Assembly: GCF_000152865.1 (NCBI RefSeq)
Contig: NZ_CH672390.1
Location: 1,550,001 to 1,614,000 of the forward strand
Direction: 5' to 3'
DNA length: 64,000 nucleotides
From: Erythrobacter sp. NAP1
GTDB taxonomy: Bacteria > Pseudomonadota > Alphaproteobacteria > Sphingomonadales > Sphingomonadaceae
Shown: positions 1 through 64,000 of the stretch, piece after piece
Position numbering within the stretch: position 1 is the stretch's first letter
Layout of the letters: every line of letters begins with the position of its first letter
Program-made: the position numbers and the translations under genes
The notes under the pieces: model-generated
The model's database searches: none
What the model saw: the letters and a program-made list of their open reading frames with translations, nothing else
Told to the model about the DNA's origin: nothing

Positions 1-996
1 GGCAACCAGCGCCGGCATCGGCACCTGTCCGACCCACGGGCCAAGAACGGTGAGGAGGAACAGCAGGAACGCGCCAGCGGTAAAGGTCGACAGTCGCCCG
101 CGCCCGCCCGAGGTCACGTTGATGACCGACTGCCCGATCATGGCGCAGCCACCCATGCCGCCAAAGCAGGCAGCGACCACGTTGGCGATGCCCTGCCCCG
201 CGCTCTCGCGGCGCTTGTTGCTTTCGGTGTGGGTCATGTCATCGACGATCTGCGCGGTGAGCAGGCTTTCCAGCAATCCGACCGCCGCCATCGTGAGCGA
301 GTACGGCGCGATGATCTGCAACGTCTCCCACGTCAGCGGCACGTCGGGCAGCGCAAAGGTTGGCAGGCCATCGGGCAGAGTGCCCTCGCCCGCGACATTG
401 TTGACGGGCAGGCCCCAGTAAATTGCCGCAGCGGTCAGCAAGACGATGGCGACAAGCGGGCTTGGCACCGACTTGGTGATGCGCGGGAAGCCGTAGATGA
501 TGCCAAGGCCGACCGCGACCATCGCCCAGGTCCACGGGCCCACGCCCTCGTTACCCGGCATCAGCTGAGGTATCTGCGCCATGAAAATGAGGATTGCGAG
601 CGCGTTGACGAAGCCCGTGATGACGCTGCGCGAGACGAATTGCATAAGCAGGTCGAGCCGCAGCACCGCCGCAATACCCTGGAAAATGCCCATCAAGATC
701 GTCGCGGCAAAGAGGTAATCGACCCCGTAATCGCGCACCAGCGGGATCACGACAACCGCAACCGCAGCCGTGGCCGCCGATATCATGCCGGGACGCCCGC
801 CAGTAAAGGCGATCACCATGGCAATCGCGACGCTCGCATAAAGCCCGACGCTCGGGTCGACGCCCGCGATCAGCGCAAAGCCGATTGCCTCGGGGATCAG
901 CGCGAGGGCGACAACGATCCCTGCAAGAATGTCTGCGCGAGGCTGCGCGAACCAGTCACGGCGGAAGGTTTCCGCGAAGGAGCGGGTCTGGGTCAT
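1..996 (-). CDS. SulP family anion permease (C-terminus beyond window)
   Basis: Inner-membrane SulP/SLC26-type transporter for sulfate, bicarbonate or another anion. 332 codons are visible from the ATG at 996; the C-terminus, where a STAS domain would sit, lies left of the window. The N-terminus has the family's entry pattern: a short cytoplasmic lead, then [20 protein letters not shown] and [11 protein letters not shown] in the first membrane spans, followed by many hydrophobic helices. A conserved-looking loop [15 protein letters not shown] precedes a Gly-rich segment ([13 protein letters not shown]). Family assignment is firm; the substrate cannot be read from the sequence. It is transcribed leftward, and its leader lies in the hairpin-rich region at 997-1342. 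Confidence 0.87.
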
Positions 997-1139
997 GGTC
1001 GGATCTATCCGGAAATGTCTGTGAGCCGGACAGGTGGAGAGAGTGCGCCCGGACTGGAGAAGTGATGCAGCCACATAGGCAATCATGCTGCATTGCACAA
1101 CCGCGCTGTCCGTGCATGACGTGGTTAAATTGGCGTTAG

Positions 1140-1291
1140 CGTCGTTCGCTCCTGAATTGTTAGGAGCCGGTAAGCCAATACCGGCAGTGTCTTGGTATGC
1201 ACGCGTGCATGCCCTGACTTGGCGAAGGCCACACGAAAGGTCGTTCCAACCGCTGCGTTAGAGACCATCGAACCGCAGCGGATGTGCTTAG
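1140..1291 (+). ncRNA. candidate structured RNA (serial hairpins ahead of a terminator)
   Basis: Non-coding gap between sulP and metZ with closely packed inverted repeats: GCTCCT/AGGAGC (1148-1153 with 1162-1167), CCGGTA/TACCGG (1167-1172 with 1179-1184), a perfect 14-base palindrome ATGCACGCGTGCAT (1197-1210), and CCGCTGCG/CGCAGCGG (1250-1257 with 1274-1281). A U-tailed terminator reading rightward follows directly. No protein-like frame is convincing here. The simplest reading is a small RNA on the plus strand ending near 1331. The alternative is a leader of sulP on the minus strand; a sul1 RNA motif is known upstream of alphaproteobacterial SulP genes, but I could not match its consensus. 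Confidence 0.38.
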
Positions 1292-1331
1292 AAGCCGGGG
1301 TGGCGCGTCATGCGCGTTGCCCCGGCTTTTT
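1292..1331 (+). terminator. rho-independent terminator
   Basis: Stem AAGCCGGGG with CCCCGGCTT, extended by an inner GCGCG pairing, followed by a T-run on the plus strand. It points rightward although the nearest plus-strand gene start is far downstream, so it most simply ends a plus-strand RNA from about 1140. On the minus strand the same hairpin lies just past the metZ stop but lacks a U-run. Confidence 0.7.
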
Positions 1332-1342
1332 GCGGTTGAACC

Positions 1343-2560
1343 CTACATGCCCGCCGCGCTGAGCGCCCGGTCCATGTCCTCGGTAAGGTCGGCGATGTCC
1401 TCAAGCCCCACATTGATGCGAAGGAGGCCTTCGGAAACGCCCATTTCCTCGCGCGCTTCCTCGCCCATGTTTGCGTGCGTGGTGCTCGCCGGGTGGCACA
1501 TCAAGCTGCGCGCATCGCCGATATTGTTGGAGATATCGACGAGCTCCAGCCCGTTGAGAATCTGAAAGGCGCATTCGCGCGTCCCGACGTCGAAGGCAAA
1601 GATCGGACCCGTCGCTTCCATTTGCGAAAGCGCGAGATTGTGGCGCGCATGGCTCGGCAGGCCGGGATGGCGCATGTGGCCGCCTGCCTTGGTCACGCGC
1701 GGTTCGAGAAACTCACCCAGCGCAACGGCATTGCGGCTCTGCTGGTGAGCGCGCAGGCTCAGCGTCTCAAGCCCCTTGTGCACGACCCAGGCGTTGAATG
1801 CGCTGATCGTGGGTCCGGTGTTGCGCTGAAACGGCATGAGCGTCTCGTTCACCCACTCCTCGCTCCCGCAGATTGCGCCGGCGAGCACCCTGCCCTGCCC
1901 GTCCATCAGCTTGGTCGCGCTGTAAGCGACGACGTCCGCGCCAAACTCCATCGGGCGCTGCAAGGCTGGCGAGGCAAAGGCGTTGTCGACCACCGTGGTG
2001 ATCCCGTGCGCCTTGGCGAGGTCGCAGACGTGCTTGAGATCAACGATATCGAGCGTCGGGTTGGCCGGGGTCTCGAAGAAGAACACCTTGGTATTGGGCC
2101 GGATAGCCGCTTCCCATGCCGCATCGTCAGCGCTGTCGATCACCGATGTTTCGATCCCGAAACGCGGGAGCAGATGGTCGACCAGCCAACGGCACGACCC
2201 GAAAGCGGCGCGCGCGGCGACCACATGGTCGCCGGCGGACAGTTGGCAGAGCAATGCAGCGGTCATGGCCGCCATCCCGCTCGCCTGAGCGCGGCAGGCC
2301 TCGGCCCCTTCCATCAAGGCGATCCGCTCTTCCAGCATCGCGACGGTCGGGTTCTGAAGGCGCGAATAGGTCATGCCCTCGGCTTCGCCCGCAAACCGGT
2401 CCGCAACGGTCTGCGCATCGTCGTAGGTGTAGCCCGAGGTGAGGAACAACGCCTCGCTCGTCTCGCCATGTTCCGAGCGCCACGTCCCGCCGCGCACGGC
2501 CTGTGTCGCGGGTCGCCAGTTGCGCGTCGTTGCGCGGTCCATTCCGGTGGTCTTCTTCAT
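1343..2560 (-). CDS. metZ: O-succinylhomoserine sulfhydrylase
   Basis: PLP enzyme of the Cys/Met-metabolism family that makes homocysteine directly from O-succinylhomoserine and sulfide in methionine synthesis. 405 residues, normal length. The Schiff-base lysine is K217 in YSATKLMDGQGRV, a stretch typical of MetZ rather than of cystathionine synthases. Also visible are the early SRLQNPTV element and the VVDNAFASP segment carrying the PLP-contacting aspartate. It lies 12 bases downstream of the tetR stop on the same strand, so the two probably share a transcript. No SAM riboswitch is present between tetR and metZ. Confidence 0.95.
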   Translation of the reverse strand: MKKTTGMDRATTRNWRPATQAVRGGTWRSEHGETSEALFLTSGYTYDDAQTVADRFAGEAEGMTYSRLQNPTVAMLEERIALMEGAEACRAQASGMAAMTAALLCQLSAGDHVVAARAAFGSCRWLVDHLLPRFGIETSVIDSADDAAWEAAIRPNTKVFFFETPANPTLDIVDLKHVCDLAKAHGITTVVDNAFASPALQRPMEFGADVVAYSATKLMDGQGRVLAGAICGSEEWVNETLMPFQRNTGPTISAFNAWVVHKGLETLSLRAHQQSRNAVALGEFLEPRVTKAGGHMRHPGLPSHARHNLALSQMEATGPIFAFDVGTRECAFQILNGLELVDISNNIGDARSLMCHPASTTHANMGEEAREEMGVSEGLLRINVGLEDIADLTEDMDRALSAAGM

Positions 2561-2572
2561 CTTGCAGCCCGA

Positions 2573-3145
2573 TTAGTCGCCAGAAAGGTTGCCCGCAAGG
2601 TCGCTCGCAAGCAGTCCTTCACGCGCTGTTCGTGCATGACCCACGGTGCTGAGCATCTGCGCTCCCTCGATCAGCGTGAGAAGGTACCGCGCGCCGCCAA
2701 CCGGATCGGGGTCGTTCTCGGGCATCTGGGTTTCCAGCCACTCGAGCAACCGAGCCATGACCGCCTCGGCGGCCTCGTGATAGCCAGGCACACCGCGAGC
2801 CGAGCCCGCCACGATCTCCCACCAAAGGGTTTGGAAGGGCTGCATGGCTGGCTCCCTCACCTGAGCGAGGATGCGCGAGACGACTTCTTGCCTGCTCTGC
2901 GCGCGCTCACCACCCACGGCGGCATCAAGCGCCAGCGAATAGGTGTCGGCAATGTGCGCGAGGATGTCGGCAAGCAACTGCTCCTTGTTGCCGAAGTGGT
3001 AGATCAGCATTCGGTCGCTTGTCGCTGCTGCCTTGGCCAGTGGCCGAAGGCTGGCAGCGGCGAGCCCGTGCTCAAGGACATGGGCCGCAAGAAGCGGAAG
3101 AAGCGTCTCGCGGCTCATTTGAGATCTGTTGGATGCGCTGGACAT
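2573..3145 (-). CDS. TetR/AcrR family transcriptional regulator
   Basis: 190 residues. The N-terminal helix-turn-helix (about residues 12-55) includes SLRPLAKAAATSDRMLIYHF and the following GNKEQLL, the standard TetR recognition helix and helix-4 junction. The C-terminal ligand half is mostly helical and not diagnostic. It is divergent from the small membrane protein at 3220, and the gap between them holds paired palindromes, so autoregulation plus control of that neighbour is likely. metZ follows in the same direction. The effector is unknown. Confidence 0.87.
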   Translation of the reverse strand: MSSASNRSQMSRETLLPLLAAHVLEHGLAAASLRPLAKAAATSDRMLIYHFGNKEQLLADILAHIADTYSLALDAAVGGERAQSRQEVVSRILAQVREPAMQPFQTLWWEIVAGSARGVPGYHEAAEAVMARLLEWLETQMPENDPDPVGGARYLLTLIEGAQMLSTVGHARTAREGLLASDLAGNLSGD

Positions 3146-3151
3146 AGGGCC

Positions 3152-3201
3152 TTGTAGCGAGTGCTACATTACGCTACAAGCTTTTGTAGCACTCGCTACA
3201 A
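3152..3201. promoter_or_regulatory. double palindromic operator between divergent tetR and 3220 gene
   Basis: Two copies of TGTAGC-N4-GCTACA, at 3152-3168 and 3185-3201, are themselves arranged as a perfect 17-base inverted repeat. Between them a further half-site gives GCTACAA-N4-TTGTAGC (3173-3190). The whole array fills the gap between the two divergent start codons. This geometry fits cooperative binding of two TetR dimers covering both promoters. Confidence 0.75.
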
Positions 3202-3219
3202 CGATGAGGAAAATTTGTC

Positions 3220-3618
3220 ATGAGTCCCACTGAAATCCTGTTTATCGCTGGCATTGCAGGCGGGCTCGTCGCATTCGCCTCGATCCTGGCGCGCCATCAA
3301 AAAACCGGAAGTGCCCTTATGGCCGCGATGCTTGGAGCAGGCTTTGCTGGCTACACCACGATCCAGTTGTGGCAGGAAGGGCCGGTGATGTTCTGGGTGA
3401 ACCACTCGCAAAACCTTACCGGCATTCAGGTTTGGTGGGATCTGATCGCGGCGGTTCTGATTGCCTTCTTCTTCATTGCACCGCGAGCGCGCGCAGTGGG
3501 AATGAATGTCGCGCTTTGGGGGCTATTCGTAATATCGACCGCCAGCATCGGACTTCTCGCCATGTGCGCGCGGCTGTTTTATCTCGAATGCGCGCAGCCG
3601 GAAGCGCCAACCGCCTGA
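3220..3618 (+). CDS. small integral membrane protein, TetR-controlled
   Basis: 132 residues with about four hydrophobic segments (roughly 5-23, 31-50, 72-92, 96-120). The middle segment WWDLIAAVLIAFFFI followed by a basic turn and GMN resembles the layout of DUF2834-type small membrane proteins, but I would not assign it firmly. Start ATG at 3220 has AGGA a few bases upstream. It is the only gene directly opposite the TetR regulator and next to its operator, so it is the likeliest regulatory target. No catalytic motif is seen. Confidence 0.75.
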   Translation: MSPTEILFIAGIAGGLVAFASILARHQKTGSALMAAMLGAGFAGYTTIQLWQEGPVMFWVNHSQNLTGIQVWWDLIAAVLIAFFFIAPRARAVGMNVALWGLFVISTASIGLLAMCARLFYLECAQPEAPTA

Positions 3619-3643
3619 TCATAGATGCCTAACAAGCTTGCAG

Positions 3644-3675
3644 GGGCCTGAGTGCTTGCCTAAGCGCTCGGGTCC
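3644..3675 (+). promoter_or_regulatory. hairpin abutting the start codon of the mannosyltransferase
   Basis: GGGCCTGAGTGCTT pairs with AAGCGCTCGGGTCC across a four-base loop, with a few G-U pairs. The stem ends one base before the ATG at 3676, and no free Shine-Dalgarno sequence is apparent. It may restrict translation initiation or partly terminate the upstream transcript; there is no U-tail. Confidence 0.35.
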
Positions 3676-5034
3676 ATGACCGAGGCCCAAGCCCAGAGTG
3701 TCGACGACGCACCAGAGCCGCTTCATCGCGCTCACGAAAGCGCGCCGGAGCACCCCAGCGATCCCTGGGTCTGGTGCCTCGTTATCCCGGCGATCTTCGC
3801 GCTGATAGCAGGCTTCCGGCTTACGACCCCTTCTGCGCCCTATTTCGACGAGGTTCACTACCTTCCGGCAGCGCGCGAATTTCTCAATGCGTGGGCGGGC
3901 GTGACCGGGGAATACGTGAACCGCGAACATCCCCTTCTCGGCAAGGAGCTGATTGCGCTAGGCATGTACCTATTCGGCGACAATCCGCTGGGTTGGCGGA
4001 TCATGCCACTCATCGCAGGGATCGTGGCTGTCGGCGCGAGCATGCGGGCGATGTGGCATACGAGCGAGGACAGGTTCGCGACGGTCGCGTTTGGTATCCT
4101 GCTGGTGACCGGTTTTCACCTGCTGATCCATGCCCGGATCGCGATGCTCGATATCTTCATGGCGGCGTTCCTGTCGCTCGCCGCATGGCAATTCGCTGCC
4201 GCCATTCGCGAACCGGAGACCGCGCGCACCCGTCTTATTCTCACCGGCATTGCCATCGGCTGCGCTTTGGGAAGCAAGTGGAATGCAGTGCCGCTGGCGA
4301 TGGTGCCCGGCCTCACCTTCTTCGCAGCGCGCCTGTCGGCAGGCCGTCGCCGCCTGTTCACGAGCCGCCGCGGTGTTCCGATACCCGGCATCAGCCTGAT
4401 CGAAGCGTTCCTATGGCTCGGTGTCCTGCCGCTTGCGATCTACGCGCTGACTTTCATGCCGGGACATTGGCTGGGCAGCGAGCTTCGCCCCTCGCCGCTC
4501 TCAGAGCTTGGCCTTTTCGGGCTGCACGCTGACATGCTCGCGCTTCAGCAGCAGGTGCTCGCCCCGCATTCCTATCAGAGCAACTGGCCGCAATGGGTGA
4601 TGAACACGCGCGGCATCTGGTATCTCTATGAGTTCGTCGATGAGGCGCAGCGCGGGGTTCTGCTGATCGGCAATCCGCTGACCATGCTGATTGGCCTGCC
4701 TGCGTTGGTGTGGTGCCTTGTCGCGGGGCTTTACCGAAGCGACTGGGCCAAGATCGCGGTGGTTGTCGGTTACGGTGTCAGCCTCGGCCTGTGGCTGATC
4801 GCGCCCAAGCCTGTGCAGTTCTATTATCACTACGTCATGCCGAGCATGTTCCTGCTCGGCGCACTGGCCTTGTCGCTGAGCGATTTGAGGCAAGCGGGAT
4901 GGAACAGGCTGGCTTACGGCGTACTTTTGGCGAGCGCGGGTCTGTTCGGGGTGTTCTACAAGATCCTGACCGCCGCACCGCTCGATGGGCCCATGAGCTT
5001 TGCCGATTGGACCTGGATCGCGGGCTGGAGGTAG
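3676..5034 (+). CDS. dolichyl-phosphate-mannose--protein mannosyltransferase (PMT, GT39)
   Basis: Polytopic glycosyltransferase that transfers mannose from a polyprenyl-phosphate carrier to Ser/Thr of exported proteins on the outer face of the inner membrane. 452 residues. Diagnostic PMT features are the acidic loop-1 motif FDEVHY (about residue 56), the REHPLLGKELI segment, and RIAMLDIF in the next loop, followed by further membrane helices. Bacterial PMTs are usually about 450-520 residues, so it is full length. It converges on a GT2-GtrA protein that resembles the enzyme making polyprenyl-phosphate-mannose, so the pair could be donor synthase plus transferase. The protein substrates are unknown. 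Confidence 0.88.
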   Translation: MTEAQAQSVDDAPEPLHRAHESAPEHPSDPWVWCLVIPAIFALIAGFRLTTPSAPYFDEVHYLPAAREFLNAWAGVTGEYVNREHPLLGKELIALGMYLFGDNPLGWRIMPLIAGIVAVGASMRAMWHTSEDRFATVAFGILLVTGFHLLIHARIAMLDIFMAAFLSLAAWQFAAAIREPETARTRLILTGIAIGCALGSKWNAVPLAMVPGLTFFAARLSAGRRRLFTSRRGVPIPGISLIEAFLWLGVLPLAIYALTFMPGHWLGSELRPSPLSELGLFGLHADMLALQQQVLAPHSYQSNWPQWVMNTRGIWYLYEFVDEAQRGVLLIGNPLTMLIGLPALVWCLVAGLYRSDWAKIAVVVGYGVSLGLWLIAPKPVQFYYHYVMPSMFLLGALALSLSDLRQAGWNRLAYGVLLASAGLFGVFYKILTAAPLDGPMSFADWTWIAGWR

Positions 5035-5141
5035 CTTTTTTGCGCCCTCAGACGCCGGGCGCAGGCCATCCGGCCTGCTTGGCTTCGCGCCATAAGGCGC
5101 GGCGGCCAGTCGACCTTGCGGCTGCTGCGCAGCCGGTTTGC
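5035..5141. terminator. hairpin-rich convergent gap, probable bidirectional terminator
   Basis: Between two convergent genes lie four hairpins in series: GCGCCC/GGGCGC (5042-5062), GCAGGCC-atcc-GGCCTGC (5061-5078), GCGCC-ataa-GGCGC (5087-5100), and a GGCTGC/GCAGCC stem. None has a clean U-run on the exit side, so termination efficiency is uncertain. Confidence 0.4.
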
Positions 5142-6233
5142 CTAGAACCGCCCCCACACGAAGCGGCTGGATAGCGCGTAATTCCATACAGAGCCGATGA
5201 GGATGCCCGCCAGTGCGGCGAGCGCCCAGAACAGCCCCTGAGATTGCAACAGTGTCGCCACCGCGACGTTTGCGAAGCCGCCCACTGCACAAGTCAGGCA
5301 GAACCCCGCCCAGCCCCGCAGGAACTCGCCCCACCCCTTCAGACGGCGGTCGCGATAGGTCAGCCAGTTGTTGAGCCAGAAGTTGAAACTCATCGCGGTC
5401 AGCACGGCGGCGGCCTGCGACACGGTGAAGGCTTCCTCGAACACGAAAAGCAGGCTCGCGAGCACCGCCATGTGCACGATCACACCCAGCGCCCCGACCG
5501 TGCCGAATAGCGCAAAACGCGTCGGGATCAGGCGGCCCAGCGACTTGTCATAAATCCCGGCGAGGAAATCGAACAGGATCGCCCGGTCAAGCTTGCTTTC
5601 GCCCTCGCGGCGCTTGGCGAATTTCAGCGGAAACTCCTTCACTTTCATCGGCGCATCGGCGGTGGCGAGCAGATCGAGAAGGATCTTGAAGCCGATCCCC
5701 GACAACCGCGGTACAAGCGCCCGCGCGGTCACCGTTGGCAACATGAAATAGCCGCTCATCGGATCGGTGAGTTCGACCCCTGTGATCCCGCGTGCGATCC
5801 GGTTGGCGAGGTTGGAAAGTCTTTCGCGCTCGGGCTGCTGCCAGTCGGCGGTGCTCGCCCCTTCGGCAAATCGGCTGGCAACGCAGATCTCAGCCTCGCC
5901 GGCTTTTAGCGCATCGAGCATTCCAGCAAGCAGCGCGGGATCGTGCTGGTGGTCGGCGTCCATGACGGCCACATACGGCGCAGCGGTCGCGCAGAACCCC
6001 TCTATCGCCGCACTCGCAAGCCCGCGCCTGCCGATCCGCTGGATCACCCGGACCCGGCGATCAGTCCGCGCAAGATCGCGGCCCTCGTCTGCTGTCCCAT
6101 CTTTGCTGTCGTCGTCGACAATGAGCACTTCCCAGCCCTCGGTCCCGAGGGCCGCTTCGATGCGCTCGACAAGCGGCGCAAGGTTGCCGCGCTCGTTGAG
6201 CGTCGGGAGAATTATCGCAAGCTCAAGGCTCAT
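5142..6233 (-). CDS. GT2 polyprenyl-phosphate glycosyltransferase fused to GtrA domain
   Basis: 363 residues in two parts. Residues 1-225 form a GT-A fold of the DPM1 type, with IILPTLNERGNL at the N-terminus, VDDDSKDGT, and the metal-binding MDADHQHDP. Residues about 235-360 form a four-helix GtrA domain (RFALFGTVGALGV, SFNFWLNNWLTYRD, and VWNYALSSRFVW at the end). The predicted role is charging undecaprenyl- or polyprenyl-phosphate with a sugar (mannose is plausible) and moving it across the membrane. The neighbouring PMT supports the mannose idea but does not prove it. leuB lies upstream on the same strand. Confidence 0.9.
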   Translation of the reverse strand: MSLELAIILPTLNERGNLAPLVERIEAALGTEGWEVLIVDDDSKDGTADEGRDLARTDRRVRVIQRIGRRGLASAAIEGFCATAAPYVAVMDADHQHDPALLAGMLDALKAGEAEICVASRFAEGASTADWQQPERERLSNLANRIARGITGVELTDPMSGYFMLPTVTARALVPRLSGIGFKILLDLLATADAPMKVKEFPLKFAKRREGESKLDRAILFDFLAGIYDKSLGRLIPTRFALFGTVGALGVIVHMAVLASLLFVFEEAFTVSQAAAVLTAMSFNFWLNNWLTYRDRRLKGWGEFLRGWAGFCLTCAVGGFANVAVATLLQSQGLFWALAALAGILIGSVWNYALSSRFVWGRF

Positions 6234-6246
6234 CGCTGGATGCTGG

Positions 6247-7311
6247 CTAGAGCCGCTCCCTCACCGCAGCGCCGATCGCCTCGGTCCCGTGCTCTCCGCC
6301 AAGGTCGCCGCCGAGGAAACCGTCTGCCAGCGCCTTTTCGACCGCCGCCTCGATCCGCGCTGCTTCGCTGTCGAGACCGAAGGAGTGGCGCAGCATCATG
6401 GCTGCCGAAAGGATCGTCGCCATCGGATTGGCGATACCCCTGCCCGCGATATCGGGCGCGCTGCCGTGGATCGGTTCGTAGAGGCCGAAGATGCCATGGT
6501 CGGTGCGGCGTTCGCCCATCGAGGCGCTGGCGAGCAGGCCGATCGACCCGACCGCCGCGCTGGCCAGATCGGACAGGATATCGCCGAACAGGTTGCCGGT
6601 CAGGATCACACCGAAGCTGCCCGGATTGCTGATGATCTGCATCGCGGCGTTGTCGACATACATGTGGCTAAGCTCGATATCGGGATGAGCGCCAGCCGCC
6701 GCGTTGACCGTGTCGCGCCACACCTGGCTGGTTTCGAGCACGTTTGCCTTGTCGACGCTGGTCACGCGGTACTTGTCATCGCCTGCGCGCGCGGTTCGAA
6801 AAGCAACGCGGGCAATCCGGCTGACCTCGGTTTCGGAGTAGGACATCATGTCCCACCCCTCGCGCGTGCCGTCGATGGCCACCCGTTCGCCCTTGTCCCC
6901 GAAATACACGTCGCCGGTGAGTTCGCGCACGATCATCATGTCAAGCTGGCCCGCGATCTCCGGCTTCAGGGGAGAGAGGTGCTCCAGCCCCTCATAGACC
7001 TTGGCCGGGCGCAGATTGGCGAACAGGTCGAGCTCCTTGCGAAGGCCGAGGATCGCCTGTTCGGGGCGCAGATGCCGGTCGAGCCTGTCGCAATCGGGAT
7101 CGCCGACAGCGCCGAACAGCACTGCATCGCAGGACTTGGCAATCGTCAGCGTTTCGGGCGGAAGCGGATGGCCGTGGCGTTTGTAAGCGATGCCGCCAAC
7201 GTCGCCTTCGAACAGTGTAAGTCCGGGCAGGTTCACCGCCTCTAGCACTTTCACCGCCTCGCGGGTGACTTCGGGGCCGATCCCGTCGCCTGGCAGAATT
7301 GCGATCTTCAT
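6247..7311 (-). CDS. leuB: 3-isopropylmalate dehydrogenase
   Basis: Leucine biosynthesis: NAD-dependent oxidative decarboxylation of 3-isopropylmalate in the cytosol. 354 residues, normal length. It has the LPGDGIGPEV N-terminus, the substrate loop around LRKELDLFANLRPAK, the ELTGDVYFG segment, the YVDNAAMQ metal/NAD region, NLFGDILSD, and the GLYEPIHGSAPDIAG motif near the C-terminus. It sits 10 bases downstream of recO. The leucine-pathway partners leuA, leuC and leuD are not in this window. Confidence 0.96.
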   Translation of the reverse strand: MKIAILPGDGIGPEVTREAVKVLEAVNLPGLTLFEGDVGGIAYKRHGHPLPPETLTIAKSCDAVLFGAVGDPDCDRLDRHLRPEQAILGLRKELDLFANLRPAKVYEGLEHLSPLKPEIAGQLDMMIVRELTGDVYFGDKGERVAIDGTREGWDMMSYSETEVSRIARVAFRTARAGDDKYRVTSVDKANVLETSQVWRDTVNAAAGAHPDIELSHMYVDNAAMQIISNPGSFGVILTGNLFGDILSDLASAAVGSIGLLASASMGERRTDHGIFGLYEPIHGSAPDIAGRGIANPMATILSAAMMLRHSFGLDSEAARIEAAVEKALADGFLGGDLGGEHGTEAIGAAVRERL

Positions 7312-7321
7312 AACCTCGCCC

Positions 7322-7924
7322 TCACTCGATCATGCGCTTCAGGCGCTCCCCCAATGCAACCCTCGCGGCCATAACATCGCGGGGGTTTCCCGCAAGAAGG
7401 TAGTCGCGGATCGGGCGGTGAAGCCGGCGGAAAGCCTCGAATTGTGCTTCGAGGTCAGCGGCCATGTCAGGCTTCTCGCCGCCATAGCCAAGCTCGCGCA
7501 GCAGCATCGCCTCGTAAGCCACCATCGCGGCAAGCCAACCGCGCGCGCTGGGTGCGTGGCAGATTGCCTCCAGCAACGCTTCGAACGCGGAAAAAAGCGA
7601 TGGGTACGGATTGCGCTCGGGCAAGGTCGAGGCGGTGAGCGCGCATGCCCAGCCGATCGCGGCTGCGGGCAGCGGCTCGGTCATCCATGGTGCGCGGCTG
7701 ACTGCCAGTTCGATCCGGGCGAAAGGCAGTTGGCTGTCAGACTTGGAGCGAATCTCCGCCTCAAGCGAATTGCCCGGAATGACCACGGGGCGCAGCTGCC
7801 GCCCTCGCCCACCGGCGACATAGGCGGCAACGAGGCCGTGTTCCTCAGTCATCAGACGGGCAATAACCGCCGTCTCCCCATGCGCACGCGCTGCGACGAG
7901 GATCGCGGGGACGGAGATGTTCAA
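7322..7924 (-). CDS. recO: DNA repair protein RecO
   Basis: 200 residues, near the short end for RecO. The N-terminal OB-fold pattern is clear (ILVAARAHGETAVIARLMTE, then GLVAAYVAGGRGRQLRPVVI), followed by a helical half. The zinc cluster seen in some RecO proteins is absent and the C-terminus ends soon after the helical domain. RecO loads RecA onto SSB-coated DNA together with RecR. The start is TTG at 7924, which is the only reasonable start before the conserved N-terminal strand. It precedes leuB in the same direction and follows the S9 peptidase. Confidence 0.85.
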   Translation of the reverse strand: MNISVPAILVAARAHGETAVIARLMTEEHGLVAAYVAGGRGRQLRPVVIPGNSLEAEIRSKSDSQLPFARIELAVSRAPWMTEPLPAAAIGWACALTASTLPERNPYPSLFSAFEALLEAICHAPSARGWLAAMVAYEAMLLRELGYGGEKPDMAADLEAQFEAFRRLHRPIRDYLLAGNPRDVMAARVALGERLKRMIE

Positions 7925-7935
7925 ATCAACTAACC

Positions 7936-9921
7936 CTATTCGACTTCGGCCAGACCCAGCTGCTCTTCGATGAATTCCGCCTGCTTGCGATAGTAGAACA
8001 GCTGGTTCGACAGCTTGCGCCAGCCGTGCCCTTCGTCGGGAATGCGCACGAAGGGAGCCTCGACCCCATTATCTCGAAGGGTCTTCACCATCACTTCGGT
8101 CTCGTAGATGTCGATGCGCGGGTCCATCACGCCGTGTGAGTAGAGCACCGGCACGCGAATCTGGTCGGCTTTGCGGATCGGCGAATTGACGCGGTAAAAC
8201 TCGCGCCAGCGGTCTTCGGTGATGTCGCCATATTCGATCCGGTCAGACGCCTTGAGCGCAGGCGAAGCGACCTCTAGCGCGGTGATCCAGTCGGCGACAC
8301 CGAACAGCGACACCCCGGCGGCAAATTCGCCCGGATATTCGGCCAGAACGGCGTTCACGGCATAGCCGCCGTATGATCCGCCCATTACCGCAGCGCGGTC
8401 GCCATCGATCAGCCCATCGGCTGCAAGCGCGTTCTTCAGGTCGACGAGATCGCTGATCGAATTGAGGCGATTTTCGCGGTCGTCGAGCGTCGCATAAGTG
8501 CGGCCGAGCCCGGTGCTTCCGCGCACATTAGGCTCGAACACCGCGACGCCCCTTGCGACGTGATATTGCGCAATCGGGTCGAAGCTCGCCTGCGACTGGC
8601 CCGAGGGTCCGCCGTGAACGGAAAAGACCACCGGCGGCGCGCTGTCGCCCGTGCCTGCACCTTCGGGCAGGTAAAGCAGCCCCTGCAATTCCACCCCATC
8701 GCGCGCAGCGTAGCGCACGACCTGTGGGCGAATTAGGCGTTCGGGATCGAGCCCGGCATAGTTCGCCGCAAACACCTTTTCAGAGGTGCCTTCGATGGGG
8801 TTCGTCATCCACAATTCGCCCGGCGTCTGCCAGCCGCTGACGCGGATCAGAAGATCGCCTTCTGCCTCGCAGTCCAGCGAATAGGTGCCTTCGGGCATTT
8901 CGGGCATGGCGATCGGGCGCTTCTCAACCACCTGCCAGCCGCGAAGGCGGTCAAAGCCATCGTCATTCTCGGTCCAGTAGAGGTAGGAGCCACCCTCACC
9001 CGCGCCGCACAGTTCGAGGTTTTCGACATCGCGGTCCGATCCGAAGACCATCTCGAAACTGCCGCTTTCGACATCGTAGAAGGAGAGCGCGCCATATTCG
9101 CGGCCAAGGTTGGTCGAGAAATAGAAGCCGCGCGAATTGGGCCACCATTCGAAGCCGCCCAGCGTATGGCTCGCACGGTTCTCGACCGGAGGCTTGGAGA
9201 TCGTAGTCATCTCCTTTGTCGCGAGATCGAGGAGGTAGAGATTGTCAGCATCCTCGCCCACAGTTTCGGTCACGATGGCGTATTTGCCATTCGGCGAGAT
9301 CGAGCGTGCGGCAAGACCAAGCTCGCTTTCGACCAGCAACTCGGACGCGCCGTCCATCGTGCCGCGATAGATGTCGAACACCCCGGCCCCGCGCGCGGTC
9401 GACGCGTAGATGAAGCTGCCATCCTCGGCAAAGCCGCCAAAGATGCGGAAGTCGCCGCGCGCTGCCGGGAGGATTTCGGTCTCGCTCATCCCGTCGGGCG
9501 TGAGGACGAAATAGCCGGGTTGCTCGTTGCCGTCGCGGTCGGCGGAATAAAACAGGGCTGATCCGTCGGGGGTCCAGACAGGTGCGCCGACGCCGGTTTC
9601 GAACGTCACCTGCCGCGGCACGCCGCCGCTTGCGGGCATGACCCAAAGCTCGCTCTGGCCGGTTATGTCCCACGAGAACGCGATGGTTTCGCCATCGGGC
9701 GAGAGGTTGGCTGCTCCCGGACCGCCAGCAAGCAGATAGCGCGCAATGTCTGCGGGGTACTCGCCCGCGCGGCCAAGCGTGACGCCGCTGCCATCAGGCT
9801 CCATCGCCTCGATCGAAAGGTCAGCGCCCTTCGCGCCGCCGAAGGTTTCTTCGGCGTCCTGGGCGAAAGCGGCGGAGGAAAGCGAAAGCGCCGTTGCGGC
9901 GAGCAGGATGGATCGGATCAT
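7936..9921 (-). CDS. S9 family peptidase (prolyl oligopeptidase type), secreted
   Basis: 661 residues from the ATG at 9921, chosen because it begins a clean signal peptide (MIRSILLAATALSLSSAAFAQ); a longer open frame upstream adds a non-signal extension. Residues about 60-400 are a beta-propeller rich in SPDG, TPDG and SPNG turns. The C-terminal alpha/beta-hydrolase carries the nucleophile in GGSYGGYA, an acid in HGVMDPRID, and the histidine in DEGHGW. Predicted periplasmic or exported dipeptidyl/oligopeptidase. It is not obviously in an operon with ubiK, from which it is separated by about 100 bases. Confidence 0.92.
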   Translation of the reverse strand: MIRSILLAATALSLSSAAFAQDAEETFGGAKGADLSIEAMEPDGSGVTLGRAGEYPADIARYLLAGGPGAANLSPDGETIAFSWDITGQSELWVMPASGGVPRQVTFETGVGAPVWTPDGSALFYSADRDGNEQPGYFVLTPDGMSETEILPAARGDFRIFGGFAEDGSFIYASTARGAGVFDIYRGTMDGASELLVESELGLAARSISPNGKYAIVTETVGEDADNLYLLDLATKEMTTISKPPVENRASHTLGGFEWWPNSRGFYFSTNLGREYGALSFYDVESGSFEMVFGSDRDVENLELCGAGEGGSYLYWTENDDGFDRLRGWQVVEKRPIAMPEMPEGTYSLDCEAEGDLLIRVSGWQTPGELWMTNPIEGTSEKVFAANYAGLDPERLIRPQVVRYAARDGVELQGLLYLPEGAGTGDSAPPVVFSVHGGPSGQSQASFDPIAQYHVARGVAVFEPNVRGSTGLGRTYATLDDRENRLNSISDLVDLKNALAADGLIDGDRAAVMGGSYGGYAVNAVLAEYPGEFAAGVSLFGVADWITALEVASPALKASDRIEYGDITEDRWREFYRVNSPIRKADQIRVPVLYSHGVMDPRIDIYETEVMVKTLRDNGVEAPFVRIPDEGHGWRKLSNQLFYYRKQAEFIEEQLGLAEVE

Positions 9922-10023
9922 GGATGCCTCTTGGGATGCCTCTCGAAACAAGAAGTTCGCGAGCCAGCCTAGAGGATCATGATGCGGGTGCAATCCTGCG
10001 ATTGGCAGGGAAGTGCCTGGAGA

Positions 10024-10275
10024 TTACTTCGCGGCGAGCTTCTTTTCGAGCTCGGCCACCTTGGCTTCGAGAGCGTCGGCTTGTTCGCGGGCCTTCTGAG
10101 CCATCGCCTTGACCGTATCGAATTCCTCGCGGCTGACGAAGTCCATGCCGCCCATCGCCTCGCGCACACGTTCGCGAGCGCTTTCGCGCGCTTCACGCGT
10201 CATGCCGGCCATGGTGCCAGCGGCGCTGTTAGCGAGTTTGACGAAATCGGCGATGATCGGGTTCTGGCTTTGCAT
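10024..10275 (-). CDS. ubiK: UbiK/BMFP family ubiquinone-biosynthesis accessory factor
   Basis: 83 residues: an amphipathic N-terminal helix, then a C-terminal coiled coil (FVSREEFDTVKAMAQKAREQ followed by LEAKVAELEKKL), the standard layout of the BMFP/UbiK family. UbiK trimerises and assists the lipid-handling part of the ubiquinone complex. The match is to size and architecture plus the FVSREEF signature. It lies just downstream of tspO on the same strand. Confidence 0.82.
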   Translation of the reverse strand: MQSQNPIIADFVKLANSAAGTMAGMTREARESARERVREAMGGMDFVSREEFDTVKAMAQKAREQADALEAKVAELEKKLAAK

Positions 10276-10322
10276 GGCTCGCTATTTGGCGACGAGCGTT
10301 GCGATTGTCCAGAACCAACCCA

Positions 10323-10871
10323 TCAAAACTCGATGCGCTCTACCGCCCCTTCGCCGGCATCTGCACCGCCATCGGGGTTGGCTTCGATGAACTGGTAGTT
10401 GAGCACTGCGGCAAAGCACACCCACGCAAGGTAAGGCAGCATCATCAGCGCAGCGATCCGCCGCACCCGCCAGAACGCGGCGATGACAAGCAGCAGGCTG
10501 ACCGCGACATAGATCAGGACATAAAGGCCAAGGGTCATCTCCTGCATTCCGAAGAACACCGGCGTCCACGCAAGGTTGCCGATGAAATGGAGCGCGAACA
10601 GCACGATCGCGAGCCCCCTGCCCGCAGCGCCCCAGGCGCTGACCACGAGTGCAAGCGCAAGGCCGATGACGACATAGAGGATGCCCCAAACGATCCCGAA
10701 GGCCGCGGTCGGCGGGAAGATCGCAGGCTTCGTCAGGCTTTGGAACCAGACGGTGTCGGGACTTCCCAATTGTCCCGCGGTAAAACCAAGCAGCACGATA
10801 AGCGGGACCAGAAACAACGCCCAGCGCAGGAAACTTGCCCGCAGCTGAGCTTTCGAAGCCAGAAAATTCAT
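10323..10871 (-). CDS. tspO: TspO/MBR family tryptophan-rich sensory protein
   Basis: 182 residues with five membrane helices. The start is ATG at 10871, which has GGGAG seven bases upstream; a longer open frame has no such site. It has PAIFPPTAAFGIVWGILYV, with the PxxFP and WxxLY core, and the family feature FALHFIGNLAWTPVFFG. TspO binds porphyrins and in photosynthetic alphaproteobacteria modulates pigment-gene expression under oxygen. The role here is inferred only from family. ubiK follows 47 bases downstream. Confidence 0.9.
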   Translation of the reverse strand: MNFLASKAQLRASFLRWALFLVPLIVLLGFTAGQLGSPDTVWFQSLTKPAIFPPTAAFGIVWGILYVVIGLALALVVSAWGAAGRGLAIVLFALHFIGNLAWTPVFFGMQEMTLGLYVLIYVAVSLLLVIAAFWRVRRIAALMMLPYLAWVCFAAVLNYQFIEANPDGGADAGEGAVERIEF

Positions 10872-11274
10872 CTCTTCTCCCAACATAGTCGAGCCGCTGT
10901 CGCGCAACTCGCTGTGCCCTGTTTCCGCGTCCCCGATAGCGCGTCTCGATTCGCATCCGCTGCGCGCCTTGGGGGCGATACACGAGCGAATAAGGCACGC
11001 CAAACCCTGCCCTTGCGGCTGATGTCAGACGTGCCCCAATCCGGCACATTGTTACCCTGAATCAGTGTCTTGGTGACAGCCGATTGCGCGCAGAAAGTCG
11101 GCAGCGAAATTAACAGCGTTCGCGCTTTCGCCACATTGTGATAGCTTCGCCACATTCTTGCCGTGATTCGGGGCGCCGTTCGGCAGGAATTTCCACTCGC
11201 GCGCCTCACCTTTGCCAACTGGGCCTTAGTCGGGGGGAGGAAACCCGTCCAAGGTTCGATGAGGGGACGACTTA
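10872..11274. other. divergent intergenic region, tspO / Cys-rich lipoprotein
   Basis: About 400 bases without a credible gene; it must hold the promoters of both flanking genes. The only repeat found is TTCGCCACATT, present as two direct copies at 11127-11137 and 11146-11156, a 19-base period that suggests a tandem regulator site. The short frames on either strand here have no family features and no ribosome-binding sites. Confidence 0.4.
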
Positions 11275-11541
11275 ATGAAAAAGACCAACTTCGCATCGAT
11301 GCTCGCCGTTGCTGGTGGCCTCGCAATCTCGACCGCAGCCTGCACCCCGCCGGCTGAAGAGGGCGACACCGCTGCTGACGAGACTTCGGTTGAAGAAGCA
11401 GCTGAAGAAGTCGCTGACGCTGCTTGTGAAGCTGCTGAAGAAATCGCCTGCTGTGCCGCTGGCTGCTGTGCAGCTGGTTGCTGTGCCGCTGGTTGCTGTG
11501 CCGCTGGCTGCTGTGCAGCTGGTTGCTGCGGTGCCGCCTAA
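11275..11541 (+). CDS. Cys-rich pentapeptide-repeat lipoprotein, CCAAG x5
   Basis: 88 residues. Residues 1-22 look like a lipoprotein signal (basic start, hydrophobic core, then STAAC), making C23 the likely lipidated cysteine, although the lipobox is not ideal. Residues 27-57 are very acidic and alanine-rich. From residue 59 the protein is five exact CCAAG units and a final CCGAA, giving 13 cysteines besides C23. The DNA repeat unit is 15 bases, so copy number could vary by slippage. A strong terminator follows, so it is a monocistronic unit. No family is recognised. Metal binding or a disulfide-linked surface layer are guesses from composition. Confidence 0.78.
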   Translation: MKKTNFASMLAVAGGLAISTAACTPPAEEGDTAADETSVEEAAEEVADAACEAAEEIACCAAGCCAAGCCAAGCCAAGCCAAGCCGAA

Positions 11542-11570
11542 GCGCGTCGACGCATCAGCGTAAACACAAT

Positions 11571-11607
11571 CCGGCCGGCGATAACGAGAGTTGTCGCCGG
11601 CCGTTTT
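11571..11607 (+). terminator. rho-independent terminator of the Cys-rich lipoprotein gene
   Basis: A near-perfect stem of about 14 base pairs, starting GGCCGGCGA and ending TCGCCGGCC with a GAGA-type loop, followed by GTTTTGC on the plus strand, 30 bases past the stop. Confidence 0.85.
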
Positions 11608-11626
11608 GCATTATAGTCATGGCGAC

Positions 11627-12331
11627 ATGGCCAGCGCTCCCGACACAACTTCTGCCCCGCCCTCCAAGCCCCTTACGACGGTTGAGGCCGCGCATGTGGT
11701 GATCGAAACCATCACGCAGATGGCGCAGGAGCAGAAACCGCTGATGCTGCGCGTCGTGCCCGAAGAGGGCGCGAACTTCTGGAAGCATTACCCGATCAAA
11801 GATGCGCGCGACAAATACTGCAAGTCGCGCTGGTACTATCATGTCCATGCTCCCGGCAGCCGCGACAAGGACGAGCACGGGCACTTCCACCTGTTCCTCC
11901 ACCGCACTCAGCTGCCCGAAGGGCTGGAGCCGAAGGTTTGGCCGCCTCAGGGGGAAGACTGCCGCGCTCACGTCACACATGTCATCGGCCTGTCGATCGA
12001 CACGAACGGCATTCCGCGCGCATGGTTCACGGTGAACCGCTTCGTGACCAACGAATTCCTGTTCCCCGCTGACGTGATGATCGAGCACCTGTCCGACTTT
12101 AACACCGACCACACGCCCGAAGACGACCTCGTGAACCGCTTCGTCACCGCAATGGTCGCGCTCTACCGCGACGAGATCGCGCAGCTGCTGCGCGAACGCG
12201 ACGAGAAGCACGCGGAACTCGTCGCAGAGCACGGTGAAGAGGCGGCGTATGAGAAAGAGAGCGGTATCGAAGTGCTCTCGCAAATCCCGATCGACCTTGA
12301 TGCGAAGCTGGGGTCGCTGGACCTGGAGTAG
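11627..12331 (+). CDS. uncharacterised protein, DUF6969-like
   Basis: 234 residues from the ATG at 11627. Soluble, with no signal peptide; a Ser/Pro-rich N-terminal tail precedes the folded part. The central core has KSRWYYHVHAPGSRDKDEHG followed by HFHLFL, then HVIGLSIDTNGIPRAWFTVN, a pattern I associate with the uncharacterised DUF6969 family. Clustered histidines (HVH, HGHFH) could bind metal, but no enzymatic motif is recognised. The C-terminus is charged and helical. It is a single gene; its stop lies four bases before the left inverted repeat of the GIY-YIG element. Confidence 0.72.
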   Translation: MASAPDTTSAPPSKPLTTVEAAHVVIETITQMAQEQKPLMLRVVPEEGANFWKHYPIKDARDKYCKSRWYYHVHAPGSRDKDEHGHFHLFLHRTQLPEGLEPKVWPPQGEDCRAHVTHVIGLSIDTNGIPRAWFTVNRFVTNEFLFPADVMIEHLSDFNTDHTPEDDLVNRFVTAMVALYRDEIAQLLRERDEKHAELVAEHGEEAAYEKESGIEVLSQIPIDLDAKLGSLDLE

Positions 12332-12335
12332 CCCT

Positions 12336-12366
12336 CGTCATTGCGAGCCGCAGGCGAAGCAATCCA
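12336..12366 (+). repeat. left arm of inverted repeat
   Basis: 31 bases starting CGTCATTGCGAGC and ending CGAAGCAATCCA. It matches the right arm read on the other strand except for six bases (CGCAGG) against four (GAAG) in the middle. Confidence 0.8.
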
Positions 12367-12370
12367 TGGC

Positions 12371-12640
12371 CTAACGGCTAATGTCGAAAAACTGGTCTCG
12401 CCATTCAGGGTTCGTGGCCTCGATCAAGGATATCTTCTTTGAGCGAGAGCCGCCCTTGATCTGCTTCTCACGCAGAATTGCTTCCTCCATCGTCGAGTGA
12501 AGCTCAAACCAGACAAGTCGTTTGCAACTGTATCTCTTGGTGAATCCACTCATCAGGCCTTCGCGATGCTCATACGCCCGCCGTGGCAAATCTGAAGTGA
12601 CGCCCACATAGATCGTCCCTCCCTTTTGGTTCGCCATCAT
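12371..12640 (-). CDS. GIY-YIG nuclease domain protein, N-terminus apparently without a start codon
   Basis: 89 residues from the ATG at 12640. The protein is a single GIY-YIG domain: TIYVGVTSDLPRRAYEHREG is the YIG half with its catalytic Arg, LREKQIKGG holds the Glu region, and ISLIEATNPEWRDQF closes the domain. The first half of the signature (V-V-Y) lies upstream of this ATG in the same frame, in codons reading FQPVVYMMAN, where homologues normally begin. No ATG, GTG or TTG exists in that frame back to the preceding stop near 12710. Translation from 12640 would lose the first strand. It may be an inactivated gene or use a rare start. Confidence 0.65.
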   Translation of the reverse strand: MMANQKGGTIYVGVTSDLPRRAYEHREGLMSGFTKRYSCKRLVWFELHSTMEEAILREKQIKGGSRSKKISLIEATNPEWRDQFFDISR

Positions 12641-12675
12641 ATAAACAACAGGCTGGAAGTCTTTTGATCGACCTA

Positions 12676-12704
12676 TGGATTGCTTCGCTTCGCTCGCAAT
12701 GACG
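12676..12704 (-). repeat. right arm of inverted repeat
   Basis: 29 bases; on the minus strand it starts CGTCATTGCGAGC and ends CGAAGCAATCCA. It abuts the tlyA stop (12707). Confidence 0.8.
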
Positions 12705-12706
12705 AA

Positions 12707-13471
12707 TTAGTGGCGCCGCGCTGAAATCAGGAATTCGACGTTACCTTGCGGACCGGTGATCGGGCTTTCGACAATTCCTTCAATGTCCCAGCCAAGCCCC
12801 TCTAACCACTCACGAACTTCGTTGCAGACCCGTTCGTGCAAGGCCGGGTCGCGGACCACGCCGCCTTTGCCTACCTCGTGCTTTTCAACTTCGAATTGCG
12901 GCTTGATCAGCGCGACAAGCTGGCACTCCTGCGCCGCCAGTTCGAGGGGGCGCTCAAGCACCTTTGCGAGACCAATAAAACTCGCGTCGCACACCACCCA
13001 GTTGCAGTCACGGTCAATCTGATCGCGGGTCAGGATCCGCGCACTCGTCTGTTCGAGCACGGTAACGCGGTCATCCTGGCGCAGCTTCCATGCGAGCTGG
13101 TTGGTGCCGCTGTCGACCGCAAAGACGTGCGCCGCGCCATTGGACAGAAGAACGTCGGTGAAGCCGCCGGTTGAGCTGCCAACGTCGATCGCCACTGCGC
13201 CGGTTGGATCAAGGTCAAAGTGTTCAATTGCGTGAGCCAGCTTGATCCCCCCCCGGCTCACCCAAGGGTGATCCCGACCGCGCACTTCGAGCGCCGCATC
13301 CTCGGCAACCTGCTGACCGGGCTTTGCGACCTTCTCCTCGCCGACGAAAACGACGCCCGCCATCACCAGCGCCTGAGCGCGCGTGCGGCTCTCGGCCAGT
13401 TCACGTTCGACCAGCAGATGATCGACGCGCTTCTTTGCGCGCTTCTTCTGAGGATTTTTCTTATCAGTCAT
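12707..13471 (-). CDS. tlyA: TlyA family rRNA (cytidine-2'-O)-methyltransferase
   Basis: 254 residues from the ATG at 13471; the longer open frame upstream is low-complexity Gly from the antisense of another gene. The N-terminal S4 RNA-binding domain (RVDHLLVERELAESRTRAQA) is followed by an RrmJ-type methyltransferase with the SAM loop AIDVGSSTGGFTDVLL and the catalytic-region KPQFE. TlyA proteins modify 16S/23S rRNA; the old name hemolysin A is historical. The gene converges on the GIY-YIG element. The start overlaps nothing, and the Pro-rich lipoprotein gene diverges from it. Confidence 0.92.
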   Translation of the reverse strand: MTDKKNPQKKRAKKRVDHLLVERELAESRTRAQALVMAGVVFVGEEKVAKPGQQVAEDAALEVRGRDHPWVSRGGIKLAHAIEHFDLDPTGAVAIDVGSSTGGFTDVLLSNGAAHVFAVDSGTNQLAWKLRQDDRVTVLEQTSARILTRDQIDRDCNWVVCDASFIGLAKVLERPLELAAQECQLVALIKPQFEVEKHEVGKGGVVRDPALHERVCNEVREWLEGLGWDIEGIVESPITGPQGNVEFLISARRH

Positions 13472-13505
13472 GGACCTGAATGCCGTTAGCGCGCATTGAG
13501 TGGGC

Positions 13506-14075
13506 ATGAAAGCTTGTCTCTTGCACACCGTCGGCGCCATTGCCCTCACCTTCGGAATTGCAGCCTGCGTTCCAAGCGCAGAGCCACCTCCCCCTCCGCC
13601 GCCGCCGCCAGCGCCGGTGTCAACGCCTTCGCCGACACCCACCCCTACCCCGACGCCCCCGCCGTTCGTTCAGGAGCCGCAATACGACAACTACCTCGAT
13701 GCGCCGCAGACGCAGGGCATGTGGAGCTATGTGGATGAGCCGGGTGAAAGCCTCGCGATCTTTACGGAAGGATCGGGCGAGCCCGTCTTCATCGTGCGAT
13801 GCGCCGCCGGGATCGTCGCATTGGGTCGCCCGACCGGGAATGTTTCGCCGCAGCCACGCGCCATGAGCGTCACGACCGAAACGACGACGCGCCAGCTTGT
13901 CGCTCAGCCGATCCCTGATAGCGGTCTTGTCGCCGTGGGCCTGCAACCGAGAGATCCGTTGCTCGATGCGATGGCGATCACCAAAGGTCGCTTTGCTATC
14001 GGCACCGAAGGCGAGCGCACGCTGTACCTACCCGCATGGGCCGAAGTGACGCGTGTGATCGAGGATTGCAGGTAG
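13506..14075 (+). CDS. Pro-rich-linker lipoprotein of unknown function
   Basis: 189 residues from ATG 13506 (a GTG six bases earlier is also in frame). The signal peptide ends in a lipobox-like GIAAC, so the mature protein is probably anchored in the outer membrane. Residues about 30-55 are a proline tract (PPPPPPPPP, then TPTPTPTP), a stiff spacer. The remaining 130 residues form a globular domain with two cysteines (VRCAAG and the C-terminal DCR) that could pair. Its pattern of short strands ending in a conserved-looking EDCR tail is not a family I recognise. Confidence 0.72.
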   Translation: MKACLLHTVGAIALTFGIAACVPSAEPPPPPPPPPAPVSTPSPTPTPTPTPPPFVQEPQYDNYLDAPQTQGMWSYVDEPGESLAIFTEGSGEPVFIVRCAAGIVALGRPTGNVSPQPRAMSVTTETTTRQLVAQPIPDSGLVAVGLQPRDPLLDAMAITKGRFAIGTEGERTLYLPAWAEVTRVIEDCR

Positions 14076-14600
14076 ATCGTTCTTTAGCGAAGCTCCATCC
14101 GGGGCTTCGTCCTCGCTTGACGCCTTCGCTTCGCTGCGGGCCCGCTGCGGGCGGGCGCCCACGTCTCTTTGGCGCCCTTGCGACCCTGCGGGCCGTATGC
14201 AGCAATTTATGAGTAATTTTCTCATGTGGCTTGTGATCGACGCTGCAGGCGTCGCGAGCGCACGCGCGCGAGCCGCAGATGCCCGACTGAACACAGCGAA
14301 GGAGGAACAGCATCGAGGATGTGGCCCCGGATGGGGTCACGCAAGCCAAACCGATTCTATCCGTTAATATCCACAGCTTCTCGACAGGCTACCCACAAAC
14401 CTGTCCCGAATATACAAAACGCCCCGGATTTCCCCAAGGCGCCGTTCGTTACGTCAATTACGCAACGATGTTCTATTCTGACGTGGGAAAAACTTTTTTC
14501 AAGTCTTGCCTGAACAATTCACATGATTCACAACAGTGATTGAGGCCAGCGGCGAACGCGGCTCTCGGCCCCCGGTGATACGGTTTGGGTCTTGGCTTAC
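14076..14600. other. 525-base gap without a supported gene
   Basis: The left part is GC-rich with several inverted repeats (for example around 14140-14165), and the right part (14350-14545) is AT-rich, an abrupt composition change. Both strands have short frames, none with a usable ribosome-binding site or recognisable family. One region near 14365-14400 has two CCACA words resembling DnaA-box fragments, but not full boxes. The AT-rich right part may be the promoter of the micro-ORF transcript at 14608. Confidence 0.4.
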
Positions 14601-14607
14601 AAGCGCG

Positions 14608-14621
14608 AAAGGAGGTGATCC
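14608..14621 (+). promoter_or_regulatory. perfect 14-base anti-anti-Shine-Dalgarno ribosome-binding site
   Basis: AAAGGAGGTGATCC is the exact complement of the 16S rRNA 3' end (GGATCACCTCCTTT) over 14 bases, far longer than an ordinary site. The GGAGG core lies seven bases before the ATG at 14623. Confidence 0.7.
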
Positions 14622-14622
14622 G

Positions 14623-14679
14623 ATGTCTCATGGTTCAGTAGAGAGGTCGGCAAGTTTCCGCGCGAGGTATATTCGGTAA
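14623..14679 (+). CDS. 18-residue micro-ORF behind a maximal Shine-Dalgarno
   Basis: The encoded peptide is MSHGSVERSASFRARYIR, basic and serine/arginine-rich. The evidence for translation is its extraordinary ribosome-binding site and correct spacing; the peptide has no recognised relative. It is followed within 100 bases by two hairpins, the second a strong terminator whose upper part contains CCTCCT, able to pair with the AGGAGG of this ribosome-binding site. The unit could be a small dual-function RNA, a ribosome decoy, or an attenuator ahead of ilvE (start 15077). Codons are not enriched for Leu, Ile or Val, which argues against a classic ilv leader. Confidence 0.5.
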   Translation: MSHGSVERSASFRARYIR

Positions 14680-14704
14680 CCTAACGACCGAGTAAGACTT
14701 CGTG

Positions 14705-14770
14705 AGCGGCGCTTACCGCCGCTGACCATGAAAGGGCGTTTCCTCCTACGGGCGAGGAAGCGCCCTTTTC
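14705..14770 (+). terminator. hairpin plus rho-independent terminator with embedded CCTCCT
   Basis: First hairpin AGCGGCG-cttac-CGCCGCT (14705-14723). Second, a 15-base-pair stem (14731-14745 with 14754-14768, one G-U pair) beginning AAAGGGCG and ending CGCCCTTTTC. The 5' side and loop of the second carry TTTCCTCCT, complementary to the upstream Shine-Dalgarno. Confidence 0.78.
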
Positions 14771-15076
14771 ATTGGGCGGTGTTGGCGAAGGGTGCTGCCC
14801 GTTTTCCTACTTGCAGAGCAGAAGTTATGGATCGCGTTTATGGAAAGCCTGACACTCTCCAAGATGATCAAGCCCGCGACCGCCTCGATGGCCCGCCAAC
14901 GGAAAGTCACACATCCTACACGCCAATCCACTCAAAACCCGCTATTTAACAGGCACATGCTCCGAACCGCCGTATTTTCAAAAGCACCCCTTCGACGGTC
15001 CATCGCAGCCTTCCAAAAGCCACAGCGCGCACACACCGCTTGCCCCCGGCCTCGCCCGACATTATCCGCGTGATCT
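14771..15076. other. 306-base leader of ilvE, nothing further identified
   Basis: No supported gene, no strong hairpin and no T-box or known riboswitch pattern seen. It should hold the ilvE promoter. There is no good Shine-Dalgarno immediately before the ilvE ATG. Confidence 0.3.
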
Positions 15077-16156
15077 ATGCAATTCGAGACTATTCCTCAC
15101 CCCTCACCCACACCTGATGCGGCCCGCGAAGCCGCCATTGCCGACCCCGGTTTCGGCAAGGTCTTCACCGATCACATGGTCACGATCGACTATGACGAGG
15201 ACAAGGGCGGCTGGCATTCCGCGCGCATCGGTCCGCGTGAGCCGATTGCGCTCGATCCGGCGGCTTCCGTCCTGCACTATGCGCAGGAGATCTTCGAAGG
15301 GATGAAGGCGTTTCGCCACGCTGACGGCGGTCTCGCCATGTTCCGCCCGGAGCAAAACGCGCGCCGCTTCAACGAAAGCGCCAAGCGCATGGCGATGCCC
15401 GAAATCCCCGAGGACGTGTTCCTCGACGCGGTGAAACTCGCGGTGAAGACCGATGCGAAGTGGATGCCGGGCGTCGAAGGCGGCTCGCTCTACATCCGCC
15501 CCTTCATGTTCGCCTCCGAAGCGTTCCTGGGCGTGCGTCCGGCCAAGCAGTACAAGTTCGTCGTGATCCTCGTCTCCAGCGGCAATTACTTCAAGGGCGG
15601 CGTGAACCCGGTGAAGATCTGGGTCAGCCAAGACTACGTGCGCGCAGCCCCCGGCGGCACCGGCGCAGCCAAGACCGGTGGCAACTACGCCGCCAGCCTC
15701 GTCCCGCAGGCAGAAGCCATTGCGCATGGCTGCGATCAGGTCGTCTTCCTCGATGCGGTCGAGAAGAAGTGGATCGAGGAGCTGGGCGGCATGAATCTGT
15801 TCTTCGTGCGCAGCGACGGCAGCGTCATCACCCCGCCGCTCACCGGCACGATCCTGCCCGGCATCACCCGCGACAGCCTGATCGCGATGCTGCGCGAGGA
15901 AGGCCTCGACGTGCGAGAGGAGCCCTACTCCATCGCCCAATGGCGCGAGGAAGCCGAGAGCGGCAAGCTGCTCGAAACGCTCGCATGCGGAACCGCTGCG
16001 GTCGTGACCCCGGTCGGCACCGTCGCCTCCCCCGCTGGCGAGTTCACCATCGGCACCGGCGGTATCGGTCAGATGGCCGAGAAGATGCGCAAGAAGCTCG
16101 TCGGCATTCAGAACGGCGCGGTCGACGACAAGCACGGCTGGGTGATGCGGGTTTGA
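15077..16156 (+). CDS. ilvE: branched-chain amino acid aminotransferase
   Basis: Fold-type IV PLP enzyme that interconverts Leu, Ile and Val with their 2-oxo acids using glutamate. 359 residues, the length of the longer BCAT class II group. The Schiff-base lysine is K199 in GTGAAKTGGNYA. Other marks are the early LHYAQEIFEGMKAFR, SLYIRPFMFA, and the C-terminal CGTAAVVTPVG phosphate-binding loop. trhO starts three bases after its stop, so they form an operon with the GST gene. Confidence 0.96.
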   Translation: MQFETIPHPSPTPDAAREAAIADPGFGKVFTDHMVTIDYDEDKGGWHSARIGPREPIALDPAASVLHYAQEIFEGMKAFRHADGGLAMFRPEQNARRFNESAKRMAMPEIPEDVFLDAVKLAVKTDAKWMPGVEGGSLYIRPFMFASEAFLGVRPAKQYKFVVILVSSGNYFKGGVNPVKIWVSQDYVRAAPGGTGAAKTGGNYAASLVPQAEAIAHGCDQVVFLDAVEKKWIEELGGMNLFFVRSDGSVITPPLTGTILPGITRDSLIAMLREEGLDVREEPYSIAQWREEAESGKLLETLACGTAAVVTPVGTVASPAGEFTIGTGGIGQMAEKMRKKLVGIQNGAVDDKHGWVMRV

Positions 16157-16159
16157 GCC

Positions 16160-17098
16160 ATGACTGACGCGATCACGGTCGCCGCGCTCTACCGCTTCAC
16201 GCCTTTCGAAGACCCAGCTGCCTTGCGCGAGCCGCTGCTGGCTGCCTGTCAGGAAGTCGGCGTCAAGGGGACGCTGCTCCTTGCGCATGAAGGCATCAAC
16301 GGCACCATTGCCGGCACAGACAATGCCGTAGCCGCGGTGCTCAACCACATCCGCTCGTTGCCTGGCTGTACCGAGCTCGACGTCAAGTACTCATCCGCTC
16401 TCGAAATGCCCTTCAACCGCATGAAGGTCAGGCTGAAACGCGAGATCGTTACCATGGGAGTGCCAGACATCGACCCGCGCGAAAGCGTCGGGCGCTATGT
16501 CGATCCGCAAGACTGGAACGCGCTCATCTCAGACCCCGACACGCTCGTGATCGACACGCGCAACGACTACGAGGTCGCGGTAGGCACGTTCGAAGGCGCG
16601 GTCGATCCCGCGACCCCCAGCTTCCGCGACTTCCCCGCATGGTTCCGCGAACACCGCGAGGAACTGCTCGAAGGCAAGACGAAGGTCGCGATGTTCTGCA
16701 CGGGCGGCATTCGCTGCGAGAAGTCGACCAGCTTTCTGCGCGCCGAGGGGATTGAGGACGTGTTCCACCTGAAAGGCGGCATCCTCAAGTATCTCGAAGA
16801 GGTGCCAGAAGAAGAGAGCAGGTGGCAGGGCGACTGCTTCGTCTTCGATGAGCGCGTGACGGTGAAGCATGGCCTCGAAACTGGGGAATACGGGCTGTGC
16901 CGCGCCTGTCGCCGCCCAGTGAGCCTGTCGGATCATGCCTCGCCCGCATTCGAGGAAGGCGTGTCGTGCCCTGCCTGCTTCAACGAGCGCACTGAAGAAC
17001 AGCGCGCACGCTACCGCGAACGTCAGCGGCAGGAAGCGATCGCCAAGGCGCGCGGAACCGCGCATGTGGGTGCGGAGTTCTCAGACAAGGATGACTGA
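16160..17098 (+). CDS. trhO: tRNA uridine(34) hydroxylase TrhO (YceA-type rhodanese)
   Basis: 312 residues. An N-terminal acylphosphatase-like domain ([13 protein letters not shown]) precedes a rhodanese domain whose active-site loop reads [13 protein letters not shown], with the catalytic cysteine, followed by a C-terminal zinc-ribbon-like part ([14 protein letters not shown]). TrhO uses oxygen and prephenate-linked chemistry to make 5-hydroxyuridine at the tRNA wobble position. It is directly downstream of ilvE and overlaps the GST start by eight bases, so the three genes are translationally linked. Confidence 0.93.
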
Positions 17099-17759
17099 AT
17101 CGACGCGTCCCCTCCCTGTCCTCTACTCGTTCCGCCGCTGCCCCTATGCGATGCGCGCACGCATGGCGCTGTGGATCGCAGGCGAGACGGTGGAACTGCG
17201 CGAGGTAAAGCTTGCCGACAAGCCGCCCGAACTGATCGCGGCCTCGCCTAAAGCGACCGTCCCCGTGCTCGACTTTCGCGATGGATCTGTCATCGAGGAA
17301 AGCATCGCGGTCATGCGCTGGGCGCTTCATCGCAACGATCCTGAAGGCTGGCTCGAAGGCGATGATACGGAACTGATCGCCGAGGCTGATGGAACGTTCA
17401 AGCACCATCTTGACCGCTACAAATACCCCAACCGTTACGAGGACGAGCCGGACCACGGCAAAGTCGACCACCGCGCGGAAGGGCTGGCGATCCTCGCACG
17501 ATGGGACGAGCGGATCGCGGCGCAGGGCCAGCTTTGCGCAGAGCGGCGCACTCTCGCAGATATCGCCCTATTCCCCTTCATCCGCCAATTCGCCAATCAC
17601 GACCGCGCCTGGTTCGACGCACAGGACCTGCCGCATCTGCAACCTTGGCTCAATGGGCATCTAGAAAGCGAGCTCTTCGCCAGCATCATGCCCAAGTTCA
17701 CGCCGTGGAAAGCGGGAGGTGAAACGGTCCTATTCGGGCCAGAAAAGACAGTGGCTTAG
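17091..17759 (+). CDS. glutathione S-transferase family protein
   Basis: 222 residues from ATG 17091, which overlaps the trhO stop. The N-terminal thioredoxin-like domain has [16 protein letters not shown], a single-cysteine CPYA motif like omega/beta GSTs and Grx2-related proteins, then [15 protein letters not shown] for gamma-glutamyl recognition. The C-terminal helical domain includes [13 protein letters not shown]. Predicted cytosolic glutathione-dependent thiol transferase or reductase. Substrate unknown. Confidence 0.87.
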
Positions 17760-17794
17760 GGCAATCTTTACCCACTTCCGCTACGGCAAGTGGT

Positions 17795-18184
17795 ATGCAG
17801 ACGCTTGACCCATCATTCTCCGTCATCGCCGATCTAGATCGGCGCGAGGTGCATTTCTCGGCTGCCGGTTTCTGGGACCAGAATACCCTCGCCGAATTCT
17901 CGCGCGAGCTTCTGGAAAAGGCCAAGCCGTTCTATTCGCAGGGACGTAAGATGTACGTGCTCGGCGACCTCACCGGCTTCGTCACGCAAACTCGCGAGAT
18001 CGCAGAAGGCATCCGTCTGGTCGTCAGCGAATCTGCGAGGCTTGGAGTGGTCCGCACTGCGATCGTTACGGACTCGCAATTGGCAGCGATGCAATACAAG
18101 CGCATCAACGACGGCATCAATCTCGAGATCTTCGAGACGAAAGCCGATGCCCTCGACTGGCTGCGCAGCAAGGAAGCCGCCTAG
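17795..18184 (+). CDS. SpoIIAA/STAS-like protein, copy 1
   Basis: 129 residues, cytosolic. The order of elements (a start strand with HFSAAGFW, helix, MYVLGDLTGF strand, long helix with a REIAEGIR-type segment, AIVTDSQLAAMQY, then LEIFETKADALDWL at the C-terminus) fits the SpoIIAA-like fold (PF11964-type). The usual phospho-acceptor serine position cannot be identified with confidence. It is followed 14 bases later by a paralogue of identical length. A stand-alone phospho-switch or lipid-binding role is possible; function unknown. Confidence 0.72.
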   Translation: MQTLDPSFSVIADLDRREVHFSAAGFWDQNTLAEFSRELLEKAKPFYSQGRKMYVLGDLTGFVTQTREIAEGIRLVVSESARLGVVRTAIVTDSQLAAMQYKRINDGINLEIFETKADALDWLRSKEAA

Positions 18185-18198
18185 GCAGGACTCAAAGC

Positions 18199-18588
18199 AT
18201 GGAGCAGCTCGAACGCACTCAGGAAATCCGCACAGACAGGGCTCACAGCGAGCTGCACTTTACGATTGGCGGCTTCTGGACGCTCGAAACCATGCGCAAG
18301 TTTCTCGACGAACTGGCTAAGGCTGCGACACCCTTCATCAAGGCCCGCGAGACCTTCAGTGCGCTTGGCGACCTGAGGCACTTTGTCCCGCAGGATCGCG
18401 AAACCGCCGACGCAATCCGCCAAAGTTTACTGCTCGCGCAGACCAACGGACTGACACGCTTTGCCGTGGTATCAGAGAGCTCACTCGTGCGCATGCAGTA
18501 CCGCCGGATCACAAGCGGGCTTGATGTCGAGTTCTTCGACACGCCGAGCGACGCCGAAGAGTGGCTCCGCACCGCACGTGCGCCTTAA
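18199..18588 (+). CDS. SpoIIAA/STAS-like protein, copy 2
   Basis: 129 residues; the same layout as the preceding gene: LHFTIGGFWTLETM, FSALGDLRHFVPQDRETAD, FAVVSESSLVRMQYRRI, VEFFDTPSDAEEWL. The shared MQY-(K/R)-RI and terminal (D/E)WLR motifs show a tandem duplication that has since diverged widely. Its stop codon overlaps the stop of the convergent LysR gene within CTTAAG. Confidence 0.72.
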   Translation: MEQLERTQEIRTDRAHSELHFTIGGFWTLETMRKFLDELAKAATPFIKARETFSALGDLRHFVPQDRETADAIRQSLLLAQTNGLTRFAVVSESSLVRMQYRRITSGLDVEFFDTPSDAEEWLRTARAP

Positions 18589-19478
18589 GCGCCCAATCGC
18601 TCCCTGAAAGCATCGATCAGCCAGCTTGTGGCTGGTCCAAGCCGCGTGTCGCGCCGCCACAGCGCGTAAAGCGTGTAATTGTCGCCCGGTTTCTCAGGCA
18701 AATCGAGCTCCACGAGGCGCCCTGCCGCCAGATCGTCAGCTACCATTTCGCGCGGCATGTTGCCCCAGCCCAGCCCTTCCTTCAGCAGCGAATGCTTTGC
18801 TGCCAAATCACCCAACCGCCACGTTAGTGGACTGATCACCGAAAACTCGCGGCCCTCGGTCCGGCTCGAGCGATCGGAAAGGACAAGCTGCAAGTGCTTG
18901 CGGCTTTCGCCGGGCTGGACACCTTTCTGCGCAAGCGGGTGGGATGGTGCGGCAACCGGTATCAGTTCGACCTCACCGATAGCTTGGCGCTCCAGCAGCG
19001 GGTCCTCGCCCACGATCGGGCCACCTATGGCCAGCTGGCCCTCCTCGTCGATGAGGCATGATGCGACCGCTCCCAAACCTTCGACGCGAAGCCGCAGGGC
19101 GACGGTCGGGAAGGTCTCGCGAAAATCTCGCAGGACGCCTGCCGTATCATCGCCGGGCACCATCACGTCGAGTACCAAGCCGAGATTGCTTTCAAGCCCC
19201 GCATGCAGGCTGCGCGTCTTGGCAAGCAATGCGTCGATCCCATCAGCCACTCCCCGCGCTTCGGCGAGGAGCCCTTCGCCAGCAGGTGTCAGAACGGGTT
19301 TGCGCGACCCCTCACGTTCGAACAGGGTCACCGCAAGCTGCGCTTCAAGCTGCGCAATGCCGTAGCTGATTGCCGAAACCGCACGGTTCATGCGCCGCGC
19401 GGCACCGCCGAAGCTGCCCGCATCAACAACTTCGAGGAAAATGCGCAACTGGTCGAGACTGGGATCGCCGAGCTTCAT
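18585..19478 (-). CDS. LysR family transcriptional regulator
   Basis: 297 residues from ATG 19478. The winged helix (residues about 5-62) has LDQLRIFLEVVDAGSFGGAA and AISYGIAQLEAQLAVTLFER, then the two-lobed effector domain. It diverges from pirin-azoR-doxX, and the gap contains a perfect 21-base palindrome eight bases upstream of this start, so autorepression with activation of the divergent operon is likely. LysR regulators in this setting commonly sense quinones, electrophiles or redox change; the inducer here is not readable. Confidence 0.87.
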   Translation of the reverse strand: MKLGDPSLDQLRIFLEVVDAGSFGGAARRMNRAVSAISYGIAQLEAQLAVTLFEREGSRKPVLTPAGEGLLAEARGVADGIDALLAKTRSLHAGLESNLGLVLDVMVPGDDTAGVLRDFRETFPTVALRLRVEGLGAVASCLIDEEGQLAIGGPIVGEDPLLERQAIGEVELIPVAAPSHPLAQKGVQPGESRKHLQLVLSDRSSRTEGREFSVISPLTWRLGDLAAKHSLLKEGLGWGNMPREMVADDLAAGRLVELDLPEKPGDNYTLYALWRRDTRLGPATSWLIDAFRERLGA

Positions 19479-19485
19479 ATGCGCT

Positions 19486-19506
19486 ATGTTCAGATAATCT
19501 GAACAT
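19486..19506. promoter_or_regulatory. LysR operator, 21-base palindrome
   Basis: ATGTTCAGAT-A-ATCTGAACAT, ten-base arms with no mismatch, containing the T-N11-A core typical of LysR sites. It lies between the LysR start (19478) and the pirin start (19601). Confidence 0.75.
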
Positions 19507-19600
19507 CTTGGCAAGTTTTATCGCAGTTATCTGGTTGAACAATCCTCCCTATCTCCCGTTTCAACAGAGCGACACGCTCGATCCGAACAGGAGATACGAC

Positions 19601-20302
19601 ATGATCGAACTTCGTCCCTTCAACAGCCTCGGCTCCGCCAATCACGGTTGGCTCGATGCTCACCACCACTTCTCGTTTGCCGGCTATCACGATCCGGCAC
19701 GCGTCCACTGGGGCAGCCTGCGCGTCTGGAATGACGATACGATCGCTCCGGGAACGGGTTTCCCCACTCACCCGCACAACGACATGGAAATCATCACCTA
19801 TGTCCGCAAAGGCGCCATCACCCACCGCGACAGCATGGGCAATGAGGGCCGAACCGAAGCGGGCGATGTCCAGGTCATGAGCGCTGGCAACGGCGTGCGC
19901 CACTCGGAATACAATCTCGAGGACACCGACACGCAGATCTTCCAGATCTGGATCATCCCCGAGGAGCGCGGCGGTGAACCCAGCTGGGGCGCCCGCGAGT
20001 TTCCGAAGGGCGACCGCGCCGGATCGTTCGTCCCGCTCGCAAGCGGCTCGGCAAACGACAATGACGCGCTGCCCATTCGAACAAATGCCCGCGTACTGGG
20101 TGCAACGATCAAGGCCGGTGAAAGCGTGACTTACACACCATCGGCGGCAGATCGTCACCTCTACCTCGTCCCTGCCACAGGCAAGGTCCGGGTCGAGGAT
20201 GTCGAAGCCAATGCCCGCGACGGCGTCGCGATCACCCGGCTCGAAAGCGTGACCATCACCGCGCTTGAAGACAGCGAAGTGGTCCTCGTCGACGCGGCCT
20301 GA
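19601..20302 (+). CDS. pirin family protein (bicupin)
   Basis: 233 residues from ATG 19601 behind AGGAG; the longer open frame upstream is antisense to the LysR gene. The metal-binding first cupin is clear: FPTHPHNDMEIITYVRKG with H-x-H and the later Glu, and VRHSEYN with the third His. The C-terminal cupin is degenerate as in all pirins. YhhW-type pirins can oxidise flavonols such as quercetin and others act as redox sensors. It heads the LysR-controlled operon with an azoreductase and a DoxX protein. Confidence 0.92.
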   Translation: MIELRPFNSLGSANHGWLDAHHHFSFAGYHDPARVHWGSLRVWNDDTIAPGTGFPTHPHNDMEIITYVRKGAITHRDSMGNEGRTEAGDVQVMSAGNGVRHSEYNLEDTDTQIFQIWIIPEERGGEPSWGAREFPKGDRAGSFVPLASGSANDNDALPIRTNARVLGATIKAGESVTYTPSAADRHLYLVPATGKVRVEDVEANARDGVAITRLESVTITALEDSEVVLVDAA

Positions 20303-20315
20303 TCCAAGTCCCTCC

Positions 20316-20349
20316 GGGGCCGACCGCCTTCCCCCCTGCGGTCGGCCCC
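20316..20349 (+). terminator. 12-base-pair hairpin between pirin and azoR
   Basis: GGGGCCGACCGC pairs exactly with GCGGTCGGCCCC across a C-rich loop. No U-run follows directly, so it may be an mRNA-stabilising or partial-termination hairpin within the operon rather than a true end. Confidence 0.45.
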
Positions 20350-20382
20350 ACCCTGTTTCTCACTCCAAAGGAGCACATCCCA

Positions 20383-20973
20383 ATGTCCAACATCCTTCAT
20401 ATCACTGCCAGCATCCGCGACGAGGAAAGCGTCTCGCGCACTCTGGGAGACAAGTTGGTTCACCGCCTCGCCGAGAAGAACTGCGCAAGCGTCACGAAGC
20501 GCGATCTCGCCGAGAACGACATCCCGTTTCAGAGCTGGGAGCTGTTCAACGCAGGCCTGACCGAAAAGGCTGAGCGCACTGCAGAGCAGCAGGAACTCGC
20601 CGCGATCGCAGATACGCTCATCGCTGAACTGATGGCTGCCGACACGATCGTTATCGCGACGCCCGTCTACAATTTCGGTGTGCCCGCAACGGTGAAGGCA
20701 TGGGCCGACCTCGTCGCCCGCGCCGGGACCACCTTTAAGTACACTGAGACCGGTCCGGTCGGCCTGCTTGAGGGCAAGAAGGCTTACATCGCGGGTGCAT
20801 CGGGCGGCACTCCGATCGGTTCAGGCATGGATTTCATGTCGAGCTGGCTGAAGTTCTTCCTCGGCTTCCTCGGCATCAGCGACGTCGAGATCGTTGCAGC
20901 TGACGGCATCATGGGCCGCGACGGCCCTGAAAAGATCGAAGCGGCCAAGGCCCGCATCGAAGAGATGGTCTGA
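20383..20973 (+). CDS. azoR: FMN-dependent NADH-azoreductase / quinone reductase
   Basis: 196-residue flavodoxin-like enzyme. ITASIRDEESVSRTLGDKLV is the phosphate-binding N-terminus for FMN, PVYNFGVPATVKAWADLVAR is the family's central signature, and GASGG contacts the isoalloxazine ring. AzoR performs two-electron reduction of quinones and azo compounds, avoiding semiquinones. A good AAAGGAG site precedes the ATG. Sits between pirin and doxX, supporting a quinone or electrophile detoxification operon. Confidence 0.92.
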   Translation: MSNILHITASIRDEESVSRTLGDKLVHRLAEKNCASVTKRDLAENDIPFQSWELFNAGLTEKAERTAEQQELAAIADTLIAELMAADTIVIATPVYNFGVPATVKAWADLVARAGTTFKYTETGPVGLLEGKKAYIAGASGGTPIGSGMDFMSSWLKFFLGFLGISDVEIVAADGIMGRDGPEKIEAAKARIEEMV

Positions 20974-21004
20974 CCATCTCGCCCCTCCATCAAGGAGACT
21001 ACCC

Positions 21005-21433
21005 ATGTCCACGATTTCACAAGCAACCACCACCGTCCCAGCGACTTCCTCGACCGCGCGTCAGGACGCACTTGCTCTGGTCGCAAGACTCCTCCTTGCG
21101 CTGCTCTTCGTCCTCGCCGGGATCAACAAGATCGGCGCAATGGAAGGCACTGTCGGGTATATCGGATCCGTCGGCCTTCCGTTTCCCGAGCTGGTTTACT
21201 TCGGCACGGTAGCGCTCGAAATCGGCGGGGGCCTTTTGCTCGCCATCGGTTTCAAGGCACGCCAAGTCGCTTTGGCGATGGGCATCTTCACAGTCCTGAC
21301 CGCAGTCATCTTTCACAATGACTTCTCGCAGCAGCTTGAGGTGACCATGTTCCTCAAGAACCTCGCCATCTCGGGGGGCATGTTCGCCATCGCTGCCTTC
21401 GGCGCGGGCAGGTACTCGCTCGATCGCGGCTGA
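21005..21433 (+). CDS. DoxX family membrane protein
   Basis: 142 residues from ATG 21005 behind AAGGAG. Four membrane helices, with LLLALLFVLAGINKI (the DoxX start signature), the middle EIGGGLLLAIGFK, and a final GG-x-FA helix. DoxX proteins are linked to thiol and quinone redox homeostasis at the membrane. It is the last gene of the LysR-controlled operon and is followed by a strong terminator. Confidence 0.88.
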   Translation: MSTISQATTTVPATSSTARQDALALVARLLLALLFVLAGINKIGAMEGTVGYIGSVGLPFPELVYFGTVALEIGGGLLLAIGFKARQVALAMGIFTVLTAVIFHNDFSQQLEVTMFLKNLAISGGMFAIAAFGAGRYSLDRG

Positions 21434-21455
21434 TCCTAGCGATCACGTCCTAGAA

Positions 21456-21489
21456 AGGCCGGAGTGTCCAGCGACGCTCCGGCCTTTTT
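21456..21489. terminator. bidirectional rho-independent terminator
   Basis: AAAGGCCGGAG pairs with CTCCGGCCTTT, with T-runs on the plus-strand exit and A-rich on the other side. It serves doxX on the left and nadE, whose stop is at 21494, on the right. Confidence 0.87.
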
Positions 21490-21493
21490 GCGA

Positions 21494-23557
21494 TCACAAC
21501 TTGTCAGGCAAGCTCGCTTTCAATTCATCGAGCCATACATCGGCAACTGCATCGCTCGGTGCTCTCCAGTCTCCGCGCGGCGAAAGCGCGCCTTGGGAGG
21601 AGACTTTCGGCCCATTGGGGAGCGCGCTGCGCTTGAATTGCGAGAAGCCGAAGAAACGCTTGAGAAAGCTTTGCAGCCACTCAGCGATTTCGCCGAGCGT
21701 GTATTCGTTCTTGCGTTCTTCGGGGAATCCGGCGGGCCAGTCTCCTGCCTCAGCATCGCGCCATGCGTGCCATGCGAGGAACGCGATAGTGCCCGGTCGC
21801 TGACCGAACCGTACGCAGTGGTGCAGGAAGAAGTCATTGAGCTCATACGGCCCGATATGCGCCTCGGTATCCTGAATGGCGCCGTCTTCTCCCGCGGGGA
21901 CAAGTTCGGGTGAGATGACCGTGTCGTAGACGCTCATCAGAACTTCGCTGCAGACCGGGAGGAACTGCTCGGTCTGGACGGTCCAGCGAATCAGGTACCG
22001 GATCAGCGTCTTGGGCACCCCAGAATTGACGCCGTAATGGCTCATATGATCGCCAACACCGTAGGTGCACCAGCCAAGTGCCAATTCGGACAGATCGCCG
22101 GTCCCGATGACGAAGCCATTGTGCTGCCCTGCGAGACGGAAGAGGTAGTCGGTGCGAAGGCCCGCCTGGACGTTTTCGAAGGTTACGTCATAGACCGGCT
22201 CTCCCTCGGCGAAGGGGTGGCCCATGTCTTCGAGCATGCGCTGCGCAGCGGGCTTGATGTCGATCTCTTCGGCGGTGATCTCGAAGACTTCCATCAGCTT
22301 CCACGCATTGCTCTTCGTGCCATCCGACGTACCGAAGCCGGGCATGGTGTAGCCACGAATGGTGCTGCGTGGCAGCCCGAGCCGATCACAGGCCTTCGCC
22401 GCCACGATGAGCGCGTGCGTGCTGTCGAGACCGCCTGAAATGCCTATGACTAGCGACTTTGCCTTGGTGGCCTGGATCCGGCGCATGAGCGCGTCGACCT
22501 GGATGTTGAAAGCCTCGTAGCAATCCTCGTCCAGCGTTTTGGGATTGTTAGGCACGAATGGGAACCGGCGCACGGGCCGTTCGAGCCCGATATCGCCTTC
22601 TTCGTATTCGTGATCGAACACCACGCGGCGGAAACTGTCCTCCGGGCGTCCATGCGCTTCGGCAGCGTCGCTGAAGGTCTGATTGCGCATCCTCTCACCC
22701 GCGATGCGATTGGTGTCGACGTCGACCACACAAAGCTCTGGATCGAGATCGAAGCGCTCGCTTTCGGCGAGCAGTCCGCCAAGCTCGTAGATCACTCCCT
22801 GCCCGTCCCAAGCTAGATCCGTCGTGCTTTCACCGTGACCGCTTGCCGAATAGACATAGGCGCAGATCGAGCGCGAGGAGGACGAGCGGCAGTGCAGGTG
22901 GCGATCATCCGCGCGCCCGATGGTGATTGGCGATGCCGAAAGGTTGCAAAGGATATGCGCCCCAGCGAGCGCCGCCAGCGTACCGGGAGGGTTCGGAGCC
23001 CAGAAGTCTTCGCAAATCTCGACGCCGAAGGTGAAGCCCGGCAGGTTCGAGGCGGAGAAGACGAGGTCCGTACCAAACGGCACCTCTTCGCCATTCACGC
23101 CGATCCATAAATCCTGACAGTTGCGGCCATGGGCGAAGTACCGCTTCTCGTAGAACTCGCGATAGTTTGGCAGATAGCTCTTTGGGATGACGCCGAGCAC
23201 TTCGCCGCGCGCGATGACGATGGCGCAGTTGTAGATCTTCGAATTGCGCCGCAGCGGCGCACCGACAACAAGCACCGGGGTCAGGTCGCGGCTTTGCTCA
23301 GCAATCGTCCCGAGCGCCGCTTCGGATGCATCGAGCATCGCGTTCTGAAGATGCAGGTCGTCGATGGCGTAGGACGAAACGCAGAGTTCGGGATAAACGA
23401 CAAGATCGACATTCTGCTCATGCGCCTTGCGCGCCTCAGCAAGGATGCCCTTCACATTGTAAGCCACATCCCCAGTCCGCATGCACGGCGTCGCGGTCGC
23501 CACACGGACAAAACCGTGCGCATGCATGTCGTAAAAGGGGTGAGATGTATCGGCCAT
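21494..23557 (-). CDS. nadE: glutamine-dependent NAD+ synthetase
   Basis: 687 residues from ATG 23557 (GGAG upstream), the two-domain type. The N-terminal nitrilase domain has the Glu/Lys/Cys set, with the nucleophile in GVEICEDFW, and produces ammonia from glutamine. The C-terminal synthetase has the PP-loop GISGGLDSTHAL and TGDLSELALGW. It amidates nicotinic acid adenine dinucleotide to NAD in the last step of NAD synthesis. Length matches other proteobacterial two-domain enzymes of about 680 residues. Not in an operon with neighbours: terminator on one side, topoisomerase gene 57 bases upstream. Confidence 0.94.
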   Translation of the reverse strand: MADTSHPFYDMHAHGFVRVATATPCMRTGDVAYNVKGILAEARKAHEQNVDLVVYPELCVSSYAIDDLHLQNAMLDASEAALGTIAEQSRDLTPVLVVGAPLRRNSKIYNCAIVIARGEVLGVIPKSYLPNYREFYEKRYFAHGRNCQDLWIGVNGEEVPFGTDLVFSASNLPGFTFGVEICEDFWAPNPPGTLAALAGAHILCNLSASPITIGRADDRHLHCRSSSSRSICAYVYSASGHGESTTDLAWDGQGVIYELGGLLAESERFDLDPELCVVDVDTNRIAGERMRNQTFSDAAEAHGRPEDSFRRVVFDHEYEEGDIGLERPVRRFPFVPNNPKTLDEDCYEAFNIQVDALMRRIQATKAKSLVIGISGGLDSTHALIVAAKACDRLGLPRSTIRGYTMPGFGTSDGTKSNAWKLMEVFEITAEEIDIKPAAQRMLEDMGHPFAEGEPVYDVTFENVQAGLRTDYLFRLAGQHNGFVIGTGDLSELALGWCTYGVGDHMSHYGVNSGVPKTLIRYLIRWTVQTEQFLPVCSEVLMSVYDTVISPELVPAGEDGAIQDTEAHIGPYELNDFFLHHCVRFGQRPGTIAFLAWHAWRDAEAGDWPAGFPEERKNEYTLGEIAEWLQSFLKRFFGFSQFKRSALPNGPKVSSQGALSPRGDWRAPSDAVADVWLDELKASLPDKL

Positions 23558-23613
23558 AAAGCCCTGCTCCCGCTGCAATTGCTGTGTGCTCTAGCCGCTA
23601 TCGCCAACAGACT

Positions 23614-24624
23614 CTAGGCAGTTAGCAGTTCAGCGGCCTGCGGGCTTTGTTCGAGGAGCTCCAAGAGGCCGCGCTCATGGCCTGTCAGGTACTTTGTAGC
23701 TCGCGGGATTGAGAGGGTCGCCTGCCACTCCTCCCATCCGCGCTCTCTTGAAAGAATGTCGATCACCACAGGGTGGATATAGCTGTTGCGCGCAACCGCC
23801 GGAGTGTTGCCGAGCTTGTCGGATACCTCCTCAAGGATTGTGGTGATGGTCGGACGCTCTGTTGCTTCAGCAATCTTCGCAAACGCAAGCACACTCGCGT
23901 GCCATGTGCGGAAGTTCTTGGCCGAGAATTCCTCGCCCATCACGGAACGCAGATAGTCGTTCACATCGCTGCTGCCGAGCGCGTGACGATCTCCGTCTTC
24001 ATCGTAATACTGGAAGAGATGAGGTCCGGGAACATCGCGCGCATCTTCCACCGCGCGTGCCAGCGCTTCGTCTTCGAGCAGAACACGCCGATCCTTGCCG
24101 CCCTTACCGGTATAGCAAAGCTCGACCCTGCTGCCGGTAATCGTCGCATGCTCGTCGCGCAAAGTGGAGGCGCCGAAGGACTGGTTGGTTTTCTTGTAGA
24201 CCTCGTTGCCGATCCGCACGAAGCCCATGTCGAGCAGCCGTACGATTGCCGCCAGCACTCTCTCGCGCGTAGCGACATCGCCTTCGATCTCGCTTGCGAC
24301 CCGCTTTCTGATCAGGGGCAGGCGTTTGCCGAATTCCTCGCAGCGGTCGAACTTGTCGCCTTCGCGCATCAGCCTGAAATGCGGGTGGTAGCGATATTGC
24401 TTGCGCCCTGCATCGTCATAGCCGGTGGCTAGGATATGCCCGTTGCTCTCCGGGCAGAACCACGCATCGCGATAGGCAGGAGGCAGAGCGATCGCGTTCA
24501 AGCGTTTGCGCTCACCCCGGTCGCGGATCAGATCGCCTGCGGGAGAATAGTAAGCGAAGCCGCGCCCTGCGCCCTTGCGCGTGATGCCCGGCAGGGCGTC
24601 ATCGACATAGATAAGCTTCTCCAT
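23614..24624 (-). CDS. DNA topoisomerase IB (poxvirus type)
   Basis: 336 residues from ATG 24624. Eukaryote-like type IB enzyme that relaxes supercoils through a 3'-phosphotyrosine link. The catalytic Tyr is Y282 in NSYIHPVV; the Arg/Lys/Arg/His set is visible in GKGGKDRR and KNFRTWHAS. The N-terminal domain ends before about residue 95. Bacterial members are sporadic and not essential, consistent with accessory status. It diverges from the yghU-type GST gene 120 bases away. Confidence 0.92.
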   Translation of the reverse strand: MEKLIYVDDALPGITRKGAGRGFAYYSPAGDLIRDRGERKRLNAIALPPAYRDAWFCPESNGHILATGYDDAGRKQYRYHPHFRLMREGDKFDRCEEFGKRLPLIRKRVASEIEGDVATRERVLAAIVRLLDMGFVRIGNEVYKKTNQSFGASTLRDEHATITGSRVELCYTGKGGKDRRVLLEDEALARAVEDARDVPGPHLFQYYDEDGDRHALGSSDVNDYLRSVMGEEFSAKNFRTWHASVLAFAKIAEATERPTITTILEEVSDKLGNTPAVARNSYIHPVVIDILSRERGWEEWQATLSIPRATKYLTGHERGLLELLEQSPQAAELLTA

Positions 24625-24743
24625 GCCAAAGGAAATGCGCCGCAAGCACGCTTGGTTCCACCTTGCGGTGACTGCGCTAAGCCTCCAATTGATCCGCCAG
24701 AGGAACGCATCGCAATTTTCTTCCTTGAGAAAAGGAGTACGAC

Positions 24744-25610
24744 ATGGCCGATCCCACTTACACCCCGCCCGAAGTCTGGACTTATGACAGCGAAAGCGGC
24801 GGCAAGTTTGCAAACATCAACCGCCCCACAGCAGGCGCGCGCGAAGAAGCAGCGCTGCCGCGCGGCGACAATCCCTTCCAGCTCTACTCGCTTGCAACGC
24901 CCAACGGCGTGAAGGCGACAATCATGCTCGAGGAACTGATCGAAAAGGGGCACGCGGGCGCTGAGTATGACGCCTACACCGTCAATATCGGCGAAGGCGT
25001 CCAGTTCACCAGCGGCTTTGTCGAGATCAATCCGAACTCGAAAATCCCTGCGATGGTCGATGCGAGCGGCGAAGACGATATTCGCGTGTTCGAATCCGGC
25101 GCGATCTTGGTCTACCTCGCCGAGAAGTTCGGCGAGTTTCTGCCGACCGATCCCGCTGCGCGCGCTGAAGTGCTTTCGTGGCTGTTTTGGCAGGTAGGGA
25201 CCGGGCCATTCATCGGTGGCGGCTTCGGCCATTTCTATGCTTATGCGCCTGAAAAATACGAATATCCGATCAACCGCTACGCAATGGAAACGAAGCGTAT
25301 TTTCGATGTCGCCGACCAGCAGCTTGGCAAGACGCGCTTCCTTGCGGGCGACGAATACACCATCGCCGATATCGCGAACTTCCCTTGGCTGGCTCCTTTC
25401 GTGGCAGGCACGATCTACAACGAAGCCAAGACTTTCCTCTCGATCGATGACTACAAGAACGTCGGCCGCTGGGCCCGAGAGATTGCTCAGCGTCCAGGCG
25501 TTCAGCGCGGTCGCCTCGTGAACAAGGTCTGGGGCGACGAAGACCAGCAATTGGCCGAGCGCCACTCGCCCGCGGACTTCAAAGGGAAGAACCTCGACTT
25601 CACCTTCTGA
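24744..25610 (+). CDS. yghU: YghU/YfcG-type glutathione S-transferase
   Basis: 288 residues from ATG 24744 behind AAAAGGAG. N-terminal extension (residues 1-45) characteristic of YghU, then LYSLATPNGVKATIMLEEL, the Thr/Asn pair that replaces the usual catalytic Tyr/Cys, NPNSKIPAMVD and ESGAILVYLAEKFG. YghU-type proteins bind two glutathiones and act as disulfide-bond reductases. It is followed by a hairpin, so probably transcribed alone. Confidence 0.9.
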   Translation: MADPTYTPPEVWTYDSESGGKFANINRPTAGAREEAALPRGDNPFQLYSLATPNGVKATIMLEELIEKGHAGAEYDAYTVNIGEGVQFTSGFVEINPNSKIPAMVDASGEDDIRVFESGAILVYLAEKFGEFLPTDPAARAEVLSWLFWQVGTGPFIGGGFGHFYAYAPEKYEYPINRYAMETKRIFDVADQQLGKTRFLAGDEYTIADIANFPWLAPFVAGTIYNEAKTFLSIDDYKNVGRWAREIAQRPGVQRGRLVNKVWGDEDQQLAERHSPADFKGKNLDFTF

Positions 25611-25645
25611 CCGGCACGCATCGAAACTCGTCGAACAACTGCACA

Positions 25646-25679
25646 AATGGGCTGGAAGTCACTGCGCTTCCGGCCCATT
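25646..25679 (+). terminator. probable terminator hairpin after yghU
   Basis: AATGGGCTGGAAG pairs with CTTCCGGCCCATT (one G-U wobble) across an eight-base loop. The U-tail is weak (TGTCTC), so strength is uncertain. Confidence 0.45.
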
Positions 25680-25705
25680 GTCTCATGCGTGAGTGAGAGA
25701 ATGTT

Positions 25706-27085
25706 TTGAGCGCACAGGCGCATGAACGAATCCGCCTGAGCGAGAAGCTCGGCTACGGCGTGGGCGATCTGCCCTCTGGCCTCTATCTCAATTTCTTCGG
25801 CGCCTATCTGCTCTATTTCTTCGTCGACCTTGGCGGGATTGCTCCTGCTGCGATGGCATTGATGCTCCTCCTGTCGCGTGTTTTCGATGCGGTCACCGAT
25901 CCGGTCATGGGCGTCATCGCCGACCGGACGCGCACGCGGTGGGGACGATACCGTCCTTACCTCTTGTTCGGAGCCCTGCCCTTTGGCCTAACCGGCTTTG
26001 CGATCTTCGCCGCACCGGAGATGTCGACCGGATGGCTGCTGGTGTGGGCCTACGTGACCTATGGATTGACCATGCTGGCTTTCACGGCAGTCAACGTTCC
26101 GTATTCGGGGCTGCTGGGAGTGATCTCACCATCGGCCAAGCAGCGCGCCAACGTCACGGCTTATCGGATGTTCTTCTCGGGCCTTGCCGGGATCGTGGTG
26201 GGCGTGCTTGCCACGACCTTGATCCGCGAGCTGGGCGGCGATGACGAGCGCACGGGGATCATGCTGACGATGGGCGTCTTCGCCGCAGTCTCCGTCGTAA
26301 TCTACGTCGTAACTTTCGCTACGACGAAGGAGCGGATACCCGCCGTCCCGACGAACACGGCGATCAGGCGCGACCTTGCGACGCTGTTCAGGACGGGCGC
26401 ATGGATCTGCGTCGTCATCGCGGCAGTCTTCGGAGTGCTCTCGATCGCGAGCCGTGCATCAACGGCTCGCTTCTTCTTCAAGTACGTGGCGGGTGACGAC
26501 TGAACGCCCGTCTTCCTGTTCCTCGACCGCTTCGGTCTGTTCCTCACCGCACTTGCCGTGGGTCAGGTCAGCGGCGTCATCCTTGGATTTTTGCTCCAGC
26601 GAAGGTTTGAAAAGTCGCATCTGATCCTCGCCGGAGGAGCGATGAAGGTGATTGGAATTACCGCTTTTGCGATGATGCCACTTGATGCGATCTGGCCCCA
26701 GACGCTCGCCCAGTACTTCGTCGGCCTGGGCTTTGGCTTTTTGATGGTTTTGTCCTTCTCGATGTTCACCGATATTGCCGAATATATCGACTGGAAATCG
26801 GGGCAGCAGATGACCGGGCTGACTGTTTCAGCGTCGATTTTCGGAGTGAAAGTTGGCACAGGCCTCGGCGCGTTTGCCCCCGGCATTGCCCTCGAACTGA
26901 CGGGCTTTGTGCCCCAGGGCGAACAAAGCGCAGAGGCGCTTGCGGGTATCAATTTTGCCTTTGCAATCCTGCCAGCGCTCGCGCTCTTGCCTGCGGGCGT
27001 GGCGATGCTTTTCTACAAACTCAGCCACTCCTTAATGGACGAGGTTGAGCGCGATTTGGCCGTGCGGCGCCAGCGGTCGCAATAA
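25706..27085 (+). pseudogene. GPH-type MFS sugar:cation symporter interrupted by in-frame TGA
   Basis: Read as one frame, the gene is 459 codons from TTG 25706 to TAA 27085, the normal size for glycoside-pentoside-hexuronide symporters (MFS_2/MelB relatives). N-terminal signatures are GYGVGDLPSGLYLNFF and LLSRVFDAVTDPVMG followed by RTRTRWGRYRPYLL. An in-frame TGA at 26501-26503 cuts it after 265 codons, in the sequence VAGDD-stop-TPVFLFLDRFG. The downstream half continues as normal membrane helices without any shift. One base change (GGA to TGA) explains it. Upstream and downstream base use is alike, so decay is very recent or the base is an error. Confidence 0.82.
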
Positions 27086-27139
27086 CCTTCCAAAAGCCCT
27101 TCACATTTGTGTCCGGGGCGCTATATCCGCGCCTCCTGC

Positions 27140-27214
27140 TGGGGTGTAGCCAAGTGGTAAGGCAGCGGTTTTTGGTACCGCCATTCGCAGGTTCGATCCC
27201 TGCCACCCCAGCCA
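27140..27214 (+). tRNA. tRNA-Gln (anticodon TTG)
   Basis: 75 bases including an encoded CCA. The acceptor stem TGGGGTG pairs with CACCCCA. The anticodon loop TTTTGGT has TTG, which reads CAA glutamine. The T-arm has GCAGG-TTCGATC-CCTGC. It follows the broken symporter gene by 54 bases. Confidence 0.96.
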
Positions 27215-27241
27215 GGCCTTCCTAAAATCGCTGTGTTGGGC

Positions 27242-27454
<213 letters not shown>

Positions 27455-28414
27455 CTATTCCGCTAGCACTTGATCGGCCAACCCACGACCTGATATCCAT
27501 GCTCCCTCGACCCGCGGAGAATGCAGATAGTCGCCAGCAATCCCGATGCTGCGATCACGATCGTATCGTGCAGCTTCACCGTCGACGGGCTTTGGCATGG
27601 CATAAAGCCATCGATGAGCGGCGAGGTGGATCGGCGCAACGCATGGAGTGCCGGTCTGATCGAAGAAATCGTCCAGCAAAATCGGTCCGACCTCCTCCTT
27701 TGGAAGATCGACAAGTTCGCGGCTGCGCTTGGGCGAGGCGTGCAGGACCCAGGTCTCACGCCCGGCGCGATCGGGCTTCGCACTATTTCGCGCTGCCCAC
27801 GAGATTGATGCGCTTTCATCCCGGATACTGTCGGCTGTGACGTCCAGCTTCTGTGAAAAGGCGGCCATGACCGCCCAGCAGGGCTCGGATTGAACGCTCG
27901 CCGCAACCTTTGCAAAGTCCGGCACTGTGACTGCGAGAATGTCAGCCGCCTGTTCGGCAGGGACGGCGACGAGGACGGTGTCGGCAGTGAAGCTTTCGTC
28001 GCCTGCATCGACATGCCATTCTTCGCCCAAGCGTGTGAGCGTCTCCGCTCTCGTGCTCCAGCGAACGTCGAGCGGATGAGCGAGCGCGCGGATCGGACCA
28101 TTCATTCCGGGAACGCCTACGAAAGCCGGGTCGCTCGATCCCGCACCGTCCCAGCGTGCAACCACGCCGAGCCGCTCCCATTCCTTTACAACTTCGACAA
28201 AGCGCGCATCGCGAGCGGTGAAGTATTGCGCGCCGTGATCGAAGGAAACGACGTTACCAGCAATTTCTGCGCGGCGCGCGGCCATCCGGCCACCTGGCCC
28301 CCTGCCCTTGTCAAGGACAGTGACTTTGCGGCCAGCCTCGGACAGCGCCTTTGCGCAGGCCAGGCCAGCCATTCCCGCGCCGATAATCAGAATATCGCAA
28401 TGCTGTGTGCTCAT
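27455..28414 (-). CDS. renalase-like FAD-dependent amine oxidase / NAD(P)H oxidase
   Basis: 319 residues. The N-terminal Rossmann fold has ILIIGAGMAGLACAKALSEA, VLDKGRGPGGRMAARR, and FDHGAQYFTARD, the renalase-family start. The C-terminus ends with the flavin-contacting segment IAGDYLHSPRVEGAW. Bacterial renalases oxidise aberrant dihydro-NAD(P)H isomers. Substrate here is not proven. It is 46 bases from egtD on the same strand, so may belong to its transcript. Confidence 0.86.
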   Translation of the reverse strand: MSTQHCDILIIGAGMAGLACAKALSEAGRKVTVLDKGRGPGGRMAARRAEIAGNVVSFDHGAQYFTARDARFVEVVKEWERLGVVARWDGAGSSDPAFVGVPGMNGPIRALAHPLDVRWSTRAETLTRLGEEWHVDAGDESFTADTVLVAVPAEQAADILAVTVPDFAKVAASVQSEPCWAVMAAFSQKLDVTADSIRDESASISWAARNSAKPDRAGRETWVLHASPKRSRELVDLPKEEVGPILLDDFFDQTGTPCVAPIHLAAHRWLYAMPKPVDGEAARYDRDRSIGIAGDYLHSPRVEGAWISGRGLADQVLAE

Positions 28415-28460
28415 GCGCCCCTAACGCCCGAAAGCGTCGGCGGTTTCAAGCGTTAAACGA

Positions 28461-29447
28461 CTAAGGCGCGGATCGGGGTGCTCTGGCCTCAGCCAGCAGC
28501 AGAGAGAAGCGCCCTTGATCGTCCAGCCAGCGCTTGGTTGGCTCCCACCCTCCAGCAAGAAGCAGCATGTTCGAGGTGCGACGATTGAACTTGTGGCTGT
28601 TCTCGGTGTGGATGCTCTCACCCTCGGCCATGGCAAAGCTCTTGCCATCGACTTCGAAGGTAATGTCGTGGGTCGCGACAAGGTGCATTTCGACACGAGC
28701 GAAATCGTCGTTCCACCGCGCCTCGTGCTTGAGAGCTTCTAGGGGAATTGTCCCGCCAAGCTCGCGATTTATTCGGGTCACGAGGTTCAGATTGAAGGCC
28801 GCAGTCACACCGGCTGCATCGTCGTAGGCCGAAACCAGAACGTCCTCGTCTTTGATCTGATCCATCCCGATAAGCAGCTGTGCACCCACGCCCAATGTCT
28901 CTCGCATTGAACGAAGCAGATCGACCGCGGTGCGGGCGACCATGTTGCCTATTGTCGAACCAGGGAAAAAACCAAGCTTGGGGAGGTCTGCAACTGCGTC
29001 AGGTAACTCCACCTGCCGCATGAAGTCAGCTTCAACAGGGTAGACGGGAAGGCCCGGAAATTTCTCCGCCAGATCAGCAGCGCTCGCCCGAAGGAAATCG
29101 CCTGAAATATCAAGCGGCACGTAAGCCGACGGCTCGATCGCGGACAAAAGTAGCGGTGTCTTGACCGACGAGCCAGATCCAAACTCCACCACTGTAGAGC
29201 CGGGCCGGATCAGCTTTGCGAACTCGGCCCCCCGATCTCTCAAAATCTCCGTTTCCGCCCGGGTCGGATAATACTCTGGCAGCTGAGTGATTTTCTCGAA
29301 CAGCTTCGAGCCCGCGTCGTCGTAGAACCAGCGCGCCGGAACTGCTTTTGGCTCCTGCGAGAGCCCTGCGAGCACATCAGCCCTGAAAGCATTGTCGACC
29401 CCCGCTTCATCGAGGTCGACGAGCTTGAGCCCTTGGCTTGTGGTCAT
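28461..29447 (-). CDS. egtD: L-histidine N-alpha-methyltransferase
   Basis: 328 residues from ATG 29447; the longer open frame runs into egtB. First step of ergothioneine synthesis: three SAM-dependent methylations of histidine to hercynine. Motifs: ARWFYDDAGSKLFEKITQLP, YYPTRAETEIL, the SAM loop VVEFGSGSSVKTPLLL, and FFPGSTIGNM. It starts five bases after the egtB stop, a typical two-gene egtBD operon. No egtA, egtC or egtE is next to it; other pathways supply the C-S lyase step. Confidence 0.94.
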   Translation of the reverse strand: MTTSQGLKLVDLDEAGVDNAFRADVLAGLSQEPKAVPARWFYDDAGSKLFEKITQLPEYYPTRAETEILRDRGAEFAKLIRPGSTVVEFGSGSSVKTPLLLSAIEPSAYVPLDISGDFLRASAADLAEKFPGLPVYPVEADFMRQVELPDAVADLPKLGFFPGSTIGNMVARTAVDLLRSMRETLGVGAQLLIGMDQIKDEDVLVSAYDDAAGVTAAFNLNLVTRINRELGGTIPLEALKHEARWNDDFARVEMHLVATHDITFEVDGKSFAMAEGESIHTENSHKFNRRTSNMLLLAGGWEPTKRWLDDQGRFSLLLAEARAPRSAP

Positions 29448-29452
29448 GGGAA

Positions 29453-30721
29453 CTAGATGTCCTTTGCCAGCCTTAGTCCAGTGAACTGCCAGCGTTGGTG
29501 GGGGTAGAAAAAGTTGCGGTAGGATGCGCGCGAATGACCGCGAACAGTGGCGCAGCTCGCGCCTTTCAGAACGCACTGACCGCTCATGAATTTGCCATTG
29601 TATTCGCCGACCGCGCCCGATGCGGGTTTGAAGCGCGGATAGGGAAGATAGGCCGATTGAGTGAATTGCCAGCAATCACCGAACAGCTCGCTCCCGCCCG
29701 ATGGCAAAGGTGCTTCAGCTCGATCAAGCTGGTTGCCCGCTGTCGCATCGTGCGCCTGTGGCGAACCTTGCTGGTCTTGTCCGCGGGCGATGGCCTCCCA
29801 CTCGAACTCGGTCGGCAATCTTGCGCCAGCCCATGTCGCAAATGCATCGGCCTCATAATAGGAGATGTGCGTAACCGGAGCGTCCGGATCGCGGCCTTGC
29901 CACCCGGTGTGCGTGAACTGCTCGGCTCCGCGCCAATATAGCGGTGCGGTGATCCCGTTCTCTCTCACCCATGCGAGGCCATCTGATAGCCACAGCGAGG
30001 CATCCTTGTAGCCACCGTCGGAGATAAACTGCGACCACTCGCGATTGGTGACCAGACGGTCTGCAACAGCGAACGGTTCAAGTAGCACTCGGTGACGCGG
30101 CCCCTCATTGTCGAAAGCGAAAGCGTCGCCGTCGTGACCGATAAGAGCGACCCCGCCGGGGTGTTCATGCCACCCCAAGTCCTCGCTGGATGGAGATCGC
30201 TCACGATCCGTATCCCACATTGCTGGGCCGAGTGGGTTCTGAAACAGAGCGTGCTTTATGTCGGTCAGCAGCAATTCGATATGCTGTTGTTCGTGCGCGA
30301 TACCCAGCGCGATCAAATCAACAAGCTCCTCACGATCAAATAGAGGCTCCATTGCCGCACCGACCGCAGCGCGCCAGTCGAGAATCTCTTGCACGCTGGG
30401 ACGCGACAGCATTCCCCGAGCCGCACGCGCAATCCGGGCACCTTCGGCTTCATAATAGGAGTTGAAAAGGAACGGCCATTCTTCGTTGTGCAGCCTGTAT
30501 CCTCGCACATGCTCTCGCAGGAGGAACGTCTCCCAGAACCAAGTCGTGTGCGCCAGATGCCATTTTGCAGGCGAGGCATCGGGCATTGACTGGATGCTCG
30601 CGTCAGCATCGCTGAGCGGCTGCGCGAGCGCTTCCATAAGTGAGCGCGTGCGCGCAAAAGCCTCCGCGATACCGCCATGCGTATCGTTTGAGGTCGCTTC
30701 CTGATGCCGGCCTTGAGCCAA
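29453..30721 (-). CDS. egtB: ergothioneine sulfoxide synthase
   Basis: 422 residues from the TTG at 30721, which has GGGAGAGG five bases upstream; the conserved domain begins shortly after. An N-terminal DinB-like domain holds the iron ligands in KWHLAHTTWFWETF and HEQQHIELLLTDIKH. The C-terminal FGE-sulfatase domain has PVTHISYYEADAFATWAGAR then LPTEFEWEAIARG and ends YPHQRWQFTGLRLAKD. EgtB joins hercynine to cysteine or glutamylcysteine with oxygen. Forms an operon with egtD. Confidence 0.93.
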   Translation of the reverse strand: MAQGRHQEATSNDTHGGIAEAFARTRSLMEALAQPLSDADASIQSMPDASPAKWHLAHTTWFWETFLLREHVRGYRLHNEEWPFLFNSYYEAEGARIARAARGMLSRPSVQEILDWRAAVGAAMEPLFDREELVDLIALGIAHEQQHIELLLTDIKHALFQNPLGPAMWDTDRERSPSSEDLGWHEHPGGVALIGHDGDAFAFDNEGPRHRVLLEPFAVADRLVTNREWSQFISDGGYKDASLWLSDGLAWVRENGITAPLYWRGAEQFTHTGWQGRDPDAPVTHISYYEADAFATWAGARLPTEFEWEAIARGQDQQGSPQAHDATAGNQLDRAEAPLPSGGSELFGDCWQFTQSAYLPYPRFKPASGAVGEYNGKFMSGQCVLKGASCATVRGHSRASYRNFFYPHQRWQFTGLRLAKDI

Positions 30722-30823
30722 CGTTCCTCTCCCTCTCGGGTCCGTCCGCGCACCTCCATGGCGCATAGCGAAGCCAAAGAAAAGCGTTGAGTGACTGGTT
30801 TCGCGACACTTTTAGGCGTCGTA

Positions 30824-31981
30824 TCAGGCTGACACTCTCGGCGATACTTCGACTTTGATAGTCTCAGGATGGTTCACGCAATTCATGGCATCATCAGCGC
30901 GAGCAATTAGGGAAAGCGCGCTATCGCCGGGCTGAAGACCGGCGACGCCTATGCTGAAATGCACGCCGTCACACCGATATTCGCTCTCTATCGCCCGGCG
31001 CAGGGCATTTGCGTGAACTCTTGCCGCATTCTCTGATATCTCCGGAAGAAGCCAAACGAACTGCTCTTCGCCCAGCCTTCCGACAAGTTCATCGGATCGC
31101 GAGCGCCATCGAGAAATGCGGGCGACTTGGGCAGCCATTTCAGACGTCGAGATTGAGCGCTGGGCTTCCTCTGATGCAGGCCGAATTCTGACGTCGAACA
31201 TCACCATTGTGAGGGAATGCTTCCCCGCTCGTGCGCTTACCACCAGTCGGTCCAAAGTGCGCATGATCGCGCCCCGATCACGGCTGTCGGCACAAGTTTC
31301 AGGCGTCCTTAGGCCGTTGATCGCTTTCGATGACGAGATTTGCGGATTCGCGCCTGCGACCGGCTTGCTGCTCTTGCCCTCTTTCACCACCGCCACAACG
31401 CGCTGCACGGTTCCATCGGCACCGCGAAGATTGCAGGCCTGGATAAGCAAAGTACGTTCAACGCCGTCGAACCCGTAAATATCCAGCGTCAAATTGTACG
31501 GTTCGACCTCTTCGCCCTTAGCTCTAATCTGACCGACCAGATCCGCGCCATTCGCGAACAACAAAGTCTCTGCATCGCCCGGTGTGAATTCAGCATCCGC
31601 ACTGATGCCAAAAAGGCGCTTGAGACCGTCAGACCAGTGCTGCACACCAGCCGCATAGTCATATTCCCAAACGCCGATCCCGGCGATGCATTCCGCCATC
31701 CTCATCGTGCGAAGCAATTCGCGCATCGTCTCGGATCGGGACCGAGCCTCGCGGGCGACAAAGCGCATCTCGCGCCGGTTCACCATCGTGCTCGAAAGAG
31801 CGACCAACGCGATGATGGTCAGTGTGAGACATGCGATCAAAAGCGAAGTGGTATCCGTCGATCCCACATATGCATGCAGCCAGTCCGTAGCGCGCGCATC
31901 GGGTTTAGACGCGCCAATGGTCGGTGCAATTCCCAGTTCGCTACCGGGCAAGAAAGGTGAGGCGGCCAGCATCGTAGGCAT
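30824..31981 (-). CDS. membrane PAS / degenerate GGDEF sensory protein
   Basis: 385 residues. One membrane segment (about 45-67) is followed by a short coiled stretch, a PAS domain (about 95-205, with GIGVWEYDYAAGVQHWSDGLKRLFG cut here to GIGVWEYDYAAGVQHWSDGL) and a diguanylate-cyclase-like domain (about 245-380). The active-site signature expected as RYGGDEF reads RLGEEQF, so both the second glycine and the terminal acid are changed. Catalysis is unlikely; it may bind GTP or act as a dead partner. The C-terminal SIGVAGLQPGDSALSLIARADDAM is otherwise typical. Confidence 0.8.
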   Translation of the reverse strand: MPTMLAASPFLPGSELGIAPTIGASKPDARATDWLHAYVGSTDTTSLLIACLTLTIIALVALSSTMVNRREMRFVAREARSRSETMRELLRTMRMAECIAGIGVWEYDYAAGVQHWSDGLKRLFGISADAEFTPGDAETLLFANGADLVGQIRAKGEEVEPYNLTLDIYGFDGVERTLLIQACNLRGADGTVQRVVAVVKEGKSSKPVAGANPQISSSKAINGLRTPETCADSRDRGAIMRTLDRLVVSARAGKHSLTMVMFDVRIRPASEEAQRSISTSEMAAQVARISRWRSRSDELVGRLGEEQFVWLLPEISENAARVHANALRRAIESEYRCDGVHFSIGVAGLQPGDSALSLIARADDAMNCVNHPETIKVEVSPRVSA

Positions 31982-32050
31982 GGCCTCTAAGCAAAGACTT
32001 GCGAAGTTCAGGAAACGCAGCCCCTCGTGCGGCTACGTACTGAATTGCGG

Positions 32051-33427
32051 TCAGGCTGCGTCTGCTGTGCGCTGCGTATTCGCTTCCTCGTTGAGCATCT
32101 CCGCGAGGGTGAATGCGAGCTCGAGCGACTGCTCCGCATTAAGACGCGGGTCGCAGTGGGTGTGGTACCGATCGCCCAGCGCATCGTCGGTTATAGCAAC
32201 AGCGCCGCCGACGCACTCGGTCACGTCCTGCCCCGTCATCTCGACATGGATGCCGCCCGGATGGGTGCCCTCAGCACGGTGAACGGCGAAGAAGCCCTTC
32301 ACCTCAGAAAGGATGCGGTCGAATGGACGGGTCTTGTAGCCGCTCTCCGACTTGATCACATTGCCGTGCATCGGGTCGCACGACCACACGACGGGGTGCC
32401 CTTCACGCTTCACGGCACGAACGAGCTTGGGCAGGCCGTCTTCCACCCTGTCGTGGCCATAGCGGCTGATGAGCGTGATGCGTCCGGCTTCGCGGGCCGG
32501 GTTCAATTGGTCGAGCAGCTTCAGAAGCGCATCAGGTTCAAGGCTCGGACCGCACTTCATTCCAAGCGGGTTGCCGATACCGCGAGCAAATTCGATGTGC
32601 GCGCTGCCTTCAAAGCGCGTGCGGTCGCCGATCCACAGCATGTGTGCGGACGTTGCGTACCAATCGCCGGTGAGCGAATCCTGACGGGTCAGCGCCTGCT
32701 CGTAAGGCAGCAGCAGGCCTTCGTGACTGGTGTAAAAGCTGGTGCCCTGAAGTTGCGGGACCGTGGCGGGGTCGACGCCGCAGGCTTCCATGAAGTCGAG
32801 CGCTTCGCCGATGCGATCTGCGGTCTCGGAGAACTTTTCAGCCCAGGGCGTGCGTCCCATGAAATCGAGCGTCCATTGGTGCACTTGGCGCAGGTTCGCG
32901 TAACCGCCGCCCGCAAAGGCGCGCAGCAGGTTGAGCGTTGCAGCGGCCTGCGAGTAGGCGCGAACCATGCGGCCCGGATCATTACGACGCTGCACGGGGT
33001 CGAACTCGATCCCGTTGATGTTGTCGCCGAAATAGCTCGGCAGCGTGAGGTCGCCCTTGGTTTCAGTCGACGAGGAGCGGGGCTTGGCGAACTGGCCGGC
33101 CATGCGGCCGACTTTCACGACAGGGCGCTTGCTCGCGAAGGTCATGACGACCGCCATCTGCAGTATCACGCGGAACGTGTCGCGGATGTTGTTCGGGTGG
33201 AACTCGGCAAAGCTCTCAGCGCAATCGCCGCCTTGGAGCAGAAAGGCATGGCCGTTGGCGACATCTGCAAGGTCAGCCTTCAGAGCACGTGCTTCACCGG
33301 CAAAGACGAGCGGCGGATAGGCAGCGAGCGTCGCCTCGGCCTCGGCCAGTTCGGCGGCGTCTTCGTAATGCGGCAGATGCCGCGCTTCGTGCTCTTTCCA
33401 GCTTTCAGGCTTCCAGTTCTGGGCCAC
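32051..33427 (-). CDS. type II 3-deoxy-7-phosphoheptulonate (DAHP) synthase
   Basis: 458 residues from GTG 33427. First committed step of the shikimate pathway: phosphoenolpyruvate plus erythrose 4-phosphate. Type II (plant/actinobacterial-like) motifs: [46 protein letters not shown], and the C-terminal [18 protein letters not shown]. Metal ligands lie in GDCAESF and WSCDPMHGN. No feedback domain is fused. Neighbours are unrelated. Confidence 0.95.
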
Positions 33428-33563
33428 GGATATTCTCGATTCTTCTCTAACGTCTGCGGGCGCGCGGACTAGGCGCGCTGGTTCTATATGTAAAGCCGTG
33501 AAGCTGTTTGCGACAACTTTGTTTCACGGCATCAGTGATCGGATAGGCCGATCATTGCAATTT

Positions 33564-36500
33564 CTACCTGCCAAAAGTCTGCACCGCGCGTACTGCCGGA
33601 GCCGCGGTGTCGACCGGTCCCTGAACTGGCGCCGGACCTTCGGCAAGCTCTTGACCCTCGGGGATGACGGCCAGTTTGAGCGGGGCGCCATTGGCGAAAT
33701 AGCGATCGGCGAGGAACTGCATGATCTGCGGCGTCGTCTGAGAATAATCGCTCAGCAGCGAGCGCAGCAGCTCAACACGGCTGGGATCACGGCTCGCGCC
33801 TTCGAGGTTGTAGAGCCAGAACTGGTTGCCGGTCGATGCACGGCGGATGCGCTGGCTGAGCGGTTCGGTCACGCGGTTGATTTCGTCTGCGCTCGGTGGG
33901 CTGGCGGCAAGGTCGCTTGCGATCCGATCGGCCTCTGCAAAGAACACAGGCACGAAGTCCGGCTCAAGCTGAGCGAGCGCCACGATCCGACCGCCGCCCG
34001 AAATGTCGGTCGGCCAGTCTGAGAAGACCTGCGGAGAATAGCTCGCGCCAGCCTGTTCGCGCAGAGCGTCGAGCATGCGGTTGTTAAAGACCTGGATCAG
34101 GATTTCGAGTTGGCGTGCCTCGCGAATGCTCGCCATCCCGCCGCCGCTCGGCCAAGCGACCACGGCTGCGGCCTGGTTATCATCACCGCGGTGTGTGAGC
34201 ACTCTCGGAGCGTTCGAAGCATCTGGGAACCCGGGGACGCGCGCTGCAACTTCGGGAGCGATGGGCGCACGCTCCGGCAATGCGCCGAAGGTGACACGCA
34301 GCTTTTCGATGATCGCATCACGGTCGAACTCTCCGAAGACCAGCACTTCAATCTGCCCTTGCTGAAGCAGCGGCTCCCAAACCTCGCGGAAACCTTCGGG
34401 TGTGACCTGCTCAAGCATCTCCGGCGTCGGCGTTGCGAAGCGCGGATCGCTGTCGGTCGAGATGTATTCGAGGTCGCGATTCAGCACCGCCCCGGGACTG
34501 GTCGAATAGGTGTTGTAGGCAAGCTCTGCTGCCGCCTTGGCACGGATCACCGGATCGGCATCCCAGCGTGGCATGCCGAGTTTTGCCGCAAACAGATACA
34601 GCTGATCGGCCACATCGTCCGAGCGGGTCTGCGCCGTGAAAGTGAAGACCGCATCGTCGATACCAAAGTCGAAGCCGAGCTTGCGGCCAGTGGCCAGCCT
34701 GTCGATCTCGTTCTGGCCGAGCTCTCCAAGGCCCGACCCGACCAGAGCCATCTGACCGATTGGCGCATAAACCGCGCTGTCCTGATCGAATGCGCGGTAG
34801 CCAGCACCGAAGCGGACCTTGACGGTCACGCGGCCCGGCTCTGCGTCATTGGACCAAAGAAGCGCGCGCACGCCGTTGTCGAAATTGACTTGCTCGACTT
34901 CCAGAATGCCAAGCGGACCAATTTCAGTGACCGCCCCCGGTTCACCAATCGGCGGGAGTTCATCGAAGGAGATGCTCTCGGCGGCAAGCCGCGCACCTGA
35001 ATCGACAAGCGCCTCGCTTGCGAGCGCCAGCTGGAGCGCACTCTCATCGGCCTCACCGATGGCAGGCGTCACATAGACCGAGCGCACGACGTTTCCGCTG
35101 AACAGGCCGCGCGTGCGCTCCTGAATCTCTTCCGGGTTCATCCGTGCGCGCATTCCGCGAAACACGTCGAGCACGACTTGCGGGCTCGCCACCGTTTCAC
35201 GGATGTCGACCGCGTTGACGAGATTGTCGGCAAGGTCACGCCCAGCCTGAACCGGGGCCTGTTCGACCGAATTCACGAAAGCAACGTCGAACTCCGCCGC
35301 CTCGCGGTCGATCTCTTCCTGCGTCGGCGGGTTTTCGATTGCGTCGGCGATGACCCCGCGCACGTCAGCGAGAGCGGCCCGCCAGTCTTCGGTCAGCGGA
35401 CGGAAGCTCACAAAGGTCGCATCGCTCGAACGCGAGACGTAATCCTGCTGCACCTGCGCAAAGAGGTATGAGCCCCCTGCCCGCGCCCGAGTCTCCAACC
35501 GACGATTGATTATCGACTGCGCAAGCGCGTCCAGCAGTCGGCCTTCGTTGTACACGATGGTGTCATCAACTTTGCGCCAAGGACGCATGATCGCATAGGT
35601 GAACGTGCGCGCAAGATCTGCTTCGATGGCTGCGCTGACTTCGCCAATCGGGAGGTCTGTCCCGGCTGTTACCGGAGCGCCTTCTGGTGGAAGCGGGTCG
35701 CCGAAATCGGGGGCAATGCCGGGATTGCCCGTTCCTTCCCAGTCTCCGAACCATTTTTCCACGAGGCCAGCGAGTACCAAAGGATCGGCATCACCTGCGA
35801 CGACGATCACTGTCTTCTCAGGGCGATACCAGCGGTCATAGAACGCCTGCACCGCATCACCGCGAGCGGCTTCGAGCGTTTCGACGGTGCCGATCGGGTT
35901 GCGGGTCGCGAGTCTTTGTCCTGCGAAGAATGTGCGGCGGGTGATGTCGCCCACACGCTCAGCCGCGCCGCCACGCTCACGCTTTTCGGCAAGCACGATG
36001 GGCAGCTCGGCGCCAACGTTAGCGTCGTTCAGGACCGGCTCCCGGATCATGCCGGAAAGAAGTTTGAAGCTCTCGTCCAGCTTGGCGCGGTTTATGTCTG
36101 GAATGTCGAGTTTGTAAGCCGTGTGCGTCGGGCTCGTTTCCGCGTTGGCGTCAGCACCAAAGGTTGCGCCGAGGCGTTGCCAAGCGGCGATGGCTTCGGC
36201 CTGTCCCAGATACTTGCTCTCACGGAAGAGCAGGTGTTCGAGAAGGTGAGCAAAGCCCTGTTCGCTGTCGGTCTCGTGGAGCGAGCCAGCATCGACGCGC
36301 ACCCGGATCGCGATCTGGCGCGGCGGCACGCCGTTGCGGCGCACGGCGTAACGCAGGCCGTTGTCCATCACGCCCCAATACCATTCCTCGTCGACGGGAA
36401 CGTTGCTGCCCTCGTAGAGCCAGGGAACCTCGCCCTCGGGCTGCAGCGCTTGCGGTGCGGGGATTTCCGGCTCGGCAGGCGCTTCTTGGGCAAATGCCGG

Positions 36501-36566
36501 AGCGACAAGCGTGGCAGGAACAGCGATCAGGGAAAAGGCAGCGAGCGCCCGGACAAACTTCTTCAT
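33564..36566 (-). CDS. M16 family zinc metalloprotease, periplasmic (PqqL-like)
   Basis: 1000 residues with a signal peptide ending near residue 26 (VAPAFAQ). Two M16 pairs in one chain. The first half has the inverted zinc motif HLLEH at residues 107-111, followed about 75 residues later by the second acidic ligand region, giving an active N-terminal domain; the second half is the inactive partner, as usual. Similar large periplasmic enzymes (PqqL-like) process proteins or siderophore-bound peptides. Substrate is not known. Transcribed alone, divergent from the nfu gene. Confidence 0.92.
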   Translation of the reverse strand: MKKFVRALAAFSLIAVPATLVAPAFAQEAPAEPEIPAPQALQPEGEVPWLYEGSNVPVDEEWYWGVMDNGLRYAVRRNGVPPRQIAIRVRVDAGSLHETDSEQGFAHLLEHLLFRESKYLGQAEAIAAWQRLGATFGADANAETSPTHTAYKLDIPDINRAKLDESFKLLSGMIREPVLNDANVGAELPIVLAEKRERGGAAERVGDITRRTFFAGQRLATRNPIGTVETLEAARGDAVQAFYDRWYRPEKTVIVVAGDADPLVLAGLVEKWFGDWEGTGNPGIAPDFGDPLPPEGAPVTAGTDLPIGEVSAAIEADLARTFTYAIMRPWRKVDDTIVYNEGRLLDALAQSIINRRLETRARAGGSYLFAQVQQDYVSRSSDATFVSFRPLTEDWRAALADVRGVIADAIENPPTQEEIDREAAEFDVAFVNSVEQAPVQAGRDLADNLVNAVDIRETVASPQVVLDVFRGMRARMNPEEIQERTRGLFSGNVVRSVYVTPAIGEADESALQLALASEALVDSGARLAAESISFDELPPIGEPGAVTEIGPLGILEVEQVNFDNGVRALLWSNDAEPGRVTVKVRFGAGYRAFDQDSAVYAPIGQMALVGSGLGELGQNEIDRLATGRKLGFDFGIDDAVFTFTAQTRSDDVADQLYLFAAKLGMPRWDADPVIRAKAAAELAYNTYSTSPGAVLNRDLEYISTDSDPRFATPTPEMLEQVTPEGFREVWEPLLQQGQIEVLVFGEFDRDAIIEKLRVTFGALPERAPIAPEVAARVPGFPDASNAPRVLTHRGDDNQAAAVVAWPSGGGMASIREARQLEILIQVFNNRMLDALREQAGASYSPQVFSDWPTDISGGGRIVALAQLEPDFVPVFFAEADRIASDLAASPPSADEINRVTEPLSQRIRRASTGNQFWLYNLEGASRDPSRVELLRSLLSDYSQTTPQIMQFLADRYFANGAPLKLAVIPEGQELAEGPAPVQGPVDTAAPAVRAVQTFGR

Positions 36567-36644
36567 GGCTACTCTATAGAGAGGCTGCGGGTGAAGGACC
36601 AGTGAATGTGACCAAACTATCGCTTGCTTGTAGCGAAGCGCGCC

Positions 36645-36663
36645 TAAGCCTATTTAAGGCTTA
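36645..36663 (+). promoter_or_regulatory. palindrome overlapping the nfu ribosome-binding site
   Basis: TAAGCCT-attta-AGGCTTA, seven-base perfect arms. The right arm contains the AAGG Shine-Dalgarno and reaches the A of the ATG at 36663. It could form a translation-blocking hairpin or bind a dimeric regulator. Confidence 0.45.
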
Positions 36664-37244
36664 TGTTCATCGAAACCGAAACCACGCCGAACCCCTCGAG
36701 CCTCAAGTTCCTCCCCGGGCGCGCCGTCATGCCGTCAGGAACGCGCGAGTTTGCCTCCCCCGAAGCCGCCGAAGCAAGCCCGCTTGCCCAGGCGATCTTT
36801 GACACGGGCGAGGTCGTCAATGTGTTCTATGGCTGGGACTTCGTGACGGTCACCGCCGCTCCCGGCGTCGATTGGAGCGCACTCAAACCTCAGGTTCACG
36901 CGATCCTGCTCGACCATTTCGTGTCGGAAGCTCCGCTGTTCGTCGGCGGCACGGCTGACGGGATCAGCGTCCCCCCGGAAGAGGCAGAGATGGTGGTCGA
37001 GGATCGAGAGGAGGATGCCGAGATCATCGCCTCGATCAATGAGCTCCTCGAAACGCGCGTTCGCCCAGCAGTCGCAGGCGATGGCGGCGACATTGCTTAT
37101 CGCGGATTTTCGGATGGTGTTGTCTACTTGACGCTGCAAGGGGCATGCGCCGGCTGTCCGTCGAGCACGGCCACGCTCAAGCACGGCATCGAAAGTCTTT
37201 TGAAACATTATGTGCCCGAGGTTGTTGAAGTGAGAGCAGCTTAA
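36663..37244 (+). CDS. NifU-family iron-sulfur scaffold (Nfu type)
   Basis: 193 residues. N-terminal Nfu_N domain begins MFIETETTPNPSSLKFLPGR. The C-terminal NifU domain carries the cluster-binding pair CAGCPSS (C-x2-C), preceded by VRPAVAGDGGDI. Members accept and deliver Fe-S clusters to target enzymes. No isc or suf genes are in the window. It starts the plus-strand run nfu-nitroreductase-tsaB-rimI. Confidence 0.93.
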   Translation: MFIETETTPNPSSLKFLPGRAVMPSGTREFASPEAAEASPLAQAIFDTGEVVNVFYGWDFVTVTAAPGVDWSALKPQVHAILLDHFVSEAPLFVGGTADGISVPPEEAEMVVEDREEDAEIIASINELLETRVRPAVAGDGGDIAYRGFSDGVVYLTLQGACAGCPSSTATLKHGIESLLKHYVPEVVEVRAA

Positions 37245-37267
37245 TCTCTCAATTTCCAAGGACACTC

Positions 37268-37876
37268 ATGCCTACCCAATATCACGACAACGTTCTGTCT
37301 GCCGACGTGCTCGGCCAACTCTTCAACGATGCGCGCACCTATAATGGTTGGCTCGACAAGCCCGTCTCGGACGCGCAGCTGAAGGCTATCTGGGACCTGA
37401 TGAAGATGGCGCCGACCTCTGCTAACATGCAGCCGGTTCGCATCATCTGGGTGAAGAGCCAGGAAGAAAAGGACCGCCTCGCCGGTCTCGCTTCGGAAGG
37501 CAACCGCGACAAGATCAAGGCCGCGCCTGTTACCGCGATCATCGGCTACGACATCGATTTTCACGAGGAATTGCCCTGGCTGTTCCCGCACACCGATGCA
37601 AAGAGCTGGTTTGAAGGGGACGAGGAAGGCCGCAAGGAAGGCGCGTTCCGGAATTCCTCGATGCAGGGTGCGTACCTCATACTTGCAGCACGCGCTGTTG
37701 GGCTCGATTGCGGCCCTATGTCGGGCTTCGATGCCGACAAGGTCAACGAGGCTTATTTCGGAGACAATCCGCGTCACCGTGTGAATTTCCTGTGCTCGAT
37801 TGGCTATGGCGATCCCGAAAGCATTTTCGACCGTTCGCCGCGCCCCGACTTCGAGAAGTTCAACTCGATCGTCTGA
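37268..37876 (+). CDS. nitroreductase family protein (malonic semialdehyde reductase RutE-like)
   Basis: 202-residue FMN enzyme. MAPTSANMQPVRIIWVKSQE is the FMN-binding start of the RutE/HadB subgroup, and LPWLFPHTDAKSWFEGDEEG and MQGAYLILAARAVGLDCGPMS match that subgroup. RutE reduces malonic semialdehyde in pyrimidine breakdown, but no other rut genes are here, so a housekeeping NAD(P)H-flavin reductase role is also possible. It lies 23 bases after nfu. Confidence 0.88.
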   Translation: MPTQYHDNVLSADVLGQLFNDARTYNGWLDKPVSDAQLKAIWDLMKMAPTSANMQPVRIIWVKSQEEKDRLAGLASEGNRDKIKAAPVTAIIGYDIDFHEELPWLFPHTDAKSWFEGDEEGRKEGAFRNSSMQGAYLILAARAVGLDCGPMSGFDADKVNEAYFGDNPRHRVNFLCSIGYGDPESIFDRSPRPDFEKFNSIV

Positions 37877-37929
37877 TATTGGCGTGAACGACTTGCAGCG
37901 CGGCTCGCCCTGAGGCAGGGCGAAGCCGC

Positions 37930-38559
37930 ATGCAGGATCCCTCGCGCACCCTTGCCATTGAAACCGCCAGTGAGGCGTGTTCGATCGCTCTCTTTGCGGG
38001 CGATGAATTGATAGCGCGCGACCACCGTGTGCTTGGCCGCGGCCATGCGGAACGCCTTGTCCCCATGATTGAAGCGATGCCCGACCGTGGCCGCGCGTCA
38101 CGTATTCTTGTTTCGCTTGGTCCGGGCAGCTTCACTGGTGTCCGGATCGGGATTGCCGCAGCACGGGCGCTCGGTTTTGCCTGGGGCGCTGACGTTCACG
38201 GTTATCCGACGCTGGCATTGGTGGCAGCGCGTGCCATGCAGGACGCGCCCGGCCCCGTCACCGTATGCATGAATGGCGGCCATGGCGAATGGTTCATCGC
38301 CGACTTTAGCAGGGACTCGAAAGCTGAAGTCCGTTCGCTAACCCCAGAGCAGGCGGCCGAACGCGGGGCGCATCGGACAATTGCGGGCAATCGTGCGCAA
38401 GATTTCGCCGCCCTTCTTGAAGGTGATCACGAGGCTGTCGAGCTGCTTCCGGATGCTGGCAACGTGAAGCTCTTGCCGTACAATTGGCTAACGAGCGATC
38501 TGACACCGATCTATGGCCGCGCGCCTGACGCCAAGCCTCAAAAGCAGGCCGCAACGTGA
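37930..38559 (+). CDS. tsaB: tRNA threonylcarbamoyladenosine biosynthesis protein TsaB
   Basis: 209 residues, actin-like ATPase fold lacking the full active site. LAIETASEACSIAL at the N-terminus and LVSLGPGSFTGVRIGIAAAR are the TsaB signatures. It partners TsaD and TsaE to make t6A37 in tRNA. Its stop overlaps the rimI GTG start by four bases (GTGA), a translationally coupled pair common in bacteria. Confidence 0.93.
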   Translation: MQDPSRTLAIETASEACSIALFAGDELIARDHRVLGRGHAERLVPMIEAMPDRGRASRILVSLGPGSFTGVRIGIAAARALGFAWGADVHGYPTLALVAARAMQDAPGPVTVCMNGGHGEWFIADFSRDSKAEVRSLTPEQAAERGAHRTIAGNRAQDFAALLEGDHEAVELLPDAGNVKLLPYNWLTSDLTPIYGRAPDAKPQKQAAT

Positions 38560-39038
38560 CGCCCTGCCCTCTAACGATCGATCGCATAATGACGGTCATG
38601 GAGGCTGCGTTCGACCCGGCTTACGGAGAAGCTTGGAACCGCCGTCAAGTAAACGACGCTCTCGCCATGCCATCGACTCACGCACTCGTACTCAACGCGA
38701 ACGGTGAGCCAATTGAAGGCAGCTCGCACAACGGCCGAGATTCTATTCCGGCAGGATTTGTGCTCACGCGTTTCGCGGCTGATGAAGAAGAGTTGCTTCT
38801 GATTGCTGTGGCGCCTGAAATGAGAGGGCGCGGCCTCGGCGAAAAACTTATGCAGCACTTTTTCGACATGGCGAAGTCTCGCGGCGTCAACCGAATTTTC
38901 CTTGAGATGCGGCGCGGCAACCCTGCCGTCCACCTGTACCGCAAGGTCGGGTTCGAACCCATCGGCCAGCGTCCCAACTATTACCGTCTTTCAAATGGTG
39001 AACGCATTGATGCGATTACTTTTGGTCGTTCGCTGTAA
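38556..39038 (+). CDS. rimI: ribosomal-protein-alanine N-acetyltransferase RimI
   Basis: 160-residue GNAT enzyme from GTG 38556. Acetyl-CoA loop at APEMRGRGLGEKLMQHF, and the C-terminal RRGNPAVHLYRKVGFEPIG typical of RimI. It acetylates the N-terminus of ribosomal protein S18. An insertion-like Ser/Asn-rich stretch (EPIEGSSHNGRDS) between the second and third strands is longer than usual. Coupled to tsaB. Confidence 0.9.
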   Translation: MTPCPLTIDRIMTVMEAAFDPAYGEAWNRRQVNDALAMPSTHALVLNANGEPIEGSSHNGRDSIPAGFVLTRFAADEEELLLIAVAPEMRGRGLGEKLMQHFFDMAKSRGVNRIFLEMRRGNPAVHLYRKVGFEPIGQRPNYYRLSNGERIDAITFGRSL

Positions 39039-39177
39039 AGTATTGTCATTGATCAAATAAACATCGAGTTCCGCTCATAAAAGGGACACTTCGTCACAGC
39101 GTGACTTGCAAAGGCTGTCCTCGTGCGCCATGCGCTTGTTATCGGAAAAATCCGAACACAAGAAAAACGAGGAACTC

Positions 39178-39615
39178 ATGCAAGACCTGGACATGGAGAT
39201 GAAAGAGACGCTCATCACTCTGACCAGCGACATCGTCGCTGCTCACCTGAGTAACAACAACGTCGAAGTCGATGCCGTCCCCGGACTGATCACCAACGTT
39301 TACGGTGCTTTGTCCGGCCTTGGCGACGAAAGCGAACCGGAAGAAGAACGGCCGGAGCCTGCCGTATCCATTCGCGCTTCGGTCAAGCCAGATTACATCG
39401 TCTGCCTTGAAGACGGCAAGAAGCTGAAGATGCTCAAGCGTTATCTTCGCACCAATTTCGATATGACGCCCGAAGAATATCGGGCGCGCTGGGGACTTCC
39501 CTCAGACTATCCGATGGTGGCACCCAACTACGCCGAAAAGCGCCGTGATCTGGCAAAGAAGATCGGCCTTGGCCGCAAGCCGGGTGCCGGCCGCGGTCGC
39601 AAGAAGACCAAGTAA
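39178..39615 (+). CDS. MucR family regulator with a zinc-less finger
   Basis: 145 residues from ATG 39178 (GAGGA six bases upstream). Ros/MucR regulators control exopolysaccharide, motility and cell-cycle genes in alphaproteobacteria. The DNA-binding half runs from DYIVCLEDGKKLKMLKRYL to GLPSDYPMVAPNYAEKRRDL. The C-x2-C-x9-H-x3-H ligand set reads C-x2-D-x9-Y-x3-N, so three of four zinc ligands are replaced, including both histidines. Some family members replace one Cys with Asp or work without zinc, so DNA binding may persist. The C-terminus is a basic GRKPGAGRGRKKTK tail. Confidence 0.9.
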   Translation: MQDLDMEMKETLITLTSDIVAAHLSNNNVEVDAVPGLITNVYGALSGLGDESEPEEERPEPAVSIRASVKPDYIVCLEDGKKLKMLKRYLRTNFDMTPEEYRARWGLPSDYPMVAPNYAEKRRDLAKKIGLGRKPGAGRGRKKTK

Positions 39616-39676
39616 ATCCGGAGTTCGGAGCGACCTTACGGGTCGCGGTCGCGATGGACCTGGACGCACACATCAT

Positions 39677-39715
39677 GTCCCCCGTTTGAAAGATCAAGCG
39701 GGGGACTTCGTTTTT
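39677..39715 (+). terminator. rho-independent terminator after mucR
   Basis: GTCCCCCG...CGGGGGAC with an inner TTGA/TCAA extension, followed by TTCGTTTTT on the plus strand. Confidence 0.87.
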
Positions 39716-39804
39716 CTGCCAGCTTGAGCAATCCGCCCTCGCCCGGTAAAGCATGCAGTGACCATTAGTCGGCCCCGCCCGACGCCGTGCCAAGGAACAC
39801 CCGC

Positions 39805-40227
39805 TTGAGCCAGAAAATCGATCTTGAACAATTGTGCGCGGAGAAGGGTCTGCGCATTACAGAACAGCGCCGCGTGATAGCGAAAGTCCTCTCGGACAGC
39901 GACGATCATCCCGACGTGGAATTGCTGCATCAACGCGCCTCCGCAATCGACAGCAAGATTTCAATCGCGACCGTTTACCGCACGGTTCGTCTGTTTGAAG
40001 AAGCCGGTATTCTTGATCGCCATGACTTCGGCGATGGCCGCTCGCGCTACGAGCCTGTTCCCGAAGCGCATCACGATCACCTGATCGACGTCGAAACCGG
40101 CGCGGTTGTCGAATTTGTCGACCCCGAAGTCGAAGCGCTCCAGCGCCAGATTGCAGAGAAGCTTGGCTATCGCCTCGTCGACCACCGGATGGAGCTCTAC
40201 GGCGTCCGGCTTTCGCGCGAAGACTGA
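39805..40227 (+). CDS. fur: Fur family metal-responsive regulator
   Basis: 140 residues from TTG 39805, chosen because AAGGA lies eight bases upstream and the family's N-terminus MSQKIDLEQLCAEKG follows; a GTG 18 bases earlier is possible. Winged helix with RITEQRRVIAKVL and KISIATVYRTVRLFEEAGIL; metal sites in EAHHDHLID and the later His/Glu. The C-terminal CxxC pair for structural zinc is absent, as in many alphaproteobacterial Fur/Mur proteins, so it may sense iron or manganese. Confidence 0.92.
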   Translation: MSQKIDLEQLCAEKGLRITEQRRVIAKVLSDSDDHPDVELLHQRASAIDSKISIATVYRTVRLFEEAGILDRHDFGDGRSRYEPVPEAHHDHLIDVETGAVVEFVDPEVEALQRQIAEKLGYRLVDHRMELYGVRLSRED

Positions 40228-40237
40228 CTTCGCGAAC

Positions 40238-41161
40238 ATGACAGACGAAGCGGCCATCACCGGCACCGATGCCCCGACCGAGGACAAGGCCTGGGCCTTG
40301 AGGGTCGCGGCTGCGCGCGGCGAGACGACCCCGATTTCGATCATGGGATGGGTGCGCATCATTACCCGCTCGCTCATGCTCCTCGCGCTCATCATCGTGA
40401 TGGTGCCGCTGCATTTTCTGTTTCGGCTCGTCGCCTACGGCTCGCCGTTCCCCATGTGGTTTCTGCGTTTCGCCGCGCGAATTTCGGGCGCCAAGGTCAA
40501 GGTCGAGGGTACGCACCTCAAGCGCGACGTGTTCTACATCGCCAACCACGTCTCGTGGATCGATATCCTCAGTCTGTCGGGCGCGTGTGGCACGGCGTTC
40601 GTTGCCAAGGCAGAGCTTGCAAAGGCGCCCCTCGTTGGCTGGCTCGCCGATATGAACCGCACTGTCTATGTGAAGCGTGAGCACCGCATGGGCGTCGCGC
40701 AGCAGATCAATGCTCTCAAGGAAGCGCTCGCCGACAACTGGTCTGTCACCGTCTTTCCCGAAGGCACGACGACCGACGGGCAATCGCTCCTGCCCTTCAA
40801 GACAAGCATGCTCTCAGTCCTCGAACCGCCCCCGCCCGGCGTTCTGGTGCAGCCAGTGCTGCTCGATTACGGCCCCGTTGCGGAATGGATCGGTTGGATT
40901 GGCGAAGAAGGCGGGCTCAACAATGCGAAGCGGGTGCTTGCGCGCAAGGGCACGTTCGACATGCGTATCGTGTTCCTAGAGCCCTTCAGCCCGGCAGACT
41001 ATGTCGGGCGCAAGGCGATCAGCGTCGAAGCGCGGCGCCGGATCGAGGAAGCTCTGCTTGAGGCGCTGGGAAAGCCGCTGCGTGATTTCGCACATGACGT
41101 GCCGCCGGTGCGCTATTCGGCGGTAAAGGACGATCCGGTCCCCGATGAGACCGCCGCTTAG
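40238..41161 (+). CDS. plsC: 1-acyl-sn-glycerol-3-phosphate acyltransferase
   Basis: 307 residues from ATG 40238; the longer frame extends into fur. PlsC makes phosphatidic acid at the inner membrane. The catalytic NHVSWID (NHx4D) is at about residue 105 and FPEGTT supplies the phosphate-binding motif. The N-terminus has one membrane segment (about 40-60). A C-terminal extension after the catalytic part, ending VPPVRYSAVKDDPVP, is typical of the larger members. It starts 10 bases after the fur stop, an operon as in related genomes. Confidence 0.92.
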   Translation: MTDEAAITGTDAPTEDKAWALRVAAARGETTPISIMGWVRIITRSLMLLALIIVMVPLHFLFRLVAYGSPFPMWFLRFAARISGAKVKVEGTHLKRDVFYIANHVSWIDILSLSGACGTAFVAKAELAKAPLVGWLADMNRTVYVKREHRMGVAQQINALKEALADNWSVTVFPEGTTTDGQSLLPFKTSMLSVLEPPPPGVLVQPVLLDYGPVAEWIGWIGEEGGLNNAKRVLARKGTFDMRIVFLEPFSPADYVGRKAISVEARRRIEEALLEALGKPLRDFAHDVPPVRYSAVKDDPVPDETAA

Positions 41162-41167
41162 TCGGAC

Positions 41168-42052
41168 TTAAAGGCCTGCGCGCACCAACCAATCGTGGAA
41201 CAGGCGAACGGGCCGTGTCTCAAGCGCGGTGGGCTTGCACACGAACCAGTAACTGTAAGGGCTCTGAACGTCGGGACCGTTGAGGTTGGTCAGGCGGCTG
41301 TCCGCTGCGCGCCGGAGGTGGTCGTCATGCATGATCGCAATCCCCAAACCCTGCGCTGCTGCCTCAAGCATCAACGCGCCTGAGTCGTAATGATCGATCG
41401 CGGCGGGCTCGACCTCTTCAAGATCGTTGGCCTTCCTCCAGGCAACGAAGCTCTCAGGCAATTCGTTGTGGATGAGGAAGGTCTGCTTTTCCATGTTCGA
41501 CTGAGTGACGTTGTCGCCCATCGCAGCGGCGAGCTCGTTCGAGCAAATCGCGTGGACGAGATTGTGATCCAGCCGCACCGCGTGAAGGCCGCTCGCAGGC
41601 CCTCGTGAGAGGATGATTGCTGCGTCGAGCGTATCGCCCACCCTGTCCTCGAGGTGCGGCGCAGTGTCGATGTCGATATGCAGCAGCGGATGCCGCTTGC
41701 GCAATTCGCCGAGCCGCGGGAACAGACGCTGGCTTCCGAACATCGGCAGCACGCCGAGCCGCAGACGAAGGACGGAGATGTTGTCCGATTGGCTCTCAAC
41801 CGCGCGGGTGAGCGATTCCAAGTGCGGGTTCACCGCTTCGTAGAAGGCTTGACCCTCATCGGTCAGCTGCATCGACTGGCGCGCCCTTGTGAAGAGCTTC
41901 TTGCCGACGAACTCCTCGAGGTTCGTGATCCGGCGCGAAAGGGCTGACGGGCTCAGGCCAATCTCTTCCGCTGCCGCGCGCGCCGATCCCAGACGCACCG
42001 TGCGCATGAAGGCTTCGAGAGCTCGCAAGGGGGGCAGGCGGCGTGATGGCAT
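41168..42052 (-). CDS. LysR family regulator, GcvA-like
   Basis: 294 residues. N-terminal PPLRALEAFMRTVRLGSARA and LSPSALSRRITNLEEFVGKK form the GcvA/AmpR-type winged helix. The effector domain has the FPRLGELRKRHPLLHIDI hinge region. It converges on plsC; no divergent partner gene lies close, so its target is elsewhere or itself. It sits between the plsC operon and the inverted corC-ybeY block. Confidence 0.87.
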   Translation of the reverse strand: MPSRRLPPLRALEAFMRTVRLGSARAAAEEIGLSPSALSRRITNLEEFVGKKLFTRARQSMQLTDEGQAFYEAVNPHLESLTRAVESQSDNISVLRLRLGVLPMFGSQRLFPRLGELRKRHPLLHIDIDTAPHLEDRVGDTLDAAIILSRGPASGLHAVRLDHNLVHAICSNELAAAMGDNVTQSNMEKQTFLIHNELPESFVAWRKANDLEEVEPAAIDHYDSGALMLEAAAQGLGIAIMHDDHLRRAADSRLTNLNGPDVQSPYSYWFVCKPTALETRPVRLFHDWLVRAGL

Positions 42053-42147
42053 ATCGAGTGGCTCCTGTTTTCAGGTAGATACGTTTCAATGCCGTATTGG
42101 ATGCAGAAAATCGAAGCCTGAGTGCGAAAATCGCCCTGTGCGTGCGA

Positions 42148-43083
42148 TTATTGCACCTCTTGCAAGTCGCCTTCGGGTTGAGGTGCATGGAGGCGCAGGC
42201 GCTTGACGTGGGTTTCATCGCCCGCCGTCACCTCGATCTTCCAGCCGCTCGAATGGTCGAGCATCGTTCCCACCGGCGGGACCTGTTCAGCCAGCACGAA
42301 GGCAAGACCGCCCAGCGTATCCACTGCCTCAGACACCTCTGCAAGGCGCGGGTCGACCAGTTCGGCAACGTCCTCAAGCTCCGCGCGGGCGTCGCAGTCC
42401 CACATTCCTTCGCCGATCGGCACGATCAGCGCCTCGGGCGTTTCGTCGTGCTCGTCCTCGATCTCGCCGACGATTTCCTCAACGAGGTCTTCGATCGTGA
42501 TGAGGCCGTCGGTGCCGCTGAACTCGTCGAGCACAATCGCAAGGTGCACGCGGCGCGCACGCATGTCCGCGAGCACATCCAGAGCGCCGCGAGCCTGCGG
42601 CACGTAGAGCGGCTGGCGCATGAGCACCGTCCAGTCGCGTGGGCCTGTCTTGCCCTTGGCGAGGTAGGTGAAGACGTCCTTGATGTGGATCATCCCGATC
42701 ACATCGTCGAGCGTCTCGCGATAGACCGGCATGCGCGAATGGCCGTGCTGCGAGAATTGCGCAACCAGATCATCCCAGCTGATCGAGGCATCGACCGCGA
42801 CAATCTCGCCGCGCGGAACGGCTACGTCGTCAGCGTCGTGTTCTGAGAAGTGCAGCAGGTTGCGCAGCATCTGCCGCTCAACCGGCGACAGATCGCCGTT
42901 GCCGCTGCCATTCTCGTCGTGCGTTTCGTCGTCGTTCTCGCCTTCGTGCTCGTCGATCTTCTCTTCGAGCTGCGCGCGAAGCGAGCGGTCGCCGTCGCCG
43001 CCGCCGACCATCTTCTTGAGGAGGGGCCAAAGCCCGCTGCTACTCTCCGCGTCTCCCGCGGTAGGACTACTGGAATCGGGCAT
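42148..43083 (-). CDS. corC: CBS-pair/CorC-type protein (TlyC family)
   Basis: 311 residues from ATG 43083. Soluble CorC-like protein lacking the CNNM membrane domain: an acidic N-terminal linker (EGENDDETHDENGSGNGD), tandem CBS motifs (VPRGEIVAVDASISWDDLVA; VIGMIHIKDVF; DEFSGTDGLITIEDLVEEIV), and a C-terminal transporter-associated domain. Associated with magnesium/cobalt efflux but possibly also with outer-membrane lipid homeostasis. Directly downstream of ybeY on the same strand, the usual ybeY-corC pair. Confidence 0.9.
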   Translation of the reverse strand: MPDSSSPTAGDAESSSGLWPLLKKMVGGGDGDRSLRAQLEEKIDEHEGENDDETHDENGSGNGDLSPVERQMLRNLLHFSEHDADDVAVPRGEIVAVDASISWDDLVAQFSQHGHSRMPVYRETLDDVIGMIHIKDVFTYLAKGKTGPRDWTVLMRQPLYVPQARGALDVLADMRARRVHLAIVLDEFSGTDGLITIEDLVEEIVGEIEDEHDETPEALIVPIGEGMWDCDARAELEDVAELVDPRLAEVSEAVDTLGGLAFVLAEQVPPVGTMLDHSSGWKIEVTAGDETHVKRLRLHAPQPEGDLQEVQ

Positions 43084-43108
43084 GGCCCTTTGCTGATTAC
43101 TCCTGGTG

Positions 43109-43594
43109 TCAGTCAGTGTCGTTATATGGGTCTGCAATCCCCATATTTGCAAGTGCCGAGCGCTCCAGATCCTCCATCACCTGCGCTTCTTCTTCGCAAT
43201 GCACGTGGTCATGGCCTGCAAGGTGCAGCAATCCGTGGACGATCAGGTGCGCTGCATGATGATCAAGCGGGATGTTCTTCTCCGCCGCTTCACGCGCGCA
43301 AGTCTCGTAAGCGAGCGCGATATCGCCCAGCATTGCGGGTGGTCCCTCTTCGCCCAATTCAAGCAGCTCTGCGCGCTCCATCATCGGGAAGCTGAGCACA
43401 TTGGTAGGCTTGTCCCGCTGACGCCATTCGCGGTTGAGCGTGTGCACCTCACCATCGCTGGTGAACAGGATACTGACCGAGAGGCGATCGCTGGCAAGCG
43501 CTGGTTCGACACCTGCGGCGGCGTCTGCAGCCCGCTGTGTGAGCGCCTCCCACTCGCCCTCTGGCCAGTCTTCGAGGTCGATTTCAAGCTCCAC
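43109..43594 (-). CDS. ybeY: endoribonuclease YbeY
   Basis: 161 residues from GTG 43594. Single-strand-specific RNase for 16S rRNA 3' maturation and 70S quality control. The zinc triad lies in HGLLHLAGHDH, at H120, H124 and H130, and the preceding KPTNVLSFP motif is intact. It is 25 bases upstream of corC. Its usual upstream neighbour phoH is 6.7 kb away here. Confidence 0.95.
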   Translation of the reverse strand: MELEIDLEDWPEGEWEALTQRAADAAAGVEPALASDRLSVSILFTSDGEVHTLNREWRQRDKPTNVLSFPMMERAELLELGEEGPPAMLGDIALAYETCAREAAEKNIPLDHHAAHLIVHGLLHLAGHDHVHCEEEAQVMEDLERSALANMGIADPYNDTD

Positions 43595-43820
43595 ACGAAA
43601 CCTCGCAATTCCAGTGACTTATCCGAGAAGTGGACCGCATGTTACACGGTCCAGGCGCAAAAACGGTGCGCTGTACGCGCTCGACCTTAAGGCCGCATGC
43701 GAGGGCAAGAAAATGCGAGATCATTCCCCACGCCCTAGCGCGAAAATGGCCGCGTAGGAAAGCGGTCCGTTTCGCTGCGCGCATCGGCGAAGGGTTTAAC
43801 GCCAAGCCCCAAACAAGAAC

Positions 43821-43847
43821 GGGCCGCGATCCCCCCGATCGCGGCCC
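43821..43847 (-). terminator. terminator of the curlin-type gene
   Basis: GGGCCGCGATC pairs with GATCGCGGCCC, an 11-base-pair perfect stem, 33 bases after the gene's stop; on the minus strand the exit reads GTTCTTGTTT, a broken U-run. The rest of the gap 43595-43880 shows no gene. Confidence 0.7.
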
Positions 43848-43880
43848 GAAACCTGTTCGAGGCGTAGCGCCTGAGTGTTA

Positions 43881-46358
43881 TCAGGGTACGCTCTGATTGA
43901 CCGTCGCAACGTTGCTGGTCCCGGTCTGCATGACGCCCGAATAATCCATCATGCCGCCCTGCGTCACAACAGCGCTGTTCAAGGTGCCGTCTTGCGTAAT
44001 TACGGATTCGTTGAAAGTACCGCCTTGGATCAGCTGCGCAAAGTTGTCGTCACCCGTCTGCGTGATGGTCGAGATGCCATCCGAGGCGTTCTGATCGACA
44101 TCCGCAATGTTCCGGTTGCTGCCAGCATTTTGCGTGATGGTCGAACGGTTGCGCTCGCCGATCTGGTCAACGAATGCGAGGTCATCATTGCCCGACTGCG
44201 TGATGGTCGAGGTGTTGATGTTGCCCACCTGATTGACGATCGAAGCTGGGCTGAAAGCAAGAAACAGCCCACCGCCGTCTTGCGTCACAGTCGAGGTATT
44301 CATGTCACCCGTCTGATTGATCGTCGCTTCGCCCAGGCCCGTGTAAACGCCCGACTGGGTCACTGTGACGACGTTATCGTCACCGGTCGAAACCGAGCGA
44401 GCAAGCGAGTTGGTCGACGATTGCGTAAACGTCGCTCGGTTGCGGTCACCATCCTGAATGCCGCGTGCTGCGTTGCTGAGGCCGGTCTGCGTGATCGTGC
44501 CGGTGTTTCCGGTGCCATCCTGAATGATCTCACCCTGCTGAGAGCTGAAACCTGGGAAGAGACCGGGGTTTGCGACGCTGCCAAATCTGACGTCTCCAAC
44601 ATCGCCGCTCTGGTCGATAGTGCCGGTGTTGTCGGCGCCTTCCTGACGCACCAGCGCTCCAGCAAAGGTGTCGTCACCGAGCAGAGGCGTCGTTGGCACA
44701 TCCTGCGTGATTGTCGCAGTCTGGTTATCGCCGCCCTGTTCAACGAAAGCGCGGCTGCCCTCGCCCGACTGGGTCACGGTCGAGCGACTGTTGGTCGCAT
44801 TGGCGAACTGGTCGACATCGGCAAAGTTGTTGAGGTTCGACTGAGTGACGGTCGAAGTGTTGACCGTGCCCAGCTGCGTAACAAGCGCCTCGTTGCCTTC
44901 CCCCGACTGAGTAAGGTTCGACAGGTGCTCATCACCATCCTGAATGATTGCTGCGGTCTGTAGCGTACCGCTCTGCGAGGCAAAGCTCTCATTCGTCGGC
45001 GAGTTTGCTGGCGGCGCCAAGTTCTCTCCGGTCTGCGTGACTTCGATGGTCGAGTCCGTTGCAGACTGGATCACGCCCGATACGTTGCGCGCGTGCCCAC
45101 CCCCTTGCACGACATCAGCCGAAGAGCCATCGCCAGACTGGTTGACGAACGAGCTGTTGAAGACACCTGTTTGCGAAACCTCGACAATCGCGCGGTTGGC
45201 GATGCTGTCGCTTGATGACTGGACAACGTTCGAGCGGTTGATCTGGCCATTCTGCGAAACAATGATTTCTGCATCGAGGCCAGACTGCGTCACGAGCGAG
45301 ACGTTGTTGTCATACGCTGTGCCCGAATTTGCATTCGTGGCTGTCCCATCCCACGAGCGTGGTCCAAACGGGTTTGGAGCGCCGCTTTGCGTGACGAAGA
45401 CCGTCGATGAGCCAGTTTGATCGACTTCGGAATGGTTGTCGTCACTGAGCTGAGTGATGTCGGCCGAACCGCCCGTCTGGACGCCTTGGGAAATGCGCGA
45501 GAAGTTGCTGTTGGCGAACTGGCGCACATCAGCGTTCTGGTTTTCGCCGTTCTGGGTGATCTGCGAATCGTTGTCGTTTCCGACCTGGAAGACGCCGATG
45601 AGCGCATCGGCGGTTCCGAGCGGAGCGGAGTCAGGGTCGTCGGGATCACCGACCTGTCCATTTATGCCCGTCTGCACAACGCTGGAGGTGTTGCCGTCCC
45701 CTTCCTGACGAACGCCGGCGGTATGGAAACGGCCGGTTTGCAGGATCGTCGAGGTGCTCGATCCATCCTGAAAGACCTCGGCCTTCATCGCGGCGTCCTG
45801 CTGGGTGATGCTGGAATCGGCAGCGCCGCTGATCTGGAATACCTCTGCGCGCTGGCTGCCCGAGGTGTTACCGCTCTGCGAGATCGTGCTCACTGCATCG
45901 GTGGTGAACTCGCCTTGATCGACAAAGGCAACGCCGCGCGTGCCCGTTTGCGTAACGAAAGAACCGGTTGCAGAGCCCTCGCCGAGGCCCGCGCCGCGCT
46001 GAATGATTGTCGCGGTGTTGCTGTCGCCGCCTGCTAGGTTGGATTGAGTGACAACCGATTGCATACCATCGCTGGTACCGGTCTGGTTGACATCAGCGAT
46101 ATTGTCGCCGGTCTGGACCACGCGGGAGAAGCCGCCCGCTCCTTCCTGAAGGATGGTCGCTTCATTGGCGATGCCATCGACGCTTACCGCGGTGCCGTCT
46201 TGCTCGACCTCGGAGACGTTGGTTGCACCGGTCTGCGTGACATCAGCGTCGTCATCGCTGCCGGTCTGCGTGATGGTGCTGGAATTGTTCTGCGCGAACG
46301 CAGCCGTCGACAAAGTGAGCGCCATGCACGAGGCGCCAGCCCACAACAATTTCTTCAT
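43881..46358 (-). CDS. large curlin-type repeat (amyloid-like) surface protein
   Basis: 825 residues from ATG 46358, which starts a clean signal peptide (MKKLLWAGASCMALTLSTAA, cleavage near AFAQ) with GGGGG upstream. The rest is a run of roughly 20-residue units built on S-x-(I/V)-x-Q-x-G-x-x-N, about 45 Q-x-G motifs by eye, as in CsgA/CsgB curlin. Units differ widely (STITQSGNDDLAFVDQIGER; VTQDGTLNSAVVTQGG), so expansion is old. CsgA is about 150 residues, so this is five times longer. No csgE, F or G homologue is nearby, and a pair of Trp/Pro-rich islands interrupts the repeats. Predicted secreted fibril or adhesin. Confidence 0.87.
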   Translation of the reverse strand: MKKLLWAGASCMALTLSTAAFAQNNSSTITQTGSDDDADVTQTGATNVSEVEQDGTAVSVDGIANEATILQEGAGGFSRVVQTGDNIADVNQTGTSDGMQSVVTQSNLAGGDSNTATIIQRGAGLGEGSATGSFVTQTGTRGVAFVDQGEFTTDAVSTISQSGNTSGSQRAEVFQISGAADSSITQQDAAMKAEVFQDGSSTSTILQTGRFHTAGVRQEGDGNTSSVVQTGINGQVGDPDDPDSAPLGTADALIGVFQVGNDNDSQITQNGENQNADVRQFANSNFSRISQGVQTGGSADITQLSDDNHSEVDQTGSSTVFVTQSGAPNPFGPRSWDGTATNANSGTAYDNNVSLVTQSGLDAEIIVSQNGQINRSNVVQSSSDSIANRAIVEVSQTGVFNSSFVNQSGDGSSADVVQGGGHARNVSGVIQSATDSTIEVTQTGENLAPPANSPTNESFASQSGTLQTAAIIQDGDEHLSNLTQSGEGNEALVTQLGTVNTSTVTQSNLNNFADVDQFANATNSRSTVTQSGEGSRAFVEQGGDNQTATITQDVPTTPLLGDDTFAGALVRQEGADNTGTIDQSGDVGDVRFGSVANPGLFPGFSSQQGEIIQDGTGNTGTITQTGLSNAARGIQDGDRNRATFTQSSTNSLARSVSTGDDNVVTVTQSGVYTGLGEATINQTGDMNTSTVTQDGGGLFLAFSPASIVNQVGNINTSTITQSGNDDLAFVDQIGERNRSTITQNAGSNRNIADVDQNASDGISTITQTGDDNFAQLIQGGTFNESVITQDGTLNSAVVTQGGMMDYSGVMQTGTSNVATVNQSVP

Positions 46359-46592
46359 TGGATATTCCCCCCAGGGTGGCCAAACGGCCAGACAAACAAG
46401 CGCGGCCCAAAGCGCCTTGTCCACCAGCAGGTCTCCGCCCGCTTGGTCGCCGACACACCACATTGCACGATGGTGAGTCGGTGTTAACTAACGGCGTTCT
46501 AGCCGTGTTTCTTCAAGAGAGTCAAAGTTTAAGCCCGGATGTGCCTTCCTGATGCACGGTGACGACCATACCGGGAGACGCCGGGAAACTCG

Positions 46593-47063
46593 TCACAAGG
46601 GGACCGTCGTATCGAACTTCACCCGTGAATAAACGACATGGCTGGTGCATCGCTTGACCGCCGGATCTTCGATGATGTTCGCCTGTATCCAGCTCTCGAA
46701 ACTGGCCATCTCTGGCATGTGTACATGCAGGATGAGGTCGGCGTCGCCAGTCACGCTGTAGCACTGCGATATTTGCGGAGAGGCGCGGTAGAGGCGCTTG
46801 AGGCGATCATATTCAGGCCCACGTTCATCGACCAGGCTGACCATGACAATGATGTCGATGCCGAGCTGTCCCGGATTGACCAGCGCCACCTCGCGCTCGA
46901 TCACCCCGACTTCGCGCAGGCGCTTTAGCCTTCTGCGGTAGCTAGAAACCGAAAGACCTGCCGCATCGGCGATGGTTTGAGGAGAGCGGCGAATATCGCG
47001 TTGTATCTCTCTCAAGATACGTCGATCCGCCGCGTCGAGGACAGCTTGAGCTAATTCGGTCAT
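46593..47063 (-). CDS. Lrp/AsnC family regulator
   Basis: 156 residues from ATG 47063 (a TTG at 47090 is also in frame). The helix-turn-helix has RRSPQTIADAAGLSVSSYRR followed by RLKRLREVGVIEREVALV, and the RAM effector domain has IIVMVSLVDERGP and YSVTGDADLILHVHMPEM. Amino-acid-responsive dimeric or octameric regulator. It diverges from the PD40 gene with an AT-rich 120-base gap that may hold its own site. A control of the curlin gene, 235 bases downstream, is possible but not shown. Confidence 0.88.
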   Translation of the reverse strand: MTELAQAVLDAADRRILREIQRDIRRSPQTIADAAGLSVSSYRRRLKRLREVGVIEREVALVNPGQLGIDIIVMVSLVDERGPEYDRLKRLYRASPQISQCYSVTGDADLILHVHMPEMASFESWIQANIIEDPAVKRCTSHVVYSRVKFDTTVPL

Positions 47064-47184
47064 CAAAAGGTTATATATGATCGAATGCAATCATCCTACG
47101 CCCTTTTTCGATCACATTAACGTTTAAGCGCCTGATAGAACTCAATGCCGGGATCAGAAGACACAAGCCAAGGATTATGATCCC

Positions 47185-48174
47185 ATGAACTTCCTCACCT
47201 CTCTGTTTTCCGGTCTCCTCATATCGCTTGGCCTTGCCGAGCCTGCCGCGCATGCCCCCGCGCCCCTGACCGCTTCGTCAGGTGCTAGCCTCTTTGCACC
47301 TGAGGACCTGCAACAAAGTGGGCGCATAACGCTTTCACCCGCCTTCACGCCTGATGGAAATACGATCTACTTCGCGCAGGCTGATTGCGAACGGATCTGG
47401 AACTGTCCTCAATTGCTGATGCGATCAACACGCACGCCTTTCGGTTGGAGCCGCCCGCAAGAAGTCACCCTCCCCCAACGCGCCCGCGTCGATTGGCCCA
47501 GCGTCTCTCCTGATGGCCGCACGCTTTACTTCTCATGGGCCCCAGAGCGTGAACGGCATGAGGGCGAGAATGTCTATGAAGACTTTGACCTTTTCCGTCT
47601 CGACCTGACCGACACCGACGCTGTCCCCCAGGCGATCGACGATCCTGACATCAACCGAATTCGCGGCGGGGCAATTCGCAAGACGCGCTTCGTCAACAAC
47701 GAAACCGCTCCGGTTCTTACTCTCGATGGCGACCTTTATTTCTGGTCGGAACGCCTCGACGGGGCGGGCCTGCGCGATATCTATGTCGCCAGAAGCAATG
47801 GGTCAGGCGGTTTCGAGCGCCCCGAGATCCTGCCAGCGCCGATTAACAATGATGGCGAGAATGATGGTTCCTGGGTTTCTGCAGATGGCCGCCTCATGCT
47901 GCTCACCACCACCGCACGCGGCAGCAGCGCTCCTGCAAACCTGCATGTCTCGACACTTGAAAACGGGACATGGAGCACACCGCGTCCGCTGGGCAGAAGC
48001 GTGAACACGCGTTTCTCCGAATTCGCGGGGCGGATCACGCCTGATGGCAAAACCCTCGTCTTCACCTCGGACCGCCCCGTCGACGGCGGCGAAGCGGGTC
48101 TGCTGCAAGTCTGGAAAATCGCGGTCTCCGAAGTGCCGGAATTGCTCGAAGCGATTGAAAAGGTGAGCGAATAG
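47185..48174 (+). CDS. PD40/TolB-type beta-propeller protein, exported
   Basis: 329 residues. A short signal-like N-terminus (FLTSLFSGLLISLGLAEPAA) is followed by about five propeller blades marked by (S/T)PDG(R/K/N)T(I/L)YF turns: FTPDGNTIYFA, VSPDGRTLYFSW, LTLDGDLYFWS, VSADGRLMLLT, ITPDGKTLVFTSD. Cysteines C64 and C70 (ADCERIWNC) may form a disulfide. Resembles exoproteins and PD40 proteins without a catalytic site. Function unknown. It is followed 18 bases later by the HEAGH gene. Confidence 0.82.
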   Translation: MNFLTSLFSGLLISLGLAEPAAHAPAPLTASSGASLFAPEDLQQSGRITLSPAFTPDGNTIYFAQADCERIWNCPQLLMRSTRTPFGWSRPQEVTLPQRARVDWPSVSPDGRTLYFSWAPERERHEGENVYEDFDLFRLDLTDTDAVPQAIDDPDINRIRGGAIRKTRFVNNETAPVLTLDGDLYFWSERLDGAGLRDIYVARSNGSGGFERPEILPAPINNDGENDGSWVSADGRLMLLTTTARGSSAPANLHVSTLENGTWSTPRPLGRSVNTRFSEFAGRITPDGKTLVFTSDRPVDGGEAGLLQVWKIAVSEVPELLEAIEKVSE

Positions 48175-48192
48175 AGACACAGATCGCTTCGC

Positions 48193-48807
48193 ATGATGAC
48201 CTCAATAAACCAATGGACAAGCAGCGCGGCAGGCAAATTTGCCGCGCTGCTTTTCTTCTGGTCACTGGTTCTGGCCGGTCCCGTGATTTTCCTGCACGAG
48301 GCAGGGCACTTCCTCGCTGGCCTCACCTATGGGGAGGATGTCCGCATGACCGCATCGAGCGTGATCTCAAACACGCCCGCTACCGACTATCCGCCGCTGC
48401 AGCGCGTGGTTCAAACCGGCATGGGGCCAATTGTGAGCGTCGTACTCACCTTGATCGGTATTGCCTTGATCGGGCGGTTTCGCGCGTTTGGATTGGCGCT
48501 CGCCATCACGGCGCCCGCGCGTTTCATCTTCTCGGTCGGGTTTCTGGGCGTCCTCGCCTACCGCGCCCTATCCGGACTACCGCCACCCTCGCCATCCTTC
48601 GACGAGCATACCGTTATGACCGCCATTGCTCTGCCACTTTGGCCGCTGCTTGTTGGCGAACTGATCTTCCTGATCTGGGTCTGGCGCACGGTGCACCGGG
48701 CGATGCCGGATAAGCGGCGATGGCTGGCGTGGGGCGCACTGATAGCAGGCACGGTTGCGGGGATTTTCGCCTGGCTTGGCTTGGTTGGACCGGCCTTGCT
48801 CAATTAA
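48193..48807 (+). CDS. M50-like membrane protein with HEAGH motif
   Basis: 204 residues with about five membrane segments. The first one carries FLHEAGHFLAG, a HExxH motif as in site-2 proteases and metal-binding M50 relatives. The partner LDG-type motif that would supply the third zinc ligand is not apparent, so activity is uncertain. The sequence between helices one and two lacks cysteines. Same-strand neighbour of the PD40 gene, probably co-transcribed. Confidence 0.7.
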   Translation: MMTSINQWTSSAAGKFAALLFFWSLVLAGPVIFLHEAGHFLAGLTYGEDVRMTASSVISNTPATDYPPLQRVVQTGMGPIVSVVLTLIGIALIGRFRAFGLALAITAPARFIFSVGFLGVLAYRALSGLPPPSPSFDEHTVMTAIALPLWPLLVGELIFLIWVWRTVHRAMPDKRRWLAWGALIAGTVAGIFAWLGLVGPALLN

Positions 48808-48882
48808 GCGTTCGGCCCATCGTTAGCCTCGACGATGCGGCCCAAAGCGCGTTGTCCCGGCAGCTGCCCCCCCGCATCAGCC

Positions 48883-50292
48883 TCAATCTTCGGAAAGCTG
48901 TTCGCGTAGCCACTCAATCTTGGCTTTCCAGAACCGCGATTCCGCCTCGCCCTCTGCGGCGATCGACTTGGCGCTCGGCTTGTCGCTGTCGTCGCCATAA
49001 AGCCATTTGGGGAAGGTACCGGTCCCGCAGATCTGGTGCCCGGCAAGTTCGTTCACGAGGACCGTGGTAGGCCTTTCCCCGCGCGTTTCGGCTATCACTT
49101 TCGACATCTCGCCCGATGCCCAGACGTGGTCGCGTCCGCCTCCGATAGCGAGGACGGGTGCGGCGATGTCTTCGACCGGGATACGCGCAGCTTGCTCATC
49201 CACTGCGAACAGCTTGCGCGACGCGAGATAGCGGTCGGTGTTCCAGTCCCACAGGCTCTGCCCCTCGACGAAGGGAAGCAGGCGCATGAAGGGGAGCGGT
49301 TCGCCGCCCCATGTCCATGAACTGAGATGCGCAGGTTTGTCGTAATCGACCGAGCCACCTTCCCACACGATATCGGTGCCCACGCACGCAATGACCGCGT
49401 CCAGCCAGTCGTATCGCACACCTGCGAGCAGCGCCATTTCTGCGCCTTTGGACGTTCCGTGGATGCCAATGCGCGACGCGTCCGCTTCGGGTCGGTTCGC
49501 GAGCCAATCGCGCGCGGTCTCGACCTGTTCGATCGGAATTTCCTCAAGGATCGTCGGAAGCCGCTCGTCGAATACGTGATAGGGCTGGTTGAAATAGGCG
49601 AGCGCCAGCGACGCAAATCCTTGCGCGGCATAGGCGCTTGCGGTCGCCTCGGTCATACCGGGCGATGCGCCCTCGCTGCCGTGAAGCACGATGAGAGCGG
49701 GATGCCCCGTTCCCGGCGGTGCGGCGTAGGCGCCGGCAAGCCCCTCGGCCGCGACCTTCATTTCGATGAGGTCATCAGGTCCATTCACAAGCTCGATATC
49801 GTATACCGCGAGAAGCTCTCCATTGCGGCTCGCGCCGAGCCTGACGATGCCCGCGGCAGGACGTTCGAGGCCCGCTGGCGGTTCAATGAAGCGGTTCGTG
49901 CCCTCGCGCCGCCCCGCCCAAAGCAGACCATTGCTGTCGGTCGACATGAAGGTGCCGTCGATGGGGGTCAGGCCGGACAGCTCGAGCACGCCATCTTGCG
50001 GCACGCCGACCGCGCGGGCGTGGAGCAGCTTTTCCGCCCTCACCCAATTGCCGGTCCCGTCATCCTCCCAACGCTCCATGTTGCGCAGCGAATGGAGCGT
50101 TACCGGATCTTCGCCATCGATCCCTTCCAGCCGAATGTCGGGTTCCTGACCCGCGATCCACACCGGGTCGCCGGTAAAGCGCGGGCCTTGCGTTGCCTCG
50201 CCCGAAACAGGTGTTTGCTGCGCGGATGCAATCGGGACCGCGCAAAGCGCACTGGCGGCAAGGCTCGCCGCGATCAGCGCAGTCTTACGCAT
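48883..50292 (-). CDS. BAAT/dienelactone-type alpha/beta hydrolase, exported
   Basis: 469 residues from ATG 50292, chosen because AAGGG lies five bases upstream and a signal peptide follows (RKTALIAASLAASALCAVPI to SAQQ). The N-terminal half (about 40-200) resembles the acyl-CoA thioester hydrolase/BAAT N-domain; the C-terminal hydrolase has HGSEGASPGM and the nucleophile in GIHGTSKGAEMAL. It overlaps the phoH stop by eight bases (ATGCGTAA), so it is translationally coupled to phoH, an unusual neighbour. Substrate unknown. Confidence 0.83.
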   Translation of the reverse strand: MRKTALIAASLAASALCAVPIASAQQTPVSGEATQGPRFTGDPVWIAGQEPDIRLEGIDGEDPVTLHSLRNMERWEDDGTGNWVRAEKLLHARAVGVPQDGVLELSGLTPIDGTFMSTDSNGLLWAGRREGTNRFIEPPAGLERPAAGIVRLGASRNGELLAVYDIELVNGPDDLIEMKVAAEGLAGAYAAPPGTGHPALIVLHGSEGASPGMTEATASAYAAQGFASLALAYFNQPYHVFDERLPTILEEIPIEQVETARDWLANRPEADASRIGIHGTSKGAEMALLAGVRYDWLDAVIACVGTDIVWEGGSVDYDKPAHLSSWTWGGEPLPFMRLLPFVEGQSLWDWNTDRYLASRKLFAVDEQAARIPVEDIAAPVLAIGGGRDHVWASGEMSKVIAETRGERPTTVLVNELAGHQICGTGTFPKWLYGDDSDKPSAKSIAAEGEAESRFWKAKIEWLREQLSED

Positions 50293-51338
50293 CAGGCCCT
50301 TCATACGCCTCGACAATGCGGCCCACGATCGGGTGGCGCACGACGTCGGCGGCTGTGAAGCGGATTGTGCCAAAGCCGTCGACCCCTTCGAGCTTGTCGA
50401 CCGCATCGGCCAGCCCGCTCATCCGGTCGCCGCCGGGAATGTCGACCTGGCGCGGATCGCCGCATATCACCATCCGGCTGTTCTGGCCAAAGCGGGTGAG
50501 GAACATCTTCATCTGCTCGCGCGTGGTGTTTTGCGCCTCGTCGAGGATCACGAAAGCATCGGCGAGCGTGCGCCCGCGCATGAAGGCAATCGGAGCAATC
50601 TCGATCTCGCCGGATGCGATCCGCCGCTCGACCTGTTCGGGCGGCATGCAATCGTAGAGCGCGTCGTAAAGCGGGCGCAGATAGGGATCGACCTTGTCCT
50701 TCATGTCGCCCGGCAGAAAGCCGAGCTTTTCCCCTGCCTCCACCGCCGGGCGAGAGAGGATCAGGCGCTGGACGCTTCCCGACATGAGCTGCGCCACCGC
50801 CTGCGCAACAGCGAGATAGGTCTTACCCGTCCCCGCCGGCCCAAGCGCGAAGATGATGTCGTCGCGCACGAGGCTACGCATATATGTGATCTGCGTTGCC
50901 GAGCGCGGTACGATGGTCTTGCGCCGCGTGCGGATCATGATCGGCGGCTCTTCCTTGTCGCCGGAGATGATCCCCTCCCAGCGTCGGCTCATTCGACATG
51001 GCAATCAGCGATTCAATCGCGCCGCTATCGAGGTCCTGCCCCAGCGCCAGCCTGTCATACATGGTGGTGAGCGTGTCGCGGGCCCGCCCAACCGCGTCTT
51101 CGGGCCCCTCGATCAAGATCTGGTCGCCGCGAGCGTGGATATAGACGCCAAGCCGGTTTTCCACCTGAACGAGGTTCGCATCGAACTCGCCAAAAAGCGG
51201 GCCAAGCAACGACTGGTTCTCGAAGGACAGTTCAGCCCGCGCTTGCCCGTGACCGATTGGCGCATCTGCGCGTGTTTTGGGATTGATGGCTTCGGGGATA
51301 ACCGAAGGATCGATTGCGCTGGTCGGTCTGCGGCCCAT
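50285..51338 (-). pseudogene. phoH: PhoH-family ATPase, frameshifted
   Basis: The N-terminal KH-like half reads in frame from ATG 51338 to about 50980 (ending ESLIAMSNEPTL). The ATPase half reads one frame over (EGIISGDKEEPPIMIRTRRK, then LGPAGTGKTYLAVAQAVA) to the stop at 50285. The joint lies in TCCCCTCCCA (50971-50980, plus strand), where one extra C (G on the coding strand) separates the frames; with one fewer base the usual MSNEPTLEGIISGDK would be continuous. phoH is widely conserved and often non-essential. The intact half could still be made from an internal start near 51004. Confidence 0.85.
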
Positions 51339-51483
51339 GGGTAGCTACGCTCATCTCCTGTGCGAGTGTTTCCGAGTCGGAAAGGTAAGCGCGTTGCGAG
51401 GCAAAGCAAGCACAGCCCGCATCCAAGGTTGGGGAAAGTCACGCTGCCGACATGGCGTCACACAGGTGCAATGAGCTGCGTGA

Positions 51484-52812
51484 TCAGGCGCTCAGGAGGC
51501 CTTCGATCGAGTTCGGACCCGCTTCGACAAGGCGGACTTCGACCAGATCACCTATCTGCGCATCGCCTTCGAACCAAACGCTGGTGAGCCATGGCGATTT
51601 GCCGAGCCATTGCCCCGGATGCTTGCCCTTGCGCTCAACGAGGACCGTGCAGGTCTTGCCGACAAGCCCCTCGTTGAAGGCCAGCTGGTCGCGGTTGAGG
51701 CGGGCTTGCAGGCGCTGAAGGCGTTCGTCCATCAGCTCCTTGGCGATCTGGTTATCCATCGTCGCAGCAGGGGTGCCGGGGCGAGGCGAATACTTGAAGC
51801 TGAACGCCTGCGAATAGCGGACCTCGTCGACCAACTTGAGCGTGTCTTCAAACTCCGCCTCGGTCTCGCCGGGAAAGCCGACGATGAAGTCGCCTGAGAG
51901 CGCGATATCCGGGCGCACTGTGCGAAAGCGTTCGAGGAGCTTGAGATAGCTTTCGGCGGTGTGCGAGCGGTTCATCGCTTTTAGCACGCGGTCATTGCCC
52001 GACTGCACCGGCAAGTGGAGGTACGGCATCAGCTTGTCGCAAGTGCCGTGCGCCTCGATCAGCGCGTCATCCATGTCGTTGGGATGACTGGTCGTGTAGC
52101 GAATGCGCTCAAGCCCATCCAATTCGGCAAGCGCGTGGATCAGCTGGCCGAGACCAACACTGCGGCCTTTTTCGTCCTCACCGGACCATGCGTTGACGTT
52201 CTGGCCCAGCAGCGTGATTTCGCGCGCGCCCGCTTCAATCAATTTGCGAGCTTCGTCGATCAAATCACTGTAGGGGCGTGATATTTCTGCTCCGCGCGTG
52301 TAAGGTACAACGCAATAGGTGCAGAACTTGTCGCACCCTTCCTGCACGGTCAGAAACGCGGTGGGCGAACGACGCTTGCGCTTGGGCAAGCTATCGAACT
52401 TCGCAATCGCAGGCATGTCGGTATCGGTCGCGCGCTCACCCGCAACCGCCTTGTCCAGCATGTCGGGCAAGCGGTGATAGGCCTGCGGGCCGACCACCAT
52501 GCTAACTGCCGGAGCGCGGGCCATGATCTCCTCGCCTTCGGCCTGCGCAACGCAGCCGGCAACCGCGATCATCGGTGCCTTTTCCTGCGTCTTGCCTTTG
52601 GTCAGACGGCCAATGTCGGAGTAGATCTTCTCCGCCGCCTTCTCACGGATATGGCAGGTGTTGAGCACCACCAGGTCAGCGTCCTCACCTTCTGGCGCAG
52701 GCGTGATGCCCTTTTCGGCCAACAGCTCGCCCATACGCTCGCCATCATAGACGTTCATCTGACAGCCGAAGGACTTGACCCGGTAGGTCTTGGGAGGAGT
52801 TTGCGGTTTCAT
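51484..52812 (-). CDS. miaB: tRNA-2-methylthio-N6-dimethylallyladenosine synthase
   Basis: 442 residues from ATG 52812. Radical-SAM methylthiotransferase acting on A37 of tRNAs reading U-starting codons. N-terminal UPF0004 domain with cysteines in [15 protein letters not shown] and VAGCVAQ (auxiliary cluster); radical-[19 protein letters not shown]-terminal TRAM domain. phoH follows on the same strand 145 bases downstream, the usual order. Confidence 0.95.
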
Positions 52813-52847
52813 GATTGGCGGCGCTTTACCCGCAACTTCGCGCCACT

Positions 52848-53777
52848 TCAATTGTCAGCTTCATCCTTCGGTTTGCGACCGGAATGAACGCAGGGTTCGA
52901 CCTCCTGCCAGCCCGTACCCGGATGGTCGTCGTTATCGCGCTGGCATTCAACCATCGGCTTTCGGATGCCTTGTGCGCGCACGATCTTGAGCGCGTCGCT
53001 GTTGGAGTATGCTGCGATCCAAACAAGACAATCGGACAGCAGGCGAATGCTGTGTTTCGTGAACTGACCGTTCCGCGGTCCGCAATTGAGCGTGTACACG
53101 TCAGCGGCCGGCGCATCGTCGAAACGCGCGAACCTGCGCAGGACTTCACCTCGCTCGTTGAATACCGTGCGCTGCACGTCGTTGGTCATCGCCTCGCCGC
53201 GGTAGAATGGCGAGGTGTTGAACATGTAAGCTTTCACTTCCGGATAGCGGATCGAGACCTCGGTCGCGAGCGCCCCTCCCAGCGAGTGGCCCGCTACGAT
53301 CCATGGCAAGTCGTCGTCAAAGCGCGCCATCTCCGCCTCGAAAGTGCTGACAGCAATGTCGATCTGGTCGCGGCGCAATGTGCCGTAGAAGATATCGGTG
53401 AAGCCGTCGAAATCGGTCCCGCGAAAGGCCAGAATGCGCGCAACAGGCTTTCTGGCAGGATCGCCTTCAGAACCGGTCTCGAACTGTTCGAAGATCTGGT
53501 AACCGAAGCCGCGCTCACGGTCCTCTTCGGCAATCGGCAAACGCTCAAGCCGCTCAAGCGTGGGGAGCGGATAGGCGTATATATCGTCATCACCGACATA
53601 GGCCTGTGTCGAGGCAACCGCGAAAGGATAAGCCTGCACGGCGGCGGCACGCATAAAGCCGCACCAGCCACCAGGCTCAGTCCGGCATGGTGACCGCGAT
53701 TGCGAAATGTCGGGAAAGGTGGCGCAGGCCGAAACTGCCAACAGGCAAATCGCAAGTGCGACCCGGCGCAGCGTCAC
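52848..53777 (-). CDS. lipase-like alpha/beta hydrolase lipoprotein
   Basis: 309 residues from GTG 53777 behind GGGAG. Signal peptide with lipobox AVSAC, so a lipoprotein. The nucleophile elbow [12 protein letters not shown] is that of class 3 lipases; the acid and His are less certain. Cysteine pairs at both ends ([19 protein letters not shown]) could stabilise an extracytoplasmic fold. It is 35 bases upstream of miaB on the same strand. Confidence 0.82.
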
Positions 53778-53795
53778 CTATTTACTCCCATCAGT

Positions 53796-54257
53796 TTAGG
53801 CGACAGTCGCCTTCACGATCTTGCCCGGCTGTGCGGGCGGCTCGCCCTTGGGCAGAGCATCGATGTGTTCCATGCCCTCTTCGACCTGGCCCCAGACGGT
53901 GTACTGGCCGTCGAGGAATTCGGCATCGTCGAAGCAGATGAAGAACTGCGAGTTGGCGCTGTCGGGGACCTGCGTACGGGCCATCGAGCAGGTGCCGCGC
54001 GTGTGCGGCTCGCTGTTGAACTCGGCCTTGAGGTCAGGCTTGTCGCTGCCGCCCATGCCGGTGCCGGTCGGATCGCCGCCCTGAGCCATGAAGCCCGGGA
54101 TCACGCGGTGGAATACGACGCCGTCATAAAAGCCTTCGCCGGCGAGCGTGGTGATGCGCTCGACGTGGCCGGGTGCGAGGTCCGGGCGCAGCTTGATGAC
54201 GACGTCTTTTGCTTCGCCGTCGCCGGTGTCGAGCGTGAAAGTGAGCTTTTCGGCCAT
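53796..54257 (-). CDS. peptidyl-prolyl cis-trans isomerase (cyclophilin)
   Basis: 153 residues, cytosolic single-domain cyclophilin. Active-site elements: GVVFHRVIPGFMAQGGDPTG (Arg and Gln of catalysis), SANSQFFI and the WGQV turn near the C-terminus. No signal peptide, so of the PpiB class. It lies 18 bases upstream of the lipase-like gene on the same strand. Confidence 0.93.
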   Translation of the reverse strand: MAEKLTFTLDTGDGEAKDVVIKLRPDLAPGHVERITTLAGEGFYDGVVFHRVIPGFMAQGGDPTGTGMGGSDKPDLKAEFNSEPHTRGTCSMARTQVPDSANSQFFICFDDAEFLDGQYTVWGQVEEGMEHIDALPKGEPPAQPGKIVKATVA

Positions 54258-54368
54258 TTGTCAGAATCTCCTGATTGATTTGCCCGTGCGCCTAACGGTT
54301 TTGGTTCGCCATGTCACCCGTGCGGGTAAGCGGTTGCTTTTCGAGAGGCCGCATCTAAACCCGCTCCC

Positions 54369-55817
54369 ATGGTCGATCCTGCAGCCCTTGATGATGAAGT
54401 GCTGACCGCCGAGGCGGAAGAGGAAGAAGTGCGCCCCGACGACCGCATCGACGATGAGCGGCACGACGAGGAAAACCGGCTAAAACCGGAATATGTGCGC
54501 GAGGTCGAGGAAGCGCTCGAGGCGGGCGATACTGGCGCGGTCTATGACCTTGTCGAGCCGCTCCACCCTGCTGACATCGCCGACTTGCTCGAACTGTTCG
54601 ACCGCGACGATCGCGCAATGCTCGCCGCTTCGATCACCGACCTGATGAGCGCGGAAGTGATCGCGGAACTGAACGATCACGTGCGCGAACTGATGATGGA
54701 GGCGCTCGAGCCTCAGGACGTCGCCGCAATTACCGAACAGCTGGAGACCGACGACGCGGTCCAACTGCTCGAAGACCTCGACGAGGACGACCAGAAGGCG
54801 ATTATCGCCGAGCTGGAGCCTGAGACGCAGGCCGCGGTCAATTCCGCGCTGTCCTATCCCGAGGAGACCGCCGGACGCCTGATGAACCGCGCCGTGATGG
54901 CGGTTCCCGAGCACCTGACCGTGGGCGACCTTATCGATTACCTCCGCGAGGAAGGCGACCTCACGCACGATTTCTTCGAGGTTTTCGTGGTCGATGCCGC
55001 CTTCCATCCGGTCGGCACCTGCGCGCTCAACTGGATTTTGACGACCCCGCGCAACATCAAGCTCACCGACGTGATGAAGCGCGACCAGACGCTGATCCCG
55101 GTCGATACCGATCAGGAAGAAGTCGCGCTGATGTTCCAGAAATACGCGCTGATTTCGGCTGCGGTGGTGGACGAGAGCGGACGGCTTGTGGGCCAGATGA
55201 CGGTCGATGACATCGTCCACATCATCTCCGAAGAAGCGGGAGAGGATGCGCTGCTTCTCTCAGGTGCGGGCGATGGCGACATCAACGAGCCGATCCGTGA
55301 GGCCTACTCCAGCCGCGTACGCTGGCTGGTCGCGAACCTTGGGACGGCTGTGGTGGCTTCCGCGATCATCGCGTTCTTTGGCGCCGCGATCGAGCAGCTC
55401 GTGGCGCTAGCCGTCTTGATGCCAATCGTGGCCAGCATTGGCGGCAATGCAGGCACGCAGACTATGGCCGTCGCGGTTCGCGCAATTGCGACCAACCAAT
55501 TGACGCGAGCGAACACTTGGAAAATCGTGTGGCGCGAATTGCGCGTGGCGATCCTCAACGGCTTCACGGTTGCGGTGCTGATCGGGATCGCGGCTGGTAT
55601 CCTGTTCGGCTGGCAGATGGGCGTCGTCATCGCGCTTGCCATGGTCATCAACATCGCGGTCTCGGGACTTGCAGGTGTGCTGGTCCCGGTCGCGTTCGAG
55701 CGCATGGGTCAGGACCCTGCGGTCGCGTCCAGCGTGTTCGTGACGATGATCACCGATTCGATGGGCTTCTTCGCCTTCCTCGGCCTTGCGGTCGCGGCTG
55801 GCCTTGCACCGCTTTAG
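54369..55817 (+). CDS. mgtE: magnesium transporter MgtE
   Basis: 482 residues. N-terminal MgtE_N superhelix with long acidic lead, two CBS domains (MNRAVMAVPEHLTVGDLIDY; VDESGRLVGQMTVDDIVHII), the plug helix, and five membrane helices with the conserved PIVASIGGNAGTQTMAVAVR. Gated by cytosolic Mg2+. It is the only gene of its type here and is divergent from the cyclophilin operon. Confidence 0.95.
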   Translation: MVDPAALDDEVLTAEAEEEEVRPDDRIDDERHDEENRLKPEYVREVEEALEAGDTGAVYDLVEPLHPADIADLLELFDRDDRAMLAASITDLMSAEVIAELNDHVRELMMEALEPQDVAAITEQLETDDAVQLLEDLDEDDQKAIIAELEPETQAAVNSALSYPEETAGRLMNRAVMAVPEHLTVGDLIDYLREEGDLTHDFFEVFVVDAAFHPVGTCALNWILTTPRNIKLTDVMKRDQTLIPVDTDQEEVALMFQKYALISAAVVDESGRLVGQMTVDDIVHIISEEAGEDALLLSGAGDGDINEPIREAYSSRVRWLVANLGTAVVASAIIAFFGAAIEQLVALAVLMPIVASIGGNAGTQTMAVAVRAIATNQLTRANTWKIVWRELRVAILNGFTVAVLIGIAAGILFGWQMGVVIALAMVINIAVSGLAGVLVPVAFERMGQDPAVASSVFVTMITDSMGFFAFLGLAVAAGLAPL

Positions 55818-55823
55818 CGCGTT

Positions 55824-56765
55824 CTACTTGATCGCCAGCGGATTGATCACCGCCTGCACCGATCCGGCAAAACGCGGCTGCCCCAGCACGAAGAAGAACT
55901 CGTAAATCTCGTCCGCGGCAAGCGGCCCGGTGTTCATCGTCTCAAGAATGTAGATGCCGTGATCGACGAGTAAGGCCGCGTGGACTGGAAAGACGATCCC
56001 GTCCTCGAAACTCATTGTCTCCAACGCAGCGCTGTCCGCACCGACTGCCACAACGCCGAGGCCAGCGAGGTATTCCGCGCCATCGGCATTGATGCCGGGC
56101 TGCCGGGCGATGAAGGCTTCCGGGTCTTCCTCAGCCATCGAGAGCCATCCGGAATGAAGGAGCACCACGTCCCCTGCCCTGATCTCAACCCCTTGCGCCT
56201 CGGCTGCGGCAGCGATGTCCTCGCCGCCAAAGCTCGCCATCGGTTCCAGTCGGTCGGTGCCGAAATGCTTCGCCATGTCGATCAGTACGCCGCGCGTCGC
56301 GATGGGCGGGATCTGGTCGGTACCGAACTTGGTGAGGCCGTTGGGCGTCAGGAATTCCTCTGCGCGCACGCCGCCATAATGCACCCCGTCACGCCCGATA
56401 TGGCCAAGTCCGTCGATCTGGCTGCCGATCCCCACATGCGTGACGAGGCGATCATCGTGGCCCGTGATGCGGTTCGCTCCCATCGCGTCGCCAGCGGCGA
56501 AGGTCTCGATCGAGAAGCTGCGCCCCGGATACGGCACGCTGTCCGGTCCGGTGACCACGCCAAGCGGATAGACCTTGCCCTCGGTCACGAGACCGGCGGC
56601 GTTCGCGGTCATCGCTTCGGTGATGGTGCTCGCCATGCCGTATTCGGGATGGGGCTCGCCGGGTGTGAGGTCGGCTTGATCCGCCTGCTCGCCCGCCTGT
56701 CCTGAACACGCGGCAAGCGCCACCAGCATGCCAGCCACGAGTGCATTTTTCGCACTGTTCACCAT
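55824..56765 (-). CDS. cyclase-family (kynurenine formamidase-like) lipoprotein
   Basis: 313 residues, lipobox ALAAC at the end of the signal peptide. The enzymatic signature HxGTHxDxPxH reads THVGIGSQIDGLGHIG, retaining His, Gln, Asp and His but with changed spacing and T to I/S. The downstream VLLHSGW strand and GVDSAALE-like EDGIVFPVH region fit the cyclase/amidohydrolase family. An extracellular location is unusual for that family. Converges with mgtE across six bases. Confidence 0.83.
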   Translation of the reverse strand: MVNSAKNALVAGMLVALAACSGQAGEQADQADLTPGEPHPEYGMASTITEAMTANAAGLVTEGKVYPLGVVTGPDSVPYPGRSFSIETFAAGDAMGANRITGHDDRLVTHVGIGSQIDGLGHIGRDGVHYGGVRAEEFLTPNGLTKFGTDQIPPIATRGVLIDMAKHFGTDRLEPMASFGGEDIAAAAEAQGVEIRAGDVVLLHSGWLSMAEEDPEAFIARQPGINADGAEYLAGLGVVAVGADSAALETMSFEDGIVFPVHAALLVDHGIYILETMNTGPLAADEIYEFFFVLGQPRFAGSVQAVINPLAIK

Positions 56766-56833
56766 CGAAATTCCCCCTGTTTTCCGCTCTTGACCGGTTC
56801 AAAAACCGCCTCTGACCCGCCATATGAATACAC

Positions 56834-57223
56834 ATGCCTCTCCACCTGACCAAGATCGCGTTTGGCGCGCAGAGCTATACCGACATCGAAAGCTGGTACG
56901 CCGGTCGCCGCAGCCCGCACCTGACAACCAAGTATCGTCCGACAAAATGGGAGGAATGCATCGGCGGCTCGCTGTACTGGATCCACCAGCACAGCATCGT
57001 CGCTCGCTCCGAAATTCTTGGCTTTTCGCAGACCGATAGCGGGCGCTGGCTAATCGAGCTGAAGCCCGAACTGGTCCGGGTCTCCCCGCGTCCCAAGCGC
57101 GCCCATCAGGGCTGGCGCTATCTCAAGGGAGAGCCCCCTCGCGACCTTGCTCCGGGTGAAGACATCGGCGACGCTCTACCCGGAAAGCTGGCGGCGAAGC
57201 TGGAGAAGTTGGGACTGGTTTAG
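56834..57223 (+). CDS. DUF1489 family protein
   Basis: 129 residues, soluble. HLTKIAFGAQSYTDIESWYA, WEECIGGSLYWIHQHSIVAR and HQGWRYLKGEPPRDL are the characteristic DUF1489 blocks of alphaproteobacteria. Conserved Trp, His and Arg suggest a binding or enzymatic surface. Function unknown. Convergent with the cytochrome b561 gene. Confidence 0.88.
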   Translation: MPLHLTKIAFGAQSYTDIESWYAGRRSPHLTTKYRPTKWEECIGGSLYWIHQHSIVARSEILGFSQTDSGRWLIELKPELVRVSPRPKRAHQGWRYLKGEPPRDLAPGEDIGDALPGKLAAKLEKLGLV

Positions 57224-57234
57224 GTCAGCGGCAT

Positions 57235-57906
57235 CTATGTCAAAGGCGGGGCGCCAAGGTAGATCCACAGCGCGATCCCAGCCGCAACCGCGAAGGCGCC
57301 TAGTGCCCTGCCCCAAGGGGTCGGCGAGTTGTCGCTCACCACAAGCTTTTTCTCGCCCTTGCCGCCGATCATCGCGCCGATCAGGTTTTCCGCGCGCACA
57401 GCGCCGTAGATGCCGATTGCGGTGATGTGCAGGCCGATCATTCCGACAACGACCCACCAGAACCATTCATGCGTATCGGTGAGCGTGTCGGCGGTGCCAA
57501 CTCCGACCAGAGGGTTCAGCGGCCCTGTCGCTCCATCGTACGGATCGCCTGCGAACAGCCCCATCGCGACTTGTGCCAGCGTAAAGCCAAGTAAGCCGAG
57601 CACTGCGAGAGCGGCCAGCGGGCTGTGCCCTTTGTTCGCCTTCTCGTCATAGCCGCCGCGAAGGTAGGCGAGCACTTTCCCCGGCCCCTTGAGAAAGTTT
57701 CCGAAGCGCGCCGTATCCGTACCGACAAAGCCCCAGAAGATGCGGAACAGCAGCACCGCGAGCAGCACATGGCCGAGCCTTATATGCCAGCCCCATTCGG
57801 AATTGTCGGCTGTCACCCACATAGCCGGGACCAGCACGGCCAGCGACCAGTGGGTGAGCCTGACCGGCAAGTCCCAGATGCGAACGGGCTGAGTGGGTTC
57901 GGCCAT
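57235..57906 (-). CDS. cytochrome b/b6-type (b561) membrane protein
   Basis: 223 residues with four or five membrane helices. Haem ligands are suggested by WDLPVRLTHWSLAVLV (His in helix 1), WHIRLGHVLLAVLLFRIFWG (His in helix 2), and DTHEWFWWVVVGMIGLHITA (His). Extended C-terminal tail with one more helix. Partner cytochrome c gene is immediately upstream on the same strand, 23 bases away, a known b561-c electron-transfer pair. Acceptor or donor is not identified. Confidence 0.88.
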   Translation of the reverse strand: MAEPTQPVRIWDLPVRLTHWSLAVLVPAMWVTADNSEWGWHIRLGHVLLAVLLFRIFWGFVGTDTARFGNFLKGPGKVLAYLRGGYDEKANKGHSPLAALAVLGLLGFTLAQVAMGLFAGDPYDGATGPLNPLVGVGTADTLTDTHEWFWWVVVGMIGLHITAIGIYGAVRAENLIGAMIGGKGEKKLVVSDNSPTPWGRALGAFAVAAGIALWIYLGAPPLT

Positions 57907-57929
57907 GCGCTATGCGACCTTGCGCTGGA

Positions 57930-58430
57930 TCAGTCGTCGTCCTTGCGGAAGCTATCGTGGCAGTTCTTGCAGCCATTCTTGCCGAGATTGCCGACCTGCG
58001 CGCCCACCGCTTCGGGATCGCCAGTTGCCGCAGCCGCCATCATTTCCTCGCTCAATCCGACAGCGGTCTGGATCGCTTCGTTGAAGCCTTCCGGGTCCTC
58101 CCAGATCGCGGCGAGAGCTTCGGTGTCGTAGCCCGCTTCCATGCTGGTTCCTTCGGGGAACAGGTCTGGCAGGCGCTGGAGCCTTGTGTTGATGTCGGCA
58201 GCAGCCGGTTCGATCACCGCAAAATCGGGAGCGTCGGTTTCAAGCTGTTCGCGGATCGCCTTGAAGCTGTCGCCGATGGCTTCGAAATTGTCCTGACGTT
58301 CGGCAATTTCGGCTGGCGCATCGCCGGCGGGTTCGGGCGCTTCGGCATCTGTCGTTTCGCCGCCGCATGCTGCGAGCAATGCAATGAGCGGGGTGGCAGC
58401 GATCAGGCGAAAAGTGGAATTGCGGGTCAT
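57930..58430 (-). CDS. cytochrome c-prime-type lipoprotein
   Basis: 166 residues from ATG 58430. Signal peptide with lipobox LLAAC, an acidic linker, then a four-helix haem domain ending in the C-terminal CKNCHDSFR, where the CxxCH is placed as in cytochrome c' (PF01322). The C-terminal position of the haem site and lipid anchoring are consistent with a periplasmic partner to the neighbouring b561. Ligand-binding (NO) role possible. Confidence 0.9.
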   Translation of the reverse strand: MTRNSTFRLIAATPLIALLAACGGETTDAEAPEPAGDAPAEIAERQDNFEAIGDSFKAIREQLETDAPDFAVIEPAAADINTRLQRLPDLFPEGTSMEAGYDTEALAAIWEDPEGFNEAIQTAVGLSEEMMAAAATGDPEAVGAQVGNLGKNGCKNCHDSFRKDDD

Positions 58431-58584
58431 TGGGTCGGGTCCTTGATGCGAGGTGTGACGGCGCTCTTTGATCCCGGTTGCGACACTACAGATTGCTGGC
58501 CCTTGCGCAAATATCGAATTTTGCGAGCGCTTTTTGGGAACGCTGGCGGGTCCTTCCCGGTAAGCGAGGTAAAGGAGAAACAAC

Positions 58585-58830
58585 ATGCCAGAGCGTCAAT
58601 CGCTTCACCCCGACAACGAACTCATCGAAGAAATCACCAAGGAAGCCACCCCGTCGCATCAGGGCAGCGCCGATGGGACGGTCAATGTGCGCGTGGGCAA
58701 ACGCGCCGAGCTGAACCGCGCGACCGATCCCGACAACCGCGAACCCGTGGTCGGCTCGGACAACCCCGAAGATGATGCTCGCAAGGGTCCCAAGACGATG
58801 GAGGCCATCAAGAAGGGCGAAGCAAACTAA
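58585..58830 (+). CDS. small hydrophilic protein of unknown function
   Basis: 81 residues behind AAAGGAG. No cysteine, no membrane segment; polar and charged throughout (RQSLHPDNELIEEITKEATP near the start, GPKTMEAIKKGEAN at the end), so probably largely unstructured. Not a recognised family. The clean ribosome-binding site and lack of overlap with a better gene support it being real. Confidence 0.62.
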   Translation: MPERQSLHPDNELIEEITKEATPSHQGSADGTVNVRVGKRAELNRATDPDNREPVVGSDNPEDDARKGPKTMEAIKKGEAN

Positions 58831-58862
58831 GTCAGGCTATCGAGCACCTGCCCCCGCCCGCA

Positions 58863-59756
58863 TCAACCCTGTGCGGCGGGAGGCTTGGGAAAGAGCACTG
58901 GGGTCTTTCGGCGATATTCCTGATACTCGGGGTCGTCGCCCCAGCGCTCTTTTGCCTGTTCTTCCTGCAGGTTGATCCCGCTGATCCGGGTCAGCAACAG
59001 GTAGACGAAGATCGGCGAGATCACGACCAGCCAGCTCATTCCCGAAAGCACGGGGATGGCGATCACGAAGATACCGGTCCACAGCGTGATTTCGCCAAAG
59101 TAATTGGGGTGGCGCGACCACCTCCACAATCCGACATTGATGAAATCGCCGTCGTTCTCGTCCTTGGACTTGAACGCGCTTTTTTGTGCGTCGGCGATAG
59201 TCTCAAAGGCCATGCCGATGACCCAGATCGCTGCGCCGACCCAGAAGAAAATACCGATCGGCTCGCGCGTTTCATTGGTGATGATCGCGAGCGCGGCGGA
59301 AGCAGTCAGGATCACCCAGAGCGCCTGAAGCGTCCAAGCTGCAAGGAAGCGCGGCGGGTTTTTCTTGATCTTCTCGAACCGGCTGTCGCTGCCGCCCTTC
59401 GCCTGGATGCGAATGAAGAGGAACGTGCCGAGACGAATGCACCAGATGGCGACCATCGCGGCCACGACAATACCGCGAGTGTCGAGAGAACCCATCGTGG
59501 TGACGGCAGCGTAGCAGGCAAGCGCCGTAACGCTGAGATAGGTGATCGCTCCAAAGCTGTCGTAAAATTTGTCTGATTGCGCAGCAGCGGAGGGGATGAA
59601 GGCAAGCCAGTTGATCACCAGCGCCATCCACGCGCACCAATACATGGTGGGCGCGTCATAGACCTGAACGCTGTTTGCGCCTGCGAAAAACGCAAATGCG
59701 AGCGCGAAAATCGTGACAAATGCCACGACGGTAAAGCTCTTGATTGCCTTGCTCAT
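58863..59756 (-). CDS. DUF1295 / steroid 5-alpha-reductase-like membrane protein
   Basis: 297 residues with about eight membrane helices. C-terminal motif GLWRWSRHPNYFGEITLWTG is the DUF1295 signature, related to steroid 5-alpha-reductase and isoprenylcysteine carboxylmethyltransferase cofactor sites. The last cytoplasmic helix has GISGINLQEEQAKERWGDDP. Predicted NADPH-dependent lipid reductase or methyltransferase relative; substrate unknown. Separated from the SDR operon by 54 bases. Confidence 0.87.
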   Translation of the reverse strand: MSKAIKSFTVVAFVTIFALAFAFFAGANSVQVYDAPTMYWCAWMALVINWLAFIPSAAAQSDKFYDSFGAITYLSVTALACYAAVTTMGSLDTRGIVVAAMVAIWCIRLGTFLFIRIQAKGGSDSRFEKIKKNPPRFLAAWTLQALWVILTASAALAIITNETREPIGIFFWVGAAIWVIGMAFETIADAQKSAFKSKDENDGDFINVGLWRWSRHPNYFGEITLWTGIFVIAIPVLSGMSWLVVISPIFVYLLLTRISGINLQEEQAKERWGDDPEYQEYRRKTPVLFPKPPAAQG

Positions 59757-59810
59757 TGAGCCCCTGTCCCCTGTTTCTTGTATTGGCGAATGTTTTGGTG
59801 CTGTTTAGGC

Positions 59811-60629
59811 CTACTGCTTTTCGGCGGCTTGTGAAGCTTTACGGATTTGCTCGACGACCAGACGCACATCGTGGCGCGCATCCTGCTCCGGCGGTAGCGC
59901 ATATTCGGCAAAACTCGCCGAGAGCTCGCTCATGCGTTCGCCTATCCGCACCTCATTGTAGCCATGGCTTACCACGAAGCGGCGGCGCTGCATGACTTGC
60001 GGCAGGATCCGGTCGACATAGTCCTCGACATTCATGCCGAGCTTCATGAATTGTTCGGGCCCTAGCGGGGTGAAGACCCAGCCCGGCACGATCAGGCCCG
60101 CATGGACGTGCGCGGGCAGATCACCGCGCAGGCTTTCGGTCAGGCCCAGAACGGCATGCTTCGCGCTTATGTACGCAGCGGATTGCTCGATCGCGCAGAA
60201 CCAGCTGTTCTCACTGCCCGTGTTGTAGATTGCGCTCGGATTGTCCTGCGCGATCAACCTTGGAGCGAAAGCGCGGCAGCCGTTCCACACGCCCCAGTAA
60301 TTGACGTCAAAATGCGCGCGGGCACGGGCTGGGTCGACTTCCCACAGCTTGGCTCGCGGCCCGCTTTCACCGGCATTGTTGAAGACGAGATCGACGCTTT
60401 CGAAAGTGTCGAAAGCTGCGTCGGCAAGCGCCTCAACCGCTTTCAGGTCGCTCACATCGCAGGCCATCGCGGTGATACCGTCGATTGCAGCGGCACGGTC
60501 GAGGGCAGGCCCGGGCAAATCGGCGACCATCACGCCCAGCCCTTGTCCCGCCAGTCTTTGTGCGAGCGCCAGCCCGATCCCGCTTGCGCCGCCCGTTATG
60601 ACCGCGCTCTTGGGAGCGAATTCGCTCAC
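59811..60629 (-). CDS. short-chain dehydrogenase/reductase
   Basis: 272 residues from GTG 60629. Rossmann TGGASGIGLALAQRLAG, NNAGE, and the YISAKHAVL catalytic Tyr/Lys pair of a classical SDR; active-site Ser is in NTGSENSW. Substrate unreadable. Start overlaps the DsbA-like stop by four bases, so it is the last gene of the overlapping operon. Confidence 0.9.
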   Translation of the reverse strand: MSEFAPKSAVITGGASGIGLALAQRLAGQGLGVMVADLPGPALDRAAAIDGITAMACDVSDLKAVEALADAAFDTFESVDLVFNNAGESGPRAKLWEVDPARARAHFDVNYWGVWNGCRAFAPRLIAQDNPSAIYNTGSENSWFCAIEQSAAYISAKHAVLGLTESLRGDLPAHVHAGLIVPGWVFTPLGPEQFMKLGMNVEDYVDRILPQVMQRRRFVVSHGYNEVRIGERMSELSASFAEYALPPEQDARHDVRLVVEQIRKASQAAEKQ

Positions 60630-61318
60630 TCAGCAGAAGCCCGCGTCTTCTCGACCACGCGGCGCAGTGCATTGACGTAGACATCAGGCGCCTGCGCGCC
60701 GGGGATCATGAACTTGCCTTCAACGATCATGGCGGGAACGCCGGAGATGTTAAGGTCCCACGCCTGGCGCTCCTCTGCGAGTACGCGCGCTTCAAGATCG
60801 GCGTCATCAAACGCAGCTTTGGCAGCTTCGCGGTGGAGACCGACTTCGCTCGCGATGCCCAGCAGCACGTCGCGGTCGGACAAATCCTTGCGATGGTTGA
60901 AATGGGCCTCGAACAGAGCAAGCTTGAGCTTCGTCTGGACTTCCGGCCCCATCTGCTCAAGCGCGAGGCCCAGCAGCTTGTGGCAATCGCGCGTGTTCCA
61001 CATCATCGCTGGCGGCGCCTCACCCTCGCCTTCGTAACTCAGCGATACACCGGCGCTCTCAGCGATTTCGCGCATCTTGCCGCGCACCGCTGCGCCCTCT
61101 TCGGCAGAGCGGCCATATTTGCGGCTGAGATGCGCCTCCTGCTCCTCGCCCTCTTTGGGCATGTCGGGATTGAGTTCGAACGGCCGCCAGCGCACCTGCG
61201 CCTCGATCTCGCCCTCAAGCTCATTCAGCGCCTTGGTCAGCTGGCCGTAGCCGATCACGCACCATGGGCAAACGACGTCGGAATAGATGTCGATCGTGAG
61301 CTTTTCCGGAGCACTCAT
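60626..61318 (-). CDS. DsbA-family oxidoreductase (FrnE-like)
   Basis: 230 residues from ATG 61318. Thioredoxin fold with IDIYSDVVCPWCVIGYGQL, giving a CPWC active site near residue 17, and a helical insert typical of FrnE. No signal peptide, so cytosolic, unlike true DsbA; FrnE proteins have thiol isomerase activity and stress links. Its stop overlaps the SDR start and its ATG overlaps the nudC stop. Confidence 0.9.
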   Translation of the reverse strand: MSAPEKLTIDIYSDVVCPWCVIGYGQLTKALNELEGEIEAQVRWRPFELNPDMPKEGEEQEAHLSRKYGRSAEEGAAVRGKMREIAESAGVSLSYEGEGEAPPAMMWNTRDCHKLLGLALEQMGPEVQTKLKLALFEAHFNHRKDLSDRDVLLGIASEVGLHREAAKAAFDDADLEARVLAEERQAWDLNISGVPAMIVEGKFMIPGAQAPDVYVNALRRVVEKTRASAE

Positions 61319-62208
61319 TCGGTCTTCTCCAGCCACCATTTCATCAGCGTATGCGCAATCGCGTGAGGCGGCGGCGCATGGAACGGGCCATTGCCCGCGA
61401 CAGCCGATGCTACTTCCTCGCGAGTGAACCAGAGGATCTCGGCCATCTCGGTCTCGTCGATGGTGAGCGCATCGTCATCCGCATAGGAATGGCATCCTAC
61501 CATAAGCTGGCTTGGAAAGGGCCATGGCTGGCTGGCGATGTAGGAAACGTCGCGAACGCGCACGCCCGATTCCTCGAACACCTCGCGCGCGACAGCCTCT
61601 TCGATGGTTTCGCCCGGTTCGACAAATCCTGCGAGCGCGGAGAAGCGCCCTTCAGGCCAACCCTTCCCTCGTCCCAGCATCAAGCGACCTTCATACTCTG
61701 CCAGCATGATCGTGACCGGATCGGTGCGCGGGAAATGCTGTGAGCTGCAATTGTCGCAATTGCGCTGCCAGCCGCCCTTCGCGATCTTTGTCGGCGCGCC
61801 GCAATTCGCGCAGAAGCGGTGGCGGGCGTGCCAGTCGATCAGGCTGCGCGCCCCGCCGTAAAGCGCCAGATCACCCGGATCGAGTGTCGCCATCAGCGAC
61901 CACAGGCGCGGATTCGCCATGCGAGGGCTTGCGTCGCCCTCTGGCGGAACCGCGGCAAAGCACGGTTTCTCGCCGCCATCGCTACGATCGAGGCCCAGGA
62001 ACACCAGCTCCGCATCCTCGGCAGCGTCGGCCAAAGTGCCCCAGGCAAGCCGCCCGGTTTCGTCGAGTTCCGGCATCAGCGCGTCGAGCTTCAGCAGCCG
62101 CGCCTTCCAGTTCATCATGCCGGCCAGAGCATCGCGGTCCGCGCGAAGATTATCCGCGCGGTCGAGAGGAGATCCGGCGAAGGCGATGGGTCCGTTTGCG
62201 AGCGCCAT
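61315..62208 (-). CDS. nudC: NAD+ diphosphatase NudC (also RNA NAD-decapping)
   Basis: 297 residues. Zinc ribbon with FCANCG and RNCDNCSS, Nudix box GFVEPGETIEEAVAREVFEE, and the NudC-specific SQPWPFPSQLMVG after it. Cleaves NADH/NAD and removes NAD caps from RNA. Overlaps its neighbours by one to four bases on both sides, so it lies in a compact four-gene operon with a serine hydrolase, a thiol oxidoreductase and an SDR. Confidence 0.95.
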   Translation of the reverse strand: MALANGPIAFAGSPLDRADNLRADRDALAGMMNWKARLLKLDALMPELDETGRLAWGTLADAAEDAELVFLGLDRSDGGEKPCFAAVPPEGDASPRMANPRLWSLMATLDPGDLALYGGARSLIDWHARHRFCANCGAPTKIAKGGWQRNCDNCSSQHFPRTDPVTIMLAEYEGRLMLGRGKGWPEGRFSALAGFVEPGETIEEAVAREVFEESGVRVRDVSYIASQPWPFPSQLMVGCHSYADDDALTIDETEMAEILWFTREEVASAVAGNGPFHAPPPHAIAHTLMKWWLEKTE

Positions 62209-63533
62209 TACGAGGCGTGGTTTGCGTGACCCGCATGCATCGCCGCGACATCCGCCTCAAGCGCAGCGAGATATTCGTCGCGGATCGGATAGGCGTCGGA
62301 CGGCATGTACTGAGTGTAAAGCCCGGTGCGCAGGCCAAGCTTGTAATCGACCGCAGCAAGCGTGCCAGCCGCACCGCCCCAGCCGAACGTGCCATTGACC
62401 GAACGACCGCCAGCGCCGTGACCCTGACCCACCATCCACGATCCGGTAAGATCGACGGTTTCGGGGATGAGATCGGAAGTACCAACGCGCACAGCTTCCT
62501 CGCTCATGATGCGCTCATCGCCAAGCTTGCCGTAGCCAAGCAGCATGCGCAGGAACCGATCATAGTCCTTGGGCGAGGAAACAAGGCCACCGCCGCCCGC
62601 GGGCACCTTGGGCTCGTCGAGGAAGATCGAGTTTGCACCCGGATCGAGCGGCAGGAGCGTCTCACCAAGGATGCCGTAATTGTCGGTGAGGCGGCCCTTC
62701 TCGCTTTCGGGCACCGTCATCCAAGTGCTGGTCATGCCGAGCGGCTCGAACATCCGGGTCTTGAGGAAAGCCTCGAAATCCATCCCGCTCGCAACTTCGA
62801 TCACGCGGCCAAGCAGGTCGATCGAGTTCGAGTAGCTCCACTTGGTCGCGGGCTGATAAGCGAGCGGCAGACTGGCGAGCCTGTTGGTCCACACTTCAAG
62901 ACCCGGTGCAGGCGTTGGGTTCGGAACGCCAGGGATCGGGAAGCGGCTGACGCGCCCGCCGACGATACCGTTCGCGACATAAGCGTCGAGCAGCGGGCCC
63001 TTGGACGTAATCGTGTAACCGATGCCTGCGGTGTGGGTGAGCAGTTGGCGGATCGTGATCGGACGCTCGGGCGCGACGGTGTTGTCGAGCGGACCTTCGG
63101 GATCGACCAGAACCTGCGTGTCGCGGAATGCGGGGATGATGTCGTAAAGCGGCGTGTCGAGCTCGAACGCGCCATCGTCGATCAGCATCATCGTTGCCAT
63201 ACCGGTAATCGGCTTCGACATCGAATAGATGCGGTAGAGCGAATCCATATCGGCTTCGGTGCTGCCATTCAGCGCGAGAGTGCCTCCGCCGACGGTATGC
63301 GCCATGTCGTCCTGCCCCCACCCGAAGGTAAGCAACATATTGGCGACCTTGCCTTCGCTCACATACTTGTTCGCCATCGCAGCAACATTGGGCCAGCTCT
63401 CGCTTACATCATGAGCAAGGAGCGCGCGCCCGAACGGGAGCGATGCGAGCGTGGCACCTGCCATCGCATAGGCTCCTCCGCGGAAAAGCGAGCGGCGCGA
63501 AAGGCTGGGTTGTTCGAAAGTGCGAAAGGCCAT
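62208..63533 (-). CDS. serine beta-lactamase-like hydrolase, Tat-exported
   Basis: 441 residues from ATG 63533. N-terminal twin-arginine signal (LSRRSLFRGG, then a hydrophobic core). Beta-lactamase/class C esterase fold: nucleophile in YSMSKPITG (SxxK), YSNS as the second motif, and GxG-like GWGGAAGTL. Likely an esterase or DD-peptidase-like enzyme rather than a true beta-lactamase. First gene of the operon with nudC (TAATG overlap). Confidence 0.9.
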   Translation of the reverse strand: MAFRTFEQPSLSRRSLFRGGAYAMAGATLASLPFGRALLAHDVSESWPNVAAMANKYVSEGKVANMLLTFGWGQDDMAHTVGGGTLALNGSTEADMDSLYRIYSMSKPITGMATMMLIDDGAFELDTPLYDIIPAFRDTQVLVDPEGPLDNTVAPERPITIRQLLTHTAGIGYTITSKGPLLDAYVANGIVGGRVSRFPIPGVPNPTPAPGLEVWTNRLASLPLAYQPATKWSYSNSIDLLGRVIEVASGMDFEAFLKTRMFEPLGMTSTWMTVPESEKGRLTDNYGILGETLLPLDPGANSIFLDEPKVPAGGGGLVSSPKDYDRFLRMLLGYGKLGDERIMSEEAVRVGTSDLIPETVDLTGSWMVGQGHGAGGRSVNGTFGWGGAAGTLAAVDYKLGLRTGLYTQYMPSDAYPIRDEYLAALEADVAAMHAGHANHAS

Positions 63534-63647
63534 TGTGGGTTCTCTCCCGGGTGGGTCAGTTTCGTTTGACGACTGTTTGAGCGAGCGAGGCTTAACCGTC
63601 AATTGCAAGTGCACAGCCGCCGTCTATTTGAGGCTTGATTCTGCAAG

Positions 63648-63667
63648 GTGTTATACCCATATAACAC
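63648..63667 (+). promoter_or_regulatory. 20-base palindrome at the start of the small membrane gene
   Basis: GTGTTATA-ccca-TATAACAC, perfect eight-base arms, ending two bases before the ATG at 63670. It contains TATAAC, which could be a -10 element, so the transcript would be nearly leaderless, and a dimeric repressor could occlude it. Confidence 0.5.
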
Positions 63668-63669
63668 AC

Positions 63670-63891
63670 ATGGGAAACATACTTGCATACCTCATCGGGC
63701 TCATCAGCCTTGTTATCGTCATCCCCGCGCAGATACCGCTTCTGGGCTGGGCCAACTGGCTTGCGCTGCCGCTGATTGCGCTTGGCGTGGTGATCGGGGC
63801 GCTGTCCTCGAGAACAGGCGGGCGTAATTTCTGCCTGATCGTGGGCCTGATCGCTGCGGTTCGCCTGACTTTGGGTGGCGGCTTCGTTTAA
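63670..63891 (+). CDS. 73-residue membrane protein, unknown
   Basis: Three hydrophobic segments (about 4-25, 27-44, 53-70) with a short RTGGRN loop. No Shine-Dalgarno is possible in the palindrome upstream, so initiation would be leaderless. No family recognised. It overlaps the convergent probable mutY by a few bases at its stop. Confidence 0.6.
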   Translation: MGNILAYLIGLISLVIVIPAQIPLLGWANWLALPLIALGVVIGALSSRTGGRNFCLIVGLIAAVRLTLGGGFV

Positions 63892-64000
63892 TTGCTGGCC
63901 AGCGCCAACCGCGCGGCTTTGACGAATAGCGTCGGCAGGCCTGCCTCTTCAATCTCACCAATCGGCCACCATTCGCCATCACCCGGCGGGGCGGTGGTCG
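63888..64000 (-). CDS. mutY: C-terminus of probable A/G-specific adenine glycosylase (5' end outside window)
   Basis: 37 codons remain, with GEWWPIGEIEEAGLPTLFVK and a short Ala/Leu tail before TAA at 63888. The pattern W-P-(I)-x-x-x-x-x-AGLPTLF-x-K-A-A is how MutY's Nudix-like C-terminal domain ends. Only the end is visible, so the assignment is moderate. If correct, the protein removes adenine opposite 8-oxoguanine. It precedes the plus-strand small membrane gene in convergent orientation. Confidence 0.6.
   Translation of the reverse strand, partial: TTAPPGDGEWWPIGEIEEAGLPTLFVKAARLALASN

Follow-up and report, generated by a model that had tools for sequence, protein, structure and literature searches.

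A cysteine-repeat lipoprotein and its DUF6969 partner in Erythrobacter: probably a novel unit for handling metal or sulphur

What might a small exported protein that ends in exact cysteine pentapeptides do for its host, and does it act together with another gene? These questions are raised by one locus of the window, the whole 64,000-nucleotide stretch of Erythrobacter sp. NAP1 DNA analysed here. The original prediction had seen in it a displayed, thiol-rich tail for metals or thiols and had, as a speculation, set it in the context of the neighbouring tspO gene. The displayed tail fits the analyses reported below and varies among species, whereas the tspO context did not hold and the adjacent DUF6969 gene had been overlooked. 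Together, the lipoprotein and this partner are probably a unit of a new type that handles metal or sulphur. The features of the locus are as follows.

11261..11266, + strand: ribosome-binding-type GAGGGG ahead of the lipoprotein ATG, read from the sequence
11275-11541, + strand: cysteine-repeat lipoprotein gene, 88 aa, stop codon included (open reading frame and relatives)
11275..11343, + strand: near-invariant signal segment MKKTNFASMLAVAGGLA(x)(x)TAAC, with the predicted lipid-bearing Cys23 at its end (alignment; lipobox by motif)
11344..11448, + strand: acidic spacer of the lipoprotein with a single cysteine, residue 51 (translation)
11449..11538, + strand: five CCAAG units and CCGAA, 12 cysteines (translation, repeat finding)
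11572..11607, + strand: terminator-like hairpin and T run between the lipoprotein and DUF6969 genes (hairpin scans)
11627-12331, + strand: DUF6969 partner gene (PF22308), 234 aa (profile match; no signal peptide by eye)

The lipoprotein gene and its relatives

Translation of the gene confirmed the composition described earlier, with 14 cysteines in 88 residues, an acidic spacer and five CCAAG units (residues 59-83) followed by CCGAA. The units had been called perfect, which is exact for the protein but not for the DNA, where they differ solely at third codon positions (GCC/GCA, GGC/GGT). Tandem Repeats Finder reported the array at 11448-11528 as 15 nt in 5.4 copies with 90% matches, the stronger of its two arrays in the 64 kb. 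Because the five units differ only synonymously, the repeat more readily suggests selection at the protein level than recent slippage.

The positive start, the hydrophobic segment and the lipobox cysteine of a lipoprotein were recognised by motif reading and are conserved in 28 sequences. In the alignment of these sequences, which comprised 27 of the 30 best genus loci plus P0010 (L008, L026 and L029 were left out), A7, S8, A11, G14, G15, L16, A22 and C23 of the signal segment were invariant. The lipobox, STAA-C23, has Thr at position –3, where Leu is usual, and Thr at +2, a residue that means outer-membrane sorting under the general E. coli rule. The CCAAG protein is thus likely a lipoprotein, predicted to be lipidated, and predicted to be sorted to the outer membrane because of its Thr at +2; the lipid anchor proposed earlier stands as a prediction from the motif.

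The earlier statement that the tail belongs to no known family also held, since no entry of Pfam, NCBIfam or the PDB covers the lipoprotein. It scored 18.4 bits against a cut-off of 50 for the PG1828 family (NF050142), and no metallothionein model of Pfam or NCBIfam matched it at E values up to 10, in searches whose HMMER filters drop most weak matches. A promoter scan of the lipoprotein region found none, and Rfam reported one tRNA and nothing else in the 64-kb window.

The strong terminator of the original prediction corresponds to a hairpin at 11572-11603, whose 14-bp stem precedes TTTT. A generic terminator scan of the region returned this single site, versus an average of 1.8 in shuffled sequences. 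Since this count is not above that of the shuffles, the putative terminator rests on the stem length and on the like hairpins of relatives, which were found within 130 nt past the lipoprotein stop in 27/41 loci versus 3/200 random pieces, all drawn from the window.

A protein search with the CCAAG lipoprotein recovered nine relatives among 28 candidates, and a search of 100 genomes of the genus yielded matches (E ≤ 0.1) in 78, of which many were weak. Among the best 30 genus loci, the lipoprotein start MKKTNFASMLAVAGGLAxATAAC is almost constant, and it is followed in proteins of 68-98 residues by tails built of CCAAG, CCAAEG, CAAEG, CEATE, CEGAEC and other units. In named genomes, 40 lipoprotein loci were found, belonging to Erythrobacter, Qipengyuania, Altererythrobacter, Sphingorhabdus, Sphingobium, Novosphingobium and unplaced Sphingomonadales or Alphaproteobacteria; CAPKGCGAKPC is an example of a Sphingobium tail. 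Tail type and repeat number vary from species to species, and to that extent the variable copy number expected earlier was recovered. An assembly artefact, named earlier as a possible refutation of the repeats, was ruled out by other genomes with the same signal sequence and different cysteine-repeat tails.

DUF6969 and the cysteines of the tail

The gene at 11627-12331 belongs to DUF6969, matching PF22308 with 214.4 bits against a curated cut-off of 27. Tblastn located DUF6969 downstream of the lipoprotein, in the same orientation, in each of the 40 named loci that the lipoprotein had retrieved, and ORF calling recovered it in 39 of 41 lipoprotein neighbourhoods. Moreover, the pair is kept in Sphingobium, Sphingorhabdus and Novosphingobium loci whose other neighbours differ. 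In contrast, tspO was rejected as a functional partner: the loci fetched from Sphingobium and Sphingorhabdus in which the pair is kept gave no tspO, and outside the Erythrobacter-type group it was found, among fetched loci, in L062 only. The haem or porphyrin context suggested from tspO is likewise not supported, the tspO/tlyA slot being the same with or without tail cysteines. A Pfam scan of the six neighbours of the pair revealed no metal-resistance gene, no DUF2063 and no Sox gene. A second, Pro-rich lipoprotein-like gene, with no Pfam match, is found at 13509-14075 of the window and lies behind tlyA in many fetched genus loci.

DUF6969 is a large and strongly conserved family. A profile search retrieved 6346 relatives at E ≤ 1e-5 among 8000 candidates scored; 23 columns were invariant in an alignment of 85 sequences and 13 in one of 23 more diverse sequences, and P56, H72, H74, E83, G85, H86, H88, H118, F134, N137, R191 and D192 were invariant in both. 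The structure model is confident (pLDDT 94), and no solved fold stood out in a structure search with it, a result that does not establish a new fold. Profile and single-sequence comparisons with PDB sequences gave no match (below E 1 for the profile search), Pfam gave the protein no second domain, hence no DNA-binding family, and no recognised catalytic family, and a profile comparison with one protein each of the MNIO and DUF2063 families found no similarity. A literature search that covered few subscription journals returned no paper mentioning DUF6969 or NPCAAK, and a broader one by general terms returned nothing on the lipoprotein-DUF6969 system.

Within the genus, the tail cysteines track DUF6969. 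PF22308 was present in 48 of 100 genomes, and the lipoproteins adjacent to it had at least two tail cysteines in 46/47 cases and at least six in 45/47. Any tail cysteine was found in 0/32 lipoproteins of genomes without DUF6969 and in 0/4 of genomes where DUF6969 is placed elsewhere than beside the lipoprotein. All 32 cysteine-free lipoproteins of DUF6969-less genomes occupy the slot between tspO and tlyA, as the window gene does, and their tails are rich in Met, Glu, Thr, Ala or Pro. Three genomes (G029, G034 and G075) hold both kinds: the lipoprotein in the slot has no tail cysteine and the one adjacent to DUF6969 has 8, 9 and 16, respectively. These counts refer to 83 lipoprotein loci in 80 genomes, while the remaining 20 of the 100 gave no match to the lipoprotein or to DUF6969; weak second matches (e.g. 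in G018, G035, G038 and G051) and a second G075 pair (contig C16) were left out. A cysteine tail in a DUF6969-less genome is unlikely to have been missed, because the search profile was built mostly from cysteine-tailed sequences.

The number of events behind this contrast is small. In a TspO+BMFP tree of 73 loci (10 of the 83, with no TspO or BMFP match, were left out), the DUF6969 label needs two changes, one of them forced. The contrast within the genus therefore amounts to few events; the 32 cysteine-free lipoproteins are essentially one clade, close to one event, and on this tree evidence their treatment as independent cases was dropped. In two tails adjacent to DUF6969, Met replaces Cys: L014 has two Cys and seven Met, and L019 (L040, genome G020) has no Cys and ten Met. 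The latter is the sole DUF6969-adjacent lipoprotein of the genus table with no tail cysteine; its DUF6969 keeps all 23 invariant residues, and its genome has no match to the MNIO family (PF05114).

Eight further DUF6969 genes of the genus, i.e. second copies in seven genomes and the sole copy in G060, are preceded by an NPC-type cysteine-repeat protein in 8/8 cases. The NPC-repeat proteins ahead of DUF6969 in L286 and L292-L298 have no lipobox, and their signal MLMVAGGLAVAS resembles that of the window lipoprotein. In L285, L287-L291 and L299, also in the genus, DUF6969 accompanies a different cysteine lipoprotein with a signal like MKKTKLTSMLAVMGGLTLATGAC; the usual neighbours were not found there, and the pair looks as if it were mobile as a unit.

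DUF6969 loci beyond the genus

PF22308 was detected in 20 of 398 genomes sampled across the phylum and in 90 of 385 genomes of the class. By means of a fixed detector, an exported cysteine-repeat protein was found within 7 kb of DUF6969 in 42/77 loci versus 3/57 controls (Fisher p 3e-10). The 77 loci, one per genome, consisted of 17 phylum-sample matches outside the family of the window and 60 class-sample matches, the latter hand-picked mostly for long contigs before their neighbours were seen, some stretches being short at contig ends; the 57 controls were single stretches from the same genomes, paired with all 17 phylum-sample loci and with 40 of the 60 class-sample loci. Inspection by eye, which covered the detector-negative DUF6969 loci and not the controls, revealed a cysteine-repeat protein in six of these 35 (one weak), leaving 29 with none. 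Typical repeats are NPCAAK, CNPCNPC, CAAKKP and CGAK, mostly NPCAAK-like. Moreover, an NPC-type protein was encoded elsewhere in the genome in 7/30 DUF6969 genomes with no clear local one versus 1/36 DUF6969-less genomes, and in G786 and G958 this distant protein sits close to a second DUF6969 match.

SoxA/TsdA-type cytochrome c domains lie within the cysteine-repeat proteins of L124, L126, L128 and L129, and that of L121 matched cytochrome P460 below threshold (22.3 bits versus 27). Several gene families recurred beside DUF6969 (77 loci versus 57 controls): cytochrome c (22 versus 0), rhodanese in two families of six each (12 versus 0) and genes that we take, from reading their sequences rather than from a scan, to be TAXI-type (18 versus 0), FGE-like (17 versus 0), DUF2336 (17 versus 1), TRAP (13 versus 0) and Usp (12 versus 0), these enrichments being biased upwards, since most queries came from genes recurring in the 77 loci. 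The cytochrome c, FGE-like, TRAP and rhodanese neighbours point to a redox or sulphur role no less than to a copper role. In L133-L135, sulphur-transport proteins (two of them in L133), an NPC peptide, DUF6969 and a rhodanese stand in a row. In L122, L123, L125 and L195, DUF6969 lies near an exported FGE/SUMF1-like protein, with NPCAAK proteins on the opposite strand; FGE-type enzymes have cysteines as their substrate residues.

The link to cysteine repeats has exceptions. On two Azospirillum plasmids (L342 and L344), DUF6969 is located behind Mla-type lipid-transport genes, with no cysteine protein annotated within 4 kb in an incomplete gene table, and these loci do not fit the link.

Proposed function and alternative explanations

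The reading that we favour, tentatively and as somewhat short of probable, is that the CCAAG lipoprotein and DUF6969 are a conserved unit in which DUF6969 prepares the cysteines of the tail and the tail binds a soft metal, probably Cu(I). DUF6969, a predicted metal protein, would act in the cytoplasm as a metal-dependent enzyme that modifies or guards the precursor cysteines ahead of Sec export. The exported lipoprotein would then be lipidated and held at the outer membrane, where its finished tail would serve as a periplasmic buffer for soft metals, probably for Cu(I). The intergenic hairpin may keep the enzyme transcript scarce beside an abundant lipoprotein transcript, which would suit a substrate and its enzyme. 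The Cys-to-Met exchange in L014 and L019 is a lead towards a soft metal, because Met is likewise a Cu(I) ligand. A more specific and more doubtful possibility is that DUF6969 represents an unrecognised enzyme family with its own fold that modifies cysteines of exported cysteine-repeat proteins in general.

The gene link gives the large uncharacterised DUF6969 family a concrete candidate substrate, i.e. exported cysteine repeats. If DUF6969 is such an enzyme family, the ribosomally made peptides that bind metal or sulphur would include a second class, independent of MNIO and distributed across Pseudomonadota; the CCAAG lipoproteins of Erythrobacter would be its lipid-anchored branch, and NPCAAK proteins and cytochromes would represent it elsewhere. 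If the favoured reading is right, peptides that handle copper or sulphur would have a way of maturing other than the MNIO enzymes, and it would be clear why a single lipoprotein slot has cysteine tails in one clade and tails of Met and Glu in another.

The closest known systems are the bufferins, captophorins and oxazolins, described in passages of PMC12452194 and PMC13097082 as MNIO-modified exported cysteine peptides that bind copper. Like the CCAAG protein, they are small, exported and built of repeated cysteine motifs, one large group having five-residue EGKCG repeats of the same unit length as CCAAG, and they too have a cytoplasmic partner of their own, encoded within the cluster (PMC12452194, PMC13097082). 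The DAG-RiPPs, RiPP-lipoprotein hybrids mined from MNIO neighbourhoods, similarly combine a lipoprotein signal and repeated cysteine motifs in one precursor, as in NedA with its EGKCG (passages of PMC12636315). A passage search did not find NPC, cytochrome or P460 in the text of PMC12452194, nor Erythrobacter or Sphingo- names in that of PMC12636315. The CCAAG protein is, by its motifs, an exported precursor with repeated cysteine motifs as MNIO peptides are; a Pfam scan found no DUF2282 in it, and EGKCG is absent from its sequence. It differs from bufferins in that there is no MNIO in the window, no DUF2063 among the scanned neighbours and a DUF6969 partner, and from DAG-RiPPs in the partner family and in being known here from sequence alone; the repeats of DUF6969 systems are CCAAG, CAAEG or NPCAAK instead of EGKCG. 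Bacterial metallothioneins are cytoplasmic, short and Cys-dense, and Met-rich Cu(I) peptides are Met-dense. The CCAAG protein resembles both in its short, Cys-dense chain (Met-dense in two relatives) and is unlike metallothioneins in matching none of their families, in its lipoprotein-type signal and in its constant neighbour gene. Periplasmic sulphur carriers, of which SoxY is an example, have a parallel in those DUF6969 loci where cysteine repeats are fused to SoxA/TsdA cytochrome c domains, unlike the window pair, which has no Sox gene among its scanned neighbours.

That the tail is low-complexity sequence from replication slippage, functionless in itself, would suit a 15-nt tandem array whose repeat type is so variable among species; it is scarcely credible against units that differ only synonymously, cysteines kept across many repeat types and absent from the orthologues of DUF6969-free genomes, and the wider link of DUF6969 to exported cysteine-repeat proteins. 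The tail may instead be a plain, unmodified thiolate sponge for metals, with DUF6969 as a cytoplasmic helper (metal sensor, export chaperone or cysteine-reducing guard). Such an arrangement predicts the same coupling of the two genes, and DUF6969 has neither a recognised catalytic family nor a fold match, its enzymatic role being argued from conservation; we nevertheless hold it to be rather unlikely, as the invariant H72, H74, E83, H86, H88 and H118 suggest an active site or a metal site rather than the surface of a general chaperone, and Pfam gives DUF6969 no DNA-binding family. Distinctly unlikely is a role of the cysteine-repeat proteins as periplasmic carriers of persulphide or thiosulphate-derived sulphur, with DUF6969 in sulphur handling: the cytochrome c fusions, the L133 row and the rhodanese and cytochrome c counts, which queries taken from DUF6969 loci favour, agree with it, whereas the scanned neighbours of the window pair include no such genes and the Cys-to-Met exchange suits metal better.

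In a further reading, which we hold to be highly improbable, the tail is modified in trans by an MNIO from another place in the genome and DUF6969 has an assisting role; the protein would then be an unusual bufferin or captophorin. The NAP1 genome does have one MNIO match, L098 (G000:C1:2246029-2246835), but it lies outside the window, about 685 kb away, and adjoins its own BufA1-like bufferin peptide (KEKCYGVALAGKNDC), so that MNIO was rejected as the local enzyme for the CCAAG tail. In the genus, MNIO was found in 43/48 genomes with DUF6969 versus 17/52 without, a contrast confounded by the DUF6969-less genomes being largely one clade, and the MNIO-less G020 is the very genome whose tail next to DUF6969 has no cysteine. 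Against this, G002, G014, G029 and G098 have cysteine tails and DUF6969 and no MNIO match. In the class, MNIO matched in 25/40 DUF6969 genomes, leaving 15/40 with none, versus 16/40 other genomes, and near DUF6969 it was not enriched (3/77 loci versus 2/57 controls). A cysteine tail thus seems not to require an MNIO, although one may help in trans.

Both systems stand side by side in L132 (4118-7633), where MNIO, DUF2063, DoxX, a CGAK-repeat cysteine peptide and DUF6969 form one row, an arrangement that the trans-acting MNIO would also suit. A bufferin-like cysteine peptide (ACKGxxACKG) is present as well in the control stretch L153 (5579-5866), where it counts among the three control matches of the detector.
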